DNA from: Christiangramia sp. OXR-203
Lineage (GTDB): Bacteria; Bacteroidota; Bacteroidia; Flavobacteriales; Flavobacteriaceae
NCBI RefSeq assembly: GCF_034372165.1
Contig: NZ_CP139698.1
Location: forward strand, 2,914,001 to 2,978,000
Length of the DNA stretch: 64,000 nt
Direction: 5' to 3'
Shown: positions 1 to 64,000 of the stretch, piece by piece
Layout: each line of letters opens with the position of its first letter
How positions within the stretch are numbered: position 1 is the first letter of the stretch
Notes under the pieces: model-generated
Seen by the model: the letters and a program-made list of their open reading frames with translations, nothing else
Database searches by the model: none
Told to the model about the DNA's origin: nothing
Position numbers and translations under genes: made by a program

Positions 1-561
1 AGATCTTATATCGATATGAATTTCAGAACAAGGACCACACGGCCCCTGGTCTCCCATTTCCCAGAAATTATCTTTTTTATTTCCGAAGATGATACGCTCC
101 TCTGGAACTATCTTTTTCCAAAGTTCCAGTGCTTCAGTATCCAGACCCAGTTGATCTGCATCTTCACTACCTTCAAAAACTGAAACATATAGCATTTCAG
201 GATCTATCTTATAAACCTCTGTAAGCAGTTCCCATGCCCAGTTGATCGCCTCCTTTTTAAAGTAGTCACCAAAACTCCAGTTACCCAGCATCTCGAACAT
301 AGTGTGATGATAAGTATCATGCCCTACTTCCTCCAGATCATTGTGCTTTCCACTTACCCGAAGACATTTTTGAGTATCGGTAAGCCTGCTGTTCTTAGGT
401 TCTGAATTACCCAGGAAAAATTCTTTGAACTGGTTCATTCCCGCATTGGTGAACATAAGTGTTGGATCGTCCTTGATCACCATTGGCGCGGAGGGAACTA
501 TACTATGAGCTTTTGATTTGAAAAATTCCAGAAATTGCTGGCGTATCTCCTGTGACTTCAT
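1..561 (-). CDS. alaS: Alanine-tRNA ligase, N-terminal part (cut by window edge)
   Basis: Charges tRNA(Ala) with alanine in the cytosol. The reverse strand reads 187 codons without a stop from an ATG at 559-561 and runs off the left edge, so only the N-terminal fifth of this roughly 870-residue enzyme is visible. The translation starts [14 protein letters not shown] and contains class II synthetase signatures typical of Ala[24 protein letters not shown] and [15 protein letters not shown]. It is divergent from the M23 peptidase gene, with 132 bases between the two starts. A possible minus-strand -7 box (TATTTTTG, 671-678) lies about 110 bases upstream but has no good -33 partner, so the promoter is uncertain. 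Identification is firm; the C-terminal editing domains cannot be seen. Confidence 0.96.
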
Positions 562-591
562 TTGGCTAATTTGTTGCAAATTTCATTAAAT

Positions 592-622
592 TATGAAGAC
601 GGCAAAACAATTCATATATTTG
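592..622 (+). promoter_or_regulatory. Bacteroidota-type promoter for the M23 peptidase gene
   Basis: A TATATTTG -7 box (615-622) fits TAnnTTTG exactly, and TATG at 592-595 lies 19 nt upstream as a degenerate -33 TTTG. The predicted start leaves a leader of about 65 nt before the ATG at 694. That leader carries two inverted repeats, described in the findings. Confidence 0.45.
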
Positions 623-693
623 TTCGTTTACCGTACGATATAACACGGTATTCGAGCCGTTTTCGAATGGCAAAAATAGCATAATTTTAACTC

Positions 694-1671
694 ATGTCGA
701 AGGTTAAATATTATTACGATAGCGAGACCCTTTCTTATCAGAAAATTGAAAAGAAAAAAGGGAAAAGACTAGGTATCGCACTTCTAAGTATTACCGGATC
801 TTTTCTGGCCGGCTTTATTTTACTCGTCATTTATCTCAATATTCCTCAAATTGAAACTCCGAAGGAAAAAGCATTAAAGCGTGAATTACACAACATGCAG
901 TTGCAATATGGTCTACTGAATAAAAAGATGGACCAGATCCAGGACGTCATGGCTAATATTGAAGATCGCGACAACAATATCTACAGACTCTACTTTGAAG
1001 CCAATCCAATTCCCGAAGAACAGCGTAAAGCAGGTTTTGGTGGGATTAACAGATATAAAGATCTGGAAGGATTTGACAACAGTAAGCTTATTACCGAAAC
1101 CACAAAAAGGATGGATATCCTTACCAAAAGACTTGTGGTTCAATCAAAATCTCTGGATGAGATCGCTGAACTTGCCAGAGAAAAAGGTGAATTACTGGAA
1201 GCTATCCCGGCTATTCAACCGGTCAAGAACCAGGATCTAAGCAGGATCGCTTCAGGTTACGGCTGGAGAAATGACCCCTTCACCAAGGTTAGAAAATTTC
1301 ATTATGGCATGGACTTTACCGCTCCAAGAGGAACTCCCGTATATGCTACTGGCGACGGCAAGGTTGTAAGGGCAGATAGCAGGTCTACAGGGTATGGAAA
1401 CCATATAAGAATAGATCACGGCTATGGCTATACCAGTCTTTACGCGCATTTATATAAATACAACGTTCGCCGGGGACAAACTGTAAAAAGAGGTGATGTG
1501 ATTGGTTTTGTAGGCAGCACCGGAAGATCTGAAGCGCCACATTTACATTACGAGATCTTCAAAGATGAAGACAGGATCAATCCTATTAATTTTTACTACG
1601 GAAATTTATCTCCTGAAGAATTTGGCGAAGTACTGGAAAGAGCTCAACGTGAAAATCAATCCCTGGATTAA
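694..1671 (+). CDS. M23 family metallopeptidase, membrane-anchored murein hydrolase
   Basis: Likely a peptidoglycan endopeptidase held in the inner membrane and acting in the periplasm. 325 residues: a basic N-terminus, one membrane segment at about 27-50, a helical or coiled-coil stalk at about 55-170, then a LytM/M23 domain at about 185-300. The zinc ligands are visible as H203-x3-D207 (HYGMD) and the HLH pair H283/H285, with H252 in AHLYKY, so the enzyme should be active rather than an EnvC-like activator. The stop codon overlaps the start of the next gene (TAATG), suggesting translational coupling to the MerR regulator. The real cell-wall bond and partner proteins cannot be read from the sequence. 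Confidence 0.9.
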   Translation: MSKVKYYYDSETLSYQKIEKKKGKRLGIALLSITGSFLAGFILLVIYLNIPQIETPKEKALKRELHNMQLQYGLLNKKMDQIQDVMANIEDRDNNIYRLYFEANPIPEEQRKAGFGGINRYKDLEGFDNSKLITETTKRMDILTKRLVVQSKSLDEIAELAREKGELLEAIPAIQPVKNQDLSRIASGYGWRNDPFTKVRKFHYGMDFTAPRGTPVYATGDGKVVRADSRSTGYGNHIRIDHGYGYTSLYAHLYKYNVRRGQTVKRGDVIGFVGSTGRSEAPHLHYEIFKDEDRINPINFYYGNLSPEEFGEVLERAQRENQSLD

Positions 1672-2000
1672 TGCATATCGAACTTCCTGAAAAACGTTAT
1701 TATGGTATTGGTGAAGTTGCCAAGGCATTCAACGTCAACACGTCCCTGATTAGATTCTGGGAAAAAGAATTTGATGCCATTAAACCGAAGAAAAATGCCA
1801 AGGGAAATCGTAAATTTACCCCTGAAGACATTAAAAATCTTGAACTTATTTATCACCTGGTAAAAGAACGAGGTTTCACGCTGGAAGGTGCTAAAATCCA
1901 CCTTAAGGAAGAAAAAAATAAAACACTAAGCAACTTCGATATTATTCGAAAATTAGAAACAATAAAAGCTGAACTAGTTAACCTAAAAAACCAATTATAA
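1671..2000 (+). CDS. MerR family transcriptional regulator
   Basis: Small DNA-binding regulator of 109 residues. The N-terminal part (about 10-75) matches the MerR winged helix: YGIGEVAKAFNVNTSLIRFWEKEF followed by a KFTPEDIKNLELIYHLV second helix-turn element. The C-terminal 35 residues are a charged helix expected to form the antiparallel dimer coiled coil. There is no extended effector domain and no cysteine cluster, so it is not a metal sensor of the classic MerR type. The ATG overlaps the stop of the M23 peptidase and lemA follows 2 nt later, so it sits in the middle of a tight operon. Its target is unknown; the inverted repeats upstream of the M23 gene are one possibility. Confidence 0.88.
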   Translation: MHIELPEKRYYGIGEVAKAFNVNTSLIRFWEKEFDAIKPKKNAKGNRKFTPEDIKNLELIYHLVKERGFTLEGAKIHLKEEKNKTLSNFDIIRKLETIKAELVNLKNQL

Positions 2001-2001
2001 C

Positions 2002-2595
2002 ATGAAAAAGTGGCTTCCAATAGCAATCATAGTAGTCCTTGTAATAGTAGTATGGCAAGTAACTGCCGGATTCAATAACACGGCTGTTACCAAAGAAGAA
2101 AATGCTAAACTAGCCTGGTCTAATGTAGAAAGCAGTTACCAGAGAAGAAATGATCTTATTGGTAATCTGGTTAAAACTGTAGAAGGTGCTGCAGACTTTG
2201 AAAGAGGTACTTTGAAGGAAGTTATCGAAGCTAGATCCAAAGCTACTTCAGTAAATGTTGATGCTGAGAATCTTAGTGCTGCACAAATTGAACAATTCCA
2301 GCAGGCTCAACAAGGAGTTACTTCAGCATTATCAAGATTACTGGTAACCGTTGAAAGGTATCCTGAACTAAAGGCAAACCAAAACTTCTTACAATTACAA
2401 TCGCAACTGGAAGGAACAGAGAACCGGATCAATGTTGCGAGAGACCGTTACAATGCTGCGGTAACCGACTTTAATACCTACATAAGAACTTTCCCGAATA
2501 CGCTGTTTGCAGGGATGTTCGGTTTTGAAAAAATGGAGCGCTTCCAAGCAGATGCCGGAGCTGAAAATGCACCAGACGTAGAATTCGATTTTTAG
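2002..2595 (+). CDS. lemA: LemA family protein
   Basis: 197 residues: an N-terminal membrane helix (about 3-23) and a long helical cytoplasmic or periplasmic bundle. The stretches WSNVESSYQRRNDLIGNLV and RYNAAVTDFNTYIRTFPN with a downstream MFGF are hallmarks of LemA proteins. The biochemical function of LemA is not established; in many bacteria it is encoded beside TPM-domain proteins, as here, where two TPM genes follow directly (5 nt gap to the first). I infer a shared envelope-related process for the three. The end contains an acidic tail (APDVEFDF). Confidence 0.93.
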   Translation: MKKWLPIAIIVVLVIVVWQVTAGFNNTAVTKEENAKLAWSNVESSYQRRNDLIGNLVKTVEGAADFERGTLKEVIEARSKATSVNVDAENLSAAQIEQFQQAQQGVTSALSRLLVTVERYPELKANQNFLQLQSQLEGTENRINVARDRYNAAVTDFNTYIRTFPNTLFAGMFGFEKMERFQADAGAENAPDVEFDF

Positions 2596-2599
2596 ACTT

Positions 2600-3043
2600 A
2601 TGAATAAGGATGTAGAAGCTTTCCTAAGCAAAAAAGAGGAAGAGAAGATCGTTGATGCCATTAGAACGGCAGAAAGAAAAACCAGCGGAGAGATTCGTGT
2701 TCATATCGAACCAAGTGCTGGTGAACTGGATATTTTCGATCGGGCCATGGAAGTCTTTCATGCCCTGAAAATGGATAACACCAAGCAGGCTAATGGCGTC
2801 CTCATCTATGTTGCTGTGGAAGATCGAAATTTTGTGATCTATGGTGACAAAGGGATTAATGATGTGGTTCCAGATAACTTCTGGGAAAGCACCAAGGATA
2901 TGATCGTTTCTCAGTTTAAAAAAGGAGATTTTGCTAAAGGTCTTATCGATGGTGTGCAAAAGGCTGGTGAGGAACTTCAAAAGCATTTCCCCTGGGATGA
3001 GATGGATACTAACGAACTTTCAGATCAAATTTCAAAAGGCTAG
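2600..3043 (+). CDS. TPM domain protein without signal peptide
   Basis: 147 residues made almost wholly of a TPM (TLP18.3/Psb32/MOLO-1) domain. Matching features are the helix EEEKIVDAIRTAERKTSGEIRVHIE, the core strand GVLIYVAVEDRNFVIYGDKGINDVVP, and the helix DFAKGLIDGVQKAGEELQKHFPW. It has no signal peptide and no membrane helix, unlike the next gene product, so it is probably cytoplasmic or peripherally bound. TPM domains have been linked to phosphatase activity in plant TLP18.3, but this is not shown for bacterial members. It belongs to the LemA-TPM-TPM cluster and its 3' end overlaps the upstream part of the next open frame. Confidence 0.85.
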   Translation: MNKDVEAFLSKKEEEKIVDAIRTAERKTSGEIRVHIEPSAGELDIFDRAMEVFHALKMDNTKQANGVLIYVAVEDRNFVIYGDKGINDVVPDNFWESTKDMIVSQFKKGDFAKGLIDGVQKAGEELQKHFPWDEMDTNELSDQISKG

Positions 3044-3839
3044 ACTTATCAAACAACTACTACTTTTACTCGTCTTAATTTGCACCTTCAATCTCCAGGC
3101 ACAACGGGAAATACCCCCAAAGCCAGCAGTTGAAACCAGTGTCTTTGATGAAGCAGATATGCTAAATGCTTCTGAAGAAAAAGCCCTGGAGCAAAAGCTT
3201 ATCAATTATGCCGATACTACAAGCACCCAAATAGTAGTCGCTACGATTGAAAGCCTGCAGGGAGAATATATAGGTACGTATGCGGCAGATTGGGCACATG
3301 AGTGGGGAATTGGGACAAAGGATGAAGACAATGGACTTCTTGTTCTGGTGGCTGAGAAAGACCGAAAGATCTGGATCACCACGGGCTATGGCGTTGAAGG
3401 GTATATGACCGATGCAAAGTCTAAAGAGATAGTAGAACAAATTATCCTGCCAGAATTTCGAAATAATAATATATATGCTGGTCTTGATAAAGGAACCAAT
3501 GCCATGTTTCAGGTTCTCGCTGGCAGCTACGAAGGTGTTCCACAAAATAACAATACCGGCGGTGGCATCCCAGTTAGAGCGATCGTCTTCCTTGTGTTGT
3601 TCGTGATCGTAATTATTTCCATGTTCAATAAACGTGGCGGTGGTCGTAATGGCGGACGTAGAAACGGCGGAAGCATCCTGTGGGACGCTATCATTTTAAG
3701 TAGTCTTGGAAGAGGCAGCTTTGGTGGTGGTGGTGGTTTTGGAGGTGGCTCCGGTGGAGGTTTTGGCGGCGGTGGCGGCTTCGGTGGCGGCTTCGGCGGT
3801 GGTGGATTTGGTGGCGGTGGAGCTGGTGGAAGCTGGTAA
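2997..3839 (+). CDS. Secreted or membrane TPM domain protein with glycine-rich tail
   Basis: Envelope protein with a signal peptide ending near NLQAQ, a TPM domain (about residues 40-180), one membrane helix (about 195-213) and an extreme glycine-rich C-terminus. The start is uncertain. The frame is open from 2931, but most of that overlaps the previous gene. The ATG at 2997 is the nearest one that precedes the signal peptide and gives 280 residues with a longish basic n-region. The natural signal peptide would begin at about 3048, where the codon is ATC, so a non-standard start is possible. The TPM core motif GLLVLVAEKDRKIWITTGYG parallels GVLIYVAVEDRNFVIYG of the upstream paralogue. Proteins of this layout (signal, TPM, helix, GGGFGGG tail) are common in Bacteroidota; the role is unknown. 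Confidence 0.82.
   Translation: MRWILTNFQIKFQKARLIKQLLLLLVLICTFNLQAQREIPPKPAVETSVFDEADMLNASEEKALEQKLINYADTTSTQIVVATIESLQGEYIGTYAADWAHEWGIGTKDEDNGLLVLVAEKDRKIWITTGYGVEGYMTDAKSKEIVEQIILPEFRNNNIYAGLDKGTNAMFQVLAGSYEGVPQNNNTGGGIPVRAIVFLVLFVIVIISMFNKRGGGRNGGRRNGGSILWDAIILSSLGRGSFGGGGGFGGGSGGGFGGGGGFGGGFGGGGFGGGGAGGSW
3718..3836 (+). repeat. Glycine-codon low-complexity tract (GGT/GGC/GGA)
   Basis: About 120 bases of near-continuous GGN and TTT/TTC codons encode the Gly-Phe tail of the secreted TPM protein (F followed by 3-5 G, repeated about seven times, ending in AGGSW). The complementary strand is open and proline-rich, but that is a composition shadow. Such tracts are prone to length variation. 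Confidence 0.85.
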
Positions 3840-3848
3840 AACCATATT

Positions 3849-4424
3849 ATGGAAAACCGAGTATTTTTCGACAAAACTTTCGAACACACCACATTTCAGA
3901 AAATTGACCTGCTGGATTCCGAATTTGAGCAATGCCAGTTTATAAACTGTAGCTTTCCCGATAGAGATCTGTCCAATGTTCGCTTTATTGAATGCAGCTT
4001 TGATCAAATCGATCTAAGTAACTCCAGGCTTTTTAAAACATCCATTCAGGACTGTTTATTTGATACCTGCAAACTGATGGGAGTATCTTTTGATCAATGC
4101 GAAATGTTTGGTTTTAATTTCAAAGCACAGAACGGCATTTTCGATCATTCCAGTTTTTATAAAGTCAGATTACCAGGTTTTCAGGCACAGAACTGTAGCT
4201 TTAAAAATGTAGATTTCACTGAGGCGATACTGAAAGAAGCCTATTTCAAAGGATCAGATTTTACAAATGCTATTTTCGAACGCACAGAGTTGGAGAAGGC
4301 AGATCTTTTGAATACAAGTAATCTTAGGCTCGACCCTGAAGTCAACCTTATAAAGCAGGCTAAATTAGATTTAGAAGCGCTACCAGGCCTACTTACAAAG
4401 TTCAGCTTGAATATCAAACAATAA
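3849..4424 (+). CDS. Pentapeptide repeat protein
   Basis: 191 residues with repeated A/C-(D/N/S)-(L/F)-x-x quintets, for example NVRFIECSFDQIDLSNSRLF and GSDFTNAIFERTELEKADLL, which fold as a right-handed quadrilateral beta-helix. It has no signal peptide and is relatively rich in cysteine at repeat positions, as in CSF, CLF and CKL. Some family members mimic DNA and inhibit gyrase (Qnr/MfpA), but nothing here points to that job, so the function is open. It closes the plus-strand cluster begun by the M23 peptidase (9 nt after the TPM gene) and is followed by a strong bidirectional terminator. Confidence 0.85.
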   Translation: MENRVFFDKTFEHTTFQKIDLLDSEFEQCQFINCSFPDRDLSNVRFIECSFDQIDLSNSRLFKTSIQDCLFDTCKLMGVSFDQCEMFGFNFKAQNGIFDHSSFYKVRLPGFQAQNCSFKNVDFTEAILKEAYFKGSDFTNAIFERTELEKADLLNTSNLRLDPEVNLIKQAKLDLEALPGLLTKFSLNIKQ

Positions 4425-4451
4425 AAAAACCGCCCGAATGGGCGGTTTTTT
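4424..4451. terminator. Bidirectional intrinsic terminator between pentapeptide gene and clpX
   Basis: Perfect stem CCGCCC (4430-4435), GAAT loop, GGGCGG (4440-4445), flanked by A6 and T6, so it can work on both strands for the converging transcripts. Confidence 0.9.
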
Positions 4452-4467
4452 CTTTATATTTATCATA

Positions 4468-5700
4468 CTATGAAACTGCTTTAAGCTTGCTCATAGTAGA
4501 TTTATTCAGTTTGTCTTCAGCATATTCTCTGGTTACCGTAAAATGATCCTGATCACTTTCTGGCATCTCGAACATAGCATCGGTCAAAATAGCTTCGCAT
4601 AAGGATCTTAATCCTCGTGCTCCCAACTTATATTCTATTGCTTTATTTACAATATAATCCAGAGCATCTGAAGTGATATCAAATTCGATATCATCCATCT
4701 CGAAGAGTTTCTTATACTGCTTGATGATGGCGTTCTTAGGTTCTGTAAGAATCGCTCTAAGTGTCTCGCGATCCAGCGGATTCATATAAGTAAGCGCTGG
4801 CAATCTACCAATGATCTCAGGTATTAATCCAAATTCCTTTAGATCCTTAGGGATGATATACTTCAATAGATTGGTTCGCTCGATCTTATCTTCACTTTTT
4901 GATGCACTAAAACCAACAGCCTGCATGTTCAAACGCTTGCTAATGATCTTGTCGATCCCATCAAAAGCACCTCCGGCAATAAATAGAATATTCTCAGTAT
5001 CTACTTCGATAAATTTCTGATCGGGATGCTTACGACCACCTTTAGGCGGGACATTAACAGTAGTTCCTTCCAGCAATTTCAATAACGCCTGCTGAACACC
5101 TTCCCCGGAAACATCTCTGGTAATAGAAGGATTATCACTCTTGCGGGCGATCTTATCGATCTCATCAATAAATACAATCCCACGCTGAGCCTTTTCAGTA
5201 TTATAATCGGCTGCCTGTAAAAGTCTGGTAAGTATACCTTCTACATCCTCACCTACATATCCTGCTTCAGTAAGTACTGTAGCATCTACGATAGCTAGTG
5301 GCACATTCAGCATTTTTGCAATCGTTCTGGCCATAAGGGTTTTACCGGTACCGGTTTCCCCAACCATCACTATATTACTTTTCTGAATTTCTACATCATC
5401 ATTTTTCTCAGGCTGTAATAGTCTTTTGTAGTGGTTATAAACCGCAACAGACATCACCTTCTTCGTTTCTTCCTGCCCTATGATATACTCATCCAGAAAG
5501 GATTTAATCTTCTTAGGCTTACTAAGCATAAGATCTGAAGAAAGTTCTTTCGCTTCTCCCTGTTTCGACTCTTCGATCACAATGCCATGAGCCTGCTCGA
5601 TACATCTATCACAGATGTGAGCATCAAGGCCTGCTATCAATAAATTGGTCTCAGGTTTTTTTCTACCACAAAAGGAACATTCTAAATCTTCTTTCGCCAT
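4468..5700 (-). CDS. clpX: ATP-dependent Clp protease ATP-binding subunit ClpX
   Basis: AAA+ unfoldase that feeds substrates to ClpP in the cytosol. 410 residues, normal length. The zinc-binding domain has C8, C11, C30 and C33; Walker A is GETGTGKT (114-121), Walker B is VFIDEID (about 176-182), and the sensor/arginine region near [13 protein letters not shown] is intact. The IGF-type ClpP loop is not obvious from eye alone, but the partner clpP is directly upstream on the same strand. A small perfect hairpin (5721-5736) in the 44-base gap between clpP and clpX has no T-tract and is more likely an mRNA processing or stability element than a terminator. Confidence 0.97.
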
Positions 5701-5744
5701 TATTTAATTTTTCAGATTTTGACTTCCTGTGAAGTCCCGCACAA

Positions 5745-6422
5745 TTATGCTTCTCTTTTAAGTACTTCGTCAATCATTCCGTATTCCTTGGCTCTTTCAG
5801 CCTTCATCCAGTAATCACGATCACTATCCTCATGGATCTTCTCGTATGTTTGTCCTGAATGTTTCGCAATGATCTTATATAATTCTTCTTTCAAGGTTAC
5901 GATCTCTCTGGCAGTGATCTCGATGTCACTCGCCTGTCCCTGAGCACCACCCATTGGCTGGTGAATCATTACACGACTATGTGGCAAACCACTTCTCTTT
6001 CCAGCCTCGCCTGCACATAATAGCACAGCTCCCATACTGGCAGCCATTCCCGTACAGATAGTCGCTACATCAGGCTTTATGAATTGCATAGTATCATAAA
6101 TACCTAATCCAGCATAAACACTACCTCCTGGTGAGTTGATATATATCTGGATATCTTTAGCGGCATCTGTACTCTCTAAGAATAAAAGCTGAGCCTGTAC
6201 GATATTCGCTACCTGTTCATTAATTCCGGTTCCCAAAAAGATAATTCTATCCATCATCAATCTGGAAAAAACATCCATTGCTACGGCATTCATTTGTCGC
6301 TCTTCAATGATGTTAGGAGTCATCCCTGTAGGAAGCATGCTGCTCACTATTTTATCGTAATAATTGCTGTTGATGTTATGATCTGAAACAGCATATTTTT
6401 GAAATTCCTTTCCGTAGTCCAT
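5745..6422 (-). CDS. clpP: ATP-dependent Clp protease proteolytic subunit
   Basis: Serine peptidase forming the barrel that degrades proteins delivered by ClpX. 225 residues from the ATG at 6420-6422; the frame also has a TTG one codon earlier, but ATG is preferred. The catalytic triad is visible: S129 in GMAASMG, H154 in IHQPMGG and D203 in DSDRDYW. The N-terminal 30 residues precede the mature core and may be a processed propeptide. The gene lies between tig and clpX on the same strand, the common tig-clpP-clpX order, but an intrinsic terminator after tig (6471-6504) suggests that clpPX has its own promoter in the roughly 50 bases downstream of it; I could not find a consensus match there. 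Confidence 0.97.
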   Translation of the reverse strand: MDYGKEFQKYAVSDHNINSNYYDKIVSSMLPTGMTPNIIEERQMNAVAMDVFSRLMMDRIIFLGTGINEQVANIVQAQLLFLESTDAAKDIQIYINSPGGSVYAGLGIYDTMQFIKPDVATICTGMAASMGAVLLCAGEAGKRSGLPHSRVMIHQPMGGAQGQASDIEITAREIVTLKEELYKIIAKHSGQTYEKIHEDSDRDYWMKAERAKEYGMIDEVLKREA

Positions 6423-6470
6423 CAATTTTTTTGAATTTTTCTAATCTTAAACAATTTCCCGTATAAAACC

Positions 6471-6504
6471 AAAAAAGGCGTTACTCGGGTTGAGTTAACG
6501 CCTT
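6471..6504 (-). terminator. Intrinsic terminator after tig
   Basis: Stem AAGGCGTTA (6475-6483) with TTAACGCCTT on the other side (6495-6504), loop of about 11 nt, followed on the minus strand by a run of six T. It separates tig from clpPX. Confidence 0.8.
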
Positions 6505-6532
6505 AAAGATAATTAATATATCCTAAAAAGGC

Positions 6533-7855
6533 TTACTTATAGATTGCTTTCACAAATTCTTCGTAAGTCACTTCTTTTTCATCAAATTTCATATTTTCCT
6601 TATAAAATTTGAGAAGTTTCTCGTTCATTAACTGCTCTGAAAGTCTCTTAACCTCATCCTGGTTAGAAAGGATTCTTGCAGCGATATCATCAAGTTCTTT
6701 TTCTGAAGGATCCATTTGACCAAATTGAGCCATTTGTTCCTTGATCTTTTCTGAAGCAAATGCCTTAAGATCGTTGAAATCTACACTAAGATTATTATCG
6801 TTTACCACTTTACCTTCGATCAACTGGTAACGAAGACCTTTCTCGCTTTTCTCATATTCTTCAGCCGCTTCCTCATCTGTTAATGGTTTTTCACCAACTG
6901 TTTGGATCCACTTCTGAAGGAATTCTTTGGGCAGCTCGAAATTAGTATTTTCGATAAGCTTTTCAGTAATATCATTCATCAATTGCTGATCGCTCTGTTG
7001 CTCGAATTGCTTTGCTGCATCCTCCTTGATCTTATCCTTCAATTCAGTCACAGAAGTTACCTTATCCTTACCGAAAAGTTTGTCGAATAATTCCTGGTCA
7101 AGATCTGCTAGTTCTCTTTCGTTGATTTCAGAAATAGTGAATTCTACTTCAACATCAAGATCGTTAGCTTTTTCCTGATCGATGCTTAGGTGATTTACCA
7201 GAGCCTGCTCATCTTCGAAAAGATTTTTTGTCTTCAATGTAAGGGTATCGCCAACTTTCGCACCTACAAATTTCCCAAGATTTCTCTTTCCTTTGATAGC
7301 AGCCAGCTCGATAGTGGTATCGTTCTCAATACCTTCTTCTTCATTCTTGAAGGTTCCTGCAACGGTATCTCCTTCTTCTACTTCATCTTTAGTCTTCAGC
7401 TTACCATATTGCTTCTGGATGCTTTCAACCTGGTCGTTCACCATTTTCTCATCGGCAACGATATTATATTTTCTTACTGGATCCTTAAGATCAAGATCTA
7501 CATCAAATTCTGGAGCAAGTCCAAGTTCGAATTCAAAAGAATAGTTCTCACGATCCCAGTCAAAATTTTCCTGTTCCTTCGGAAGTGGATTTCCAAGGAC
7601 ATCCAATTTCTCTTCCGTTAGGTATTTATTAAGGCTATCCTGAAGAAGCTTGTTCACTTCATCAACCAAAACAGCCTGTCCATATTGTTTTTTAACCATT
7701 CCCATTGGTACATGACCTTTTCTAAAACCGGGAATATTGGCATTCTTTCGGTAATCTTTTAAAATCTTATCTACTTTACCGGCGTAATCTTCTTTAGCGA
7801 TATCAACTTTTACTACCGCGTTTAATTCATCAATATTCTCTCTGGTAATATTCAT
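6533..7855 (-). CDS. tig: Trigger factor
   Basis: Ribosome-bound chaperone that meets nascent chains. 440 residues, usual length. The N-terminal ribosome-binding domain contains the signature GFRKGHVP (43-50). The middle should be the FKBP-like PPIase domain (about 155-240), which looks degenerate, as often seen in Bacteroidota (EEGDTVAGTF, GAKVGDTLTLK are the recognisable parts). The C-terminal helical arms are rich in E, K and Q. It has a clear promoter (7882-7912) and its own terminator, so it appears to be monocistronic, upstream of clpPX. Confidence 0.95.
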   Translation of the reverse strand: MNITRENIDELNAVVKVDIAKEDYAGKVDKILKDYRKNANIPGFRKGHVPMGMVKKQYGQAVLVDEVNKLLQDSLNKYLTEEKLDVLGNPLPKEQENFDWDRENYSFEFELGLAPEFDVDLDLKDPVRKYNIVADEKMVNDQVESIQKQYGKLKTKDEVEEGDTVAGTFKNEEEGIENDTTIELAAIKGKRNLGKFVGAKVGDTLTLKTKNLFEDEQALVNHLSIDQEKANDLDVEVEFTISEINERELADLDQELFDKLFGKDKVTSVTELKDKIKEDAAKQFEQQSDQQLMNDITEKLIENTNFELPKEFLQKWIQTVGEKPLTDEEAAEEYEKSEKGLRYQLIEGKVVNDNNLSVDFNDLKAFASEKIKEQMAQFGQMDPSEKELDDIAARILSNQDEVKRLSEQLMNEKLLKFYKENMKFDEKEVTYEEFVKAIYK

Positions 7856-7881
7856 TTTGATCTTATATAAAAATTGGAGTG

Positions 7882-7912
7882 CAAAATTACGCTTTTTCTT
7901 AAAGTCTGCAAA
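7882..7912 (-). promoter_or_regulatory. Promoter of tig
   Basis: On the minus strand, TTTG (7909-7912), exactly 19 nt, then TAATTTTG (7882-7889): a full match to the Bacteroidota consensus. The leader to the tig ATG is about 20 nt. Confidence 0.65.
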
Positions 7913-7940
7913 CTTTCAATTTGTTGAAATTCAGTTAAAT

Positions 7941-8282
7941 CTAATCTGATTTCAGAATAGAAAAGAGTACCGACTGAAACAGGGAAAGCAATAAACTGAA
8001 AATTATAGCCATAAACCATCCGTTTACATCAAATCCATCAATAAAACCATCTGCCATAAATATGATAATGGCATTGATGATAAGGAGAAATAACCCGAGG
8101 GTTAATATGGTAACAGGCAAAGTTAAAAGTACCAGTATGGGTTTTACAATAAAGTTAAGTAGTGAAAGGACTACTGCAACGATGATGGCTGTCCAGTAAC
8201 TATCTACAGAAACACCTGGTAAGATTTTGGCTAATATGACCACAGCCACAGCTGTAAGTAAAAGTCTTAGTAATAATTTCAT
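7941..8282 (-). CDS. Phage holin family IV-like small membrane protein
   Basis: 113 residues from the ATG at 8280-8282; the open frame extends 22 codons further up, but that segment is hydrophilic and runs into the terminator of the next operon. Four predicted membrane helices with glycine and proline breaks (LLTAVAVVILAKILPGV, IIVAVVLSLLNFIVKPILVLLTLP, TLGLFLLIINAIIIFMADGF, AIIFSLLLSLFQSVLFSIL) match the family called 'Mycobacterial 4 TMS phage holin'. Despite the name, these are chromosomal proteins of unknown role in most bacteria, and there is no phage context here. No clear promoter is visible in the short upstream gap. Confidence 0.82.
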   Translation of the reverse strand: MKLLLRLLLTAVAVVILAKILPGVSVDSYWTAIIVAVVLSLLNFIVKPILVLLTLPVTILTLGLFLLIINAIIIFMADGFIDGFDVNGWFMAIIFSLLLSLFQSVLFSILKSD

Positions 8283-8314
8283 ATTATTATTGATTGATTT
8301 GCTGGTAAAATTGC

Positions 8315-8341
8315 AAAAAAAAGACCGGGCAAAACCCGGTC
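8315..8341 (-). terminator. Intrinsic terminator after the SGNH lipoprotein gene
   Basis: Stem GACCGGG (8323-8329), loop CAAAA, CCCGGTC (8335-8341), followed on the minus strand by eight T. It closes the FadL-SGNH operon. Confidence 0.9.
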
Positions 8342-8368
8342 TCTTCAATATTTATGTCAATTTTAGTA

Positions 8369-9928
8369 TTACTGAACGTCCTGACTTAGGGATACCGTGT
8401 CATAAGCACCAACATTTGCCTTAGGTACATTCGAACCATAGGTAGCATTGATCTCATCGATAACCGCGTTCGCAACAATCGCATAGCCTCTTGGAGTCAG
8501 ATGTACTCCATCCAGTGAAAAAGCTCCGCCTGTTACAAAATCAGAATTAACACTTCCACCATCGAAGGTAATTCCACCATTATCCAATTGAGTTAGTAAA
8601 GCGTTTGCATCCACATATCCAAGACCAAATTGATCTGCATACGTTTGAATTGAATTGTTGAATTTTGTAGTTGCATCTTTAATGTTTGCAAGCTCATCAC
8701 TATCCAATACATCTTTATCATCTATACCGCTTACAGCACCGAATAAGGTGTTCACCTGAGCTTCAGTTGGCATACCACCAGCTTGAAGAATAGCGATTAC
8801 TTCACCTACTGACTGAGTAAACTGTACAGATCCATAACCACTTGCCAAAGCACCCTGATCGATCGTTAAGACCAATAATTCTTCTTCAGTCATTTGACGG
8901 AATCCCAGAGGATTCGTTTGGGTTACCGGAGTATCAATCAAAAATCTATTAGGGCCTTCGTTAAAAGTGATCGCGTACTGACCTGCCAAAGCCTGAGCCT
9001 GAGCAGCAGGAACACCCTGACCAATCAGCACCTGAGTTAAAACTCCAGATACTGCCTGGAAATATTGAGTCAACTGTGTCGCTGTTGCAGCGTCTAATGC
9101 CAGCGCATTGTTAGGCACTGTTGTAAAATATGGAACTGAAGTTACATCTGGGATGTTGATCAATATACCATCAGCCGTTTCAGCTAAAGAACTTGCTAAT
9201 TGACCATATACTGCGTTAAAGATCACGGGATTTGTGATATCACCTTCACCATAAAGAGCGGGATTGGTTTCGGTTTCCTGGTATTCACCAACACCACCTG
9301 ATGTTGCATATCCAAGTACATCGTTATTTCCGATCCATAACGTGAAAAATGTAGGATCCTGAGCTAAGGCATCCTGAAGAACCGTAGCACTTTCAGAACT
9401 TGAAAATCTGGCGAAGTATGGATTTGCAGTACCTGCAGCAACTCCAGCTACGCTACCGTAGTTTGGAGATCCAAGGTGATAGGATTTAGCTCCGGGAACT
9501 CCCATATTATTGACAGGTCCAGCAAATTTATTACTAACCTCTGTAGTAGGTTGAGCTCCGGTATATCTTGCAGGTGATGGGCCATTGGCTCCTACAGCAA
9601 GTACAAATCTATTTTCCGTGATCTGGTTTCCTCCTAATAACAATCCACCAGCATTATCGTTTACAAGTGGTTGAATAAATTCTCCAGTCTCCTGTACAGC
9701 ACTAAACTTTTCAGCAAGAATACTTGGAAAAGAATTTTGCTGACCGCTTAAATAAAGCGCACCATCAGCATAACCTGCAGTTAATGAATTTCCCAGAGCT
9801 ACATAGTTTGAGAAATCTGCCTCACCGCTCGTATAAAAATCTCCGTCTTCAATTGAATTTTCTAGTTCTGGTTCACAGGAAACGATTCCCAGTGCCAGAA
9901 TTGCCATATATTTAAAATAGTTCTTCAT
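8369..9928 (-). CDS. SGNH/GDSL hydrolase family lipoprotein
   Basis: Predicted surface or periplasmic lipid esterase. 519 residues with a lipoprotein signal (GIVSC, lipidated C18). SGNH blocks are visible: block I ALGNSLTAGY with nucleophile S48, block III WIGNNDVLGYA with the oxyanion-hole Asn, and block V DGVHLTP with D473 and H476. The domain is longer than simple GDSL enzymes because of an insertion of about 150 residues rich in Ala, Gln and Thr in the middle. It lies 8 nt after a FadL-type channel gene and shares its promoter and terminator, so I infer that it releases fatty acids or other acyl products that the channel then takes up. The substrate is not determinable. Confidence 0.88.
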   Translation of the reverse strand: MKNYFKYMAILALGIVSCEPELENSIEDGDFYTSGEADFSNYVALGNSLTAGYADGALYLSGQQNSFPSILAEKFSAVQETGEFIQPLVNDNAGGLLLGGNQITENRFVLAVGANGPSPARYTGAQPTTEVSNKFAGPVNNMGVPGAKSYHLGSPNYGSVAGVAAGTANPYFARFSSSESATVLQDALAQDPTFFTLWIGNNDVLGYATSGGVGEYQETETNPALYGEGDITNPVIFNAVYGQLASSLAETADGILINIPDVTSVPYFTTVPNNALALDAATATQLTQYFQAVSGVLTQVLIGQGVPAAQAQALAGQYAITFNEGPNRFLIDTPVTQTNPLGFRQMTEEELLVLTIDQGALASGYGSVQFTQSVGEVIAILQAGGMPTEAQVNTLFGAVSGIDDKDVLDSDELANIKDATTKFNNSIQTYADQFGLGYVDANALLTQLDNGGITFDGGSVNSDFVTGGAFSLDGVHLTPRGYAIVANAVIDEINATYGSNVPKANVGAYDTVSLSQDVQ

Positions 9929-9936
9929 CTTTCTAA

Positions 9937-11187
9937 TTAAATTTTAATAGTTACACCAAGACCTGGTACAAATGCACTTGACTTATAAGTTCCTTCGAAA
10001 GGAACACTTTGTCCATTTTCAGTATATGAATCATAAGAAGCGTCGATCTCCTTAAATCTACTGTAAAGGAATGCAGCATCAATCGCTACATTATCTGTAA
10101 TGTTCACAGACAATCCTCCGGTAAAGTTGTTGGAATCATTTCTTGGAGTTTCAGGCGCAAAGAATCCTTCCTGAACCGGAGAGCCATCGAAATAGTAACC
10201 CGCTCTCAAAGTAAATGTCTCATTCGCAGTGTACTGCAAACCAAATCTGTAATTAGAAGAATCTTCATACTCTCTTGGATTTACAGAATCCGGAATATTT
10301 GGATTTGCGAAATCAAGATCCAGAGATTCGTAAACTCCCCAGAAAGTACGGTTGTAATCAAAAGCAAATAACCACTGTTCGTTCAACTGGTAAGAAACTC
10401 CAACGCTCAATTCTGCCGGAAGTGGCAATGTTGCATCAAATTGAGTATCGCTGAATGGTGCTAGAGGAGAATTAGGAACATTCTCGAAATCTGCATCACC
10501 ATCTTCAGCTTCCACAAGAATTTCTGAACGATAGTTTACTCCAACTCTTAGACTATCCACCGGACTCCACATAACACCCGCAGACCACCCAAATGCACTA
10601 ACATTAGAAGCGTCTATGGTAACATTTGAACGATTTCCTTCCAGATCACTAAGTGTTCTATTAAGGTTTCTATTAAAATTAACCGAACCACTAACATAGA
10701 TTGGACCACCACCAACTGCAAGGTTATCGGTGATCTTATATGAAGCTAACGCCTGCACATAAATAGCAGCCAGTTCGATATCATTTACCAGGTGAGATCC
10801 CGGCCAGTCTTTTTCCCACTCTACAGTACTACCATAAGGAGTATACGCTGCAAGCCCAAGACTTAATTTCTCATTCAGTTTATAAGAGAAGTAAGCGTAG
10901 AATGGAGTTCCCACAGGGCTATCTGTTCTGGCCATCTGCCCAAATTCATCATTTTGCCATACTACATCAGAGAATACGGCACTTACACCAACAGATGCAT
11001 TGATCTTGTTTTCCAGGAATACCAGTCCGGCCGGGTTGAAGAACGCAAGTTCTGCATTATTAACAACTGCAACTCCGGTGTGTCCCATCGCGAGACCACG
11101 CTGACCCTGTAGACTTACCCTGTAACCTCCGGCATAGGTTGTAGCCGCCGCCAACATAAACAGGCTAAGTAAAAATAGTCTTTTCAT
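9937..11187 (-). CDS. Outer membrane transport protein, OmpP1/FadL/TodX family
   Basis: Outer-membrane beta-barrel for hydrophobic compounds, 416 residues, with a signal peptide (MKRLFLLSLFMLAAATTYAG) and a barrel ending in an aromatic or charged strand (GLGVTIKI). The family hallmark is present near the N-terminus: GLAMGHTGVAVVNNAELAFFNPAG, the hatch region that contains the conserved NPAG. First gene of a two-gene operon with the SGNH lipoprotein (8 nt gap), driven by a promoter at 11232-11261. The pair suggests hydrolysis outside the cell and uptake of the released lipid product. Which hydrophobic substrate is unknown. Confidence 0.92.
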   Translation of the reverse strand: MKRLFLLSLFMLAAATTYAGGYRVSLQGQRGLAMGHTGVAVVNNAELAFFNPAGLVFLENKINASVGVSAVFSDVVWQNDEFGQMARTDSPVGTPFYAYFSYKLNEKLSLGLAAYTPYGSTVEWEKDWPGSHLVNDIELAAIYVQALASYKITDNLAVGGGPIYVSGSVNFNRNLNRTLSDLEGNRSNVTIDASNVSAFGWSAGVMWSPVDSLRVGVNYRSEILVEAEDGDADFENVPNSPLAPFSDTQFDATLPLPAELSVGVSYQLNEQWLFAFDYNRTFWGVYESLDLDFANPNIPDSVNPREYEDSSNYRFGLQYTANETFTLRAGYYFDGSPVQEGFFAPETPRNDSNNFTGGLSVNITDNVAIDAAFLYSRFKEIDASYDSYTENGQSVPFEGTYKSSAFVPGLGVTIKI

Positions 11188-11231
11188 AATTTAAGTAGGA
11201 TTATATTTAATATATCTTAAAATGCTCTTGC

Positions 11232-11261
11232 CAAAAATAGCATAAATTAGATATTATGCAA
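11232..11261 (-). promoter_or_regulatory. Promoter of the FadL-SGNH operon
   Basis: Minus strand: TTG (11259-11261), 19 nt, TATTTTTG (11232-11239). Leader of about 40 nt to the ATG. Confidence 0.6.
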
Positions 11262-11274
11262 CAATACATTTAAA

Positions 11275-11296
11275 TTTATTATGCATACATAATAAA
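11275..11296 (-). terminator. AT-rich hairpin after the alpha/beta hydrolase gene
   Basis: Perfect 9-bp inverted repeat TTTATTATG / CATAATAAA with a 4-nt loop, just past the hydrolase stop and just before the FadL promoter. It has no GC-rich core or long T-tract, so termination is only possible, not assured. Confidence 0.35.
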
Positions 11297-11307
11297 ATCC
11301 CGTAGAA

Positions 11308-12069
11308 TTAAAGAAATTCGGATACTCTCATATAAAAATCCTTCATATTCTCAGCATGTACCCAATGATCTGCTTTTGATATTGTAGCAACTTCAGCCTC
11401 TGGAAAATGCTCTTTAATGAGCTTATGATCTGCCTCTGTGATATAATCAGACTTCTCTCCATCTATAAATAATACCGGCCCATTGTAAGTAGCCCCGGAA
11501 TACAAAGCTTCTCCCAGGTTATTAATTTTCTCTTTTAAAACATCAAGATTCATTCGTAACGAAAGCTTCTCTTTAGTTTTCCAGTAAAGATTCTTCAGAA
11601 GAAATAATTTCACACCAGGCTCTTTAATATAATCCCCTAAGAAATCTTCAGCATCACTACGAGAGCTTAGCTGCGCATTATCCAGAGCCGTTAAGCCTTT
11701 AAGAATTTGTTGATGATGTGGCGCATAATATTTAGGCGCAATATCTACAATGATTAATTTCTTTACGAGTTTCTCATTTTCACATGCCGTAAGCATTGCC
11801 GTCTTGCCACCCATAGAATGACCCATTAGAAATATATCTTTAAGATCATGCTGCTTACAGTATTCCACTATATCCTGCGCCATAGAACTGTACGAAAACT
11901 CATCGCTATGCGGAGACTTTCCATGATTTCTCTGGTCGATTAAATGAACCTGAAAACCATCTTCGGCAAATTTCTTACCCAGGGTTTTCCAGTTATCAGA
12001 CATTCCCAAGAAACCATGTAATATAAGTAATGGCTTTCCCTTACCTAGTATGATCGAATGTAACTCCAT
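11308..12069 (-). CDS. Alpha/beta hydrolase (YbfF-like esterase)
   Basis: Cytoplasmic serine hydrolase of 253 residues. The oxyanion motif LHGFLGMSDNW, the nucleophile elbow GHSMGG (S85), an acid candidate in FIDGEKSDY and the histidine motif DHWVHAE near the C-terminus match the YbfF group of acyl-CoA or ester hydrolases. There is no signal peptide. It follows pdxJ by 1 nt, so the two are co-transcribed; the link to vitamin B6 synthesis is probably positional, as PdxJ and this hydrolase share no known pathway. The substrate is unknown. Confidence 0.9.
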   Translation of the reverse strand: MELHSIILGKGKPLLILHGFLGMSDNWKTLGKKFAEDGFQVHLIDQRNHGKSPHSDEFSYSSMAQDIVEYCKQHDLKDIFLMGHSMGGKTAMLTACENEKLVKKLIIVDIAPKYYAPHHQQILKGLTALDNAQLSSRSDAEDFLGDYIKEPGVKLFLLKNLYWKTKEKLSLRMNLDVLKEKINNLGEALYSGATYNGPVLFIDGEKSDYITEADHKLIKEHFPEAEVATISKADHWVHAENMKDFYMRVSEFL

Positions 12070-12070
12070 A

Positions 12071-12784
12071 TTATTTCAATAATTTCAAATATTTCTGAAT
12101 AGTTTTCTCAAGTCCCATATATAAAGCTTCGGAAATCAATGCATGACCAATAGATACCTCATCAAGATGCGGTACGTTATTACTGAAGTATTCAATATTA
12201 TCGAGAGAAAGATCATGCCCGGCATTCACCCCCAGTTTCAGCTCATGAGCCAGCTTTGAACAGGCAGCGTAGGACTTTGCAGCATTCTCTACTCCTTTAG
12301 AATAATCTACCGCAAACTGCTCCGTATATAGTTCGATACGATCAGTACCGGTTTCAGCAGCACCTTCAATGATCTTTAGATCTGGATCCACAAAGATCGA
12401 GGTACGTATCCCATGACTTTTAAATTCTGAAATTACTTCACGTAAATAATCTCGATGCTTAATAGTATCCCAGCCTGCATTGGAAGTTATCGCGTCTTCA
12501 GCATCTGGCACAAGAGTAACCTGAGCGGGTTTCACCTCCAGTACAAGATCTACGAATTGCTGAATAGGCTTCCCTTCAATATTAAATTCAGTAGTAAGCA
12601 CCGGTTTCAATTCCCTTGCATCTGCATAACGAATGTGGCGCTCATCCGGCCTTGGATGAACCGTGATCCCTTCTGCACCGAACTTTTCAATATTTTGTGC
12701 TGCCTCCAGCACATTAGGAACATCTCCACCACGTGCATTTCTTAAGGTAGCGATCTTGTTGATATTTACACTTAATTTCTTCAT
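12071..12784 (-). CDS. pdxJ: Pyridoxine 5'-phosphate synthase
   Basis: Condenses 1-deoxyxylulose 5-phosphate with 3-amino-2-oxopropyl phosphate in the DXP-dependent vitamin B6 pathway. 237 residues, usual length. The TIM-barrel signatures are clear: the N-terminal [15 protein letters not shown], the phosphate and catalytic loop [14 protein letters not shown], the central VTLVPD, and the C-terminal [13 protein letters not shown] and VSIGHALI. First gene of a two-gene operon with an alpha/beta hydrolase. A TATTTTTG -7 box (12804-12811) lies 20 nt upstream. Confidence 0.97.
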
Positions 12785-12803
12785 TTTCCCTAGGTTTTAT
12801 TAA

Positions 12804-12811
12804 CAAAAATA
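12804..12811 (-). promoter_or_regulatory. Possible -7 box of pdxJ
   Basis: TATTTTTG on the minus strand fits TAnnTTTG, 20 nt before the ATG. No good TTTG at the right distance, so the promoter is tentative. Confidence 0.35.
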
Positions 12812-12873
12812 CAAAGTGCAGCCTGCTTCATTGAATATTATTTTGATTAATTTGCAGAAAAGGAATTGAGTAT

Positions 12874-13530
12874 ATGAGTTTGCAGGAATACATTCTAAAT
12901 GATGTGGAGATCTTGAGCCTTTCAGAAAAGATTGGAGAAGTACACAGATTATTTAATCAACTTACTTACACCCATCTTCCGGTTTCGGAGAAGGGAATTT
13001 ATATTGGTTGCATTTCAGAAAATGATGTCCGTTGTTTTGATAACGACAAGACCCTTGGCGATTATCGTTATGCGCTCGAAGGATTTTTTGCCCGGGAAAG
13101 CAACTACTGGCTGGACAGCCTGGAAGCCTTTGCCCAGAATAATTCCAACATATTACCTGTTCTTAATGATGAAAATCTCTATATAGGATATGTAGAATTG
13201 AACGAAATGATCTCCTTATTTAAGGAAACACCTTTTTTACATGAGCCGGGAAATATCCTTGTGGTGGAAAAAGCATTCAAAGATTACACGCTTGGAGAGG
13301 TTAGCCAGATTGTAGAATCTAATAATGCGCATTTACTGGGCACTTTTGTTTCGAAGATAGAGAATGACATGGCTCAGATAACCCTTAAAATATCGCCATC
13401 TGGAATGACTGAGATCATTCAATCGTTCAGAAGATATGGGTACATCATTATTTCTGAACATCAGGAAGACACTTTCAACAAAAATTTAAAGGATAGATCA
13501 AAATATCTTGATAAATACCTGAATATATAA
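12874..13530 (+). CDS. CBS domain-containing protein
   Basis: 218 residues with two CBS motifs in the N-terminal part (about 1-120), seen as the THLPVSEKGIYIGCISENDV and NILPVLNDENLYIGYVEL strand-turn patterns. The remaining C-terminal part (about 130-200) resembles an ACT-like or regulatory beta-alpha fold (ITLKISPSGMTEIIQSFRRYGYIIIS). CBS pairs bind adenosyl nucleotides (AMP, ATP, SAM). nadK starts 4 nt after the stop, so the two are co-translated. A nucleotide-sensing role beside NAD kinase is attractive but is inference only; there is no catalytic domain of its own. Confidence 0.85.
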   Translation: MSLQEYILNDVEILSLSEKIGEVHRLFNQLTYTHLPVSEKGIYIGCISENDVRCFDNDKTLGDYRYALEGFFARESNYWLDSLEAFAQNNSNILPVLNDENLYIGYVELNEMISLFKETPFLHEPGNILVVEKAFKDYTLGEVSQIVESNNAHLLGTFVSKIENDMAQITLKISPSGMTEIIQSFRRYGYIIISEHQEDTFNKNLKDRSKYLDKYLNI

Positions 13531-13534
13531 GTTT

Positions 13535-14419
13535 ATGAAAATAGGTATTTACGGCCAGTTCTACCATGAAAATGCAGGTCATTATATTGCACAATTACTG
13601 AATCTACTTGACGAGAAGAATGTGGAAGTTTTGATCGAAGAAGATTTCCTTCAAATGATTCATGATCATAATTCCATTCAGAAGGAATACCGTCAATTTA
13701 GCGCATTTGAAGAACTGGATAATTCCTTTGACCTGTTCTTCTCCATAGGTGGTGATGGAACCATTCTAAAATCAATCAACTACATAAGAAACCTGAATAT
13801 CCCCATTGTAGGAATTAACACGGGAAGACTTGGATTTCTGGCTACCATTCAGAAAGAACAAATTGAAAGTACGTTAAATGAAATCCTTGAAAAGAAATTT
13901 ACACTTTCTCCACGATCAGTGCTTACGATAGAAACCAATACTAAAGATCAGGATCCGGTTTTCTCACAGATCGCTTTAAACGAAATCGCAGTAAGCAGAA
14001 GAAACACCACTTCCATGATCACAGTGGACACCTGGTTAAATGACCAGTTTCTTACTTCCTACTGGGCTGATGGTCTTATAATCGCCACACCTACTGGCTC
14101 CACCGGATATTCTTTGAGCTGTGGTGGCCCTGTAATCACTCCAGACGCAGACTCGCTGGTGATCACACCAATCGCACCACATAATTTAAATGCCAGACCA
14201 CTGGTAATTAGAGATGGAACCGTGATCAAATTAAAGGTATCTGGCCGGGAAAAAACACATCTTGTGTCCATGGATTCCCGTATTGCCACACTGGAAAATG
14301 ATACCGAAATTATTATTTCAAAAGCACCCTACTGCATCAATTTCGTGGAATTAACTGAAGACAGTTTCCTTAACACCCTTCGAAAAAAGTTATTATGGGG
14401 TGAAGACAAACGGAATTAA
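13535..14419 (+). CDS. nadK: NAD kinase
   Basis: Phosphorylates NAD to NADP in the cytosol. 294 residues, normal length. The diagnostic GGDGT motif is at 72-76, followed by the INTGRLGFLA segment, the NEIAVSR and TGSTGYSLSCGGP motifs that bind NAD and the catalytic pocket residues, and the C-terminal HNLNARPLVI strand. It follows the CBS protein by 4 nt. No terminator is evident in the 100 bases before the DUF6089 promoter. Confidence 0.97.
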   Translation: MKIGIYGQFYHENAGHYIAQLLNLLDEKNVEVLIEEDFLQMIHDHNSIQKEYRQFSAFEELDNSFDLFFSIGGDGTILKSINYIRNLNIPIVGINTGRLGFLATIQKEQIESTLNEILEKKFTLSPRSVLTIETNTKDQDPVFSQIALNEIAVSRRNTTSMITVDTWLNDQFLTSYWADGLIIATPTGSTGYSLSCGGPVITPDADSLVITPIAPHNLNARPLVIRDGTVIKLKVSGREKTHLVSMDSRIATLENDTEIIISKAPYCINFVELTEDSFLNTLRKKLLWGEDKRN

Positions 14420-14473
14420 GCAATAAAAAAAATCATTTGTTGTTTATACGTATGTACAAATCTGCTCAAATTA

Positions 14474-14502
14474 TTGCAGGGCAAGTAGAATTGTTATATT
14501 TG
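14474..14502 (+). promoter_or_regulatory. Promoter of the DUF6089-uppS-bamA-skp operon
   Basis: TTG (14474-14476), 18 nt, TATATTTG (14495-14502). The predicted start would give a leader of only about 10 nt before the ATG at 14520. Confidence 0.6.
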
Positions 14503-14519
14503 CAAACTTTTGAAAACCT

Positions 14520-15218
14520 ATGAGGTACCTGATCGCATTTATCATAATGGCTTTTTTTACCGGAAATTCCTACTCTCAAAAATATGAAGTTGGGGTTTTT
14601 GCAGGTGGTGCCAATTTTATAGGAGACGTTGGAAAAACTACCTTTATCCTCCCTAACACTCCCGTTGGAGGGTTTATGGCGAAGTGGAATGGTAGCCCGC
14701 GACACGCCTGGAGACTGTCTTTATTGTATGCGAAGATTTCGGCAGATGATACAGAGTCTAATGACACCAGAAGACAACAGCGTGGTTATTCTTTTGATAA
14801 TACCATTGCTGAAGCATCCCTGGGACTGGAATTCAATTTCTGGGATTTTGACCTGTCTGAGCCATTGCCACAAAAAACACCTTATATATATACAGGAATT
14901 ACCTATTTCAAGGCAGATCATGTCTATTTGAAAGATGGCAGAGCCGGGAATCTATCCAATGAAGGCACCAACTGGGAATTCGCCATTCCGATGGTCTTTG
15001 GTTATAAAGAGGCTATCACCGAGCACATTATTGGTGCGCTAGAAATTGGAGCCCGCTATACTTTGACAGATAACCTGGACGGAAGCTGGCCTGAAGAATA
15101 TTTAGACCGAAGAGAGCCACAACTGGAATTCGGGAATAGAAATACGAACGACTGGTATGTTTTTACCGGATTGTCATTCACATTTACATTTGGGCGTAAG
15201 CCATGTTACTGCTTTTAG
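14520..15218 (+). CDS. DUF6089 family outer-membrane or periplasmic protein
   Basis: 232 residues with a signal peptide (MRYLIAFIIMAFFTGNSYSQ) and a beta-rich body of alternating aromatic strands such as YEVGVFAGGANFIGDVG and WYVFTGLSFTFTFG, which looks like a small outer-membrane barrel. The protein ends with an odd CYCF cysteine pair right after the last strand. It matches the Bacteroidota family DUF6089, of unknown function. It opens a transcription unit whose next genes are uppS, bamA and two Skp-like chaperones, and the uppS ATG overlaps its stop region by none but follows at once, so a role in barrel assembly or envelope biogenesis is a reasonable inference. Confidence 0.85.
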   Translation: MRYLIAFIIMAFFTGNSYSQKYEVGVFAGGANFIGDVGKTTFILPNTPVGGFMAKWNGSPRHAWRLSLLYAKISADDTESNDTRRQQRGYSFDNTIAEASLGLEFNFWDFDLSEPLPQKTPYIYTGITYFKADHVYLKDGRAGNLSNEGTNWEFAIPMVFGYKEAITEHIIGALEIGARYTLTDNLDGSWPEEYLDRREPQLEFGNRNTNDWYVFTGLSFTFTFGRKPCYCF

Positions 15219-15959
15219 ATGAACTATAAAGACAATTTAAACCTTGAAAAATTACCTGCACACGTTGCCATTATTATGGATGGCAATGGACGTTGGGCGA
15301 AACAAAAGGGTTTTCTTAGAGCTTCAGGTCACAAAGAAGGTACGAAAGCTGTTAGAGATACTGTAGAAGGCTGCGCCGAAATAGGCGTGAAAAACCTTAC
15401 ACTCTACGCATTTTCTACGGAAAACTGGAACAGGCCAAAACTAGAGGTCGATACTCTTATGAAACTCCTGGTTTCATCGCTTAAGAAAGAAATCAAGACA
15501 CTTCAGGATAACAATATTCGCCTTCATTGTATTGGAAATATTTCCAATCTTCCGAAGAAAGCGAAGAAAGAATTACTGGATGTTATAGAAAAAACTTCAT
15601 CTAACACAAGAATGACCCTTACTTTGGCGTTAAGCTACGGGAGCAGGGAAGAAATTACCAGCTGTTTCAAACAAATTGCAGAGAAGATAAGTAACCGGGA
15701 ATTATCTATTGATGCTATTGATGAATCAGTTATAAATGAGCATCTTTACACCCAAAATTTGCCAGACGTTGACCTATTGATCAGAACCAGCGGCGAGCAA
15801 CGCATTAGTAATTTCCTTTTATGGCAGATTGCTTATGCTGAATTGTATTTTACGAAAATCTTATGGCCAGATTACAGAAGGGAAGACCTTTTTGAAGCCA
15901 TATACAACTATCAAAACAGAGAACGACGATTTGGAAAAACAAGTGAGCAACTCAGTTAG
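15219..15959 (+). CDS. uppS: Isoprenyl transferase (undecaprenyl diphosphate synthase)
   Basis: Cis-prenyltransferase making the C55 lipid carrier for peptidoglycan and glycan export; acts at the inner membrane. 246 residues. The signature MDGNGRWAKQKG (catalytic D21), the FSTENW motif and the C-terminal DLLIRTSGEQRISNFLLWQIAYAELYF block are all intact. The ATG follows the DUF6089 stop directly and bamA starts 7 nt after its stop, so it is translationally linked to envelope-assembly genes, as is usual in Bacteroidota. Confidence 0.97.
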   Translation: MNYKDNLNLEKLPAHVAIIMDGNGRWAKQKGFLRASGHKEGTKAVRDTVEGCAEIGVKNLTLYAFSTENWNRPKLEVDTLMKLLVSSLKKEIKTLQDNNIRLHCIGNISNLPKKAKKELLDVIEKTSSNTRMTLTLALSYGSREEITSCFKQIAEKISNRELSIDAIDESVINEHLYTQNLPDVDLLIRTSGEQRISNFLLWQIAYAELYFTKILWPDYRREDLFEAIYNYQNRERRFGKTSEQLS

Positions 15960-15966
15960 TGCATCC

Positions 15967-18591
15967 ATGACAAAGAAGATTTTTACACTTTTCGCATTTT
16001 TTTTCATTATCAGTATAGCTGCCAAAGCACAGGACCTTCCACTGGGAGATTCTAAGAAATACACCATTGGAGAAATAAAAGTTACCGGAACCACCACCTA
16101 CAACGAAAAAACAGTCCTTACCTACACTGGTCTTAAATCCGGACAGGAAATTTATATTCCTGGTGAGAAGCTTAGAAATGTCATCAATAAACTGTGGTCT
16201 TTAGATTTATTTAGTGATATTAATTTCTATATCACCAATGTTGATGGAAACGTAGCAGATCTTGAATTGGAAATCAAGGAGGTGCCTGTTTTAAATCAAA
16301 CTACATTTACTGGTTTAAAGAAAAAGAGTGACCGAGATGAACTTATAGATGAGAATAGTCTTAAGCCCGGGACCAAGGTTACTGAAAACCTAATCACCAC
16401 GACCAGAAATTATATTCAGAATAAATATAAGAAGGAAGGCTACTTCAATACAGATGTTTACATACAGACCAAGCCTGTTGATGATACTACCGGAGCGAAC
16501 AAGGTGAATATGCTGGTAAACGTGAACAAAGGAGATCGCGTTAAGATCAAAAGTATAGACTTTAATGGCAACGAAAAGCTGTCAGACGCGAAGTTGAAAA
16601 GGAACATGAAGAATACCAAGCAAAAGAACATCATCAGGTTCTGGAAGCGATCTAAGTTTGTTCGTGCAGATTACCAGGAAGACAAAACTGCACTCATAAA
16701 CAAATACAAGGAAGAAGGTTATCGTGACGCTCGTATAGTTTCAGATACACTTATCAAAAACGATAAGGAAACCATCAGCTTGAAACTGGATATTGAAGAA
16801 GGTAATCGTTATTTCGTTGGAAAAATTGATTTTCTTGGAAATGCAGCTTATACAGATGAGCAATTAGGGAAGGCACTCGGAGTTGAAAAAGGAGATGTAT
16901 ACAATGGTGTACTTATCGATGAAAGAATCCAGAGTAGAGAACCTAACAAAACATCAATCGCTAATATTTACCAGAACAACGGATATCTTTTCTCCAATAT
17001 CGATCTTGTAGAAACGAATGTTTACAATGATACGATCGATTTTGAAGTAAGAATCCTTGAAGGAAAAGAGGCATTTTTCGATGAGATTAGAGTAACTGGA
17101 AATAACAAGACCAAGGATCACGTGATCTATCGTGAGATGAGAACCAAGCCGGGACAGAAATATAGCCAGCAGGCCGTGGTCTCCACCATTCGTGAATTAG
17201 GTGCACTTGGATTTTTTGATGCAGAACAACTAAATCCTGAATTTGTGGATCCAGATCCGCGAGAAGGAACTTTGAGCTTGGAATACCAGGTGGTGGAGTC
17301 AGGAGCCAGCCAGATCGAACTACAAGGTGGTTACGGTGGTGGTGGATTTATTGGAACCCTGGGACTTTCCTTCAATAACTTTAGTATACAAGGCTTATTT
17401 GACAAGGATGCTTATGATCCAATTCCAATGGGAGATGGTCAAACCTTGTCTCTTAGAGCACAGGCCAGTACTTTCTACCAGACCTACAGCTTATCCTTCA
17501 GAGAGCCGTGGTTAGGCGGTGAAGAACCGGTTAGTTTATCTACATCTTTTAGCTATACCAGACAGTTCCTGTTCGATTATGTGGAAAGAGAAGCAGATAA
17601 AACAAGAAGTTTTGATATTCTTGGAGTAAGCATAGGTCTTGGAAAAAGACTTAGAGAACCAGACCAGTACGCTACGATTTCAAACGTGGTTGGTTTCCAG
17701 AGATATGATCTTAATAACTATAATACAGGACTTTTTACTTTTGGTGATGGACACTCGAATAACCTTTATTACCAATTAGGAATTGTAAGAGACAACACCG
17801 CTTTCAACCCGATTTTCCCAACGCAGGGTTCTAAATTTGATTTCAGCGCGAAGTTCACTCCTCCATACTCTCTATGGAATGGTGTAGACTACGGAAACCT
17901 GGAGAATGATCCGGAATACCAGTTAAGAGATGATAATGGTAACCTGATCGATAACAACGGAAACAGAGTAACTTCAGAAAATTCTGTTGCAGACCAGGAG
18001 AAAGTTGATCAGAAAAAATATAACTGGCTGGAATTTTACAAAATTAAACTGGCAGGAAGCTGGTATGAAACTTTAGCCAACTTTGGACCAAGTAGTGATC
18101 TAGTTCTACGTACACATGCTGAATTTGGATTCCTTGGAGCTTACAATAGCGAGAGGGGTATTCCTCCTTTTGAGCGCTACTATTTAGGTGGTGATGGTCT
18201 TGGAGCATTCAGCCTTGATGGTAGGGAAACCATACAGTTAAGAGGTTATCCAAACCAATCTGTAGTTCCTATTGACAGAGGTATCAATGATCGTGATGAC
18301 GGTGCAGTGATCTACAACAAATTTTCACTTGAACTTAGATTCCCTATTACATTAAAACCAGCTGCTTCTATCTACGCATTATCGTTCCTTGAAGCAGGTG
18401 CTACTTACGATAACTTTAGAGATTACAACCCATTCCAGTTGAACAGATCTGCTGGTGTTGGACTAAGAGTATTCATGCCAACATTTGGATTACTTGGAAT
18501 TGACTTTGGATATGGTTTCGATGAGATCGTAGGTGGTCAGCCAGGACCTAATGGATGGGAAACACACTTTATCATAGGACAACAATTTTAA
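15967..18591 (+). CDS. bamA: Outer membrane protein assembly factor BamA
   Basis: Omp85 protein that inserts beta-barrels into the outer membrane. The best start is the ATG at 15967, which gives 874 residues with a signal peptide (MTKKIFTLFAFFFIISIAAKAQ); the open frame extends 46 codons further into uppS but that part is a frame shadow. After the signal come about five POTRA repeats (to about residue 430) and then a 16-strand-type barrel. The barrel holds the Omp85 features VRGYP-like QLRGYPNQS and the lid-lock region, and ends in the expected aromatic FIIGQQF. It is flanked by uppS and two Skp-like genes, the typical assembly cluster. Confidence 0.96.
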   Translation: MTKKIFTLFAFFFIISIAAKAQDLPLGDSKKYTIGEIKVTGTTTYNEKTVLTYTGLKSGQEIYIPGEKLRNVINKLWSLDLFSDINFYITNVDGNVADLELEIKEVPVLNQTTFTGLKKKSDRDELIDENSLKPGTKVTENLITTTRNYIQNKYKKEGYFNTDVYIQTKPVDDTTGANKVNMLVNVNKGDRVKIKSIDFNGNEKLSDAKLKRNMKNTKQKNIIRFWKRSKFVRADYQEDKTALINKYKEEGYRDARIVSDTLIKNDKETISLKLDIEEGNRYFVGKIDFLGNAAYTDEQLGKALGVEKGDVYNGVLIDERIQSREPNKTSIANIYQNNGYLFSNIDLVETNVYNDTIDFEVRILEGKEAFFDEIRVTGNNKTKDHVIYREMRTKPGQKYSQQAVVSTIRELGALGFFDAEQLNPEFVDPDPREGTLSLEYQVVESGASQIELQGGYGGGGFIGTLGLSFNNFSIQGLFDKDAYDPIPMGDGQTLSLRAQASTFYQTYSLSFREPWLGGEEPVSLSTSFSYTRQFLFDYVEREADKTRSFDILGVSIGLGKRLREPDQYATISNVVGFQRYDLNNYNTGLFTFGDGHSNNLYYQLGIVRDNTAFNPIFPTQGSKFDFSAKFTPPYSLWNGVDYGNLENDPEYQLRDDNGNLIDNNGNRVTSENSVADQEKVDQKKYNWLEFYKIKLAGSWYETLANFGPSSDLVLRTHAEFGFLGAYNSERGIPPFERYYLGGDGLGAFSLDGRETIQLRGYPNQSVVPIDRGINDRDDGAVIYNKFSLELRFPITLKPAASIYALSFLEAGATYDNFRDYNPFQLNRSAGVGLRVFMPTFGLLGIDFGYGFDEIVGGQPGPNGWETHFIIGQQF

Positions 18592-18622
18592 ATTGGCACG
18601 ATATTTTCTATATTCGATCTGA

Positions 18623-19432
18623 ATGAAAAAAAGAATAAAATTCATATTAGTATTTCTAGTGATCGGTCTTAATACAGCGACGGCTCAAAAGACGATTAGA
18701 TTAGGGTACATTGATATGGAATATATTCTTGAAAATGTTCCGGAATACCAAGAAGCTTCAAAGCAGCTGGAAAGCCGTGTTCAGGAATGGAAAGCGGAAG
18801 CTGAAACTAAAATGCGCGCTGTTGAAGCCATGCGGTCCAAACTGGATAACGAAAAAGCTCTTCTAACAAGAGAACTTATCGAAGAGCGTGAATCTGAAAT
18901 TTCCTATATGGAACAACAGGTTCTGGAATATCAGCAAAAGCGATTCGGTCCCAATGGTGATTACATGATTCAGAAGAAACATTTGGTAAGACCAATTCAG
19001 GATCAGGTTTTCACCGCAGTTCAGCAAATTGCTGAGAACAGAAATTTTGATTTTATTTTCGACCGTACTTCAGATGTTGGAATGATCTATGCAGACAAGC
19101 AGTATGATGTAAGCGAAACGGTATTAAGGACAATAAAACGTACCGCAAATCGTGAGCAATTAGAGAGCCGTGATGAAGTAGAAGAATTTGAACGTGAAGA
19201 AAACAGAACAGTAGAACAGGATGCTGAAGTTACCGAACGGGAAGAACTGGTCAAAGAACGGCAAACTGAACGTGAAGCATTGATCGAAGCCAGAAAAAAG
19301 GAACGGGATTCCTTAAAGGCTGCGAGACAACAAGAATTTGAAGAAAGACGTGCAAGGATTTTAGCTGAGAGAGAACGTAAAAGGGACTCTTTGTTAAAAG
19401 CACGCGAAACTAAGAATGATACTATAAACTAA
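18623..19432 (+). CDS. OmpH/Skp family periplasmic chaperone with charged C-terminal extension
   Basis: Holds unfolded outer-membrane proteins in the periplasm. 269 residues: signal peptide (MKKRIKFILVFLVIGLNTATAQ), Skp core (about 23-165) with LGYIDMEYILENVPEYQ and the long tentacle coiled coil, then an extra 100-residue tail of alternating Glu/Arg/Lys (EEREL, RKKERDSLKAARQQE) predicted as a single long helix. That tail is absent from the next paralogue and from typical Skp. It lies between bamA (31 nt) and the second OmpH gene (30 nt), so the three are one functional unit. Confidence 0.92.
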   Translation: MKKRIKFILVFLVIGLNTATAQKTIRLGYIDMEYILENVPEYQEASKQLESRVQEWKAEAETKMRAVEAMRSKLDNEKALLTRELIEERESEISYMEQQVLEYQQKRFGPNGDYMIQKKHLVRPIQDQVFTAVQQIAENRNFDFIFDRTSDVGMIYADKQYDVSETVLRTIKRTANREQLESRDEVEEFEREENRTVEQDAEVTEREELVKERQTEREALIEARKKERDSLKAARQQEFEERRARILAERERKRDSLLKARETKNDTIN

Positions 19433-19462
19433 ATTTAAACTTTAATTTTAACGACGATTACA

Positions 19463-19972
19463 ATGAAACAATTCAGAACACTTTTTATAGCTTTAGCTTT
19501 AACGATTGGCGCTACTGCTTTTACAAACGCACAGTCTAAAGTTGCTCATATCGCTACTCAGGAGTTGGTACAGTCACTTCCGGAATACAAGAGTGCAATG
19601 GATCAACTTCAGAAACTTGAGAAAACTTACGATGCTGAGATCAAGGATATGTTATCCGAAGCTCAAAGCACAATGCAACGTTACGAAGCTGAAGCTAACA
19701 CAAAATCTGATGAAGAAAATCAGAAAAGAGGAGCTGAAATTCAGGCTGCTCAAAGAAGAATCCAGGAACACAGCGCAAAAGCGAGACAGGATCTTCAGAA
19801 AAAAGAAACTGATCTTCTAAGACCAGTTCTTGAGAAAGTTCGTACGAGCATTCAAAAAGTAGCCAGAGCAAAAGGATATGATTATGTTTTAGACTCTACT
19901 ACTGGAACAGGGGTTCTTTTAGCTGATGGTTATGATCTAACTCCAGATGTGAAAAAAGATTTAGGACTGTAA
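19463..19972 (+). CDS. OmpH/Skp family periplasmic chaperone
   Basis: 169 residues of standard Skp layout: signal peptide (MKQFRTLFIALALTIGATAFTNAQ), body strands beginning VAHIATQELVQSLPEY, a central coiled coil (about 60-125) and a closing strand GYDYVLDSTTGTGVLLADG. It is the shorter sister of the upstream gene (both share the ...LPEYK/LENVPEYQ and DFIFDRTS / DYVLDSTT segments), so a tandem duplication is likely. An intrinsic terminator at 19999-20028 ends this operon before murI. Confidence 0.94.
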   Translation: MKQFRTLFIALALTIGATAFTNAQSKVAHIATQELVQSLPEYKSAMDQLQKLEKTYDAEIKDMLSEAQSTMQRYEAEANTKSDEENQKRGAEIQAAQRRIQEHSAKARQDLQKKETDLLRPVLEKVRTSIQKVARAKGYDYVLDSTTGTGVLLADGYDLTPDVKKDLGL

Positions 19973-19998
19973 TCCAATTACATTTCAATAAAATGTTT

Positions 19999-20028
19999 AA
20001 ACTGCGTACACTTAGTGCGCAGTTTTTT
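19999..20028 (+). terminator. Intrinsic terminator after the second skp gene
   Basis: Stem AAACTGCG (19999-20006) and CGCAGTTT (20018-20025) with a short extension in the loop, followed by a T-tract. Lies 27 nt after the stop. Confidence 0.85.
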
Positions 20029-20042
20029 ATTTTTAAGACCTT

Positions 20043-20834
20043 ATGAACAAGTCTCAGCCAATTGGCATTTTTGATTCCGGCGTAGGAGGAACCTCTATAT
20101 GGAAAGAAATACATGAACTTCTTCCCAACGAGCATACCATCTATTTATCTGATAGTAAGAATGCACCTTATGGCTTGAAAACTCAGGAGGAAATCATAGC
20201 ACTTTCTATCAAAAACACGGAAAAGCTTCTAGAGCTTAATTGCAAGCTCATCGTCATTGCCTGTAATACTGCCACTACAAATGCTATTAAAGTCCTTAGA
20301 AGTTCCTACAGAGTTCCTTTTATAGGTATTGAACCTGCTATAAAACCAGCTGCTTTAAAAAGCACCAATAAGGCTATAGGCATTCTGGCTACTCGGGGAA
20401 CCTTATCAAGTGAACTATTTGCCCAAACCAGCGAATTATACACTAAGGATATACAGGTGGTAGAAGTGGAAGGCAACGGACTCGTGGAACTCATCGAAGC
20501 GGGAAAAACGAATACTCCCGAGATGATTGGTTTACTGCAACATTTACTCAAACCAATGCTCGATGCCAGAATAGATTACCTGGTGCTTGGCTGCAGTCAT
20601 TACCCATATCTAATTCCTGTTCTTCAAGAGATATTGCCAGATACTGTAAAGATCATTGATTCTGGGGAAGCAGTGGCAAAACAAACGAAGATCATCCTTG
20701 CTGAAAGGAATTTGCTAAATGACAATCCTGATGCCAGTAGCAACTTATTTTTCTCGAATGCAAACCCCAATGTCCTGTCCTCTATTATTTCTTCGGAAGA
20801 GCAAAATTACAAGGTTGCAACTTTAGATTTTTAA
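20043..20834 (+). CDS. murI: Glutamate racemase
   Basis: Makes D-glutamate for peptidoglycan from L-glutamate using two cysteines. 263 residues; the two catalytic cysteines sit in the expected motifs, C74 in IACNTATT and C184 in GCSHYPYL, and the N-terminal IGIFDSGVGG is intact. The gene follows the envelope operon but is separated from it by a terminator. Its stop overlaps the stop of the converging PorP/SprF gene by 4 nt, leaving no room for a terminator between them. Confidence 0.97.
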   Translation: MNKSQPIGIFDSGVGGTSIWKEIHELLPNEHTIYLSDSKNAPYGLKTQEEIIALSIKNTEKLLELNCKLIVIACNTATTNAIKVLRSSYRVPFIGIEPAIKPAALKSTNKAIGILATRGTLSSELFAQTSELYTKDIQVVEVEGNGLVELIEAGKTNTPEMIGLLQHLLKPMLDARIDYLVLGCSHYPYLIPVLQEILPDTVKIIDSGEAVAKQTKIILAERNLLNDNPDASSNLFFSNANPNVLSSIISSEEQNYKVATLDF

Positions 20835-21877
20835 TTGTTGATCGCAGGACAATTACAATCATAACGCTGGCGGCTTTTTCCGAAATTATAGCCTAATGTG
20901 ATCTGATGGAATCCAGTATTACTTAGCACAAGTGAATTTAGTTGGTAGCTGAAGGTGTAGCCAAAAACGAACTTATTGTAATCTATTCCAACAAAAGGAG
21001 TAATGTAGCGCAATTGCTGATTTGCGATCGCTTCACCATCCCCGGTAACCTCAACACTTTCGAAACTATTTCGATAAGAAACTCCGCCCCACAACCTGAT
21101 ATTATCTAGTTGATAATAAGCCTTAACATTGGCATCTATCGCCATTTCTTCGGTAGCTTCTCTGGCCTGGAATAATATGGAGGGCTCGTAACTCCAGTCG
21201 CTATTACGGTCAAAGCTAAAAACATAACCTGCAGAGAAAAGATACTTTCTCATATTACTTGGCACAGCATCTGAATAGAACAGATCTCTTTTTACTGATA
21301 ATACGTTCTTTGCTGCAAGATGAAAATATAGATCATTCACATAATAAGAGGCTCCAATATCTATATTACCAAAAATATCTGATTGATTATTTCCCACCAA
21401 AGGATCAAACCTTGTGAAACCGCTTGTATCAAGTCTATGCTGAATTAATCCAGCGCTAATACCGAATGATAACTGGTTAAGATCGACCGTACTTCGGGAA
21501 AACATAAGATGATAAGCAAAAGTAGCGTAAGCACCCAGTTTTGAATAATTGCCGTTTTCATCTCTGAACATGATACCTCCAAGTCCTATTTTATCTGTAG
21601 CTCGAATATTTAGAGCTGCGGTCTGTAAGTTAGGAGCATCCTGCACGTCGAACCATTGCGTTCTGCCGGTTATACGAAGTTGATCGTAGTTAGAAGCACC
21701 AGCCATACTGGGATGGATAAGATAAAGATTATCGGTAAGATAATCTGAATAGGTAGGGATCACTTCCTGCGCGTTCAATGCTGGAGAATTCCACAGCGCA
21801 AACGAAGCAAAAGTGCATAAAATCAATTGATAAGAGAGCCGTGAAAGGCCTCTTCTAAGATATCCCCAATTCACCAT
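20831..21877 (-). CDS. PorP/SprF family type IX secretion membrane protein
   Basis: 348 residues from the ATG at 21875-21877 (MVNWGYLRRG...); the open frame extends 33 codons more, but these overlap the promoter of the next gene. A signal peptide ends near ALNAQ. The body has features of PorP/SprF proteins: YLTDNLYLIHPSMAGASNYDQLRITGRTQW, IGLGGIMFRDENGNYSK, FGISAGLIQHRLD and a C-terminal LGYNFGK strand, consistent with an outer-membrane barrel. Family members assist secretion or gliding adhesin display (SprF works with SprB). No large adhesin gene is adjacent here, so the partner is elsewhere or unknown. Confidence 0.9.
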   Translation of the reverse strand: MVNWGYLRRGLSRLSYQLILCTFASFALWNSPALNAQEVIPTYSDYLTDNLYLIHPSMAGASNYDQLRITGRTQWFDVQDAPNLQTAALNIRATDKIGLGGIMFRDENGNYSKLGAYATFAYHLMFSRSTVDLNQLSFGISAGLIQHRLDTSGFTRFDPLVGNNQSDIFGNIDIGASYYVNDLYFHLAAKNVLSVKRDLFYSDAVPSNMRKYLFSAGYVFSFDRNSDWSYEPSILFQAREATEEMAIDANVKAYYQLDNIRLWGGVSYRNSFESVEVTGDGEAIANQQLRYITPFVGIDYNKFVFGYTFSYQLNSLVLSNTGFHQITLGYNFGKSRQRYDCNCPAINN

Positions 21878-21916
21878 AAAGGCTGTAAATATATGTATAA
21901 CGTAATTTTTCTTTAG

Positions 21917-21924
21917 TATTTTTG
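21917..21924 (+). promoter_or_regulatory. -7 box upstream of the NifU-type gene
   Basis: TATTTTTG fits TAnnTTTG and lies 14 nt before the ATG at 21939, but there is no clear -33 box. Confidence 0.4.
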
Positions 21925-21938
21925 CCAAAAATTTTGAG

Positions 21939-22853
21939 ATGAAAGATTTTAATATCAACATAGTCCCTACAACCACGGCTTCAATTATAAAATTTGAAGC
22001 TGACAGGTTTCTGACACGTCATGAAAATTTCGAATTCAAGAATATAGACGAAGCCAAGCGTTCACCGCTTGCCCAGCAATTATTCTATCTGCCATTTGTT
22101 AAAACGGTTTATATCGCACAAAATTTCATCGCTATCGAGAAATATGATATTGTGGAATGGAGCGATGTGCAACAGGAAGTAGCAGATCAAATCGAAGAAT
22201 ACCTGAACAAAGGTGGCGAAGTGATAAAGGAAGAGAAGACCACCACCGGTAAAGTGCCAGTGACAGTCTATGCTGAAAGCACTCCAAACCCGGCGGTAAT
22301 GAAATTTGTAGCGAACAAAAAACTCGTTTTGAAGTCGGTTGAATTTAAGAACATCGATGATGCGAAGAATGCACCATTGGTTCAGAGATTGTTCCATTTC
22401 CCTTTTGTCAAAGAGGTCTTCATTGATGAGAACTATGTTTCAGTTCATAAATATGAGGTTGCCGAATGGGAAGAGATTACCATGGAACTTCGTGAATTCA
22501 TTAGAAATTATATCGAGGAAGGAAATGAAGTGCTCACCGCCGAGACTATTCAAACTCAGGAAACTGAAAAGGTTCAGGAGGAAAATGATGATGCAGCCTA
22601 TAAGGAACTTGACGACACGAGCCAGCAGATTATTGCGATCCTTGATGAGTATATCAAACCTGCAGTGGCCAGTGATGGGGGAAATATTCTTTTTGACAGT
22701 TACAATGAAGAAACCAAGACCGTAAAAGTGATCTTACAGGGTGCGTGTAGTGGATGTCCTTCTTCTACGATGACATTGAAAAGCGGAATCGAAACGATGC
22801 TTAGAGATATGCTTCGTGATAAAGTACAATATGTAGAGGCTATCAATGGCTAA
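21939..22853 (+). CDS. NifU family Fe-S scaffold with duplicated Nfu N-terminal domain
   Basis: Carries and transfers Fe-S clusters in the cytosol. 304 residues in three parts: two tandem Nfu/NifU N-terminal domains (about 1-95 and 105-200) and a C-terminal NifU domain (about 220-304) with the cluster-binding CxxC as C270 and C273 in GACSGCPSS. The two N-domains align well: both carry FEFKNIDEAKR / VEFKNIDDAKN, PFVKTVYI / PFVKEVFI and a KY-VEW motif. Usual Nfu proteins have one N-domain. It diverges from PorP/SprF with a 61-base gap and ends before a strong bidirectional terminator. Confidence 0.92.
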   Translation: MKDFNINIVPTTTASIIKFEADRFLTRHENFEFKNIDEAKRSPLAQQLFYLPFVKTVYIAQNFIAIEKYDIVEWSDVQQEVADQIEEYLNKGGEVIKEEKTTTGKVPVTVYAESTPNPAVMKFVANKKLVLKSVEFKNIDDAKNAPLVQRLFHFPFVKEVFIDENYVSVHKYEVAEWEEITMELREFIRNYIEEGNEVLTAETIQTQETEKVQEENDDAAYKELDDTSQQIIAILDEYIKPAVASDGGNILFDSYNEETKTVKVILQGACSGCPSSTMTLKSGIETMLRDMLRDKVQYVEAING

Positions 22854-22880
22854 TCACTTTGATAGTGTATTGTAATACAT

Positions 22881-22909
22881 AAAAATCCCTTCAGCTTGAA
22901 GGGATTTTT
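22881..22909. terminator. Bidirectional intrinsic terminator between nfu-type gene and phosphate permease
   Basis: Perfect 13-bp inverted repeat AAAAATCCCTTCA / TGAAGGGATTTTT with a 3-nt loop; A/T arms give T-tracts on both strands. Confidence 0.9.
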
Positions 22910-22913
22910 TTAT

Positions 22914-25184
22914 TTAATAATTGGTCTTTCTTGCTTCCTGGTAAAACTCCTGAAAGAGTTGTAGCAGATTCATAGTAGAACCAATTAGATCCTTGGTTTC
23001 CAGTAATATTCCGAAGTAAAGCTTTGTATTCCTGGGACTCGATTCAGAAGTTCTAATTCTTTCGATTTGTTTCTGAATAAGATCACTAACATAGTCCAGC
23101 AATTCCTGTTTCTCATTCAGCAGGCTATCGATCTTGTCGAACTCGTTGTGATTAAAGGTCAGCATTAGCTCATCAAAAAGAACCTGCAAACGATCATCTA
23201 CCTTTTTGAGATCCCGAATCTGGTTAAACTTCAGGTTCTTATGATTGTTATGCACGTGGTTGTAGCTATTTCTGGCGATAAAACTTATCGACTGCACCAT
23301 ATCCTGAAGGTAATCCAGGGTAAGAATATAAAACTTACTGGCCTCAACAGAGTTATCATCAAGGGATTTAATAAAATAAAAAATATTGTCTTTAAGTTCA
23401 TCAACCTCAACCTCCAGCTTTTCAATACGCTTGTAGTTTTTCTTCAGTTTACTTAGATCATAATACCCTAGATGATCGACACTTTTCGAATACACCTTGT
23501 CTATACCTGCAATTACTTTGGAAATATTTTCTGAAGTTTCCGCAGTGATCTCATTGATCGTAATGATATCGCTCTTATTGAATTTCTTTTGATCCTTCTC
23601 TTTCTTCATTTCTTTTGAATGAAGAATACTACTTCTTACGACCACTACCAGTGCTGCGATAATAAGTACAACCAGGGCTATGGTTCCACCGTAAAAGATA
23701 ATAGATGCGAAAATTGCAGCGGCCGTGAATGCTACGATCGCAGTTACGAACCAACCTCCAATTACATTCAGCACGCCTGCAACTCGATATACAGCACTTT
23801 CGCGATCCCAGGCTCTATCTGCGAGCGATGTTCCCATTGCGACCATAAAAGTCACATAGGTAGTTGAAAGCGGCAACTTCATATTAGTTCCAATAGAAAT
23901 AAGCACACTGGCTACAACCAGGTTTACTGAAGCTCGAACCATATCAAATGCCGGGGCGTCAACCCTCTTACTTTGCTTATGAGAGGCAGGTTTATTGAAT
24001 TTATTTTCGATACTATTCTTTAATCCACCCGGTAAAACTGAACTCACCGCACCGCCAATGATCACAGAGTATCGTACGATCCCTCTTGAAAGCCAGTTTG
24101 GTTCAAATCTTTCTACGGAATCGCCCTGTCTGGAAAGATTGATCCCGGTATCGACCACAGTTTTTGCTTTACTGGAAAACCAGAGTGTGATTACCATAAC
24201 TGCTCCGGCACAAACTAACAGGAGTTCGGGAGTATTGACCTTTCCTGAAAGACCGGTCATTAAAAATTCTGATGGCATTGCCCCGGTTGCGTTGTAAGCG
24301 GACTGCCATAGATCAAAAGACTGCCAGGCGGCAATAGGGACCCCAATAAAATTGACAAGATCATTTCCTGCAAATGCAAGTGCCAGTGCAAAAGTTCCAA
24401 TAATAATAATGATCCTTAGAATATTCAGTTTGAGCACACTCATCAAAAACTGTGAGATAAGCGTAAATGCTACAAAACCTATTAATACAATAAACCAAGT
24501 GTTCTCATTAATATATGTAAGTGTTTCCGCTGAGATAAAAGAAACACTTTTCAAACCTTTAATTACGATAAAGTAAAGTATAGAAGTAAGGGAGAAACCA
24601 CCAAAGGCGGCACCCGCATATTTTATCTTTTTCTCGAATTGGAATGAAAATATAAGTCGGGATATATATTGCACAAATGCTCCAACTATGAATGCGATGA
24701 CCACGGCGAGTAAGATCCCAATAATGATCTCGGTTGCTTTTGATGAATTAATATAATTCTGCAGTAAACCAAGATCTCCATTATCCTGCGTATAGATCTT
24801 AATGACAGCCATACATACGGCAGCCCCAAGAAGTTCGAAAACAATGGAAACAGTGGTTGAAGTAGGTAATCCAAGTGAATTAAAAAAGTCCAGCAATAAC
24901 ACATCGGTGATCATTACGGCCATGAAGATGATCATGATCTCTTCGAAGTAGAATTCACCCGGCATGAAAATCCCTTTTCGGGCAACCTCCATGAGTCCGC
25001 TGGAAAATATAGCTCCCACGGCTACTCCAATGCTGGCGATGATCATGATCGTTCGCATAGAGACCGCTTTGGATCCTATAGCTGAATTCAAGAAGTTCAC
25101 GGCGTCGTTACTTACTCCAACTACAAGATCTGTAATAGCAAGGGCGAATAGCGCCACAAGCATCACAATGTAAATGTCCTCCAT
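22914..25184 (-). CDS. Pit-type inorganic phosphate transporter fused to a PhoU-like domain
   Basis: 756 residues. The N-terminal two thirds (about 1-530) is a PiT permease with the paired signatures DLVVGVSNDAVNF near the start and FAGNDLVNFIGVP in the middle, and many membrane helices. The C-terminal 200 residues (about 555-756) are a soluble helical bundle resembling PhoU/DUF47 (repeated pattern ...KKVDDRLQVLFDELM..., ...SLLNEKQELLDYVSDLIQKQ...). In many bacteria Pit and a PhoU/DUF47 partner are separate genes in one operon; here they are one chain, suggesting direct gating of the permease. It imports phosphate with H+ or Na+. No partner gene for regulation is adjacent. Confidence 0.9.
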   Translation of the reverse strand: MEDIYIVMLVALFALAITDLVVGVSNDAVNFLNSAIGSKAVSMRTIMIIASIGVAVGAIFSSGLMEVARKGIFMPGEFYFEEIMIIFMAVMITDVLLLDFFNSLGLPTSTTVSIVFELLGAAVCMAVIKIYTQDNGDLGLLQNYINSSKATEIIIGILLAVVIAFIVGAFVQYISRLIFSFQFEKKIKYAGAAFGGFSLTSILYFIVIKGLKSVSFISAETLTYINENTWFIVLIGFVAFTLISQFLMSVLKLNILRIIIIIGTFALALAFAGNDLVNFIGVPIAAWQSFDLWQSAYNATGAMPSEFLMTGLSGKVNTPELLLVCAGAVMVITLWFSSKAKTVVDTGINLSRQGDSVERFEPNWLSRGIVRYSVIIGGAVSSVLPGGLKNSIENKFNKPASHKQSKRVDAPAFDMVRASVNLVVASVLISIGTNMKLPLSTTYVTFMVAMGTSLADRAWDRESAVYRVAGVLNVIGGWFVTAIVAFTAAAIFASIIFYGGTIALVVLIIAALVVVVRSSILHSKEMKKEKDQKKFNKSDIITINEITAETSENISKVIAGIDKVYSKSVDHLGYYDLSKLKKNYKRIEKLEVEVDELKDNIFYFIKSLDDNSVEASKFYILTLDYLQDMVQSISFIARNSYNHVHNNHKNLKFNQIRDLKKVDDRLQVLFDELMLTFNHNEFDKIDSLLNEKQELLDYVSDLIQKQIERIRTSESSPRNTKLYFGILLETKDLIGSTMNLLQLFQEFYQEARKTNY

Positions 25185-25336
25185 ATGATAGATCTGTTTT
25201 CAATCTGCAAAACTGTAATAATTTAACTGAATCACAGGGGTGTTAAAGTTATTAAAAGATTAATAATATCTGGCAACTGCCGTCACAATCGCCTTAATTT
25301 TAGCTTTCTGTATTTCAAAACCATCAAACTAGTGCT

Positions 25337-27373
25337 ATGAAGAAACCTGATAATACGAACCAGCTTATCAATGAAAGCAGTCCTTATCTCCTACAGCATG
25401 CACATAATCCGGTAGACTGGCGTCCCTGGAATGATAAATCCCTGGATGAAGCAAAGAAGAAGAATAAACTACTGCTGATTAGTGTAGGATATTCCGCGTG
25501 TCACTGGTGCCATGTAATGGAGCATGAGAGTTTTGAAGATGCTGAAGTAGCTGCAATTATGAATGCAAACTACATATCTGTAAAGGTAGATCGCGAGGAA
25601 AGACCAGATGTTGACCAGGTTTACATGAATGCAGTACAGGCAATGACCGGGATGGGAGGCTGGCCAATGAATGTCGTAGCCCTGCCTGATGGAAGACCTG
25701 TTTGGGGAGGAACCTATTTTCAAAAGGATCAATGGAAATCTGCTCTTACTCAAATTGCGCATTTATATGAGGAACAACCAGAAAAACTTCTGGAATATGC
25801 TCAAAAGCTGGAAGAAGGACTTTCTCAAATGCAGATCATTGAGATTCCTGAGAATGAAAAGAAGTTAGATAAGTCTCTATTTGATGGAATCATATCAAAA
25901 TGGAAATCAGTTTTAGATCATAAAAATGGTGGCTATAACAGAAGTCCGAAGTTTATGATGCCTTCCAATCATGATTTTCTTTTAAGGTTCGCTCACCAGG
26001 AAAAAGACACAGAACTTTTGAAATATGTTAAGCATACATTTAATAAAATATCCTGGGGAGGAGTTTACGATCCTATAGATGGAGGCTTTTCAAGATATTC
26101 GGTGGATGAAAAATGGCACGTCCCGCACTTTGAAAAAATGCTTTATGATAATGCGCAATTAGTAAGTTCATATGCGAATTTATTTAAACTTACCAAAAAT
26201 AAATGGTACGCCGATGTAGTTGAGAATACGCTGAAATTCGTGGAAAACGAACTTCAGGACGAATCAGGAGCATTTTACTCTGCACTAGATGCCGATAGCG
26301 ACAATGGCCAGGGACATTCAGAAGAAGGTGCATTCTACGTCTGGACAAAGGATGAGTTGATGAAAATTCTGGGAGACGATTACGAATTGTTTTCAGAAGT
26401 CTATCATATCGATGCCTTCGGAAGATGGGAAAAAGATCATTACGTACTCATTCGAACTAAGAGCCTTGAGGAGCTTTCAGTTAAACTCAACTTAAAGCGA
26501 GAAGAATTAAGCGCTAAACTAAAAGAACTTCAGAAAAAACTAGGATCTGAAAGATCTAAGCGGTCAAAACCCGGACTTGACGACAAATCAATCGCTTCCT
26601 GGAATGCAATGATGATCAGCGGATATTGCCATGCTTTCCAGGCGCTGCAAAAAGAAGATTATCTTGTAAAAGCTGAAGCTGCTATCAATTTTATTCTGAA
26701 GAATCTAGTTCAGCCGGGCGGCAGACTTTATCATACTTATAAAAACGGAAAAAGTAGTATCAATGCCTATCTCGAAGACTATGCTTTTGTGATTCAATCT
26801 TTATTGGATCTGTATGAGAGCAGTTCCCGAGAATACTACCTGGACAAAGCTCAAGAATTACTTGAGATTGTGGAACATGATTTCAAGGATGAGGAGACCG
26901 GCCTATTTTATTTTACTTCATCACTAGACCGGGCGTTGATTAACAGAATTATAGATGTACAGGATAATGTGATTCCAGCAGCTAACTCGGTGATGGCACA
27001 TAATTATTACAAGCTAGGTAAACTTACAGGTAATACCACGCTTATTGACAGGTCAGAAAAAATGTTGCAGGCAGTGCTTCCAGGCATTACCGACTATGCA
27101 CAATCCTACTCGAACTGGTTGCTTTTATTACTTAATTTCACACATCCTTTCTACGAGATTGCCATTACTGGAGATAATTACGAAGAACTTGTGAAAGGAT
27201 TTCAACAGCAATATTTACAAAATAAAGTGCTGGCCTCTTCTAAAAGCAAATCTGAACTTGGAATATTAAAGGATCGGCTTAAGTCTGGTGTTTCATTGAT
27301 CTATGTTTGTAAACAGGGAAATTGTCAGCTTCCAGTGCAGAAATTAAGTGACGCTTTAGGACAGATGATTTAA
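25337..27373 (+). CDS. Thioredoxin domain-containing protein, DUF255/YyaL family
   Basis: 678 residues: an N-terminal thioredoxin-like DUF255 domain (about 1-170) with a C-H-W-C pair (C55, C58), then an alpha/alpha-toroid-like domain (about 190-620) of the glycoside hydrolase or N-acylglucosamine epimerase type, seen in motifs such as HFEKMLYDNAQL, YSALDADSDN and DDKSIASWNAMMI. The family is widespread (YyaL, human SSP411) but its catalytic role is not settled. It is cytoplasmic by lack of signal peptide. Divergent from the phosphate permease over 152 bases, in which I found no clear promoter match. Confidence 0.92.
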   Translation: MKKPDNTNQLINESSPYLLQHAHNPVDWRPWNDKSLDEAKKKNKLLLISVGYSACHWCHVMEHESFEDAEVAAIMNANYISVKVDREERPDVDQVYMNAVQAMTGMGGWPMNVVALPDGRPVWGGTYFQKDQWKSALTQIAHLYEEQPEKLLEYAQKLEEGLSQMQIIEIPENEKKLDKSLFDGIISKWKSVLDHKNGGYNRSPKFMMPSNHDFLLRFAHQEKDTELLKYVKHTFNKISWGGVYDPIDGGFSRYSVDEKWHVPHFEKMLYDNAQLVSSYANLFKLTKNKWYADVVENTLKFVENELQDESGAFYSALDADSDNGQGHSEEGAFYVWTKDELMKILGDDYELFSEVYHIDAFGRWEKDHYVLIRTKSLEELSVKLNLKREELSAKLKELQKKLGSERSKRSKPGLDDKSIASWNAMMISGYCHAFQALQKEDYLVKAEAAINFILKNLVQPGGRLYHTYKNGKSSINAYLEDYAFVIQSLLDLYESSSREYYLDKAQELLEIVEHDFKDEETGLFYFTSSLDRALINRIIDVQDNVIPAANSVMAHNYYKLGKLTGNTTLIDRSEKMLQAVLPGITDYAQSYSNWLLLLLNFTHPFYEIAITGDNYEELVKGFQQQYLQNKVLASSKSKSELGILKDRLKSGVSLIYVCKQGNCQLPVQKLSDALGQMI

Positions 27374-27449
27374 TTTTAACATAAAATAAACAGGATATGG
27401 CCTCTATTTTTTTAGACTAGGGGCTTGAACTTAAATTAGAAAAAAAAGA

Positions 27450-28316
27450 ATGGACAAGTTGAACAACTACGGCGAAATCGCAAAAGAATACGCGAACAAG
27501 TTTATCGATTACCTCCCTACGCTAATCGGTGCGATCGTGCTGCTACTTGTAGGACTTTGGGTAATAAAACTCATTGTAAAATATTTAAAGAAATTATTCG
27601 ACAAGAAGGACTACGATCCTACTCTAGAAAAGTTCACTGTAAACGCTGCCAGTTGGGGTCTCAAGGTGTTACTTTTTGTGCTGGTTATCACACAACTTGG
27701 TGTGGAGAGTGCATCGCTTGTAGCAGCAATTGGTGCTGCAGGTCTGGCCATTGGTCTTGCTTTGCAGGGATCGCTTTCCAATCTTGCCGGTGGAGTGCTT
27801 ATAATAGTTCTAAAACCATTTAAAGTTGGAGATTGGATCGAAGCACAGGGAGTTTCCGGTAGTGTAGTAGAGATCTCATTATTTTACACGAAGCTTGACA
27901 CTTTTGGGAACCAGAGAGTGGTAATTCCAAATGGTGAACTAAGTAATGATAATATCACGAATTACAGTTTCAACAAAACCCGTAAAGAGAATCTAAGCTT
28001 CGGAATTTCTTATGATGATGATATTAAGAAAGCAAAAGAAGTGCTTACAAATATGGTAATGGAACAAGAGAAAATCCTTAAGGATCCAGCCCCGCAGATC
28101 ATTGTTTCTGAACTTGGAGATAGTTCGGTTAACTTCTCTGTTCGATATTTTGCTGAATTGCCAGACTTCTGGGATCTACACTGGTATATGATCGAGGAAG
28201 GTAAAATTAGACTTGAGGAGGCTGGAATGACCATTCCTTATCCACAAAGGGATGTTTACCTGTACGATCAAACTAAAATGAGAGGAACTGAAAGAGATAA
28301 AAGATCGGCAGAATAA
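27450..28316 (+). CDS. Mechanosensitive ion channel, MscS family
   Basis: Small-conductance tension-gated channel of the inner membrane. 288 residues with the typical layout: N-terminal membrane helices (about 15-110), the glycine-alanine rich pore helix AAIGAAGLAIGLALQGSLSNLAGG, then the soluble cage domain with KPFKVGDWIE, VVIPNGELS and the C-terminal TIPYPQRDV motif. It follows the DUF255 gene by 76 nt and ends convergently against tsaB with adjacent stop codons. An intrinsic terminator 42 nt past its stop lies inside the tsaB coding region. Confidence 0.95.
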   Translation: MDKLNNYGEIAKEYANKFIDYLPTLIGAIVLLLVGLWVIKLIVKYLKKLFDKKDYDPTLEKFTVNAASWGLKVLLFVLVITQLGVESASLVAAIGAAGLAIGLALQGSLSNLAGGVLIIVLKPFKVGDWIEAQGVSGSVVEISLFYTKLDTFGNQRVVIPNGELSNDNITNYSFNKTRKENLSFGISYDDDIKKAKEVLTNMVMEQEKILKDPAPQIIVSELGDSSVNFSVRYFAELPDFWDLHWYMIEEGKIRLEEAGMTIPYPQRDVYLYDQTKMRGTERDKRSAE

Positions 28317-28976
28317 TTAACCGATCATAAAATCTTTGAGATAATAGGGCTCAAAATAAGCGACATCTTCGGTGTCGCTTTTTTGGTACTTTACCTCAAC
28401 GATCTCTGCCATTCCTGAAGCCGAAGGGAACTTTTGTTCGTGGAAAACTGCATTTTCAGAAGAGATGATCTCCCTGAATTTTGCCACTCCATTCCCAATA
28501 AAATGCACTTTAGATTTCTGAAGATATTCCGAAAAAGAGGTTTGATCTAAAATCTCAGCATTCGTATCACGGACCTGGCTTAGATCCTGAGAAAAAACAG
28601 CAGCATAAACTTCCATTCTTCTGGCATCAAGCATAGCGATTTTCATACCGGGTTCATTCTTTAATTGATGCACCAGCAGGTCCAGCGTAGGAACAGAGAT
28701 CATTGGTATATTAAGAGAAAAACATAATCCTTTGGCAGCAGAAACTCCAATTCTTAAACCTGTATAAGAACCTGGCCCCTTGCTAACTGCAATTGCATCC
28801 AGATCCTGAAGAGTCTTCCCAGATTCCTTCAATACATCCTGAATGAACAGGTGTAGCTTTTCAGCATGTGAATAACCTTTGGTATTATCTTCCTTTAGAC
28901 CGATTAGTTTCCCATTAACAGAAAGACCAACTGAGCAGTTGGTCGTTGCAGTTTCAAGACATAATATAGTCGCCAA
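28317..28976 (-). CDS. tsaB: tRNA threonylcarbamoyladenosine synthesis protein TsaB
   Basis: Non-catalytic partner of TsaD in making the t6A37 modification of ANN-decoding tRNAs. 219 residues starting with a TTG codon (28974-28976), giving MATILCLETATTNCSVGL, the expected start of the family. The ASKHA signature SKGPGSYTGLRIGVSAAKGL is intact. It is the last gene of the efflux operon (11 nt after the adaptor gene), an arrangement with no obvious functional link. The 3' end of the gene carries, on the opposite strand, a terminator for the MscS gene. Confidence 0.94.
   Translation of the reverse strand: MATILCLETATTNCSVGLSVNGKLIGLKEDNTKGYSHAEKLHLFIQDVLKESGKTLQDLDAIAVSKGPGSYTGLRIGVSAAKGLCFSLNIPMISVPTLDLLVHQLKNEPGMKIAMLDARRMEVYAAVFSQDLSQVRDTNAEILDQTSFSEYLQKSKVHFIGNGVAKFREIISSENAVFHEQKFPSASGMAEIVEVKYQKSDTEDVAYFEPYYLKDFMIG
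28358..28384 (+). terminator. Intrinsic terminator for mscS, located inside the tsaB coding end
   Basis: Plus-strand stem AAGCGACA (28358-28365) / TGTCGCTT (28373-28380) with one or two further inner pairs closing a TTC loop, followed by T6. It lies within codons near the C-terminus of the converging tsaB gene. Confidence 0.75.
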
Positions 28977-28987
28977 ATCTTTAAAAT

Positions 28988-30271
28988 TTATTCAGCCTCT
29001 TCTTCCTCCGTCTTTTCTTTTTTAACCTCGATATCATCTCCGGTATTAAGATTTTTAGTAACGGTATTGTAAGGGCCAGTGATTACTACATCACCTTCTT
29101 TCAGACCTTCTGTGATCTCGATTTGAGAGTCATCCTGAATTCCAGTTTGTACCACGCGAAGTTTAGCTTTTTGTCCGTCTTTTACAAATACACATTCAAA
29201 TTTTTCAGTTCCTTCAGTAGCTGGAGTAGTTCCGTAAGTCTTTTTAGTCGCTGTAGTATCAGATTTAATAACGATCGAGCTAATTGGAACTCCAATTACA
29301 TTCATTCTCTTATTCGTGATAATATCTACTGTAGCAGTCATTCCTGGTCTGAATGGAGAATAACTCTCCGGCTTCCCTTCCATCAGGTCTTCGTAAGACT
29401 CCTTCAGAATACGAACTTTTACCTTAAAATTAGTTACCTGATCTGTGGTTAAGGTATTATCTGCAGTGTTAGAAATTTCAGTAACGATTCCTTTAAAATC
29501 TTTTCCAAGGTACGCATCTACTTCCACGATCGTAGAGTCACCTACCGCAACTTTTACGATATCATTTTCATTTACATCAACCTCAACTTCCATATTGTCC
29601 AGGTTTGCTACCCGAAGAATTTCAGTCCCGGCCATTTGCTGAGTACCTACAACTCTTTCCCCAAGCTCTGCATCCAGTTTTGAGATCGTACCACTCATTG
29701 GAGCATAAATATTGGTACGTCCAAGATTATCGGTCGCTTCAGTTACCGTAGCAGCGCTACTTTGCATACTATAGTAAGCAGATTCTTTATTAGCTTCTGC
29801 CATCTCATAATTTGAAACGATCCCATCCCATTCAGCTTTTGAGATCACACCTTTTTCAAACAAAGTTTTGTTACGATTATAATCAGCTTCAGCCTGTTTC
29901 AAATTTGCCTGTGTCTGGGCAAAATTTGCTTTGGAATTGGAATAACTTGCTCTGGCTCTCTGTACGCTGGACTGGTATATATCAGGGTTTACTTTTACTA
30001 AAAGGTCTCCTTTTTCTACTAACTGACCTTCAACGATTGGTAATTCAATGATCTCTCCGGAAACTTCAGAAGAAAGTTTTACCTCAACCTCTGGCTGAAT
30101 TTTACCTGTTGCCGATACGGTTTCGATAATATCTACCGGTTCAATTTCAGTGATCTCCACTTCTTTGATGTTGGCGGAACTTCCAAACCAACCGGATTTT
30201 TTACCGATAACTAGTACAACGATTAAAACGATGATGATCCCAAGGATGATGAAAAGCTTCTTCTTATTCAT
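28988..30271 (-). CDS. Efflux RND/ABC periplasmic adaptor (HlyD/MacA family)
   Basis: Membrane-fusion protein linking an inner-membrane pump to a TolC-like pore. 427 residues: N-terminal membrane anchor (about 3-24), lipoyl/barrel-sandwich halves (GKIQPEVEVKLSSEVSGEI and NIYAPMSGTISKLDAELGERV), a coiled-coil hairpin (about 105-180) and beta-barrel and membrane-proximal domains. The tail is acidic and lysine rich (EVKKEKTEEEEAE). It is the second adaptor in this operon; its TolC-like gene is 3 nt upstream, so the two probably pair. Confidence 0.92.
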   Translation of the reverse strand: MNKKKLFIILGIIIVLIVVLVIGKKSGWFGSSANIKEVEITEIEPVDIIETVSATGKIQPEVEVKLSSEVSGEIIELPIVEGQLVEKGDLLVKVNPDIYQSSVQRARASYSNSKANFAQTQANLKQAEADYNRNKTLFEKGVISKAEWDGIVSNYEMAEANKESAYYSMQSSAATVTEATDNLGRTNIYAPMSGTISKLDAELGERVVGTQQMAGTEILRVANLDNMEVEVDVNENDIVKVAVGDSTIVEVDAYLGKDFKGIVTEISNTADNTLTTDQVTNFKVKVRILKESYEDLMEGKPESYSPFRPGMTATVDIITNKRMNVIGVPISSIVIKSDTTATKKTYGTTPATEGTEKFECVFVKDGQKAKLRVVQTGIQDDSQIEITEGLKEGDVVITGPYNTVTKNLNTGDDIEVKKEKTEEEEAE

Positions 30272-30274
30272 TAT

Positions 30275-31711
30275 TTACAGTTTTAAATCCCTAACCGGAA
30301 TTCCAAAATAAAGTTCTACAACTTTTAATTTAAAAATATAATCGTATTTGGCTCTTAGTGCCTCTCTTTGTATATTCTCAAAACGAATCTTAGCCTGGCT
30401 AAAATCGAACGCGTTGGTAAGACCAACATCATACCGCTCTGTGGCATATTCAAATGCTTTCTCCTGAGCTTCAGAAGCTACCAAAGCAGCTTCATAGGCT
30501 TCGAAAGCTCCTTTTGCATCAGTATATGCCTGGTAAACATTCGCTTCCAGATCAAGTTCAGCCTGCTCCAACTGGAATTCAGCTCTTTTCACATTGATCT
30601 GATTTCTTTTTACAGCATTTCTGGTGGCAAAGCCATTTAAGAATGGAACGCTTAACTGGAAACCATAACTTATCCCGTCATTTCTATATAACTGATCGAA
30701 AAATGGCAACGGACTTCCTAGCGTTGGTATGGTATTAGGAGCCACTACAACCTGCTCTGTATCCTGCACCAAACCAATTTGTCTTGTAGGTTCGGTTGGA
30801 TCCAGCACGGCACCTGTTATTCTGCCCTGTCCTGTTTCCCTTGTATTATAGTTAAAGAAAGCACCTAAGGTTGGCAGGTAAGCTCCTTTAGCCAAAGCAA
30901 CATCCTGCTCTGCAAGATCTCTGTTAGCTTCCGCTATTTTTAATTCTGAACGCTCCTCTTTAGCTTTTTCGATCACATCGTAAACAGAGTTCGCAAGAAT
31001 CTCATTTCCGAAGACCGCGTAATCACGATCCACAATGTCGAAACTTTGATAATCTCTTATTCCTAAAGTTTGTGCTAAACCTATAAGTGATATTTGTATC
31101 TGGTTTTCAGCAAGAATGATTCGTTGCTTCTCATCTGCCATGGTAGCTTTAATCTCCAGAAGGTCACCCTGAGGCAATACTCCTGCTTCAACCAGATCCT
31201 GAGTTCGGGTTAATTGTTCTTTGGTAACTTCATTCTGAGCCTGTAGAACATCAAGATTTTGTTTGCTGAACAATACCTGCAGGTAGGCATCTGCAACGAA
31301 CAAAGCTATATCATCTTCCATTTTATCCAGAGAGTACTGGCTGGCCAGTCTTGAGATCTTAGCTCTTTGTAATTGTTTGAAATTTCGAAGTCCGTCAAAA
31401 ATTGTAAGACCAGCAGTTAAATTCGCAGAGAAGTTTCTTACTGTTTGATTCTGAAGGATTCCCGTGGTAACATTCTGAGTAAGACCGGTATTCCATGCAT
31501 TGGTAGCCTGACCGTTAATACTTGGAATAAAATTACCCAGTGCATCCAGTTTCTCAATTTCGGAGAGTTCAAGATCAAGTTCAGATTGTTTAACCTGAAT
31601 ATTATTTTGCAATGCGTACTCCACACATTCTTCCAGTGTCCACTCTTTCTGCTGCGCATTCATCATTCCGCAGAAAAGAAAAAGGGTAAAAAGTAAACTA
31701 TAATTCTTCAT
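30275..31711 (-). CDS. TolC family outer membrane efflux protein
   Basis: 478 residues with a signal peptide (MKNYSLLFTLFLFCGMMNAQQ) and two outer-membrane-efflux repeats, each with the usual WTLEECVEYALQNN start and long helices rich in Ala, Gln and Glu. It forms the outer-membrane channel of the efflux machine. It lies 61 nt after the first adaptor gene and 3 nt before the second, within a single operon. I found no promoter in front of it, so it is likely expressed with the ABC genes. Confidence 0.93.
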   Translation of the reverse strand: MKNYSLLFTLFLFCGMMNAQQKEWTLEECVEYALQNNIQVKQSELDLELSEIEKLDALGNFIPSINGQATNAWNTGLTQNVTTGILQNQTVRNFSANLTAGLTIFDGLRNFKQLQRAKISRLASQYSLDKMEDDIALFVADAYLQVLFSKQNLDVLQAQNEVTKEQLTRTQDLVEAGVLPQGDLLEIKATMADEKQRIILAENQIQISLIGLAQTLGIRDYQSFDIVDRDYAVFGNEILANSVYDVIEKAKEERSELKIAEANRDLAEQDVALAKGAYLPTLGAFFNYNTRETGQGRITGAVLDPTEPTRQIGLVQDTEQVVVAPNTIPTLGSPLPFFDQLYRNDGISYGFQLSVPFLNGFATRNAVKRNQINVKRAEFQLEQAELDLEANVYQAYTDAKGAFEAYEAALVASEAQEKAFEYATERYDVGLTNAFDFSQAKIRFENIQREALRAKYDYIFKLKVVELYFGIPVRDLKL

Positions 31712-31772
31712 AATATAATTCTGTATGATATGTCTGTAAAAGGTACAGGTTGTTACACCTAAAAATTAAATT

Positions 31773-32891
31773 CTAGTTTTGAGCTATGTTTGTTGGAGCT
31801 TTAAGTTGGTTCCAAACCTTGATTTTATCGCCCATTTTCAGACCTTCGGTCACCTCTACATTAATTCCGTCACTTACTCCAAGTTTAATTTCCCTGCGTT
31901 CAAATTCCTGGTCACCGGTCATGATCTCCACATATGGCTTCTTGCTCTCATCATCAAATTGCACAAGCGCTTCCTTGATCGCAAGTACATCTGTAGCTTT
32001 CGCAAGAATAATAGATGCATTCGCACTAAGCCCCGCTCTAATAAAGGTAGTATCTGCCTTGTTAAGAGTTCCCTTAATCTCAAATTGTATCGCCCCGTTC
32101 TCCTCTACTCCTTTTGGAGCTATATAATCAAGGACAGCATCGAAAGATTTATTTTCAATCGCACCAACGGTTACTTCAAGCGGAAGATCTTCTTTAATCT
32201 TTCCAACTTCACTCTCATCAACTTTCCCTTCAAAGATCATTTCGTTCACATCGGCAAGCGTTGCGATCGTGGTCCCATCGTTGAAATTGTTACTTTCAAT
32301 TACCTGGTTTCCAGTCTTCACGGGAACATCCAGCACCATCCCCTCTACAGTGGAACGTATAAGGGTATTTGCTGCACTTCCAATTCCACTGGTGGTTCCG
32401 GTTCTTACGATCTCATAATTTTGTTGTGCTGAACGATAGTTTTGCTCACTTCTCTGGTAAGAAACTTCAGCTGCATCATAATCGTTGGCAGAGATCACGC
32501 CTTTATCATAAAGCTCTTTCTGTCTTTGATAAACTTTCTTTTCGTTATCAAGGTTAATACGGGCAGTTGCCACGTTATCTTTCGCGCTTTGCAGTGATGA
32601 TACATTTGGAATTACGCGAATTTTGGCAATTAGATCCCCTTGTTTGATCTTATCACCAGCCTCGATGTATATTTCATCGATGATTCCTGAAATATTTGGC
32701 TTAATAAGCACTTCTTCCTTCGGAACAATTTTTCCGGTAGCGACAGTTTTCTTAATAATAGTTTGTTCTGAAGGTTCCTCGGTTTGATAGACAACTGGAT
32801 CTTCTTCACTTTTTTGATAGAGATAATAAAGCGCCCCTACGAAGGTCACCGCTATTAAAACTAAAATTCCGATGGTTACAAATTTTTTCAT
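31773..32891 (-). CDS. Efflux periplasmic adaptor (MacA-like)
   Basis: 372 residues: membrane anchor (about 5-25), barrel-sandwich (GKIVPKEEVLIKPNISGIIDEIYIEAGDKIKQGDLIAKI), coiled-coil hairpin (about 100-160, with the KELYDKGVISANDYDAAEV pattern) and beta-barrel. It shares the ELYDKGVIS / TLFEKGVIS hairpin motif with the second adaptor downstream, so the two are paralogues. It lies 26 nt from the permease genes, so it is the direct partner of the MacB-like ABC transporter. Confidence 0.92.
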   Translation of the reverse strand: MKKFVTIGILVLIAVTFVGALYYLYQKSEEDPVVYQTEEPSEQTIIKKTVATGKIVPKEEVLIKPNISGIIDEIYIEAGDKIKQGDLIAKIRVIPNVSSLQSAKDNVATARINLDNEKKVYQRQKELYDKGVISANDYDAAEVSYQRSEQNYRSAQQNYEIVRTGTTSGIGSAANTLIRSTVEGMVLDVPVKTGNQVIESNNFNDGTTIATLADVNEMIFEGKVDESEVGKIKEDLPLEVTVGAIENKSFDAVLDYIAPKGVEENGAIQFEIKGTLNKADTTFIRAGLSANASIILAKATDVLAIKEALVQFDDESKKPYVEIMTGDQEFERREIKLGVSDGINVEVTEGLKMGDKIKVWNQLKAPTNIAQN

Positions 32892-32917
32892 TTCTTGATT
32901 GTGTTTCTATTTACTAA

Positions 32918-34180
32918 CTATTCAGTACGCAGAGCATCCACAGGTTTTACTTTGATGGCGTGCTGCGCAGGTATAAGACCGGCCAGAAGACCAGAGATTA
33001 TTAAAATACTAAGGGCTACGATCACCACTCCCAGGTCTACGGAAGGGTTTAAGAACATCATTTCTGAAGTATCCATCTGGTCCAGCTGGAAATTGACCAG
33101 CCAGATTACCCCGGTAGCAAGAATGATCCCACTCATTCCTGAAATGATGGTAAGAAAAATTGACTCCATCAGGATCTGCCCTCTTATAGACCATGGCGTT
33201 GCTCCCAAAGCACGTCTTACTCCAATTTCATTGGTACGCTCTTTAACCACAATGAGCATAATATTACTAATCCCAATAATTCCTGAAAGTAAGACCAGTA
33301 CTCCCACAAAATAGGCTACTGCCTTGAGGGCTACAAAAAGTCCGTTTACTTTAGAAAATTCCTGGTAGAGGTCAAAATTACCTACCGCGCGATCATCTTC
33401 CGGATGTATTTTATGACGTTCCTTGACCAGATCGATAATATCTCCCTTAAGTGCTGTTATACTATTATTGTCTTTTGCGGTGATGGCCATCCAGCCAACT
33501 TTGTTCCCACGATTAAAGGCCTGGGAAAAAGCTGTAAAAGGAACAAATATTTCCTTCTGACCTTCCTCGGCGTCACCACCCCGACTTTTCTTCTTGTAAG
33601 TTCCAATCACCATGAAATTCACTCCACTAATCTTGATGTAAGTCCCAAGCGGATCTTCGCCCTTGTCGTAAAGCGCAGCTAACACACCGGTTCCAATCAC
33701 CGCAACTTTCCTTTTCTGATCGATATCTGAATGATTAATGAACCTTCCGGTGGTAATATCCATGGGTTCCTGCTGAATAATTTCCGGATAATCTCCGTAC
33801 ACATTGAAAGCACCGGTATTTAAGCCTCGCACCACGTTATTGTCTCCACCAAAACCGCCAAGCTGATTTCTAGGCGAAACAAACCTTAAGTCTGGTATTT
33901 CCCTTTTGATAGCCGCTACATCTTCTACTTCAAAGCTGTAGAATCTTCCTTTCGGCATTCCTTTATAAGGTCTTGAAGCTACCTGTGTCCACATGAACAT
34001 GGTGTTGGTTGCAATACCACCAAAACCCTGCTTTACTCCGTTTTCCAATCCTTTTCCTGCAGCTAGTAGGATGACAAGGATAAATATTCCCCATAAAACT
34101 CCAAAAGCAGTCATCAGGGTTCTAAACCAGTTCGAGGTTAGTGCTTCTATAATTTCATTCCAACGATCTCTACTAAACAT
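32918..34180 (-). CDS. ABC transporter permease, MacB/FtsX type (second)
   Basis: 420 residues: one N-terminal membrane helix (about 20-42), a large periplasmic MacB-PCD domain (about 50-280) and three FtsX-type C-terminal helices with the signature VVKERTNEIGVRRALGATPWSI. Unlike E. coli MacB, the ATPase is a separate gene, so this is a half-transporter. It is a paralogue of the upstream permease, sharing the WNEI / WDEI N-terminus, the MLIVVKERTNEIGVRRALGA / MLIIVKERTREIGVRKALGA block and the GLIPAQHAIKVKPVDALR / GFFPAWRAARIKPIVALR end, so a heterodimeric pump is likely. One base separates the two genes. Confidence 0.92.
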   Translation of the reverse strand: MFSRDRWNEIIEALTSNWFRTLMTAFGVLWGIFILVILLAAGKGLENGVKQGFGGIATNTMFMWTQVASRPYKGMPKGRFYSFEVEDVAAIKREIPDLRFVSPRNQLGGFGGDNNVVRGLNTGAFNVYGDYPEIIQQEPMDITTGRFINHSDIDQKRKVAVIGTGVLAALYDKGEDPLGTYIKISGVNFMVIGTYKKKSRGGDAEEGQKEIFVPFTAFSQAFNRGNKVGWMAITAKDNNSITALKGDIIDLVKERHKIHPEDDRAVGNFDLYQEFSKVNGLFVALKAVAYFVGVLVLLSGIIGISNIMLIVVKERTNEIGVRRALGATPWSIRGQILMESIFLTIISGMSGIILATGVIWLVNFQLDQMDTSEMMFLNPSVDLGVVIVALSILIISGLLAGLIPAQHAIKVKPVDALRTE

Positions 34181-34181
34181 A

Positions 34182-35426
34182 CTATTCGTCTCTTAGTGCT
34201 ACAATTGGTTTGATCCTGGCTGCTCTCCAGGCCGGGAAGAATCCCGCCAGTGCTCCTGCTATCACCAGAATAAACACCGTATTGATCGCTACCGTGAAAT
34301 TAACGGTTGGGTTATAAATATATTGGGTTTCGATCATAGGTCCCACAAACTCCAGTAGTGCGAGACTAAATATGAGTCCGAGGAAACCTGCAATAGCTGT
34401 TACAAAGATCGATTCATGAAGTACCATTCCAATAATTGAAAGTGGCTGAGCTCCTAATGCTTTCCTTACGCCAATTTCACGGGTGCGTTCTTTCACAATT
34501 ATAAGCATGATGTTACTAACCCCAACAACTCCCGCGATAATAGTACAAACACCAACACCCCAGAAGAATAATTTTATCATATCCATTAAAGTGAAAAAGC
34601 GTTTCGCATTTTCCAGCGAGTTATTTACGTAGATGGCACTATTATCATCTGGTGCAACCGTATGGCGTTCCTTTAAGAACTGGTCCAGTTCTGCAGTAAA
34701 TTGTGTGGAGGCAGCTACCGACTTGTCAAAATCATCTTCAGGTTTGAGGGTAAGATACATTCTGGCTATATCATTTCCACCACCAAAAGCTTTCTGAGCA
34801 GTGGTTATCGGAATTATAGCGCGGGATTCTTCACGTTCTCCCCCGGGATCGGTATAAACTCCAACAATTTTAAAGTTCACTCCGGAAACCTGCACGTATT
34901 TACCAATAGGATCTTCATCCTTAAAAAGGTCCAGCTTGATTCGCTGACCTATCACCATATTTTTTTCTGAATTATCAAGGTCTGGGATATTGATAAATCG
35001 ACCTGTAGTAAGAGTGTTGTTTTCCAGAACCTGGTAGCTGGGAAAACTTCCGTAGACCTGGTAGGAACCAGATTCTTTCCCGTAAGTGAGCACCTGTCCC
35101 CATTGCTGATATAACGAAGCGCTTTTATCAAGTTTATCGCCGTAAAGTCTTAGAATCTGATCGTAGTCTTCATTTTTAAACTGAATACGTCTTCCCGGGT
35201 TTAGTCCTTTATATTCTTTAGAGGTCATTCCTGGATAAACCAGCATTAAATTTGCAGCATCCTGCTCAAATTCGCGGGCAATACCATTTCTCATTCCTTC
35301 ACCAATTCCAAGCAGGATGACCAGGATAAAAATTCCTGATGCTACTGAAAGTCCGGTTAAGAATGTGCGTAACTTATTTTTTCGGATGGTTTCGAAGATC
35401 TCATCCCAACGATCCAGATCAAACAT
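34182..35426 (-). CDS. ABC transporter permease, MacB/FtsX type (first)
   Basis: 414 residues, the same layout as the permease gene downstream: N-terminal helix (about 20-42), periplasmic MacB-PCD domain, three C-terminal helices with KERTREIGVRKALGA. It overlaps the ATPase gene by 8 nt, indicating translational coupling. Together with the ATPase, the second permease, an adaptor and a TolC-like pore it forms a MacAB-TolC-type machine. The substrate (toxin, antibiotic, lipoprotein or lipid) cannot be read from sequence. Confidence 0.92.
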   Translation of the reverse strand: MFDLDRWDEIFETIRKNKLRTFLTGLSVASGIFILVILLGIGEGMRNGIAREFEQDAANLMLVYPGMTSKEYKGLNPGRRIQFKNEDYDQILRLYGDKLDKSASLYQQWGQVLTYGKESGSYQVYGSFPSYQVLENNTLTTGRFINIPDLDNSEKNMVIGQRIKLDLFKDEDPIGKYVQVSGVNFKIVGVYTDPGGEREESRAIIPITTAQKAFGGGNDIARMYLTLKPEDDFDKSVAASTQFTAELDQFLKERHTVAPDDNSAIYVNNSLENAKRFFTLMDMIKLFFWGVGVCTIIAGVVGVSNIMLIIVKERTREIGVRKALGAQPLSIIGMVLHESIFVTAIAGFLGLIFSLALLEFVGPMIETQYIYNPTVNFTVAINTVFILVIAGALAGFFPAWRAARIKPIVALRDE

Positions 35427-36120
35427 TTTCTGAAGCTCTTATTTGTGAAACCAAAGTATCTTCAATGATCAAACCGTCCTTAAGATTTACGATCCTTTTA
35501 GTCATCTGGGCGATATCATTTTCATGAGTTACCACCAGTATGGTTCTTCCTTCATCATTTATCTGCTGAATGAGATCCATCACTTCATAAGAAGTTTTTG
35601 TATCTAAAGCACCTGTTGGTTCATCTGCCAGCAAGACTTTTGGATCACTAGCTAGTGCTCTTGCGATGGCAACACGCTGCTTCTGTCCACCTGAAAGTTC
35701 ATTAGGTAAATGTCCAGCCCATTTAGCCAGACCTACCTTCTCCAGGTAACTCATTGCTTTATCCATACGTTCACCGCGAGGTAAACCCTGGTAATAAAGT
35801 GGAAGTGCTACGTTATCCAATGCAGATTTATAGCTTATCAAATTAAAAGACTGGAAGATGAAACCCAGAAATTTATTTCGATACTTCGCTGCTTGTTTCT
35901 CGCTAAGTCCCTTGATAGGAACTCCATCGAGAATATAGGAGCCTTCATCGGCTTCATCCAGCATTCCCAGGATATTTAGTAGTGTAGATTTTCCGGATCC
36001 TGAAGAGCCCATAATGGAAACGAGTTCACCTTCAGCAACCTCGAAATTGATCCCTTTGAGCACGTGCAATGAATTCGCGCCCATTTTATAGGATTTGTGA
36101 AGATTGGTAATATTGATCAT
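35419..36120 (-). CDS. ABC transporter ATP-binding protein (MacB/LolD type)
   Basis: Energises the MacB-type permeases from the cytosol. 233 residues with Walker A GSSGSGKST, Q-loop region FQSFNLI, signature LSGGQKQR, Walker B VLLADEPTGALD and the H-loop VVTHEND. First gene of the efflux operon. The 122-base upstream region holds inverted repeats (36139-36155 and 36216-36229) but no convincing consensus promoter. Confidence 0.95.
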   Translation of the reverse strand: MINITNLHKSYKMGANSLHVLKGINFEVAEGELVSIMGSSGSGKSTLLNILGMLDEADEGSYILDGVPIKGLSEKQAAKYRNKFLGFIFQSFNLISYKSALDNVALPLYYQGLPRGERMDKAMSYLEKVGLAKWAGHLPNELSGGQKQRVAIARALASDPKVLLADEPTGALDTKTSYEVMDLIQQINDEGRTILVVTHENDIAQMTKRIVNLKDGLIIEDTLVSQIRASENV

Positions 36121-36242
36121 GATTGATGGTTATTAAACAGAAGAACCTGTCTTCTATTCAATAAGACTATCAAAAAAATGAAATGTTACAATAATGTTAG
36201 GGAAAGTGTAATTCTTAAACTTAAGTTTACAGTAGACAGAAT

Positions 36243-36479
36243 CTAAGCTTCTTCTTTTTCTCTTCTCTTCCAGGTGCGATAAATGAAATAACCAATTCCA
36301 CCAATAAGCAGATATGGGAAAATCATAAGATATAGAATACCATCATTAATTCCCTTTGCGGTACTTTGATCACCTTCACTTTCCAGCACGGCGCGACACA
36401 TGGAGCATTGCGCTTCAGCAGTTTCAGGAATTAAAAGAAAGGCTGCAAATAGAATGCTTAGAATAAGTAGTTTCTTCAT
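36243..36479 (-). CDS. Small signal-bearing membrane protein with CxxC, cox-cluster associated
   Basis: 78 residues: a signal peptide (MKKLLILSILFAAFLLIPETAEAQ), an exported C-S-M-C pair (C25, C28) right after the cleavage site, and one membrane helix (about 46-67) with a basic end (RTWKRREKEEA). The layout would place the CxxC at the periplasmic face. It is the last gene of the run that contains SCO and DUF420 proteins, so a role in copper handling or thiol exchange for oxidase assembly is a good guess, though I do not know a named family. The start is firm (ATG with a clean signal peptide). Confidence 0.75.
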   Translation of the reverse strand: MKKLLILSILFAAFLLIPETAEAQCSMCRAVLESEGDQSTAKGINDGILYLMIFPYLLIGGIGYFIYRTWKRREKEEA

Positions 36480-36523
36480 CTTCAGTCTCTTGATCTCACC
36501 AAATTAAAAATTTCCGAAGAGAA

Positions 36524-37063
36524 TTAATAATACGGCATCATAAATAAAAATACCAGTACACCAGTTACGGCTACATATAACCAGATTGGGAATGTCCATC
36601 TTGCTATCTTCGAGTGCTTATTATATTCGCCACTCAAACCTCTATACATTGTAAATAAAACCAGCGGCACTATGATTCCGGATAATATGATATGGGAAAC
36701 AAGAATGAAGAAATAGACGTATCGCAAAACTCCCTCTCCTCCATAAGGCACCGGTTCATTACTGATTTTTGAAAGCACATAACTTACCAGGAAAACTACA
36801 GAAAGGCCAAATGCGGCGATCATAGTATTTCTGTGTGCTAAAAAATTATCTGCCTTCATGAAGAAATAGCCAACAACCAGTAAAATTGCAGTTAGGAAAT
36901 TAAGCACGCCATGAAAAAGCGGAAATGTTATCGAATTAGTTCCAAAGATGTTGTAACGCTCAGGTAGCAACATAAGAACTACAACGATGGCAGGAACGGC
37001 GATAGAGAGACCTATGATCACAGGAACAGCGATCTTATCTGAAGTGTTCAAAGAAGTTTTCAA
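36524..37063 (-). CDS. DUF420 domain membrane protein
   Basis: 179 residues with five predicted membrane helices, matching DUF420 (cytochrome oxidase-associated; sometimes named CtaM-like). Motifs include FPLFHGVLNFLTAILLVVGYFFM, AHRNTMIAAFGLSVVFL and HIILSGIIVPLVLFTMYRGL. The start appears to be TTG at 37061-37063, whose TTGA overlaps the TGA stop of the SCO gene; a second TTG four codons later (giving NTSDKIAVP) is possible. It sits between the SCO gene and the small CxxC gene, with the oxidase genes upstream. Confidence 0.88.
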   Translation of the reverse strand: MKTSLNTSDKIAVPVIIGLSIAVPAIVVVLMLLPERYNIFGTNSITFPLFHGVLNFLTAILLVVGYFFMKADNFLAHRNTMIAAFGLSVVFLVSYVLSKISNEPVPYGGEGVLRYVYFFILVSHIILSGIIVPLVLFTMYRGLSGEYNKHSKIARWTFPIWLYVAVTGVLVFLFMMPYY

Positions 37064-37794
37064 AGTAAGTTATTTATATCTTCAATTAATATTTCGATCT
37101 GCGGTTCTTCCTGGTCTCCAGTAACCGACTTATTTCGTTCTACAGAACCACGATAATAGATGATTGGATTTCCAAAATCATCGGTTCTTGACCTTATATA
37201 ACCTTCCTTATCTACTAAAGCGAACCAGCCCTGATGGGCAAATCCTCCAGCTACAGATGCATCTTCCCCGGCGTATATTCCAAAACCTTTATTCGCCACC
37301 TCGTAAATCTTTTCGCGATCTCCAGTGAGCAGGTTCCAGTCTGGATCTGTAATTCCATACTTATCGGCATACTCTGTGAGCACTTCTGGAGTATCATGCT
37401 CTGGATCAATAGAAAATGAAGCAATCCCAAAATTGGAAGCATCTTCAAACTCATCCTGTATTTCAACTAGATTTTTGTTCATAATCGGGCAAATGGTAGG
37501 ACAGGTTGTAAAAAAGAATTCTGCCACATATACTTTACCCGCGTAATCTTTGTTGGTGATCGTATCGCCGTCCTGGTTTACAAAACTAAATTGAGGTGCT
37601 TTTTTTCGCTCTCCGTCAATTTCAAGGTAAACCAAAGGAACATCGGTTTTAGTACGCTTTTTACTGGTTGTTTTATTCAGGCGATCTGCTTTAACGATCT
37701 CATCATCACTAATCCTGTCTATGATCTTCGGAATAAAAATAATCCCGAAAACCAGGATGATCAGTGAAATTCCTATATATGAGTAGTTTTTCAT
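37060..37794 (-). CDS. SCO family copper-delivery protein
   Basis: Thioredoxin-like protein that delivers copper to the CuA site of cytochrome oxidase. 244 residues, N-terminal membrane anchor (about 5-23), then the SCO fold. Copper ligands are visible: C98 and C102 in TTCPTICP and H187 in GFAHQGWF. It is followed with a small overlap by DUF420 and preceded by a cysteine-free protein of similar fold. ATG at 37792-37794 overlaps the previous stop by 1 nt. Confidence 0.93.
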   Translation of the reverse strand: MKNYSYIGISLIILVFGIIFIPKIIDRISDDEIVKADRLNKTTSKKRTKTDVPLVYLEIDGERKKAPQFSFVNQDGDTITNKDYAGKVYVAEFFFTTCPTICPIMNKNLVEIQDEFEDASNFGIASFSIDPEHDTPEVLTEYADKYGITDPDWNLLTGDREKIYEVANKGFGIYAGEDASVAGGFAHQGWFALVDKEGYIRSRTDDFGNPIIYYRGSVERNKSVTGDQEEPQIEILIEDINNLL

Positions 37795-38438
37795 TAGATC
37801 TTATCTTTTCGATTATTACGCTTTAAAGCCAGACGATATTCTGCAAGGATAACTTTTACGTCATCGTTCATCTTGTTATTGAGCTCTGCAACATCTCGTG
37901 AATCATAACCATAAAGCTCACCGTGATCTTCATCGTCATCACGCCCGCGAAGATTACGATCTTTATCTACGATATAAACATAAGGCGTGTATTGATCCTT
38001 ATCAAGTTTATGCGGACTGGCAAAACTTTCAAAGACTGTTTCGATCTCTTCAGAAGTGGCATAAGCTATTTTCCATTTTGAAGATTCACTAATCTTTTTA
38101 AATTCTTCAATAAAGTTCCCGGTATCTTCTTTAGTTTCCGAAGGAAGAATTAGAACAAATTGAAAATCGTCAAAATCGTAATATTTTTCAAGTATCTTTT
38201 TATCGAGATTGAAGGTATTGCCCTTAATTTTTTCAAGATCTGATCCAAAGAAAGCGACAACTGTGATATGCTCATCAAAACTAAGAACACTATCGGTATT
38301 GGTTTCCATTCCTGTTATATCGGTTACATTTTCTGTGAGCACAGGTAACCTGGCGAAGTTGTTCTTGCCAGAAGCAAAGAACAAGTATGCGGTGATTGGA
38401 AGGGCGAATAAAATACCAAGAACTAGAAACTTCTTCAT
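37794..38438 (-). CDS. Membrane-anchored thioredoxin-like protein lacking cysteines
   Basis: 214 residues from the ATG at 38436-38438 (MKKFLVLGILFALPITAYLFF); the open frame starts 10 codons earlier but with a non-ATG codon, so the later start is preferred. One N-terminal helix, then a soluble domain with thioredoxin or SCO-like pattern: THVVAF-type strand ITVVAFFGSDLEKIKG, a central VLILPSETKED and YTPYVYIVDKDRNLRGRDD. The residues that would be the CxxxC of SCO are GSD here, and I count no cysteine at all. It overlaps the SCO gene, so it may be a partner or chaperone without redox activity. The family is unnamed to me. Confidence 0.75.
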   Translation of the reverse strand: MKKFLVLGILFALPITAYLFFASGKNNFARLPVLTENVTDITGMETNTDSVLSFDEHITVVAFFGSDLEKIKGNTFNLDKKILEKYYDFDDFQFVLILPSETKEDTGNFIEEFKKISESSKWKIAYATSEEIETVFESFASPHKLDKDQYTPYVYIVDKDRNLRGRDDDEDHGELYGYDSRDVAELNNKMNDDVKVILAEYRLALKRNNRKDKI

Positions 38439-38465
38439 AGCAATGAGATGCTTTACAGACGGGTA

Positions 38466-38473
38466 CAAAAATA
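38466..38473 (-). promoter_or_regulatory. -7 box after the cox terminator
   Basis: TATTTTTG on the minus strand lies in the T-tract of the terminator at 38473-38501 and 28 nt before the ATG at 38438. No good -33 box; see findings. Confidence 0.35.
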
Positions 38474-38501
38474 AAAAGACGGTTTTATAAAACCGCCTTT
38501 T
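38473..38501 (-). terminator. Intrinsic terminator after cox subunit IV
   Basis: Minus-strand stem GGCGGTTTT / AAAACCGTC (one G-U pair, 2-nt loop), flanked by A4 and T5, just past the stop of the oxidase subunit IV gene. Confidence 0.8.
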
Positions 38502-38520
38502 CCTATGCTTTTAACTTTTG

Positions 38521-38880
38521 TTAGAAGTCCCAGGCTACATGCCCGCTCTTATACACTTCGTAGATATATCCACCTTCAGTAAGAAGGATGAAAATAAGAT
38601 AAGATATAAGGAAAATAGACGTCCAGACGATCGATCTTCTAAGTCCTTTGGTTTCATGTTCAAGGTGCATAAAAGACCAGGCGATATAATACGCTTTATA
38701 GATAGTAAGCAGGATAAATATCCAGTTAAGCAATCTCATTCCTAAAAACATAGTGTCTGTTAGGAAAGCAGGCTTAATAATTCCAAGAATTACTTCTGCG
38801 ATTGTTACTACTGAAAGTATTGCGAAAACAAACCAGATCCTTTTAGTCGCAGATCCTTCGTGTGTTGTATCGTGAGCCAT
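38521..38880 (-). CDS. Cytochrome c oxidase subunit IV (bacterial type)
   Basis: Small integral subunit of the heme-copper oxidase. 119 residues with three membrane helices, containing IWFVFAILSVVTIAEVILGIIKP and a central histidine pair region (SFMHLEHETKGL). Matches the Bacteroidota 'cytochrome C oxidase subunit IV' family. It lies 18 nt after the larger subunit III gene and before an intrinsic terminator, so it is the last gene of the cyoE-cox3-cox3-cox4 transcript. Confidence 0.88.
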   Translation of the reverse strand: MAHDTTHEGSATKRIWFVFAILSVVTIAEVILGIIKPAFLTDTMFLGMRLLNWIFILLTIYKAYYIAWSFMHLEHETKGLRRSIVWTSIFLISYLIFILLTEGGYIYEVYKSGHVAWDF

Positions 38881-38897
38881 AATAATTTATTTCAGAA

Positions 38898-39878
38898 TTA
38901 AACCAGGTAAAAGAATGTAAATACAAATACCCAAACTAAGTCTACAAAGTGCCAGTAAAGACCAACTTTTTCCACCATCTCGTAACTTCCTCTTCGTTCG
39001 TAAGTTCCAATAACTACATTAAAGAAGATAATGATATTGATGATAATCCCGGAAAGCACGTGAAATCCATGAAAACCAGTAATAAAGAAGAAAAAGTCTG
39101 CAAATAGTGGTGGGCCATACTCGTTTTGAGTAAGGTTTGCACCTTCTACAGTCCCAATAGCTTCAGCGTCTAGCTTAGCCAGAGACTCATCTCTGCTTAG
39201 GATGGTTTTCTCGTTATCTTCGGTAAATGTTTGTGTTCTAATTAGCAGATCTTCATTAGCTGCAAAACCAGCTTTGATCTCATCAAGTGAATAGGTTGGC
39301 AGATCAGCTCCGGAATCAAACCAGATCCCGTTGTTAGCTTTATGTTCTACTCTATCGCCTTCAATTGGAATTGCGATCTCAGATAATGCTACACGATGAC
39401 CTTCACCATCTACGAATTGAAGGATGTTACCACCTTTAGTAGTTACAGCTCCATATTCTCCGCTAATAAAGTTCTTCCACTCCCAGGCTTGTGATCCTAC
39501 GAATATGATACCACCAATAATGGTAAGAAACATATAAAGCGTTACCTTGGCTTTCTTCATATGATGCCCTGCATCTACGGCAAGTACCATAGTCACAGAA
39601 GAAAATATTAAAATGAACGTCATCAACGCCACATAATACATTGGAGCATCTACTCCATGCAAGAACGGGAAGTGATTGAAAACCTCATCGGCTATTGGCC
39701 AGGAATCAATAAATTTAAAGCGTGAAAAACCATAAGCGGCAAGAAACCCTGAAAATGTTAAAGCATCAGATAGGATGAAGAACCACATCATCATCTTACC
39801 GTAACTAGCTTTTAGTGGATCATTACCACCACCCCAGGTTTTTCCTTCAGTGCCTGTTCTAACAACAGTAGCCTCCAT
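38898..39878 (-). CDS. Cytochrome c oxidase subunit III with a long hydrophilic insertion
   Basis: 326 residues, five membrane helices. Helices 1-3 fall at about 29-51, 78-103 and 112-132, helices 4-5 at about 258-291 and 305-326. Between helix 3 and 4 lies an insertion of about 115 hydrophilic residues (about 140-254, for example GDRVEHKANNGIWFDSGADLP) that is absent from the neighbouring copy. The conserved FFFFITGFHGFHVLSG and YWHFVDLVWVFVFTFFYL motifs identify the family. It follows the shorter paralogue and shares the operon. Confidence 0.93.
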   Translation of the reverse strand: MEATVVRTGTEGKTWGGGNDPLKASYGKMMMWFFILSDALTFSGFLAAYGFSRFKFIDSWPIADEVFNHFPFLHGVDAPMYYVALMTFILIFSSVTMVLAVDAGHHMKKAKVTLYMFLTIIGGIIFVGSQAWEWKNFISGEYGAVTTKGGNILQFVDGEGHRVALSEIAIPIEGDRVEHKANNGIWFDSGADLPTYSLDEIKAGFAANEDLLIRTQTFTEDNEKTILSRDESLAKLDAEAIGTVEGANLTQNEYGPPLFADFFFFITGFHGFHVLSGIIINIIIFFNVVIGTYERRGSYEMVEKVGLYWHFVDLVWVFVFTFFYLV

Positions 39879-39923
39879 AGAAGTGTTTTAATGTTAAAGG
39901 ATGCGCAAAAATACGCAATTTTA

Positions 39924-40505
39924 TTATTTAAAGAAATATAAAAAGATAATCAGGTAAATCCACAGAAAATCAACAAAGTGCCAAAAAGTTGCACCAAGCT
40001 CAAATCCAAGCATTTGACCTGTATTATAACGTTGTTTAAAATGGTTATAAATTAACACTAAAAGTACTATCAATCCTATCGCCAGGTGGGCTAAATGCGC
40101 CAGCACCAAAACATAGATAAAAGATGTTGTGATCGTACTCTCACTACCAGTAAAATAATAACCGGATTGCACTATTTCTGAAAAGCTGTAGAACTGGAAA
40201 ACCACGAATAAAATAGCCAGAATCAAAGTTCCAATCAAGAACGCCGAGGCATTTTTACGATTCCCAGATCTTATCGCCTGTTTAGATAGCCAGAGTGTGA
40301 TACTACTCGCTACGATTACCAGTGTGCTCCAAAGAAATGAAACTGGAAGTTCAAAGTCGGTTAGCCAGTCTGGCCTGTTCTTACTCACCACATAAGCACT
40401 GGTCAAACCTGCAAAGGTCATAACCATACTTATGATCCCGAACCAAAGCATCATTTTCTTTGCACGGGCCTGTTTCATTTCGTCTGATCCCTGTGTTAAA
40501 TCCAT
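39924..40505 (-). CDS. Cytochrome c oxidase subunit III, short form
   Basis: 193 residues with five membrane helices, the first of two subunit III genes here. It carries MLWFGIISMVMTFAGLTSAYVVSK, VLAHLAHLAIGLIVLLVLIYNHF and the C-terminal GATFWHFVDFLWIYLIIFLYFFK, parallel to the longer copy. The start ATG lies within the last codons of cyoE (10-nt overlap), so the two genes are translationally coupled. It needs cox subunits I and II, encoded at the other end of this window and beyond. Confidence 0.93.
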   Translation of the reverse strand: MDLTQGSDEMKQARAKKMMLWFGIISMVMTFAGLTSAYVVSKNRPDWLTDFELPVSFLWSTLVIVASSITLWLSKQAIRSGNRKNASAFLIGTLILAILFVVFQFYSFSEIVQSGYYFTGSESTITTSFIYVLVLAHLAHLAIGLIVLLVLIYNHFKQRYNTGQMLGFELGATFWHFVDFLWIYLIIFLYFFK

Positions 40506-41398
40506 TGTCTAATAAATTTATCGAGTACATATACAATTTGCAGCAACGTGATATAGGACACACTTGCAAACATTAATTTTTTTGCCGCTTCAGCAGTTTT
40601 CTCTTTGAAAAGTCTGATCGCATAATACATCATTCCAAGTCCCAGCAGTAAGATTATGACTCCGGAAACCGGGGTCAGATACAACTTACCGGTAACTCCG
40701 AAAACGGGAATTAGCGACACCATGATCGTCCAGCAGGTATATAATATAATCTGAACTGCCGTTCCACGATCACGTTTCCCAGTAGGAAGCATAAAGAATC
40801 CACCTTTTTTATAATCATCAAACAACCACCAACCAATTGCCCAGAAATGCGGAAACTGCCAGAAAAACTGGATCATAAACAAAGTACCTGGCTCTATACT
40901 GAAGCTTCCCGATGCCGCCACCCAGCCCAACATAAATGGGATGGCTCCTGGAAATGCCCCAACAAATACTGCCAAAGGCGTTTTCGTCTTTAATGGTGTA
41001 TAAAGACTCACATACATGAAGATGCTTATCGCACCGAACATTGCGGTCTTTGGATTGATCACATATAAAACAATCAAACCCAGAACAGTAAAAATACTTG
41101 CGATGGTAAATGCTGTGGTAACAGACATTCTTCCTGCTGGCAGCGGACGGTTTTTCGTGCGATCCATTAGACTATCCAGGTTTCTTTCTATGATCTGGTT
41201 ATACGCATTACTCGCTCCTACCATGAGGTAACCACCAATGGCAAGTAAAGTAACAGTCACAAAATCTATGGAATCGGCACCTAAAAAATAACCCGCCACA
41301 GAGGAGAAAACCACACTAATGGCCAGCCTCATCTTAGTAATTTCCTTAAAATCTGAGAGTATGGAAGCGCTGGGATTATGTACGCGAGTGTTGCTCAA
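40496..41398 (-). CDS. cyoE: Heme O synthase (protoheme IX farnesyltransferase)
   Basis: Adds a farnesyl group to heme b to make heme O, needed for the a-type heme of this oxidase. About 300 residues with nine membrane helices. The prenyltransferase motif NAYNQIIERNLDSLMDRTKNRPLP holds the N-x3-D-x3-D type aspartates, followed by PGAIPFMLGW and FWAIGWWLFDDYKKGG. The open frame could start at a TTG (41420-41422), but that triplet is the end of a -7 box (TATCTTTG), so a later start is likelier, with the TTG at 41396-41398 giving MSNTRVHNPS. First gene of the cox operon. Confidence 0.93.
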   Translation of the reverse strand: MSNTRVHNPSASILSDFKEITKMRLAISVVFSSVAGYFLGADSIDFVTVTLLAIGGYLMVGASNAYNQIIERNLDSLMDRTKNRPLPAGRMSVTTAFTIASIFTVLGLIVLYVINPKTAMFGAISIFMYVSLYTPLKTKTPLAVFVGAFPGAIPFMLGWVAASGSFSIEPGTLFMIQFFWQFPHFWAIGWWLFDDYKKGGFFMLPTGKRDRGTAVQIILYTCWTIMVSLIPVFGVTGKLYLTPVSGVIILLLGLGMMYYAIRLFKEKTAEAAKKLMFASVSYITLLQIVYVLDKFIRQWI

Positions 41399-41419
41399 AA
41401 AAGCTTTTTTTAACTTGTG

Positions 41420-41450
41420 CAAAGATACTCCTTAATTAGGTTTTAGCAAG
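41420..41450 (-). promoter_or_regulatory. Promoter of the cyoE-cox operon
   Basis: Minus strand: CTTG (41447-41450), 19 nt, TATCTTTG (41420-41427). The spacing and boxes match the consensus. Leader of about 16 nt to the proposed TTG start at 41398. Confidence 0.6.
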
Positions 41451-41484
41451 GCTGGCAATGTGTTAATTTTCAGGGATAAAAAGA

Positions 41485-43605
41485 CTAGTAATCGAAATAC
41501 CAGTTGAAAATATCTGTACGCAATCCAAAGTTGATCCAGGTCGTGGAAATTTCAGAATTTAAAGCAGTATTCACCTGAGGATTAAAGTCCCTGTAGATGA
41601 AACTAGCAAACAGTTTTAAGTTCGTAGTTGGATTCACGATATAACCTGCTTCTAGTTCAGAATAAAATGAGTTCGTTGTATTTCCCTGCCCAATTTCTAC
41701 CCCGGTTTCAAATGGGCGGGCCTCTTCGCTTCTGTATAGATCCTGACCGTAATAAGCTCCGTCTTCAGAAAAATCAAAACCGCGCTTTCCAAGAATCAGT
41801 TTCGCACTCCCATAATACCTATCTTTTCTATATCGTGCGATTCCTACAAACTCTCTGAAATTCGCACCCCACAAATGAGACATGGACTGGTTATTATGTG
41901 CATAGTTCAGCGTAATAGAATTATGAGAATAAGTATATGGGCGCACCTGGTTATATTCAGCCTGAAGGTAAAGATCATCTACTTTGAAAGCGTTGAAATA
42001 CTTTAAACCAAGTTGAAAACCAAGCTTATTCTTCCAGCTTCCTTCTCCTCCAAAAACATCGGTTGAAGAAAATTCGTCAATCAACCACTGTCCATACGTA
42101 TACATCTGGTTCGATATCTTGTATTTCCCTGTTAGTCCTATAATCGCGTTTCCACCATCGGCTCCCGTAGCGAATTCTATCGCACGATAAAAGATCACAG
42201 GATTCAAATAATTCAAATCAAAACCACGATCGTTGTCATTCTCCCACATAACCGACTCAAAGAATCCAAGATTAAGACGTTTGGTAAGATTCAGACTCAA
42301 ATAATGATTTGCGATATATTTTGTTCTGAAGGAGCCGCTATTGGTAACTTCCGGACGAACATCTCTTAGAGACATCCAGGTATTTGTATATTTTATCTTC
42401 CAGAACTTGGTATTCAGCTTCAAATAAGGATAAGGAGATGGATTGTCACTTAATAAAAGGGAACGATATCCATCACCAATAAAGTTATTGCCATGTCCAA
42501 ACTGGATATTTATAAATTCTGAAGGAGTAAAGGATAAATAACCTTCTGCAACCGGGTAGTCATACCCATCATTCATAAAAGTTTTAGCTATTCCTCTACC
42601 CGGTACGATCGCCGGATCACCTCCGGCAGGACGTATAGATTCAGCAAAATCATTATAATACTGAGCAAATCTTCCCTGACTTTCATAGATGACTGAATAA
42701 AAATTGAACTTTTTACCTAAACCTCCCTGTACAATAAATTCTCGGGTATTGTTATACGTAAACTCATGCTCTGTCTGTTCAAAATCCTTTCCTATTTGCA
42801 AATCAAATCCAGGATCTATGGTAAACCAGTAATCGTCTGTCTGAAACCTAACCAGGTGCTCATTCCAAAGTTTTCGCCCTGCATAAGTATTTCGATCCTG
42901 CAGCATTTCCTGTCTTTCAGCTTCAAAATCATAGTATTTATTCACCTCTGCAAACATTATCGGTTTAGAAGCCGAATGAGAATTAAGACCTATTTGATTG
43001 ATCTCAGCATCAAACCGACTATAATATTCATGCGATAGCGGGATATTGATCTGGCTACTGTATCGTGGTTGGGTAAAATCATCAGATTTTATTCTCTCAT
43101 ATTCTTCAAGAATATTGGATTCCATGGATTCTTTCTCCTGGGCAACTACTTCTTTATTATTTTCTTCGGAAATATCTTCGACAGGATACAAAGCTGAGCT
43201 GGAATCAAGCGGTAGTTTCAGTGGCATCTTAAACTGCATATGAATCGCTCTGCCGTTGTAGGTAGCAGGTTTTAACCGCGGAAGACCTGCAAACACCCTT
43301 CTCACTTCTGTCTTTAGATCTTCGTATGCAGCATCCAGATAAATAACTTGAAAAATACCATCTTCATCAACCTCAAAAACTATGGTGATTTTACCGGTAT
43401 AGTTTTCCTGCATAAAAGATTCCGGTAGCCTGAATTCATCTTTGAACTTCGCGAGGAAGGTATTCTTAAAACAACTTTCCTGATTTGCGTAAGTAACATT
43501 GGAGCATTCTTCAAATTCCGGATAGAGTTCAGATACTGTACTCGAATCCTGACCTAAAACACTTAGACAGAAAAATGTAAAAACAAGAAGCAGGCAATAC
43601 TTCAT
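41485..43605 (-). CDS. remB: RemB-like gliding motility outer-membrane protein with TonB-CTD-like domain
   Basis: 706 residues from the ATG at 43603-43605 (MKYCLLLVFTFFCLSVLGQ, signal peptide); the frame extends 35 codons more into the terminator of the tonB gene. After the signal comes a TonB C-terminal-like domain (about 48-125: ITIVFEVDEDGIFQVIYLDAAY ... LPRLKPATYNGRAIHMQFKMPLKLP), preceded by a cysteine pair (C34, C45). The rest (about 190-706) is a large beta-rich domain of aromatic strands that looks like an outer-membrane barrel. This layout resembles the RemB proteins of gliding Flavobacteria. The gene lies beside two tonB genes that share the same C-terminal fold. Name is likely but not certain. 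Confidence 0.78.
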   Translation of the reverse strand: MKYCLLLVFTFFCLSVLGQDSSTVSELYPEFEECSNVTYANQESCFKNTFLAKFKDEFRLPESFMQENYTGKITIVFEVDEDGIFQVIYLDAAYEDLKTEVRRVFAGLPRLKPATYNGRAIHMQFKMPLKLPLDSSSALYPVEDISEENNKEVVAQEKESMESNILEEYERIKSDDFTQPRYSSQINIPLSHEYYSRFDAEINQIGLNSHSASKPIMFAEVNKYYDFEAERQEMLQDRNTYAGRKLWNEHLVRFQTDDYWFTIDPGFDLQIGKDFEQTEHEFTYNNTREFIVQGGLGKKFNFYSVIYESQGRFAQYYNDFAESIRPAGGDPAIVPGRGIAKTFMNDGYDYPVAEGYLSFTPSEFINIQFGHGNNFIGDGYRSLLLSDNPSPYPYLKLNTKFWKIKYTNTWMSLRDVRPEVTNSGSFRTKYIANHYLSLNLTKRLNLGFFESVMWENDNDRGFDLNYLNPVIFYRAIEFATGADGGNAIIGLTGKYKISNQMYTYGQWLIDEFSSTDVFGGEGSWKNKLGFQLGLKYFNAFKVDDLYLQAEYNQVRPYTYSHNSITLNYAHNNQSMSHLWGANFREFVGIARYRKDRYYGSAKLILGKRGFDFSEDGAYYGQDLYRSEEARPFETGVEIGQGNTTNSFYSELEAGYIVNPTTNLKLFASFIYRDFNPQVNTALNSEISTTWINFGLRTDIFNWYFDY

Positions 43606-43631
43606 AGGTAAGTAGCAGGTTAATTGGTGCT

Positions 43632-43661
43632 GTAAGATACATAAAACAGAAGTATCCCAAA
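43632..43661 (-). promoter_or_regulatory. Weak promoter candidate for remB
   Basis: Minus strand: TTTG (43658-43661), 18 nt, TATCTTAC (43632-43639), a degenerate match to TAnnTTTG. Located between the tonB terminator and the remB ATG. Confidence 0.3.
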
Positions 43662-43663
43662 AT

Positions 43664-43690
43664 AAAAAATCCCGGACATAGCCGGGATTT
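43664..43690 (-). terminator. Intrinsic terminator after the first tonB gene
   Basis: Stem AAATCCCGG (43667-43675) / CCGGGATTT (43682-43690), 6-nt loop, followed by a T-tract on the minus strand. Closes the gcvH-vanZ-tonB-tonB transcript. Confidence 0.85.
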
Positions 43691-43710
43691 ATATGATATT
43701 GAGCGGACAC

Positions 43711-44433
43711 TTAATCCTGCACTTTAAAAGCAATTGGAAGGGAGTACATAACGCCTACCGGTTTTCCACGCTGCTTACCAGGCTTCATCTTAGGAAGACT
43801 GTTAATTACTCTAGCAGCTTCTTTCTCAAGTCTAGGGTGTGGAGCACGAGCTCTTACCTGACCAATATTACCTTTTTCATCAATTCTAAACTGAACGATC
43901 ACACGGTTGATACCAGAAAGCCCTAACTCAGAACCAAGATCTGTATCAAACTCCTTGTTCACATACTTACTGATCTTTTCACTCATACAAGCTTTGCGCT
44001 CGTTGTTGTTCTTTAGATTTTCACATCCCGGGAAGATTGGCACATCTTCAATAACCGCGAACGGTACATCAGCTACCTCTTCTTCTTCAACAGCCTCAAC
44101 AACTTCTTCTACTTCAACGATCTCATCAAGATTGGTTTCTGTAGACTGGATCTCATCCTCTTCCACTTCTTCCTCATCTTCTACAACCTCGATAACTTCC
44201 GGTGCCGGTGGTGGAGGTGGCGGTGGTGGAGGTGTGTTTTGCATTTCTGTAATTGGCACATCCTCTTCATCAAGTTCGTCCATGTTTAACTGTCCGATAT
44301 CTACAGCTTCAGGATCATATGTCTTCCATTCTATTGCCTGCCAGGTTATTAGCAAAACAAGAATAAGACCTAACTGCAAATAAAGAGTTCGGTTTCTATT
44401 TAAATCAGCTTTTGGATTTTTCTTAGGTTCCAT
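43711..44433 (-). CDS. tonB: Energy transducer TonB (first copy)
   Basis: Couples the proton gradient through ExbBD to outer-membrane receptors. 240 residues: cytoplasmic tip MEPKKNPKADLNRNR, one membrane helix (about 16-34), a proline run (about 68-77), an acidic Glu-rich linker (about 82-125) and a C-terminal TonB domain (about 155-240) with the LPKMKPGKQRGKPVGVMYSLPIAFKV end. A cysteine pair (C137, C149) lies between linker and domain, in VPIFPGCEN and RKACMSE. It is paralogous to the next gene, with which it shares nearly every motif. Confidence 0.93.
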   Translation of the reverse strand: MEPKKNPKADLNRNRTLYLQLGLILVLLITWQAIEWKTYDPEAVDIGQLNMDELDEEDVPITEMQNTPPPPPPPPPAPEVIEVVEDEEEVEEDEIQSTETNLDEIVEVEEVVEAVEEEEVADVPFAVIEDVPIFPGCENLKNNNERKACMSEKISKYVNKEFDTDLGSELGLSGINRVIVQFRIDEKGNIGQVRARAPHPRLEKEAARVINSLPKMKPGKQRGKPVGVMYSLPIAFKVQD

Positions 44434-44544
44434 AATGCGTTTAGTTGTTAAGGGTTGCTAAAATAAAGATTTTTTCTAAAAAACTAAATTAATCTGATAG
44501 AATAAGTAATTAATCTACAGCTAATTTTCAGTATAAGCTCAAAA

Positions 44545-45261
44545 CTATTGAACTTTAAACCGAATTGGGATAGCATAAGAGACCGGCACTGCCTTTCCTC
44601 TTTGCTTCCCGGGTTTCATTTTCGGCAGTTTTAAGATCACCCGCTTAGCCTCTTCTTCAAGTTTAGGATGAGGAGCTCGAGCCTGCACCTGCTCGATTTC
44701 ACCCTGTGTATTTACCACGAACAGGACGGTTACTAAGTTCATTCCCGTTAGCCCTAATTTCTCCCCAAGTCTGGTATCAAATTCTTTACCAACGAACCTG
44801 CTGATTTGTTCACTCATGCAGCTCTTTCTGTCTGCATTATTATCCAGATCCTCACAACCTGGAAATAAGGGAACATCTTCAATAAATATAAATGGGACAG
44901 TTTCAATCTCTTCATCAGGTTCTGCATTTATAATATCTTCAGGTTCCACGATATCATCCAGATTGATCTCAGTGGGAGCTATATCATCTTCTTCTACATC
45001 TGCATCGTCTGGAGCAATTTTAATTTCCGGAGGCTCTACAGGTGGTGGCGGAGGTGGTGGTGTTTGATCATAAATGGTTACAGGAACTTCCTCCTGGGGC
45101 AGATCATCCATGCTCAAAACATCTTTACCTGCCTGAGCAGGATCATAAGTTTTCCATTGAAATGCCTGTAGCGTAAAAAATAAGGTTACAATAAGTCCAA
45201 TTTGAAGAAACAGGACCCAGTTCCGACGAAGATCGGCTTTCGGATTTTTTTTCGGTTTCAT
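44545..45261 (-). CDS. tonB: Energy transducer TonB (second copy)
   Basis: 238 residues with the same architecture as the neighbouring tonB: cytoplasmic MKPKKNPKADLRRNW, membrane helix (about 14-33), proline run (about 68-74), acidic linker, cysteine pair C136/C148 in LFPGCEDL and RKSCMSEQ, and the C-terminal TonB domain (LPKMKPGKQRGKAVPVSYAIPIRFKV). The two genes are tandem, 111 bases apart, and clearly arose by duplication. It follows vanZ by 25 nt and belongs to the gcvH transcript. Each copy may serve different TonB-dependent receptors. Confidence 0.93.
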   Translation of the reverse strand: MKPKKNPKADLRRNWVLFLQIGLIVTLFFTLQAFQWKTYDPAQAGKDVLSMDDLPQEEVPVTIYDQTPPPPPPPVEPPEIKIAPDDADVEEDDIAPTEINLDDIVEPEDIINAEPDEEIETVPFIFIEDVPLFPGCEDLDNNADRKSCMSEQISRFVGKEFDTRLGEKLGLTGMNLVTVLFVVNTQGEIEQVQARAPHPKLEEEAKRVILKLPKMKPGKQRGKAVPVSYAIPIRFKVQ

Positions 45262-45286
45262 AAAAAGCTAGGTTAATAAAGGTTAA

Positions 45287-45685
45287 TTACAAAGAATACC
45301 TGCTTTTCAACTTTTTTATGGTGGGCGCCATTACCAGGAAAAAGATGACTGCAAGCAATACACCAGTCGAATTTGCCAGGCCATCCCACCAATCGGGTGT
45401 CCTGTAACTGGTTAGAGTTCCCTGTAGAACCTCAATTAACATACCAAATAGAAAACACGCGATAGCAACCCAGTAGAGATTAGGGCGATAACGTGTAAAA
45501 TCGGTGCTTTTCAGGATAAAAAATAGCTTCCATAAAACACATAAAAACAAATATGCTCCGGCATGGAGCATTTTGTCTGTAGGATCGAAACCACCTACAC
45601 TTACTTTGAAGTTCATCACGATCAAAGAAAAGTACGTGATGGCACCTGTATAAAGAAGCGCTAAAATTAAAACTAATTTATGCAC
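45287..45685 (-). CDS. VanZ family protein
   Basis: 132 residues with four membrane helices and the VanZ-like patterns [66 protein letters not shown]. VanZ-like proteins occur in many Bacteroidota, and only some are linked to teicoplanin resistance; here the role is unknown. The start is a GTG (45683-45685) inside the last codons of gcvH, an 8-nt overlap, so expression is coupled to gcvH. Confidence 0.85.
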
Positions 45686-46058
45686 CTACTACTTCCTGAT
45701 ATTCTTCGGCAGAAAGAAGACCTTCAACTTCAGAAGCGTCTGAAAGTTTTATTTTGATCATCCATCCATCACCATAAGGATCATTATTTACTTTTTCCGG
45801 CTCATCTTCAAGACTATCATTAAATTCAATGATCTCACCTGAAACTGGCATGTAAAGATCTGAAACGGTCTTTACTGCTTCTACGGTTCCAAAAACCTCT
45901 TCTTTTTCAAGAGTTTCATCCAGAGTTTCTACCTCAACATATACGATATCCCCAAGCTCACCCTGGGCAAAATCTGTAACTCCGATAGTCGCAGTGTCTC
46001 CTTCAATTTTAACCCACTCGTGGTCTTTTGTGTACTTTAATTCTTGTGGAATATTCAT
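45678..46058 (-). CDS. gcvH: Glycine cleavage system H protein
   Basis: Lipoyl-carrying shuttle of the glycine cleavage complex, 126 residues. The lipoylated lysine is K63 in [19 protein letters not shown], with the [32 protein letters not shown]-terminal sheet also typical. First gene of a transcript that continues into vanZ and the two tonB genes; the promoter is at 46079-46109. No gcvP or gcvT lies nearby, so it works with genes elsewhere. Confidence 0.97.
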
Positions 46059-46078
46059 GTGCTAGTTTTATCTTGTGG

Positions 46079-46109
46079 CAAAGTTAATTTTTTCGCTGAA
46101 TTGTTCAAA
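46079..46109 (-). promoter_or_regulatory. Promoter of gcvH
   Basis: Minus strand: TTTG (46106-46109), exactly 19 nt, TAACTTTG (46079-46086). Best consensus match in the window, 20 nt before the ATG. Confidence 0.7.
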
Positions 46110-46119
46110 TATGCCTTAG

Positions 46120-49100
46120 TTAATTTCCGAAATTATAGATCAGGGTAAAACCAGATCGAATCGTCGTTTGTGGAAATGCTGTTGAAACTGCATATTCAGA
46201 GAATGTATGGTCATAATAGAATCTCGCCGTGAGGTTCCTGGTAAATGCATAATCTGCCTTGAAATTGATAGACCAGATATCCTGTCCCGAGATTGTTTGA
46301 TTATTAGCAAGATCCAGATACCTTACAATCGTTCGGTTCTTACGATAACTAACATCGGTCCTGAAATTAAGATCACTACTAAGTACTCTTCTTCTTCCTC
46401 CAAGTGCCGTTGCGATCTTTAGATCTCTCAATCTGTAACCGAGTCCAAGAGTATATTCATTTCCGCTGTATTCTGTAAGCAGGTTATTATCAAAACTGAA
46501 AGCGAGCGAGCGATCTTTCTCCATTTTCGCCATGATCTGTATACTGTTCTTGGTTTCAAAATCGATAAGTGCAAGCGGAGTGAATAATTCTGTTAACACC
46601 AGGTTTGAGAAAAGAACAGTATTTTTAAAATCACCTGCCTGGTTCAATGCTTCAGGATCTGCAGGATCATAATCAAGGTTTGTCTGGTACTGGTTCAATG
46701 TATAATCTGCACGATACCCATGGTTTATGGAAAATCTTCGGAACTTATCCCGGAACCACTCGAAACGCATTAATCCTGTATACTTAAGATTCCAGTTTGG
46801 AATAGGCACATTTCTAAAAGCTCCCAATTGAATACTTTCTGCATCCTTTCCAGAATATGCAGCGATGAATGCCGGCAACAATACCGCTTGATTTGTTTTA
46901 CCAATACCTCTTGGAAAACCTTCTTCATCCACATCTGTAGGATCCAAACCACGTTCGCTGGCAATTCTTCTGGCAACCTCAATTCTGTTCGCCCTGAAAT
47001 TCTGAAATGCTTCAGAACTGGCTTCATTAGACTGCTGGAAACTTGTCGCGATCAATAATGTTGAAATATTGAAGTTCCCGTAGGTGTAAGGAGTAAGCGA
47101 TTGATAATCCATACTCACAGGATCTACACGATAATTTTCAGAATAATTCTCGGCCTCGTTCTTTCTCCCGGTAAGTTCAATGGTAAGATCTGGTATAAAA
47201 CCAAAACCTGCCTGGTAATCCAGTTGCTCATTTTTCACTGCGGAAAACTGCTGATTGAAATTCTGGAATAACGTAAGCCAACCTCTTTCTGCCGCCATTT
47301 GCCTGATATCATCCTGAAAACCAAAAGTAAATCCAGCGGTTGGCCTGAAGGTTCCCATAAAGCCAACACTCTCTGTATAACCTGGAAGAAATATCCCGCG
47401 GCTATTGCGATAGTTGACCTGAAAAGTTTTCAATCCTGTAGCGATCCCGATAAGTGTATTATATCCTTTATTGGTTTTTGGCCTAGGTTTTTCCTCCACC
47501 TCTTCATCTTCTTCGGAAGGTGGACCAAGTGTTGGAATTCCCCTGCTCCGTTCCTGAATACTTTTCCCGGCACTGTTATTCTTCTTCTGAACTAAACCAA
47601 CATAATTATATAGATCCTGAAGATTTAAACTGGCATTGATCTGGTGCGTATTGGAATTCTGAACACTGTTTCCTATCGTCGGAATATCCTCTAACTGCTG
47701 GAATCGCTGAGATCCTCGCTGCCATTGAAAGTCTCCGGTATAAGAATAAGTGGCGTTCACGAACTTTAAGACTGGTATCTTTTCAAAAGGCAGGTCATAA
47801 TTCACCTGAAGTGTTTGGAAATGCTGATTTGGTTCTCCAATATTAAAAAAGTCATCCCATACTCCTATAGAATCATCAGCAAAACCTTCATCATCTATAT
47901 AATTTCTTATAATCCTGTTATTGCTTGCGTTAAACGCAAAACTCAAAGACCTGGTCAAATTATAGTTGATTCCATACTGCCAGTCGAACAGGAAGTTACG
48001 TTGGTATAGGGTTGGTATTCCTATATCGCTATCACTAAGATCCAGAGAACGGAACTTTTGCTGATTATACTGCCTGAAGATATTTGAACTCGCATTGATG
48101 TTAGTTGGCAGGTAATTAATATTAAAATCTCTGAAAATGGCGAAATAATCACTGCTGTCCAGAACTGCCAGATTCTTTAAAGGCTCCAGGCTTTTCTGCG
48201 GAAAACTAAATTCATAAGTTCCACCTACTCTAACACTTTGATCGATACTTTCTTCGATCTCGAAATCCCGATGGTCTACCTGATTGTAGGAAGTAGCAAA
48301 AGCAAAATTCTCAATATCATAGGGCATCGGAGTTCGTTCCCCGGTACGCTCTTTTCTTAGCCCAATTACGTTTATGCTCTGTCTTTTGGTATAGGATTGT
48401 GACTGCTTCTCTACCGCATCTCTTTGTGCCGGGTCCTCAATATTATCAAGTCTTGTGTCCAACTCCACATCCAGAAATTCCTGATCGTATTTTGGCGTGA
48501 TCAACTCCTCTCCCCGGCTATAGTTCACAGGTATTTTCACACCCCATTTCTGCGGAAGCAACTGTCCCATATTTAGGTTTGTAACCACATCATATTGTTG
48601 AAGATCTTCCCTGCTTCTCTGGTTAGGCCCCTGTCCTAAAGCTCCAAATCCTACCGTACTTCGTCGTCCTGTAGCTGAAATATTGGCGAAATCTGCAAGA
48701 TTACTATCCATACTTACCACTCCGGCCCAGCCCCCTTCATTTTTAAGGTCTGAAAGTCTTAATTCGTTAAACCACACTTCTCCGCAAAGATCGGTGACCC
48801 CATCTTCCCTGGTTCCATTTTTTACTCCAACCATGAGCAACCTTATGTTTCCAAAACTTGGATTTCCTTTTACTCCAATACGTAATCTCCCCATATCATA
48901 GGGAGCTTCAGCATCTACTTCCTGAAGATCTTCAGTAAAGAAATTCAAGTCGGTTGAATTCAAAGTTGGATCTCCCAGTACTGAAGTTTTTACCTGTTGT
49001 AACAGATCCAGTTCCAGGTTCATTCTGTTCACTTCCGGCCAGATCTCTTCCGCAGTAGAAGCACCAAAAAGTGTTGGTGACAAGGGTATTTCCACCTGGT

Positions 49101-52100
49101 AGAAGTTGTCACTAAAATCTGTTCCCATTCTAACAAATGCGACCAACTGTCCATCCTTAAGCGGCTGGCGGTTAATTACAGATTCAGCATGCAGGAACAT
49201 TTCAAGATTCTTATACTGCCGCATATCGATCTGGAAATTCTTATAAACCGCACGGGCATCCTGAGGTTCCAGATCACAAACGCTTAAGGAAAGTGATTGT
49301 TCGTTTTGACGTAAGCTGGTATTATTTTGATACAGCTGTTCTCTTTGAACTCCCGGAGGCAATCGATAAGGAATAGGTTGCCTGTTCTCGTTTTCTTCTA
49401 TATTCACAGCATTTACTTCAAAGGAAGTATTTGGGTTCTCCAATTGCCCTGAATCCTCAAATAAGCTCTGGTTATACCTCCTGTAGTCTCCCCGAACAAG
49501 ATCCATAGTTCCAAATCTAAGGATGGTTTCATCCTGAAAGTCGCTAAGGAACATTCTTATAAAACGAATGGACCTAAAATCTGCGATACCTCCAATGGCA
49601 TTGGTGGGTTCAAAAATTGGCACTTTAAACTGCACCCAACGCACCGGCAGATCCTGCCCATTTCGAAGTGTGGTCGTTAATTCCTTAACGTCTGTGATGT
49701 ACTTGTTATTATCAATATTCATCCCCCGGAAAAAAGGGATCTTATATTCGAAATAACTATTGATGGTATTCATCGTGTTATCCCGGTTAATATCTTCAGT
49801 AGTAGGTAATGTGGTATTACCTCTATTAGTATCAGAAACATCTGTTGGTGAGTTGCCTTCAGTTCCATTATAATCCAGGTATCGATCTAAAACACTGCCA
49901 TCCCGATTCAGGAAATACTCGTAATTATCTGCGGAAGGATCGGCAAGGTTTCCATAATCCGGGAATTTCAATGCTTCTTCAGCATCAAGTAGACCGTCGA
50001 AACCTGCATCCTGAAGCGTTCTTCCAGCTCCTTCAGAATCAAATGCATACACTAGTGAATTATCTGCCGGAGTATTTCCGAATGCAGAGGTGATCACATT
50101 GGCTTCGCCTTCACCTTCGGGTAGTCCGTTTTCATATTGTTTTCGTCCATCCTTCAGTACATCTTCAGAAATATTTCCCAGGTTAAAGTTTATGAGTCCG
50201 TCGCTTTTATTAGCATTTTCAGCATATATATAAGGATCCATTACCCAGAACTGGATATACTCCACATTGGTTTGCTCGAAATTGGTCGTATTTATAGGAC
50301 GGGTGATTCCCGCGAAATTATTTCTAGGTACAGGTAGCGTATTCCCACCAGCTGCTGCAGGATTATAATTGTAAGGACCACGAACCGAGGGTTTATAATT
50401 CACATCCATTGTGTAAACAACTTGCGGCTGACCCTGCACTACATCTGTATTTGGAAAGATCTCATTCAGCGCAACCCTTCTGGTCGAATAACTTGAAATA
50501 TCTGAATCGCTGATCCCATCTGGCCTGTTGTTACTATAGAAAATTGGATCTATTGTATACCAGCTCATTTTCGCTCTTCTGTAACCTGCACTCAGATCTC
50601 CATTCGCAAGTTCGCCACCAAAACCAACCGGAACACTGGACAGTTCCCACGCCAGGGGATTATTAATATCAATTGCCGTTTGTGCAGCTTCAAAATCATC
50701 TATATAAGTAGTAGCCTCTCCATCAAAATCGTTGGAATTAGGAGATCCTGGCAGCAAATAGGCAAATTCTCCACGCACAGATACATTAGACATAACGTCT
50801 GTATCAATATTTGGAAGTTTATTCACCAGCCTCGTTAAAAATGGAACTTCTGTACTGTAATTCAGGTTTAAACCAAGAATTGTATTGTTGATTGGCTCGT
50901 AGCTGTAATTCGCTTTCTGAGTTAAAGGGCGCTCTTTAAGGTTAATAAAAGTCCCCCCAATAAGGAAATTTTCATTGAACTGATGTTCTACATTAAGCCC
51001 GGTAAATCGCTTGGTCTGCTGACCGAATAAAGCATTATTTTCCGTATTTACCTGGATTGGAATATTGGAAGCAAGCAAGCCCTCATCAAGGATCTGGACT
51101 CTTCCAAGTTCGTAATTCACTACATAATCCACTCCTTCCTGAAGGATCCTTCCTCCCGCAGTTACAGTAACCGATCCAGGCGGTAGATTGAATCCAATTG
51201 GAATACCTTCTACCTCAGCCGACTTATATCGACCCTTTAACTGGAATTTGTTCTTATCTGCCTCTTCCTGCTCTGCCTGGGTTTTCGTAGTACGATACAT
51301 AGCACGAAAAACATATTTTTCCTGGTTTGCATTCCAGGTTTCCGGGATATTATAATCTTCACTACCTGCGTTGGGATTCTCATCCAGTTTTCGGAAGAGG
51401 TGTTCCCCGAAAGGTTCTACCGTAGTAAAGATGATATTACCATTTTGAGGATCGATGGTAATTTGCTGAACATAGTCAAAAAACCCATCCCCATCATTGA
51501 TCGGGTCATTATTGGTATTTAATTCATCCAGCCTGAAAACCCGCAATAATGGAGTTTCATTCACATCTGCAGGCAGCGAGGTTCCTTCAACAGGTTTTAT
51601 ATAGTTTAATGGCTGAGGATCTGTATACAGAATATTCATTCTAAAATCTTCACGTTCCAGCTGATACGCATTAAGACTATAAATGTTCTTCATCATCAGG
51701 TCCCAGATAGGCTCCTGAACATTGGTAATCGTACTTTTAAGCAACTTAACCACAAGATTCTGACTAGCCCTGGAATTAGTTCCGGTAGTTGATTCTTCAG
51801 TTCCGGGATCGTTGGTAGCATTCACTCCATCATTCGCAAATTCACCAACCTGGAAAACCTCGCCATTGATCGTATACTGAAATGCAACCCCAAGCACCTC
51901 ATCGTTGCTTAAACGTTGATTCAAACTAATATATCCAAGCTGAGTATTAACGGTATATTCTGAAGGTTTTAGTTGTCGCGCATTTTCCAGTTTTGCATAG
52001 TCGGTTCCTTCGGAAACAGTTATTGTTCCAAATCCCTGGTCTACAGTAGCGATATCTCTGATAGCCTGATTAAGCACAGATTCCCCATTGCCATTTATAC

Positions 52101-53274
52101 CGAAGGGATTAAAATCATTTACAAGGTTATCTGGAAAAGCTCCTGCTGGCTGATTGAAAAATCCGCCCGGCGGAGTATCCAGTCCAATATTCCCGGGAAC
52201 ATTAGATTCCCCAAGATCCTGGATGGCTACGATATTTCGCGTATCCTGAATATTCTGAATATTGTTGGTTCTGTTCGTGACCCAAACCTGTATCCTCTTG
52301 ATCTGAATATTGGTATTGATAAACGGATAGTTTCTTAGCGCTTCATCATAAGTATCGCGGAAGTAGTGCGCAAGGAAAAAATGCCTATCGGCATCATAAT
52401 CCAGGGCAAATTTGGCAAATTCCTCTACGGTTGCCCCACCTTCCACATTAACCGTACGTCGCTCCGACTTCTGTTCTGAAAATACTCCGGTGATCCTAGT
52501 TTTCCCAAACTGAAGTTCGGTTTTAAAACCGAAAAGACTCTGCGCACCCTGAATAAGTGCATTGTTAAAAGGCATATTTACGTTACCTACTTCAATTTTT
52601 TGAACGATATCATCCTCGTTTGGTGTATACTCAAGTTTCAACTGATTTTGAAAATCGAAAGTTGACTCAGTATCATAATTCGCGGTAACCTGAAGACGCT
52701 CTCCAATTTGTCCCAGCATGGAAAGACTAATCCGCTGGTCAAAATCAAAAGATAAGTTGCTTCTGTTCCTTGGAGAAAATGCCGGGTTATCCTGTTTGGT
52801 ATAGAGAAGTCCAAGATCTATTTCTACCGATCCCTGCGGAACGATATTGATTTCAGAACCACCAAAAATGCTTTCAAATAGATTATTATTGACATAGAAA
52901 TCTGGTAAAAGATCACGCTGAATATCTTCAGTTCCTTCCTTTCTACCAGAAAGCGCGTCATTTTTCAGCTTAAAATAATTACGCATTTCTTCTTCCAGCA
53001 CGAGGTCTTCATATTCCTGTGGAGTAAGGACTAATGGCAGTCCTATGTTGATATGTCCTACGCGTTTCCTGTAAAAATAACGGTTGAGGATAGGATCATA
53101 TTCGTACCTGGACTCTATAGATTGTGGATCTGGGAGCTGAAGCTCACCTAGAGCAAAGCCCGCCTGGATGGTGTCCTGAGGAGCCTCCTGGGAAATGGCG
53201 TCTATAGAAAACACCATAAATAACAGGAAAGTCAGGCGTACCGGTAAAGACAATTTCAGGTAATTGTTCTTCAA
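46120..53274 (-). CDS. sprA: Type IX secretion system outer-membrane translocon SprA (Sov)
   Basis: Giant outer-membrane channel that exports T9SS cargo, also needed for gliding in related bacteria. 2384 residues, the usual size for SprA. The start appears to be TTG (53272-53274), giving MKNNYLKLSLPVRLTFLLFMVFSIDAISQE, a signal peptide, with no ATG nearby that would keep it. The body is one long barrel with recurring SprA blocks, for example RVGHINIGLPLVLTPQEYEDL near the N-terminus, GEFAYLLPGSPNSNDFDGEATTYIDDFEAAQ in the middle and FRTDVSYRKNRTIVRYLDLANNQTISGQ near the end. The gene is 5 nt after ruvA, which therefore drives or co-expresses it. No T9SS cargo domain is visible in the window. 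Confidence 0.96.
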   Translation of the reverse strand: MKNNYLKLSLPVRLTFLLFMVFSIDAISQEAPQDTIQAGFALGELQLPDPQSIESRYEYDPILNRYFYRKRVGHINIGLPLVLTPQEYEDLVLEEEMRNYFKLKNDALSGRKEGTEDIQRDLLPDFYVNNNLFESIFGGSEINIVPQGSVEIDLGLLYTKQDNPAFSPRNRSNLSFDFDQRISLSMLGQIGERLQVTANYDTESTFDFQNQLKLEYTPNEDDIVQKIEVGNVNMPFNNALIQGAQSLFGFKTELQFGKTRITGVFSEQKSERRTVNVEGGATVEEFAKFALDYDADRHFFLAHYFRDTYDEALRNYPFINTNIQIKRIQVWVTNRTNNIQNIQDTRNIVAIQDLGESNVPGNIGLDTPPGGFFNQPAGAFPDNLVNDFNPFGINGNGESVLNQAIRDIATVDQGFGTITVSEGTDYAKLENARQLKPSEYTVNTQLGYISLNQRLSNDEVLGVAFQYTINGEVFQVGEFANDGVNATNDPGTEESTTGTNSRASQNLVVKLLKSTITNVQEPIWDLMMKNIYSLNAYQLEREDFRMNILYTDPQPLNYIKPVEGTSLPADVNETPLLRVFRLDELNTNNDPINDGDGFFDYVQQITIDPQNGNIIFTTVEPFGEHLFRKLDENPNAGSEDYNIPETWNANQEKYVFRAMYRTTKTQAEQEEADKNKFQLKGRYKSAEVEGIPIGFNLPPGSVTVTAGGRILQEGVDYVVNYELGRVQILDEGLLASNIPIQVNTENNALFGQQTKRFTGLNVEHQFNENFLIGGTFINLKERPLTQKANYSYEPINNTILGLNLNYSTEVPFLTRLVNKLPNIDTDVMSNVSVRGEFAYLLPGSPNSNDFDGEATTYIDDFEAAQTAIDINNPLAWELSSVPVGFGGELANGDLSAGYRRAKMSWYTIDPIFYSNNRPDGISDSDISSYSTRRVALNEIFPNTDVVQGQPQVVYTMDVNYKPSVRGPYNYNPAAAGGNTLPVPRNNFAGITRPINTTNFEQTNVEYIQFWVMDPYIYAENANKSDGLINFNLGNISEDVLKDGRKQYENGLPEGEGEANVITSAFGNTPADNSLVYAFDSEGAGRTLQDAGFDGLLDAEEALKFPDYGNLADPSADNYEYFLNRDGSVLDRYLDYNGTEGNSPTDVSDTNRGNTTLPTTEDINRDNTMNTINSYFEYKIPFFRGMNIDNNKYITDVKELTTTLRNGQDLPVRWVQFKVPIFEPTNAIGGIADFRSIRFIRMFLSDFQDETILRFGTMDLVRGDYRRYNQSLFEDSGQLENPNTSFEVNAVNIEENENRQPIPYRLPPGVQREQLYQNNTSLRQNEQSLSLSVCDLEPQDARAVYKNFQIDMRQYKNLEMFLHAESVINRQPLKDGQLVAFVRMGTDFSDNFYQVEIPLSPTLFGASTAEEIWPEVNRMNLELDLLQQVKTSVLGDPTLNSTDLNFFTEDLQEVDAEAPYDMGRLRIGVKGNPSFGNIRLLMVGVKNGTREDGVTDLCGEVWFNELRLSDLKNEGGWAGVVSMDSNLADFANISATGRRSTVGFGALGQGPNQRSREDLQQYDVVTNLNMGQLLPQKWGVKIPVNYSRGEELITPKYDQEFLDVELDTRLDNIEDPAQRDAVEKQSQSYTKRQSINVIGLRKERTGERTPMPYDIENFAFATSYNQVDHRDFEIEESIDQSVRVGGTYEFSFPQKSLEPLKNLAVLDSSDYFAIFRDFNINYLPTNINASSNIFRQYNQQKFRSLDLSDSDIGIPTLYQRNFLFDWQYGINYNLTRSLSFAFNASNNRIIRNYIDDEGFADDSIGVWDDFFNIGEPNQHFQTLQVNYDLPFEKIPVLKFVNATYSYTGDFQWQRGSQRFQQLEDIPTIGNSVQNSNTHQINASLNLQDLYNYVGLVQKKNNSAGKSIQERSRGIPTLGPPSEEDEEVEEKPRPKTNKGYNTLIGIATGLKTFQVNYRNSRGIFLPGYTESVGFMGTFRPTAGFTFGFQDDIRQMAAERGWLTLFQNFNQQFSAVKNEQLDYQAGFGFIPDLTIELTGRKNEAENYSENYRVDPVSMDYQSLTPYTYGNFNISTLLIATSFQQSNEASSEAFQNFRANRIEVARRIASERGLDPTDVDEEGFPRGIGKTNQAVLLPAFIAAYSGKDAESIQLGAFRNVPIPNWNLKYTGLMRFEWFRDKFRRFSINHGYRADYTLNQYQTNLDYDPADPEALNQAGDFKNTVLFSNLVLTELFTPLALIDFETKNSIQIMAKMEKDRSLAFSFDNNLLTEYSGNEYTLGLGYRLRDLKIATALGGRRRVLSSDLNFRTDVSYRKNRTIVRYLDLANNQTISGQDIWSINFKADYAFTRNLTARFYYDHTFSEYAVSTAFPQTTIRSGFTLIYNFGN

Positions 53275-53279
53275 TTTAA

Positions 53280-53861
53280 TTACAGCTTTTTAAGAGCCAT
53301 TTTTATAATAGATTCTACGGTGGATTCAGGATCATCCTTCAGAATCTTTTCTACAACCTTGCCAGCCTGGCGTCTATTGTAACCCAAGATCTCTAAAGCT
53401 GATAACGCTTCTTCCTTATTTGTATTGTTCGGAGTCATTAAAACTTCATCATCGCCCATCACCTTAAGCACTTTATCCTTGAGATCAAGAATGACTCTTT
53501 GAGCTGTTTTGGCGCCGATACCTTTCACACTCTGGATGGTAGGAACATCACCGGTCGCAATTGCATTGATCACCTCCTTTGGTTGCAAGGAAGACAGCAT
53601 TACGCGAGCCGTGCTTGTGCCTACACCAGAAACGGAAATTAGAAGTTTAAAGATCTCTCTTTCAGATTTTTCAATAAAACCGTATAAGGTGTGCGAATCT
53701 TCCTTTACCTGTAGATAAGTATAAAGACTGATCGCTTCAGATTCAGGAATTAGTGAAAACGTATGCAGGGAAATATTTACGGTATATCCTATTCCGTTAC
53801 ATCCAATAACCACATAGGTGGGATTTTTTTCTATTAACTGACCCTTGAGGTGATGAATCAT
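53280..53861 (-). CDS. ruvA: Holliday junction DNA helicase subunit RuvA
   Basis: Binds four-way junctions and loads the RuvB motor. 193 residues with the OB-fold N-terminal domain (MIHHLKGQLIEKNPTYVVIGCNGIGYTVNISLHT), the two helix-hairpin-helix motifs (LLISVSGVGTSTARVMLSSL and VKGIGAKTAQRVILDLKDK) and the C-terminal RuvB-interacting domain (ALSALEILGYNRRQAGKVVEKIL). ruvB is 7 kb away in this same window, on the same strand but in a different operon. ruvA leads the ruvA-sprA transcript. Confidence 0.97.
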   Translation of the reverse strand: MIHHLKGQLIEKNPTYVVIGCNGIGYTVNISLHTFSLIPESEAISLYTYLQVKEDSHTLYGFIEKSEREIFKLLISVSGVGTSTARVMLSSLQPKEVINAIATGDVPTIQSVKGIGAKTAQRVILDLKDKVLKVMGDDEVLMTPNNTNKEEALSALEILGYNRRQAGKVVEKILKDDPESTVESIIKMALKKL

Positions 53862-53883
53862 GCAAAAAAGTTGTGTTGAGGTT

Positions 53884-53891
53884 CAAATGTA
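53884..53891 (-). promoter_or_regulatory. -7 box upstream of ruvA-sprA
   Basis: TACATTTG on the minus strand fits TAnnTTTG, 22 nt before the ruvA ATG. The region where the -33 box would be falls in the maeB terminator and shows no TTTG at the right distance. Confidence 0.45.
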
Positions 53892-53903
53892 GTAAAATAA
53901 AGC

Positions 53904-53930
53904 AAAGGCGGGAATCACCTTCCCGCCTTT
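53904..53930 (-). terminator. Intrinsic terminator after maeB
   Basis: Perfect 11-bp stem AAAGGCGGGAA / TTCCCGCCTTT with a 5-nt loop; a short T-tract follows on the minus strand. Confidence 0.85.
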
Positions 53931-53945
53931 ACTTTATTTAAGGTA

Positions 53946-56240
53946 TTAAGCTTTTTTGTTAGCCTTCTTTTCTTTCTCCTGTGCATCTATGACCGCTACT
54001 GCAGCCATATTCACCATTTCCTCTACACTTGCTCCAAGCTGAAGAATATGAACAGGTTTCTTCATTCCCATCATGATCGGGCCTATAGAATCTACATTGT
54101 TAAGTTCTTTGATAAGCTTATAAGTACTGTTAGCAGAATCCAGGTCTGGATAAATTAATGTATTTACCTTCTTACCGGCAAGTTTTGAAAAAGGGAATTT
54201 ATTCTGAAGCATCTCACGATTCAAAGCGAAATCTGCCTGCAATTCTCCGTCAACACTAAGTTCCGGGTGAAACCTGTGCAGGTAAGAAACTGCTTCTTTT
54301 ACTTTGGTCGCTCTTGGGTGTTTAGAAGATCCGAAGTTTGCGTAAGATACCATTGCGATTACAGGTTCCATTCCAAATAACTGAACCGTACGTGCTGTCA
54401 TTTGTGCGATCTTGGCAAGATCTTTAGCTGAAGGATCTATATTAATCGAAGTATCACTAATAAATAGCGGACCTCTGGAAGTATTCATCACGTTCGTTGC
54501 CGCTACCCTGGAAACGCCATCTGCCAGCCCAATAAGTTCCAGCATAGGTTTTACCACCGTTGGGTAAGCTCTGGAATATCCTGAAAGTAATGCATCTGCA
54601 TCTCCTTCATTGACCATCATCGCGGCAAAATAATTCCGTTCTCTTAGTAATTTTTCGGCATCGTATTTAGTTACGCCACTTCTATGCCTGGTTTCCCAGT
54701 ATTTGTAAGCGTATTTTTTCCTGTTTTCCTCTTCATCATCAGATTTTGGGTCAATAATGACCACATCATCTTCCTGAAAATCGATCTCAGCCATTAATTC
54801 CTTGATCACTTCACTTCGTCCAAGAAGGATTGGGAATCCAATTCCTTCATCGTTTACGATCTGTGCAGCTTTAAGAACATCAAGATGATCTGCTTCAGCA
54901 AAAACGATTCGTTTAGGGTTTGTTTTAGCACGGTTTTGCAACAAACGGGTGATCTTGTTCTCATTACCCATACGTTCCAGTAACTCTTCCTCGTAACGTT
55001 GCCAGTCATCGATCCCTTCCCGGGCAACCCCACTTTCCATGGCAGCTTTGGCAACTGCAGGCGGGACTTTAGCAATCAATCTCGGATCGAAAGGCTTCGG
55101 AATAATATAATCAGGTCCAAAATTTAACCTGGTTTCGCCATATGCAATATTCACCTGCTCCGGCACCGCTTCTTTAGCCAATTCTGCCAGTGCTTTCACA
55201 GCGGCTTTTTTCATTTCTTCATTGATCTTGGTCGCGCGTACATCTAGTGCTCCACGGAAGATAAATGGAAAACCAAGAACATTATTCACCTGGTTTGGAT
55301 GATCGCTTCTACCTGTCGCCATGATGATATCTTTCCTGGTATCCATCGCCAGGTTGTAATCGATCTCTGGATTAGGATTGGCCATTGCAAAAACGATAGG
55401 TCTTTTCGCCATGCTTTTAAGCATTGCCGGACTTACAATATTTGCAATAGAAAGACCCACGAATACATCGGCATCCTTCATTGCTTCATCCAATGTGTCG
55501 ATCTTACGGGCAGTAGCGAATTCTGCTTTTTCTTCGGAAAGATTTGGTCTGTCTTTTCTAATAACACCTTTACTATCAAGCATCACGATGTTTTCAGCTT
55601 TGGCACCAAAAGCCTTGTACAGCTTGGTACATGAAACTGCAGCGGCTCCTGCTCCACTAATGACGATCTTCACTTTGCTCATCTTTTTCTTAGCCAGCTC
55701 CAAAGCATTCAGCAATGCTGCTGCTGAAATGATCGCGGTTCCATGCTGATCATCATGCATAACCGGAATATCCAGTTCTGCTTTTAAGCGTTGTTCAATT
55801 TCAAATGCTTCAGGAGCTTTGATATCTTCCAGGTTGATTCCGCCGAAAGTAGGCGCAATATTCTTAACCGTTTCTATGAACTTATCTACGTCTTTTGTGT
55901 CTACTTCGATATCGAAAACATCAATATCTGCAAAGATCTTAAAAAGAAGACCTTTTCCTTCCATCACCGGCTTTGATGCTTCTGGACCTATATCCCCAAG
56001 ACCCAGAACGGCAGTACCATTAGAAATCACAGCCACCAGGTTTCCTTTGGTAGTATATTTGTAAACATTCTCCCTATCTTTTTCAATCTCTAGACATGGC
56101 TCAGCTACACCTGGAGAATAAGCCAGAGAAAGGTCTCTTTGCGTGGCATATTTCTTAGTTGGTACAACTTCAATTTTCCCGGGCTTAGGTTTAGCGTGGT
56201 AAACCAATGCCTCTCTTCTTTTTCTGGAAGTGTTACTCAT
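53946..56240 (-). CDS. maeB: NADP-dependent malic enzyme with C-terminal phosphotransacetylase-like domain
   Basis: Oxidative decarboxylation of malate to pyruvate with NADP+. 764 residues from the ATG at 56238-56240. The N-terminal half (about 1-430) is the malic enzyme: [36 protein letters not shown], the [19 protein letters not shown] block and [15 protein letters not shown] Rossmann loop. The C-terminal half (about 440-764) resembles phosphate acetyltransferase ([19 protein letters not shown]) and is known to be regulatory in MaeB. A -7 box lies upstream and a terminator downstream, so it is probably monocistronic. Confidence 0.96.
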
Positions 56241-56264
56241 AATTTTAAGTTTTCGGCTAATTAG

Positions 56265-56272
56265 CAAAGTTA
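56265..56272 (-). promoter_or_regulatory. -7 box of maeB
   Basis: TAACTTTG on the minus strand, identical to the gcvH -7 box, 24 nt before the maeB ATG. A -33 box is only partly matched (TTTC near 56293-56296). Confidence 0.45.
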
Positions 56273-56363
56273 ATAAGGCTGCTGTCCTTAGAGAAATAAA
56301 AAGAACAAAAGCTTCAAACGTATTTCTAAGATAATTTATACTTTGGAGGCCTAAATTATTTTC

Positions 56364-57134
56364 ATGATCAAAAGTCTGTTTTTAGCACTTTTCCTGGTGC
56401 CTGTGTATACATTTGCGCAAAATCTATCCATAAACGAGGTAGACAGTCCACCACTTATAAAGGGATACTGCGAAGAAGACCCTTCGGAAGAATGTTTTAC
56501 CATTTCTATAAGTCAGTTTATGAACAGTAATGCTAAAATTGCTGACATCATTAAATCGAAAGAATCGGGAAAGGCGTATATCCAGTTTACGGTGAATGAA
56601 ACGGGAGAGATCATTAATGTACGATCACGATCCAAATTCCCCACCATCGCCCGGGTAGCAGAAGATGCAGTGAAAGAATTGACGATCGCTCAACCTGCAA
56701 TGTTAAATAACCAACCCGTAGCGATCACTTACACCTTGCCGTTTAAATTTAGAAGCCTTGAAATAGGGAATGATAGCGCCAGAATTTTAGGGGATGGAGA
56801 TTTTGCAAACATAACCGATGTGAATGAAGTAGCAACTCCACCTGAGTTTCGAGGCTACGACGCAGGAATTAGAAATATAGTAGATCGCTATAAGTATGAT
56901 CTTAGAATGAAACTCAGGCAAATGAGTTATGAAGACAAACAAATTGATCTACTGAAAATTTCATTGATCATCGAAGAGAATGGGGAGATCTCCAGAAAAA
57001 TGGTAATTCATCCCAAGCGTAAACTTCAGAATATTGTAAAAGCTGAAGTAGATAGGATCGTGATCGAGCAAGCAGCTACAAATAAGAATGGAGAAAATGA
57101 AAAAGTACTTATTTCTTATGACTTCTCGACTTAG
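56364..57134 (+). CDS. Secreted protein with tandem TonB-CTD-like domains
   Basis: 256 residues: signal peptide ([19 protein letters not shown]), a cysteine pair (C36, C44), then a TonB C-terminal-like domain (about 55-130: [24 protein letters not shown] ... [19 protein letters not shown]) and a second, weaker copy (about 190-256: [40 protein letters not shown]). It has no membrane helix and no proline-rich linker, so it is not itself a TonB. It may act as a periplasmic adaptor or competitor. It ends convergently against queG with a 4-nt overlap of the stops. Confidence 0.72.
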
Positions 57135-58060
57135 TCACGTTTAAGAAACTCAATATTTCGCTTGAGACCCTCAAATTTTGTTCGTTTCACGGCAGATTTT
57201 CTGAAGATCTCATTGAAAGTTTCCCGGGTGATCTCTTCCCAGTCTTTTTTTGAGTTTTTAAGAAGTTCAGGATGCGGATTGAATAATGGCTCCTGGTGAG
57301 GTTTAGAAAATCGATTCCACGGGCAAACATCCTGACAAACATCACAGCCAAACATCCAGTCATCAAATTGATTCTTCATACTCTGTGGAAGCTCATCCTT
57401 CAGCTCAATGGTGAAATAAGAAATACACTTACTGCCATCAACTTTGTAAGGTTCCACGATCGCTTCCGTAGGACATGCATCGATACAGGCGGTACAGCTT
57501 CCGCAGTGATCGGTAACGGGAGTATCGTATTCCAGATCAAGTTGTACGATCAATTCAGCAATAAAATAGAAAGAGCCAGTTTGTTTCGAAAGCAAATTTG
57601 AATGCTTCCCGATCCATCCGAGTCCGCTTTTTGCAGCCCAGGCCTTGTCCAGAACCGGCGCTGAATCTACAAAAGCACGACCGTGAAAATCACCGATTTC
57701 TTCCTGTAGGGTAGCGAGCATTTCCTTCAATTTATCCTTGATCACAAAATGATAATCTCGACCGTAAGCATATTTACTGATCTTATAGGACTCGCTGTTT
57801 TGTATTTCTGAAGGATAATAGTTCAGCAGTAGAGAAATAACGCTTTTTGAACCTGGAACCAGCAAGGTAGGATCCAGACGCTTATCGAAATAATTCTCCA
57901 TATAGCGCATTTCGCCATGCATATTCTCCTGAAGCCAGCTTTCCAGTCTTGGCGCTTCCTCTTCCAGAAATTCAGCTTTTGAAATTCCGCATGACAAAAA
58001 GCCGAGGCGTTTTGCTTCGGCTTTAATAAGTTGTGAATATTTTGCTGCTGAAGGATTCAA
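57131..58060 (-). CDS. queG: Epoxyqueuosine reductase
   Basis: Cobalamin-dependent enzyme that performs the last step of queuosine synthesis in tRNA. 309 residues beginning with TTG (58058-58060); no in-frame ATG precedes the conserved [13 protein letters not shown] segment. Two 4Fe-4S sites are visible: C186, C189, C192, C196 in [16 protein letters not shown] and C239, C242, C246 in [10 protein letters not shown], and the catalytic aspartate is D132 in VDSAPVLD. It is downstream of the cupin and lipoprotein genes on the same strand. A terminator-like hairpin lies in its 5' coding region. Confidence 0.95.
57998..58024 (-). terminator. Terminator-like hairpin in the queG 5' coding region
   Basis: Minus strand: stem AAAGCCGAAGC / GCCTCGGCTTT (11 pairs, one G-U, 5-nt loop) then T5. 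It spans codons about 13-22 of queG, so termination would separate the upstream cupin-lipoprotein transcript from queG. The amino acids there are conserved in QueG, so it could be coincidence. Confidence 0.45.
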
Positions 58061-58104
58061 AGACTGAATTTAGAGCAGCTAATGTAAAAATTAAATAGCT
58101 GAGA

Positions 58105-58647
58105 TCATTGGAGTGTGGGATTAAATGGCGCAAAAACTCCATCGGGATTTTCCAGTCCCACCCAGGCGTGTAGCGTCCACCCTCCAGCGGCGCAATTGAG
58201 ATGCCAGTGATCATCTTCCCCGATGAAAGGTCCCTCGGGTATTGTATAATCTTCAGTTTGATCGCAGTTAGGAACCGGGATCAAATACTCTGCAGCTACG
58301 AATTGCATTTTCCCGTTTTCATCTGGATGATATACCAGAATTTCAGGTTTTAGCAAATCGAACTTCATATCTACATATTCTTCTTTGGCATAATGATAGC
58401 CCATACCAGGTACAAGCGGACTCACCTGTACATAACCCTGATCCACAGCCACATTAAAATTGTGAAACCTTCGCATCGCTTTGGCAAGCATTTCCAGCTG
58501 ATCATCCAAAGTCTCAGCCTTCTCAACCTTGAAATCATAGGACTGTAAGTTCTCATTTTCAAATGGATCTGAACTACAGGAACTAATTAGTGCTAATAAT
58601 AGAACTGGCAAAACCAGAAATGGTTTCGTAAATAAATTCGTTTTCAT
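58105..58647 (-). CDS. Conserved lipoprotein of unknown function (cupin neighbour)
   Basis: 180 residues with a lipoprotein signal ending LISSC (lipidated Cys about position 24). The mature part has recurring conserved short motifs: AMRRFHNFNVAVDQGYV, VPGMGYHYAKEEYVD, KPEILVYHPDENGK, AAEYLIPVPNC, and a C-terminal HLNCAAGGWTLHAWVGLENPDGVFAPFNP. The many histidines and the GMGYHY pattern suggest a metal-bound or ligand-binding fold, but I know no function. It follows the cupin gene by 22 nt under the same TetR-type control, so it probably works in the same response. Confidence 0.6.
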   Translation of the reverse strand: MKTNLFTKPFLVLPVLLLALISSCSSDPFENENLQSYDFKVEKAETLDDQLEMLAKAMRRFHNFNVAVDQGYVQVSPLVPGMGYHYAKEEYVDMKFDLLKPEILVYHPDENGKMQFVAAEYLIPVPNCDQTEDYTIPEGPFIGEDDHWHLNCAAGGWTLHAWVGLENPDGVFAPFNPTLQ

Positions 58648-58669
58648 CTATATATATTTTTGTTGGTTC

Positions 58670-59107
58670 CTATTCCATTTGAATGATCATATCATAATCG
58701 CCCGCAGTATTTAATACCTCCTGAATAATTTCTGGAGCAACCGACTTTTCCATAGCATTTTCCTCACTGGTGGGTATCCCGTATTTTCGAAAGAATTCTG
58801 CGAATCTTTTAGGACTGTGAATATTTACCCATTTACAGTTTTCGCTCTTGGAGTTCACGAAAGTGTGCAGCGTTTTTGGGGGAATGTCTATTGATTCCCC
58901 CGCTTTCACATTTCTCTGCTCGCCATTGATGATGAAATCCATCTCCCCCGTTACGATATAAAAAGACTCATGTAAATTTTCATGATAATGTGGTGGTGGA
59001 CCAGGTACCTGGCTAAGGGATTCGCCAATAATAAGATCGTAGTCACCCGAAAGATTCTGCACTGAAACTTTGCGACCTAACACCCATGATTCTAATTCGT
59101 TACGCAT
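58670..59107 (-). CDS. Cupin domain protein
   Basis: 145 residues of a small single-cupin fold. Metal-site motif 1 is PPPHYHENLHESFYIVTGEMDF (two His plus Glu) and motif 2 is IPPKTLHTFVNS (third His), so the site looks complete. Possible roles are a dioxygenase, isomerase or binding protein; no substrate is indicated. First gene of a minus-strand unit with the lipoprotein, divergent from a tetR gene whose operators cover both promoters. Confidence 0.85.
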   Translation of the reverse strand: MRNELESWVLGRKVSVQNLSGDYDLIIGESLSQVPGPPPHYHENLHESFYIVTGEMDFIINGEQRNVKAGESIDIPPKTLHTFVNSKSENCKWVNIHSPKRFAEFFRKYGIPTSEENAMEKSVAPEIIQEVLNTAGDYDMIIQME

Positions 59108-59108
59108 C

Positions 59109-59130
59109 TTATGAGATTTTAGTCTCGTAA
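59109..59130. promoter_or_regulatory. Operator 1, palindrome between cupin and tetR
   Basis: TTATGAGA, 6-nt spacer (TTTTAG), TCTCGTAA: 7 of 8 positions symmetric. It begins 2 nt past the cupin ATG and overlaps its -7 box (59128-59135), so a bound dimer would block transcription of the cupin gene. Confidence 0.7.
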
Positions 59131-59158
59131 ATATATAACGGAATTTTGTAGAATCAAA
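59128..59158 (-). promoter_or_regulatory. Promoter of the cupin-lipoprotein unit
   Basis: Minus strand: TTTG (59155-59158), exactly 19 nt, TATATTTA (59128-59135). Strong match except the last base of the -7 box. Confidence 0.6.
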
Positions 59159-59175
59159 GTTTTATAAGATATTTG
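59145..59175 (+). promoter_or_regulatory. Promoter of tetR
   Basis: TTTG (59145-59148), exactly 19 nt, GATATTTG (59168-59175). The start would fall at or next to the ATG (59180), so the message is nearly leaderless. It overlaps the cupin promoter back to back. Confidence 0.5.
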
Positions 59176-59183
59176 TCTCATGA
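59162..59183. promoter_or_regulatory. Operator 2, palindrome at the tetR start
   Basis: TTATAAGA, 6-nt spacer (TATTTG), TCTCATGA: same arm and spacer lengths as operator 1, 6 of 8 symmetric. It covers the tetR -7 box and ATG, suggesting autorepression. Confidence 0.65.
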
Positions 59184-59770
59184 GTAAACAATATATCCAA
59201 AAAGGAAGAAAGACTCAGAAGCTGAAAACCCGGGACAAAATCCTTAGAAGCACACAAAAGTTGCTGGAAAAGAACCAGGACATAAGCCTTGAGGATGTTG
59301 CTAAGGAAGCAGGTATATCCAGGGCAACGATCTATCGTTACTACTCCAGTATCGATGTACTGGCTGCAGAAGCAGTACTGGACCTGAATACTAAAAGTTC
59401 GGAAGATCTCTATGATGAGGTTGCTGGGAAAGACCTGAAAGAAGCTATTCTATCCATGCAGAATTATTACAACCAGTTAACCATTGACAATGAATCTGGT
59501 TTTAGAAAATATATGAGTGTAGTCCTGAACAATGATCATAGTGATAAAATGCGTGGTGCACGCCGCAAAAAATCCTTACTGATGTTACTGGAGAATAAGG
59601 CTCAGCACATGAGTGCTCAGGACAAGGAAAATTTAGCGAATATTACCACAGTCTTGATGGGTATTGAAGCCTTCGTAGTCACCAAAGACGTATGCGGTTT
59701 AAACAATGTAGAATCTAAAAATCTATTGAACTGGGGAATGGAAAAATTGCTGGAATCAATATTAAAGTAA
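59180..59770 (+). CDS. TetR/AcrR family transcriptional regulator
   Basis: 196 residues: N-terminal TetR helix-turn-helix (about 18-65: RDKILRSTQKLLEKNQDISLEDVAKEAGISRATIYRYYSSIDVLAAEAV) and a helical ligand-binding C-terminus (about 75-196). The ligand is unknown. The gene is divergent from the cupin gene with twin palindromic operators between them and convergent to the P450 gene (2-nt gap), so it is well placed to control its neighbours. The HTH is intact. Confidence 0.92.
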   Translation: MSKQYIQKGRKTQKLKTRDKILRSTQKLLEKNQDISLEDVAKEAGISRATIYRYYSSIDVLAAEAVLDLNTKSSEDLYDEVAGKDLKEAILSMQNYYNQLTIDNESGFRKYMSVVLNNDHSDKMRGARRKKSLLMLLENKAQHMSAQDKENLANITTVLMGIEAFVVTKDVCGLNNVESKNLLNWGMEKLLESILK

Positions 59771-59772
59771 AT

Positions 59773-61107
59773 CTATCTTTTTGAGAACTTCAGAATAGCA
59801 TTATTAGGCTTTAGAGTTATCAATGGTTTTATTTCGATCTCGGAATTCACCGGCTGCAATTTGTAATCGTTCATCAATTCTGCAACCGCAATGATCATCT
59901 CGAACATCGCGAAGTTATTTCCAATACATTTTCGTGGTCCCGCACCAAATGGGAAATATTGTGAGGAATATTGTCTTCCGCCTTCAGCGAACCTTTCTGG
60001 CATAAAAGTGTCTGGCTCCTTCCATAGATCTGGGTGTCTATGAACTTCGTGCAATGAAAACAGCAAATTGGAGCCCGGCTCAAAATATTTGCCTTCAAAT
60101 TCAAATTCCTCAAGATTCACCCGGTCTATAAAATATGCTGGAGGATACATACGCATCGATTCCTCTAGAACCATTTGAGTGAATGGCGCATTAGTCACTA
60201 AATGCATTAGATCATCGCTTTCCTTCTTCAAAGTTGAAACCTCCTTGTAGATCTTTTCCTGCCATATAGGATTAAATGCGAGTAACTGAGCTGTAAATGT
60301 TAACGAATTCGAGGTAGTCTCATGTCCCGCAGTAAACAGAATCAGGATCTCATCAATAAGTTGTTCTTCATCCATGAAGTTCCCGTCGTCATATTTCGCA
60401 TCCAGCAGCATATCCAGAAGATCATCATATCGATTTCCTGAAGACTGTCGTTCGTGAACTATAGTTCTTAAAATACTCCTTGCCTCCTCTGTAAGTTGAA
60501 GATAACTATCAATTTTTCCACTCAATCTAAACCACCACCCAAGATAGGGTTGCCTTAATTCTTTTACCAGCATTTGCTGCGTGGCTTCAGTTATATATTG
60601 GAGTCGGTTGATCTCAGTTTGATTCGCAGCACTACTAAAAAGTGATTTTACAACCGTTTGAAAAGCAAGATCGTTCATAATAGGAAAAATATCAATTTCC
60701 TTCCCGTTCTCGATTTTTTCATATTCGGCACAAATTGCTTCCTTAATGGAATCAAGTAAATTGGCAAGTTGCTTTTTATGGAATGCCGGTTGAATCAACT
60801 TTCGTTGTTTCTTCCAGTGTTCTCCTTCTGAAGTAAGCAGACCTTTACCCACATATTTCACCAGGTCTTTGGTCTGTATCTCAGATTTCACAAAATTCTT
60901 CTGGTTCTTCTGAAGCACATATTCCACGAGAGCTGCATCCCTGCTGAAAATGACCGATTTACTAAAACCGATCTTCAATCGAAAAGTATCTCCCTTTTCT
61001 TCAAAGTTCTTCTTATGAAAGGGTAACGGATTTTTTAAAATATTGGCTGAATGCTTTAAAAATTTAGCCAGTGAAACTTCGGGAATATTATTCTCTTTCT
61101 CCTTCAT
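59773..61107 (-). CDS. Cytochrome P450
   Basis: Heme-thiolate monooxygenase, 444 residues. The heme ligand is C394 in FPFGAGPRKCIGNNFAMFE; the I-helix oxygen-binding site AGHETTSN lies near 255 and the K-helix E-x-x-R is LEESMRMYPPAYFIDR. No reductase or ferredoxin is adjacent, so electron partners are elsewhere. There is no signal or clear membrane anchor. It is 9 nt downstream of ruvB and converges on tetR, so its transcription may come from the S41 peptidase-ruvB direction; a functional link to the cupin block is possible but not shown. Confidence 0.94.
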   Translation of the reverse strand: MKEKENNIPEVSLAKFLKHSANILKNPLPFHKKNFEEKGDTFRLKIGFSKSVIFSRDAALVEYVLQKNQKNFVKSEIQTKDLVKYVGKGLLTSEGEHWKKQRKLIQPAFHKKQLANLLDSIKEAICAEYEKIENGKEIDIFPIMNDLAFQTVVKSLFSSAANQTEINRLQYITEATQQMLVKELRQPYLGWWFRLSGKIDSYLQLTEEARSILRTIVHERQSSGNRYDDLLDMLLDAKYDDGNFMDEEQLIDEILILFTAGHETTSNSLTFTAQLLAFNPIWQEKIYKEVSTLKKESDDLMHLVTNAPFTQMVLEESMRMYPPAYFIDRVNLEEFEFEGKYFEPGSNLLFSLHEVHRHPDLWKEPDTFMPERFAEGGRQYSSQYFPFGAGPRKCIGNNFAMFEMIIAVAELMNDYKLQPVNSEIEIKPLITLKPNNAILKFSKR

Positions 61108-61116
61108 GATACTTTT

Positions 61117-62139
61117 TTAAAACAATCCATTCTGCCCGGGAGTCTTGGTTCTTCCAAGGTGTCGGTAGGCATGCTCGGTCACTTCCCTTCCTCGAGGTGT
61201 CCGGTAAATAAATCCCTGCTGAATCAAAAATGGTTCATAAACCTCTTCAATAGTTTCAGCACTTTCACTTACAGCTGTCGCCAGGGTTGTAATACCTACA
61301 GGACCACCTTTAAACTTGTCGATGATGGTTTCCAGGATCTTATTATCCATTTCATCCAGCCCATGCGCATCCACATTTAAGGCTTTTAAGCTATATCTGG
61401 CGATTTCTATATCGATCTTTCCGTTACCTTTTATCTGTGCAAAATCCCGTACCCTTCTTAGCAAGGCATTTGCAATACGCGGAGTTCCCCTACTTCTTCC
61501 TGCAATCTCAATAGCTGCTTCCTGTGAAATTGGAACTTTGAGAATCTCAGAACTTCTTTCCACGATGCCTGATAGCAGTTCTGTAGAATAATACTGTAGT
61601 CTACTGGAAATACCAAATCTCGCCCGCATAGGAGCTGTTAATAGTCCTGAACGCGTTGTCGCACCAATTAGAGTGAAAGGATTCAAATTGATCTGTACAG
61701 TTCTGGCGTTTGGACCGGTTTCCAACATGATGTCGATACGATAATCTTCCATGGCAGAATATAGGTATTCTTCTACTATAGGACTCAATCGATGAATTTC
61801 GTCTATAAACAGAATATCACGTTCATCGAGATTTGTGAGCAGACCGGCGAGGTCTCCGGGTTTATCCAGAACGGGACCCGAGGTGATCTTTATACCAACA
61901 TTGAGTTCATTAGCCAGTATATGTGCCAGGGTGGTTTTACCCAAACCTGGAGGTCCATGAAACAAGGTATGATCCAGCGCATCTCCACGCATGTTCGCAG
62001 CCTGAACAAAGATCTGCAGGTTCTCCAGCACTTGTTCCTGTCCCGCAAAGTCGTCAAAACTAAGGGGCCTTAAAGCTCTTTCTATATCAAATTCTTCAGG
62101 AGAAAGATTCTCTCCACTGGCATCCAGGTTCTCGTTCAT
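61117..62139 (-). CDS. ruvB: Holliday junction DNA helicase subunit RuvB
   Basis: Hexameric motor that drives branch migration with RuvA. 340 residues with Walker [10 protein letters not shown], Walker B FIDEIHR, the sensor [19 protein letters not shown] and the C-terminal winged-helix [20 protein letters not shown]. It is between the S41 peptidase (3 nt upstream) and the P450 (9 nt downstream), all on the minus strand. Confidence 0.97.
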
Positions 62140-62142
62140 CGT

Positions 62143-63324
62143 TTATTTGCTTTTCGCAATATATTCTTTAGTCTGCTTGATCCAATCTTCAGAATTTTCC
62201 AGATTAATCTCTGGCTGCACTCCTACAGACTCATATTCCAGATATTTTTTATCGCCTTTAAAAGTAAAGAATCCTTTGAAGTTATAGCAGGGAAAATCAT
62301 AAGTTTTGCCAAGTTCATACGCGATAGTTCCGCTAGTTTTACTTCCAAGTAAGGTTACATTTTTAAACTTCTGAAGTCTTAGAGCAAACTGCTCTGCATT
62401 GCTCGCAGTATTCCCATTTATCAAAACATACAATTTTGCCTCCTTATAATTTTTGCGCAGATATTTATAGAGAATATCAGAATTTCTATCACCACCGCCA
62501 CCATTGTCGCGAAGATCCAGGATCAGGTCTCTAGTAACAGGTTTCTCTTCCAGACTTTTATAGAAGTTTTCTGCATTCTTCAAGGTTGGATTGTAACCCG
62601 AAAAACTTCCAATTCTCATATAAGTAATATCCCCTGATAACGAATATTGATAAGTCCCATTAGCCTTTACCCTGGAATAATCTGGTGTGGCATTGGATTT
62701 TGAAAGCTGTAGTTTGGAGATATGACCATTCTTAATCTCCAATGGGAAATTCACAAGTTTTTTATCATGAAACTGGCCTATGGCTGCAAGATATCGACCA
62801 TTCCCGTATTTCAGGAATTGACCGATAATTTCTCCTTTCTGCCATACCTTCTTTCCACCGCTAAGATTCACTACTATCAAATTCTCTTCGGAAGCATATA
62901 CTCCTATGCTAAAACCATTACGGGAATAGATACCCTCAACATCTTCTAGTGGTTTAATTTCAAGTTGCGTTTTTAATCTATCCAGATCACCTTCAAACTT
63001 TGGAAATTCATGATAGAGTGTATCTGATTGTTTTACTTCATAACCGACTTCAGAATACATCATATTATGCCGATCATTGAGCGTAACAAGTATCTTGCTC
63101 ATCTGCTGGAAACAATCATATTCTGTGTAGTTTCCGGTATACGAATAATTATTGGCCGCACTTAATGTCTCATTGTATACAAATAGGTCTGATGTATTCC
63201 TGGTGACAGGTAATTTTTGGATTGTCTTAGCCAGAACTTCAATGTTCTTAGTGCATTGGCAATCACTCTGTGACGAAACACTGAAGCTAATTATCAAAAG
63301 CAAGCAAGAGAATAAATATTTCAT
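62143..63324 (-). CDS. S41 family peptidase
   Basis: Secreted C-terminal-processing-like serine protease, 393 residues, signal peptide MKYLFSCLLLIISFSVSSQS. The S41 core is seen in the second half: DLILDLRDNGGGGDRNSD, then the nucleophile S308 in NTASNAEQ and a lysine (K329) in GSKTSGTIAYE. A cysteine pair (C22, C24) follows the signal peptide. No PDZ domain is recognisable. First gene of a minus-strand trio with ruvB and P450; it starts just downstream of the ctaD terminator. Confidence 0.88.
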   Translation of the reverse strand: MKYLFSCLLLIISFSVSSQSDCQCTKNIEVLAKTIQKLPVTRNTSDLFVYNETLSAANNYSYTGNYTEYDCFQQMSKILVTLNDRHNMMYSEVGYEVKQSDTLYHEFPKFEGDLDRLKTQLEIKPLEDVEGIYSRNGFSIGVYASEENLIVVNLSGGKKVWQKGEIIGQFLKYGNGRYLAAIGQFHDKKLVNFPLEIKNGHISKLQLSKSNATPDYSRVKANGTYQYSLSGDITYMRIGSFSGYNPTLKNAENFYKSLEEKPVTRDLILDLRDNGGGGDRNSDILYKYLRKNYKEAKLYVLINGNTASNAEQFALRLQKFKNVTLLGSKTSGTIAYELGKTYDFPCYNFKGFFTFKGDKKYLEYESVGVQPEINLENSEDWIKQTKEYIAKSK

Positions 63325-63381
63325 TTCAGTTGATTTGTAAAAAGATATTACAATTTGAGAAGTCGGTAAAACTTATAGAAT

Positions 63382-63414
63382 AAAAAAAGCCTTTTCCGTG
63401 GTGGAAAAGGCTTT
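63382..63414 (-). terminator. Intrinsic terminator after ctaD
   Basis: Stem AAAGCCTTTTCC (63386-63397) / GGAAAAGGCTTT (63403-63414), 5-nt loop, followed by seven T on the minus strand. Confidence 0.9.
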
Positions 63415-63435
63415 CTAAATATACTTAATGTTCTT

Positions 63436-64000
63436 CTAGTGATTTAATTCTTCCTCACCTTCTTGAAGTGGCGTCGTTTGCGGCACGAAATCCTGACCGG
63501 CAATTACATACTCACCATCTTCTCCGGTTTTAGAGTAATCGTATGGCCATCTGTAAACTGATGGTATTGCTCCTGGCCAGTTTCCATGTACATGTTTTAC
63601 AGGAGTAGTCCATTCCAGTGTATTCGATCTCCAAGGATTCATTACTGCCTTCTTTCCGTAGAACATAGAAGAGAAGAAGTTATAAATAAACACCAACTGA
63701 ACTAAAGCGGTAATGATAGCAGCTACCGTAATGATAACATTTACATCTGCATAGTCATCGAAGTATGGAAATTCAGTATTAGTATAATAACGCCTTGGAA
63801 GACCAGCGATCCCGATAAAGTGCATTGGGAAAAAGACGCCGTAAGCACCTACAGCTGTTACCCAGAAGTGGATATAACCAAGATTCTTATTCATCATTCT
63901 ACCAAACATCTTAGGGAACCAGTGGTAAACCCCGGCAAATAGTCCGTATAACGCAGAGATACCCATTACCAGGTGGAAGTGAGCAACCACGAAGTACGTA
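63436..64000 (-). CDS. ctaD: Cytochrome c oxidase subunit I, C-terminal part (cut by window edge)
   Basis: Catalytic subunit of the aa3-type oxidase. The frame is open to the right edge, so the true start lies outside; the internal GTG at 63988 is not a start. 188 codons are visible, beginning TYFVVAHFHLVMG. The HFH pair corresponds to the known ligands of heme a3 (first His) and heme a (second His). Several membrane helices follow, then the hydrophilic C-terminal tail with EWTTPVKHVHGNWPGAIPSVYRWPYDYSK. Subunits III and IV lie 22 kb away at 38.5-40.5 kb of this window. Confidence 0.96.
   Translation of the reverse strand, partial: TYFVVAHFHLVMGISALYGLFAGVYHWFPKMFGRMMNKNLGYIHFWVTAVGAYGVFFPMHFIGIAGLPRRYYTNTEFPYFDDYADVNVIITVAAIITALVQLVFIYNFFSSMFYGKKAVMNPWRSNTLEWTTPVKHVHGNWPGAIPSVYRWPYDYSKTGEDGEYVIAGQDFVPQTTPLQEGEEELNH

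Follow-up and report, generated by a model that had tools for sequence, protein, structure and literature searches.

Paired palindromic operators in a divergent cupin/tetR region conserved in Flavobacteriaceae point to a local, autoregulated switch

In Tn10, the genes tetR and tetA are divergent, and the operators tetO1 and tetO2 are located in their shared control region. A TetR-type repressor with a cupin partner is known from Bacillus subtilis, where the flavonoid-responsive QdoR (YxaF) controls itself and the cupin dioxygenase QdoI (YxaG), which destroys the inducer; two operators are located at qdoI and one at qdoR (PMC8481877). The probable switch described here belongs with the TetR-autoregulated divergent pairs, and thus to a familiar kind; its paired sites are real and well conserved.

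The locus was identified in the 3.4-Mb single-contig genome of Christiangramia sp. OXR-203, within a window of 64 kb (the whole stretch of DNA that was analysed). The cupin gene (58670-59107, minus strand; ATG 59107-59105) codes for a single-domain protein of 145 amino acids (Pfam Cupin_2, E 4.5e-15), which is a predicted metal-binding enzyme. The divergent gene tetR (59180-59770, plus strand; ATG 59180-59182) codes for a repressor of 196 amino acids, which is placed in the TetR family by its N-terminal TetR-type helix-turn-helix (HTH) domain (PF00440 TetR_N, E 1.3e-7; 31.7 bits vs a cut-off of 24) and by palindromic putative operators in its own control region. A cytochrome P450 gene (59773-61107, minus strand) is oriented tail-to-tail with tetR at a distance of 2 bp. 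On the other side, 22 bp downstream of the cupin gene, lies a gene for a putative lipoprotein of 180 amino acids (58105-58647, minus strand), which matched no Pfam or NCBIfam family. The lipoprotein has a His/Trp-rich stretch (DHWHLNCAAGGWTLHAW) close to its end. Apart from a single near relative, the matches in a TetR scan of genome contigs were distant or partial; the closest named relative of the locus belongs to an uncultured Christiangramia, with a TetR that is 91% identical.

As in Tn10, a TetR-family gene and its target point away from each other, a pair of similar palindromic operators in the shared intergenic region overlaps both promoters, and autoregulation is expected. Unlike in Tn10, the target is a cupin and not an efflux pump, the operator sequence is unrelated, the operators are further apart (53 bp), the predicted promoters are of the Bacteroidota type, and a start codon is located inside an operator. 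With QdoR/QdoI the locus shares the combination of a TetR-type repressor and a cupin. QdoI is also the closest solved relative of the cupin (E 2.5e-14), the best stretch of which aligns with residues 215-307 of the 338-aa QdoI chain. However, QdoI has two cupin domains and 337 amino acids, and the protein studied here, with 145 amino acids and one cupin domain, is not a QdoI-type bicupin (about 337 aa). The operators also lie in a shared divergent region, whereas those of QdoR do not. The 3-His/1-Glu metal site of the cupin, distributed over two cupin motifs (H40, H42, E47 and H81), was present in at least 97% of 37 homologs. If the analogy with QdoI holds, the compound that TetR senses may be broken down by the cupin, the substrate of which need not be a flavonoid.

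Two imperfect 22-bp palindromes were found in the intergenic region. The first, op1 (59109-59130; TTATGAGATTTTAGTCTCGTAA, family form TTATGAGATTTTTGTCTCACAA), reads TTATGAGA-TTTTAG-TCTCGTAA with seven of eight arm pairs complementary; the second, op2 (59162-59183; TTATAAGATATTTGTCTCATGA, family form TTATRAGAYATTTGTCTYATGA), reads TTATAAGA-TATTTG-TCTCATGA with six of eight. The sequence-only reading had described palindromes with 8-nt arms and a 6-nt spacer at both -7 boxes, 53 bp apart. This was borne out when the sequence was read directly: both sites are present, if with incomplete symmetry, and their starts are separated by 53 bp, which leaves 31 bp between the operators. op1 overlaps the -7 box of the cupin promoter by 3 bp and also the expected cupin transcription start, while op2 holds the entire tetR -7 box together with the tetR start codon. 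In most loci the right arm of op1 is TCTCACAA as opposed to the symmetric TCTCATAA; OXR-203 has TCTCGTAA at this place, and its cupin box ends in TTTA. The deviating C of this arm would correspond, on the opposite strand, to the G in TTTG of the cupin -7 box, and the G in the right arm of op2 (TCTCATGA) would belong to the ATG of tetR, so that the asymmetry of each site can probably be explained by its second role. In one locus (L069), the tetR start codon is located 19 nt further downstream, and there op2 has the symmetric right arm TCTCATAA; in another (L169), tetR starts with GTG. For the A in position five of the op2 left arm (TTATAAGA) there is no such promoter or start-codon reason. An operator pair this similar within 150 bp occurred once in the window, which also contained 45 single palindromes with at least seven of eight pairs. 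Since 2 of 20 windows of 64 kb from a Markov simulation also contained such a pair, the evidence for an operator pair from the window by itself is weak; it is conservation that settles the observation.

The candidate promoters of the form TTTG-N19-box were located where the sequence-only reading had placed them. The predicted cupin core promoter (59128-59158, minus strand) consists of a -33 TTTG (59158-59155), N19 and the -7 box TATATTTA (59135-59128), with an expected +1 at about 59123. The predicted tetR core promoter (59145-59175, plus strand) consists of a -33 TTTG (59145-59148), N19 and the -7 box GATATTTG (59168-59175), with an expected +1 at 59180. The two had been regarded as back-to-back promoters reading outwards; they are indeed divergent but interleaved, and because the cores share positions 59145-59158, two polymerases could hardly occupy them together. 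Flavobacterial sigma-A promoters combine a TTTG further upstream with a -7 box; in Flavobacterium psychrophilum, this box has the consensus TAnnTTTG at -12 to -5, and 5.5% of the mapped mRNAs are leaderless (PMC9723704). Given this position of the box, transcription of tetR is predicted to start at the A of its own ATG (59180), inside op2, resulting in a leaderless mRNA. Conserved columns of the cupin promoter are 59128-59131, 59134-59135 and 59155-59158, and its -7 box, TATATTTA in this genome, is mostly TAnnTTTG in the family. Those of the tetR promoter are 59144-59147 and 59171-59175. As the tetR -7 box GATATTTG is without the first T of TAnnTTTG in every aligned locus and the -33 TTTG is retained in only about half of the loci, this promoter could be weak or placed elsewhere.

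Of 397 genomes of the family, 38 had a TetR homolog (E up to 1e-20), as did 9 of 24 genomes of the genus, which gives 46 genomes in all. The cupin gene was the divergent neighbour of tetR in 44 of these, and both operators were present in 45 of the 46 loci. The operator distance was 53 bp in 41 loci, 52 bp in two, 55 bp in one and 33 bp in one; the latter two values belong to the two loci that are without the cupin. Among 31 non-redundant loci, the operator columns were nearly fixed. Mean pairwise identity was 0.88 for op1 and 0.93 for op2, compared with 0.36 for the unconstrained spacer, against an expectation of 0.33 from base composition; the randomised spacer positions are 59136-59141 and 59149-59153. 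To control internally for insertions and deletions, the gap between the cupin and lipoprotein genes was used: it varied from 17 to 35 bp in the genus genomes, in which the operator spacing never changed. That a length of about five helical turns is kept over an otherwise randomised spacer supports the same-face placement of the two operators put forward earlier. Genome draws at the level of the phylum and of the order yielded no TetR homolog outside Flavobacteriaceae; absence of the cassette elsewhere is only suggested by this result, because both draws are rich in genomes of that family.

For site searches the 22-bp family consensus TTATRAGAYWTTTGTCTYRYRA was used. It replaced a looser arm-only pattern with 3 mismatches, which gave background in the host genome (245 matches vs 346 in the control). 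A site within 1 mismatch was present in 34 of the 38 family genomes with TetR and in 6 of the 359 others (p about 1e-38, a value that overstates the strength since related genomes are treated as independent). In the remaining four TetR genomes the sites at the locus are weaker, and the six genomes without TetR contain one lone 1-mismatch site each with neither TetR nor cupin nearby, which is about the level of the backward-pattern control. Within the genus, TetR, cupin and operators all occur in one and the same set of 9 genomes out of 24. When the motif was sought elsewhere in the host genome, only op1 and op2 were recovered and no third site within 3 mismatches of TTATRAGAYWTTTGTCTYRYRA. As the operators match nowhere else in the host and co-occur with TetR across the family, the regulon appears to be local within the reach of this consensus. 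In one other genome (G020, C1:2502422-2502443), a third site with 2 mismatches (ATATGAGATATTTGTCTCAGGA) was found away from the locus; it may represent a second target or chance.

Outside the genus, the neighbours of the cassette differ in almost every genome. Because the cupin gene is divergent from tetR in 44 of 46 genomes amid these unrelated neighbours, the unit is formed by cupin, tetR and their shared intergenic region. The lipoprotein gene follows the cupin gene in all nine cassette-bearing genus genomes and was not detected beside the cassette in other genera; it is probably part of the cupin operon in this genus only. In several cassette-free genus genomes queG directly adjoins the P450 gene, which marks the empty cassette site and shows that lipoprotein, cupin and tetR genes are gained or lost as a block in the genus. 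In two genus genomes that are without the cassette (L161 and L163), weaker lipoprotein homologs (40-41%) lie close to queG. The operators follow TetR and not the cupin, since two loci keep twin sites without it: in L164, TetR and the twin sites are retained and the cupin is absent, and in L171 a TetR with 34% identity (2232-2843) is accompanied by a pair of sites with the same consensus, separated by 33 bp, and by a divergent alpha/beta hydrolase gene (1302-2249). The repressor subfamily thus seems to have swapped partner enzymes in L171. In L071 (genome G251), all that is left of the intergenic region is a single operator bordered by the two start codons, and cupin and tetR are both kept; this locus represents a natural single-operator version of the switch. 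For plasmid-borne relatives from Proteobacteria (28-30% identity), no annotated cupin was found beside TetR in two annotated regions.

On the side of the protein, the HTH residues S47, R48, A49, T50, Y52, R53 and Y54 and the N-terminal residues G9, R10, Q13, K14, T17 and R18 of TetR were conserved in at least 97% of 38 homologs. A near-invariant recognition region is as expected if the operator is near-invariant too. There was no close solved relative of TetR (best E 2.5e-4), and structure models from two-sequence alignments (pLDDT 46 and 50) were too poor for fold searches.

The proposal that TetR represses both genes from the two palindromes gained comparative support, in that operators, tetR and cupin are present or absent together; it is further backed by the near-invariance of both the recognition region of TetR and the cores of the operators and by the coverage of both promoters by the operators. 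Judged from these sequence comparisons, a local, autoregulated switch in which TetR binds op1 and op2 and represses cupin and tetR is very likely, and it would very probably turn only these two genes on and off. TetR dimers would bind op1 and op2 and block RNA polymerase at both promoters, because the cores interleave and the operators cover the -7 boxes and expected starts. The cupin gene, and in this genus the downstream lipoprotein gene, would thereby be turned off, and TetR would limit its own synthesis. TetR would be released by a small ligand, for which the cupin's substrate or a related compound is the most likely candidate; the cupin would then be made and remove the ligand, whereupon repression would return.

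The fixed 53 bp could originate from interleaved promoters or from an interaction of dimers, which are variants of this explanation and not competitors. That the spacing only preserves the interleaved promoters, with competing polymerases, either operator blocking both promoters and dimers binding independently, comes close to an even call: one polymerase would exclude the other on the overlapping cores, and the -33 columns of both promoters are partly conserved. However, each promoter needs its own internal spacing only, and such an arrangement would tolerate a range of distances and not nearly always 53 bp. This near-constancy over a randomised spacer (53 bp in 41 of 46 loci and 52 bp in two), the variable gap nearby in the same genus and the deviation of both loci without cupin would fit dimers that interact on the same face, by cooperative binding or a short bridge, and thereby fix the spacing. 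We consider this conceivable on a tentative basis, as promoter overlap, or the reach of each operator into the -33 region of the other promoter, could hold the spacing instead, 31 bp between the operators is long for direct contact, and L071 keeps both genes with one operator. It is somewhat doubtful that the locus represents, in all respects, an undescribed two-gene cassette of Flavobacteriaceae in which phased operators switch interleaved promoters as one unit, the leaderless tetR mRNA starts inside an operator, and one 22-bp element is operator, -7 box, transcription start and start codon; the literature searches yielded no description of this cassette. It is very improbable that the palindromes serve another regulator while TetR controls something else, because among 397 genomes the sites co-occur with this TetR, persist beside it where the cupin is absent and are found nowhere else in the host genome. 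An origin of the palindromes by chance in AT-rich intergenic sequence, for which the single palindromes of the window and the simulated pairs could be cited, is refuted by near-complete conservation in 46 genomes of many genera with randomised DNA in between.

To our knowledge, few repressor-operator pairs are known in Flavobacteriaceae. The cupin/tetR locus offers a complete and apparently strictly local regulon of one repressor, two operators and one enzyme, with a well-defined operator, and is a good candidate for an inducible promoter in this family. It also provides a direct route to the substrate of an uncharacterised cupin, through a search for the compound that causes the repressor to let go.
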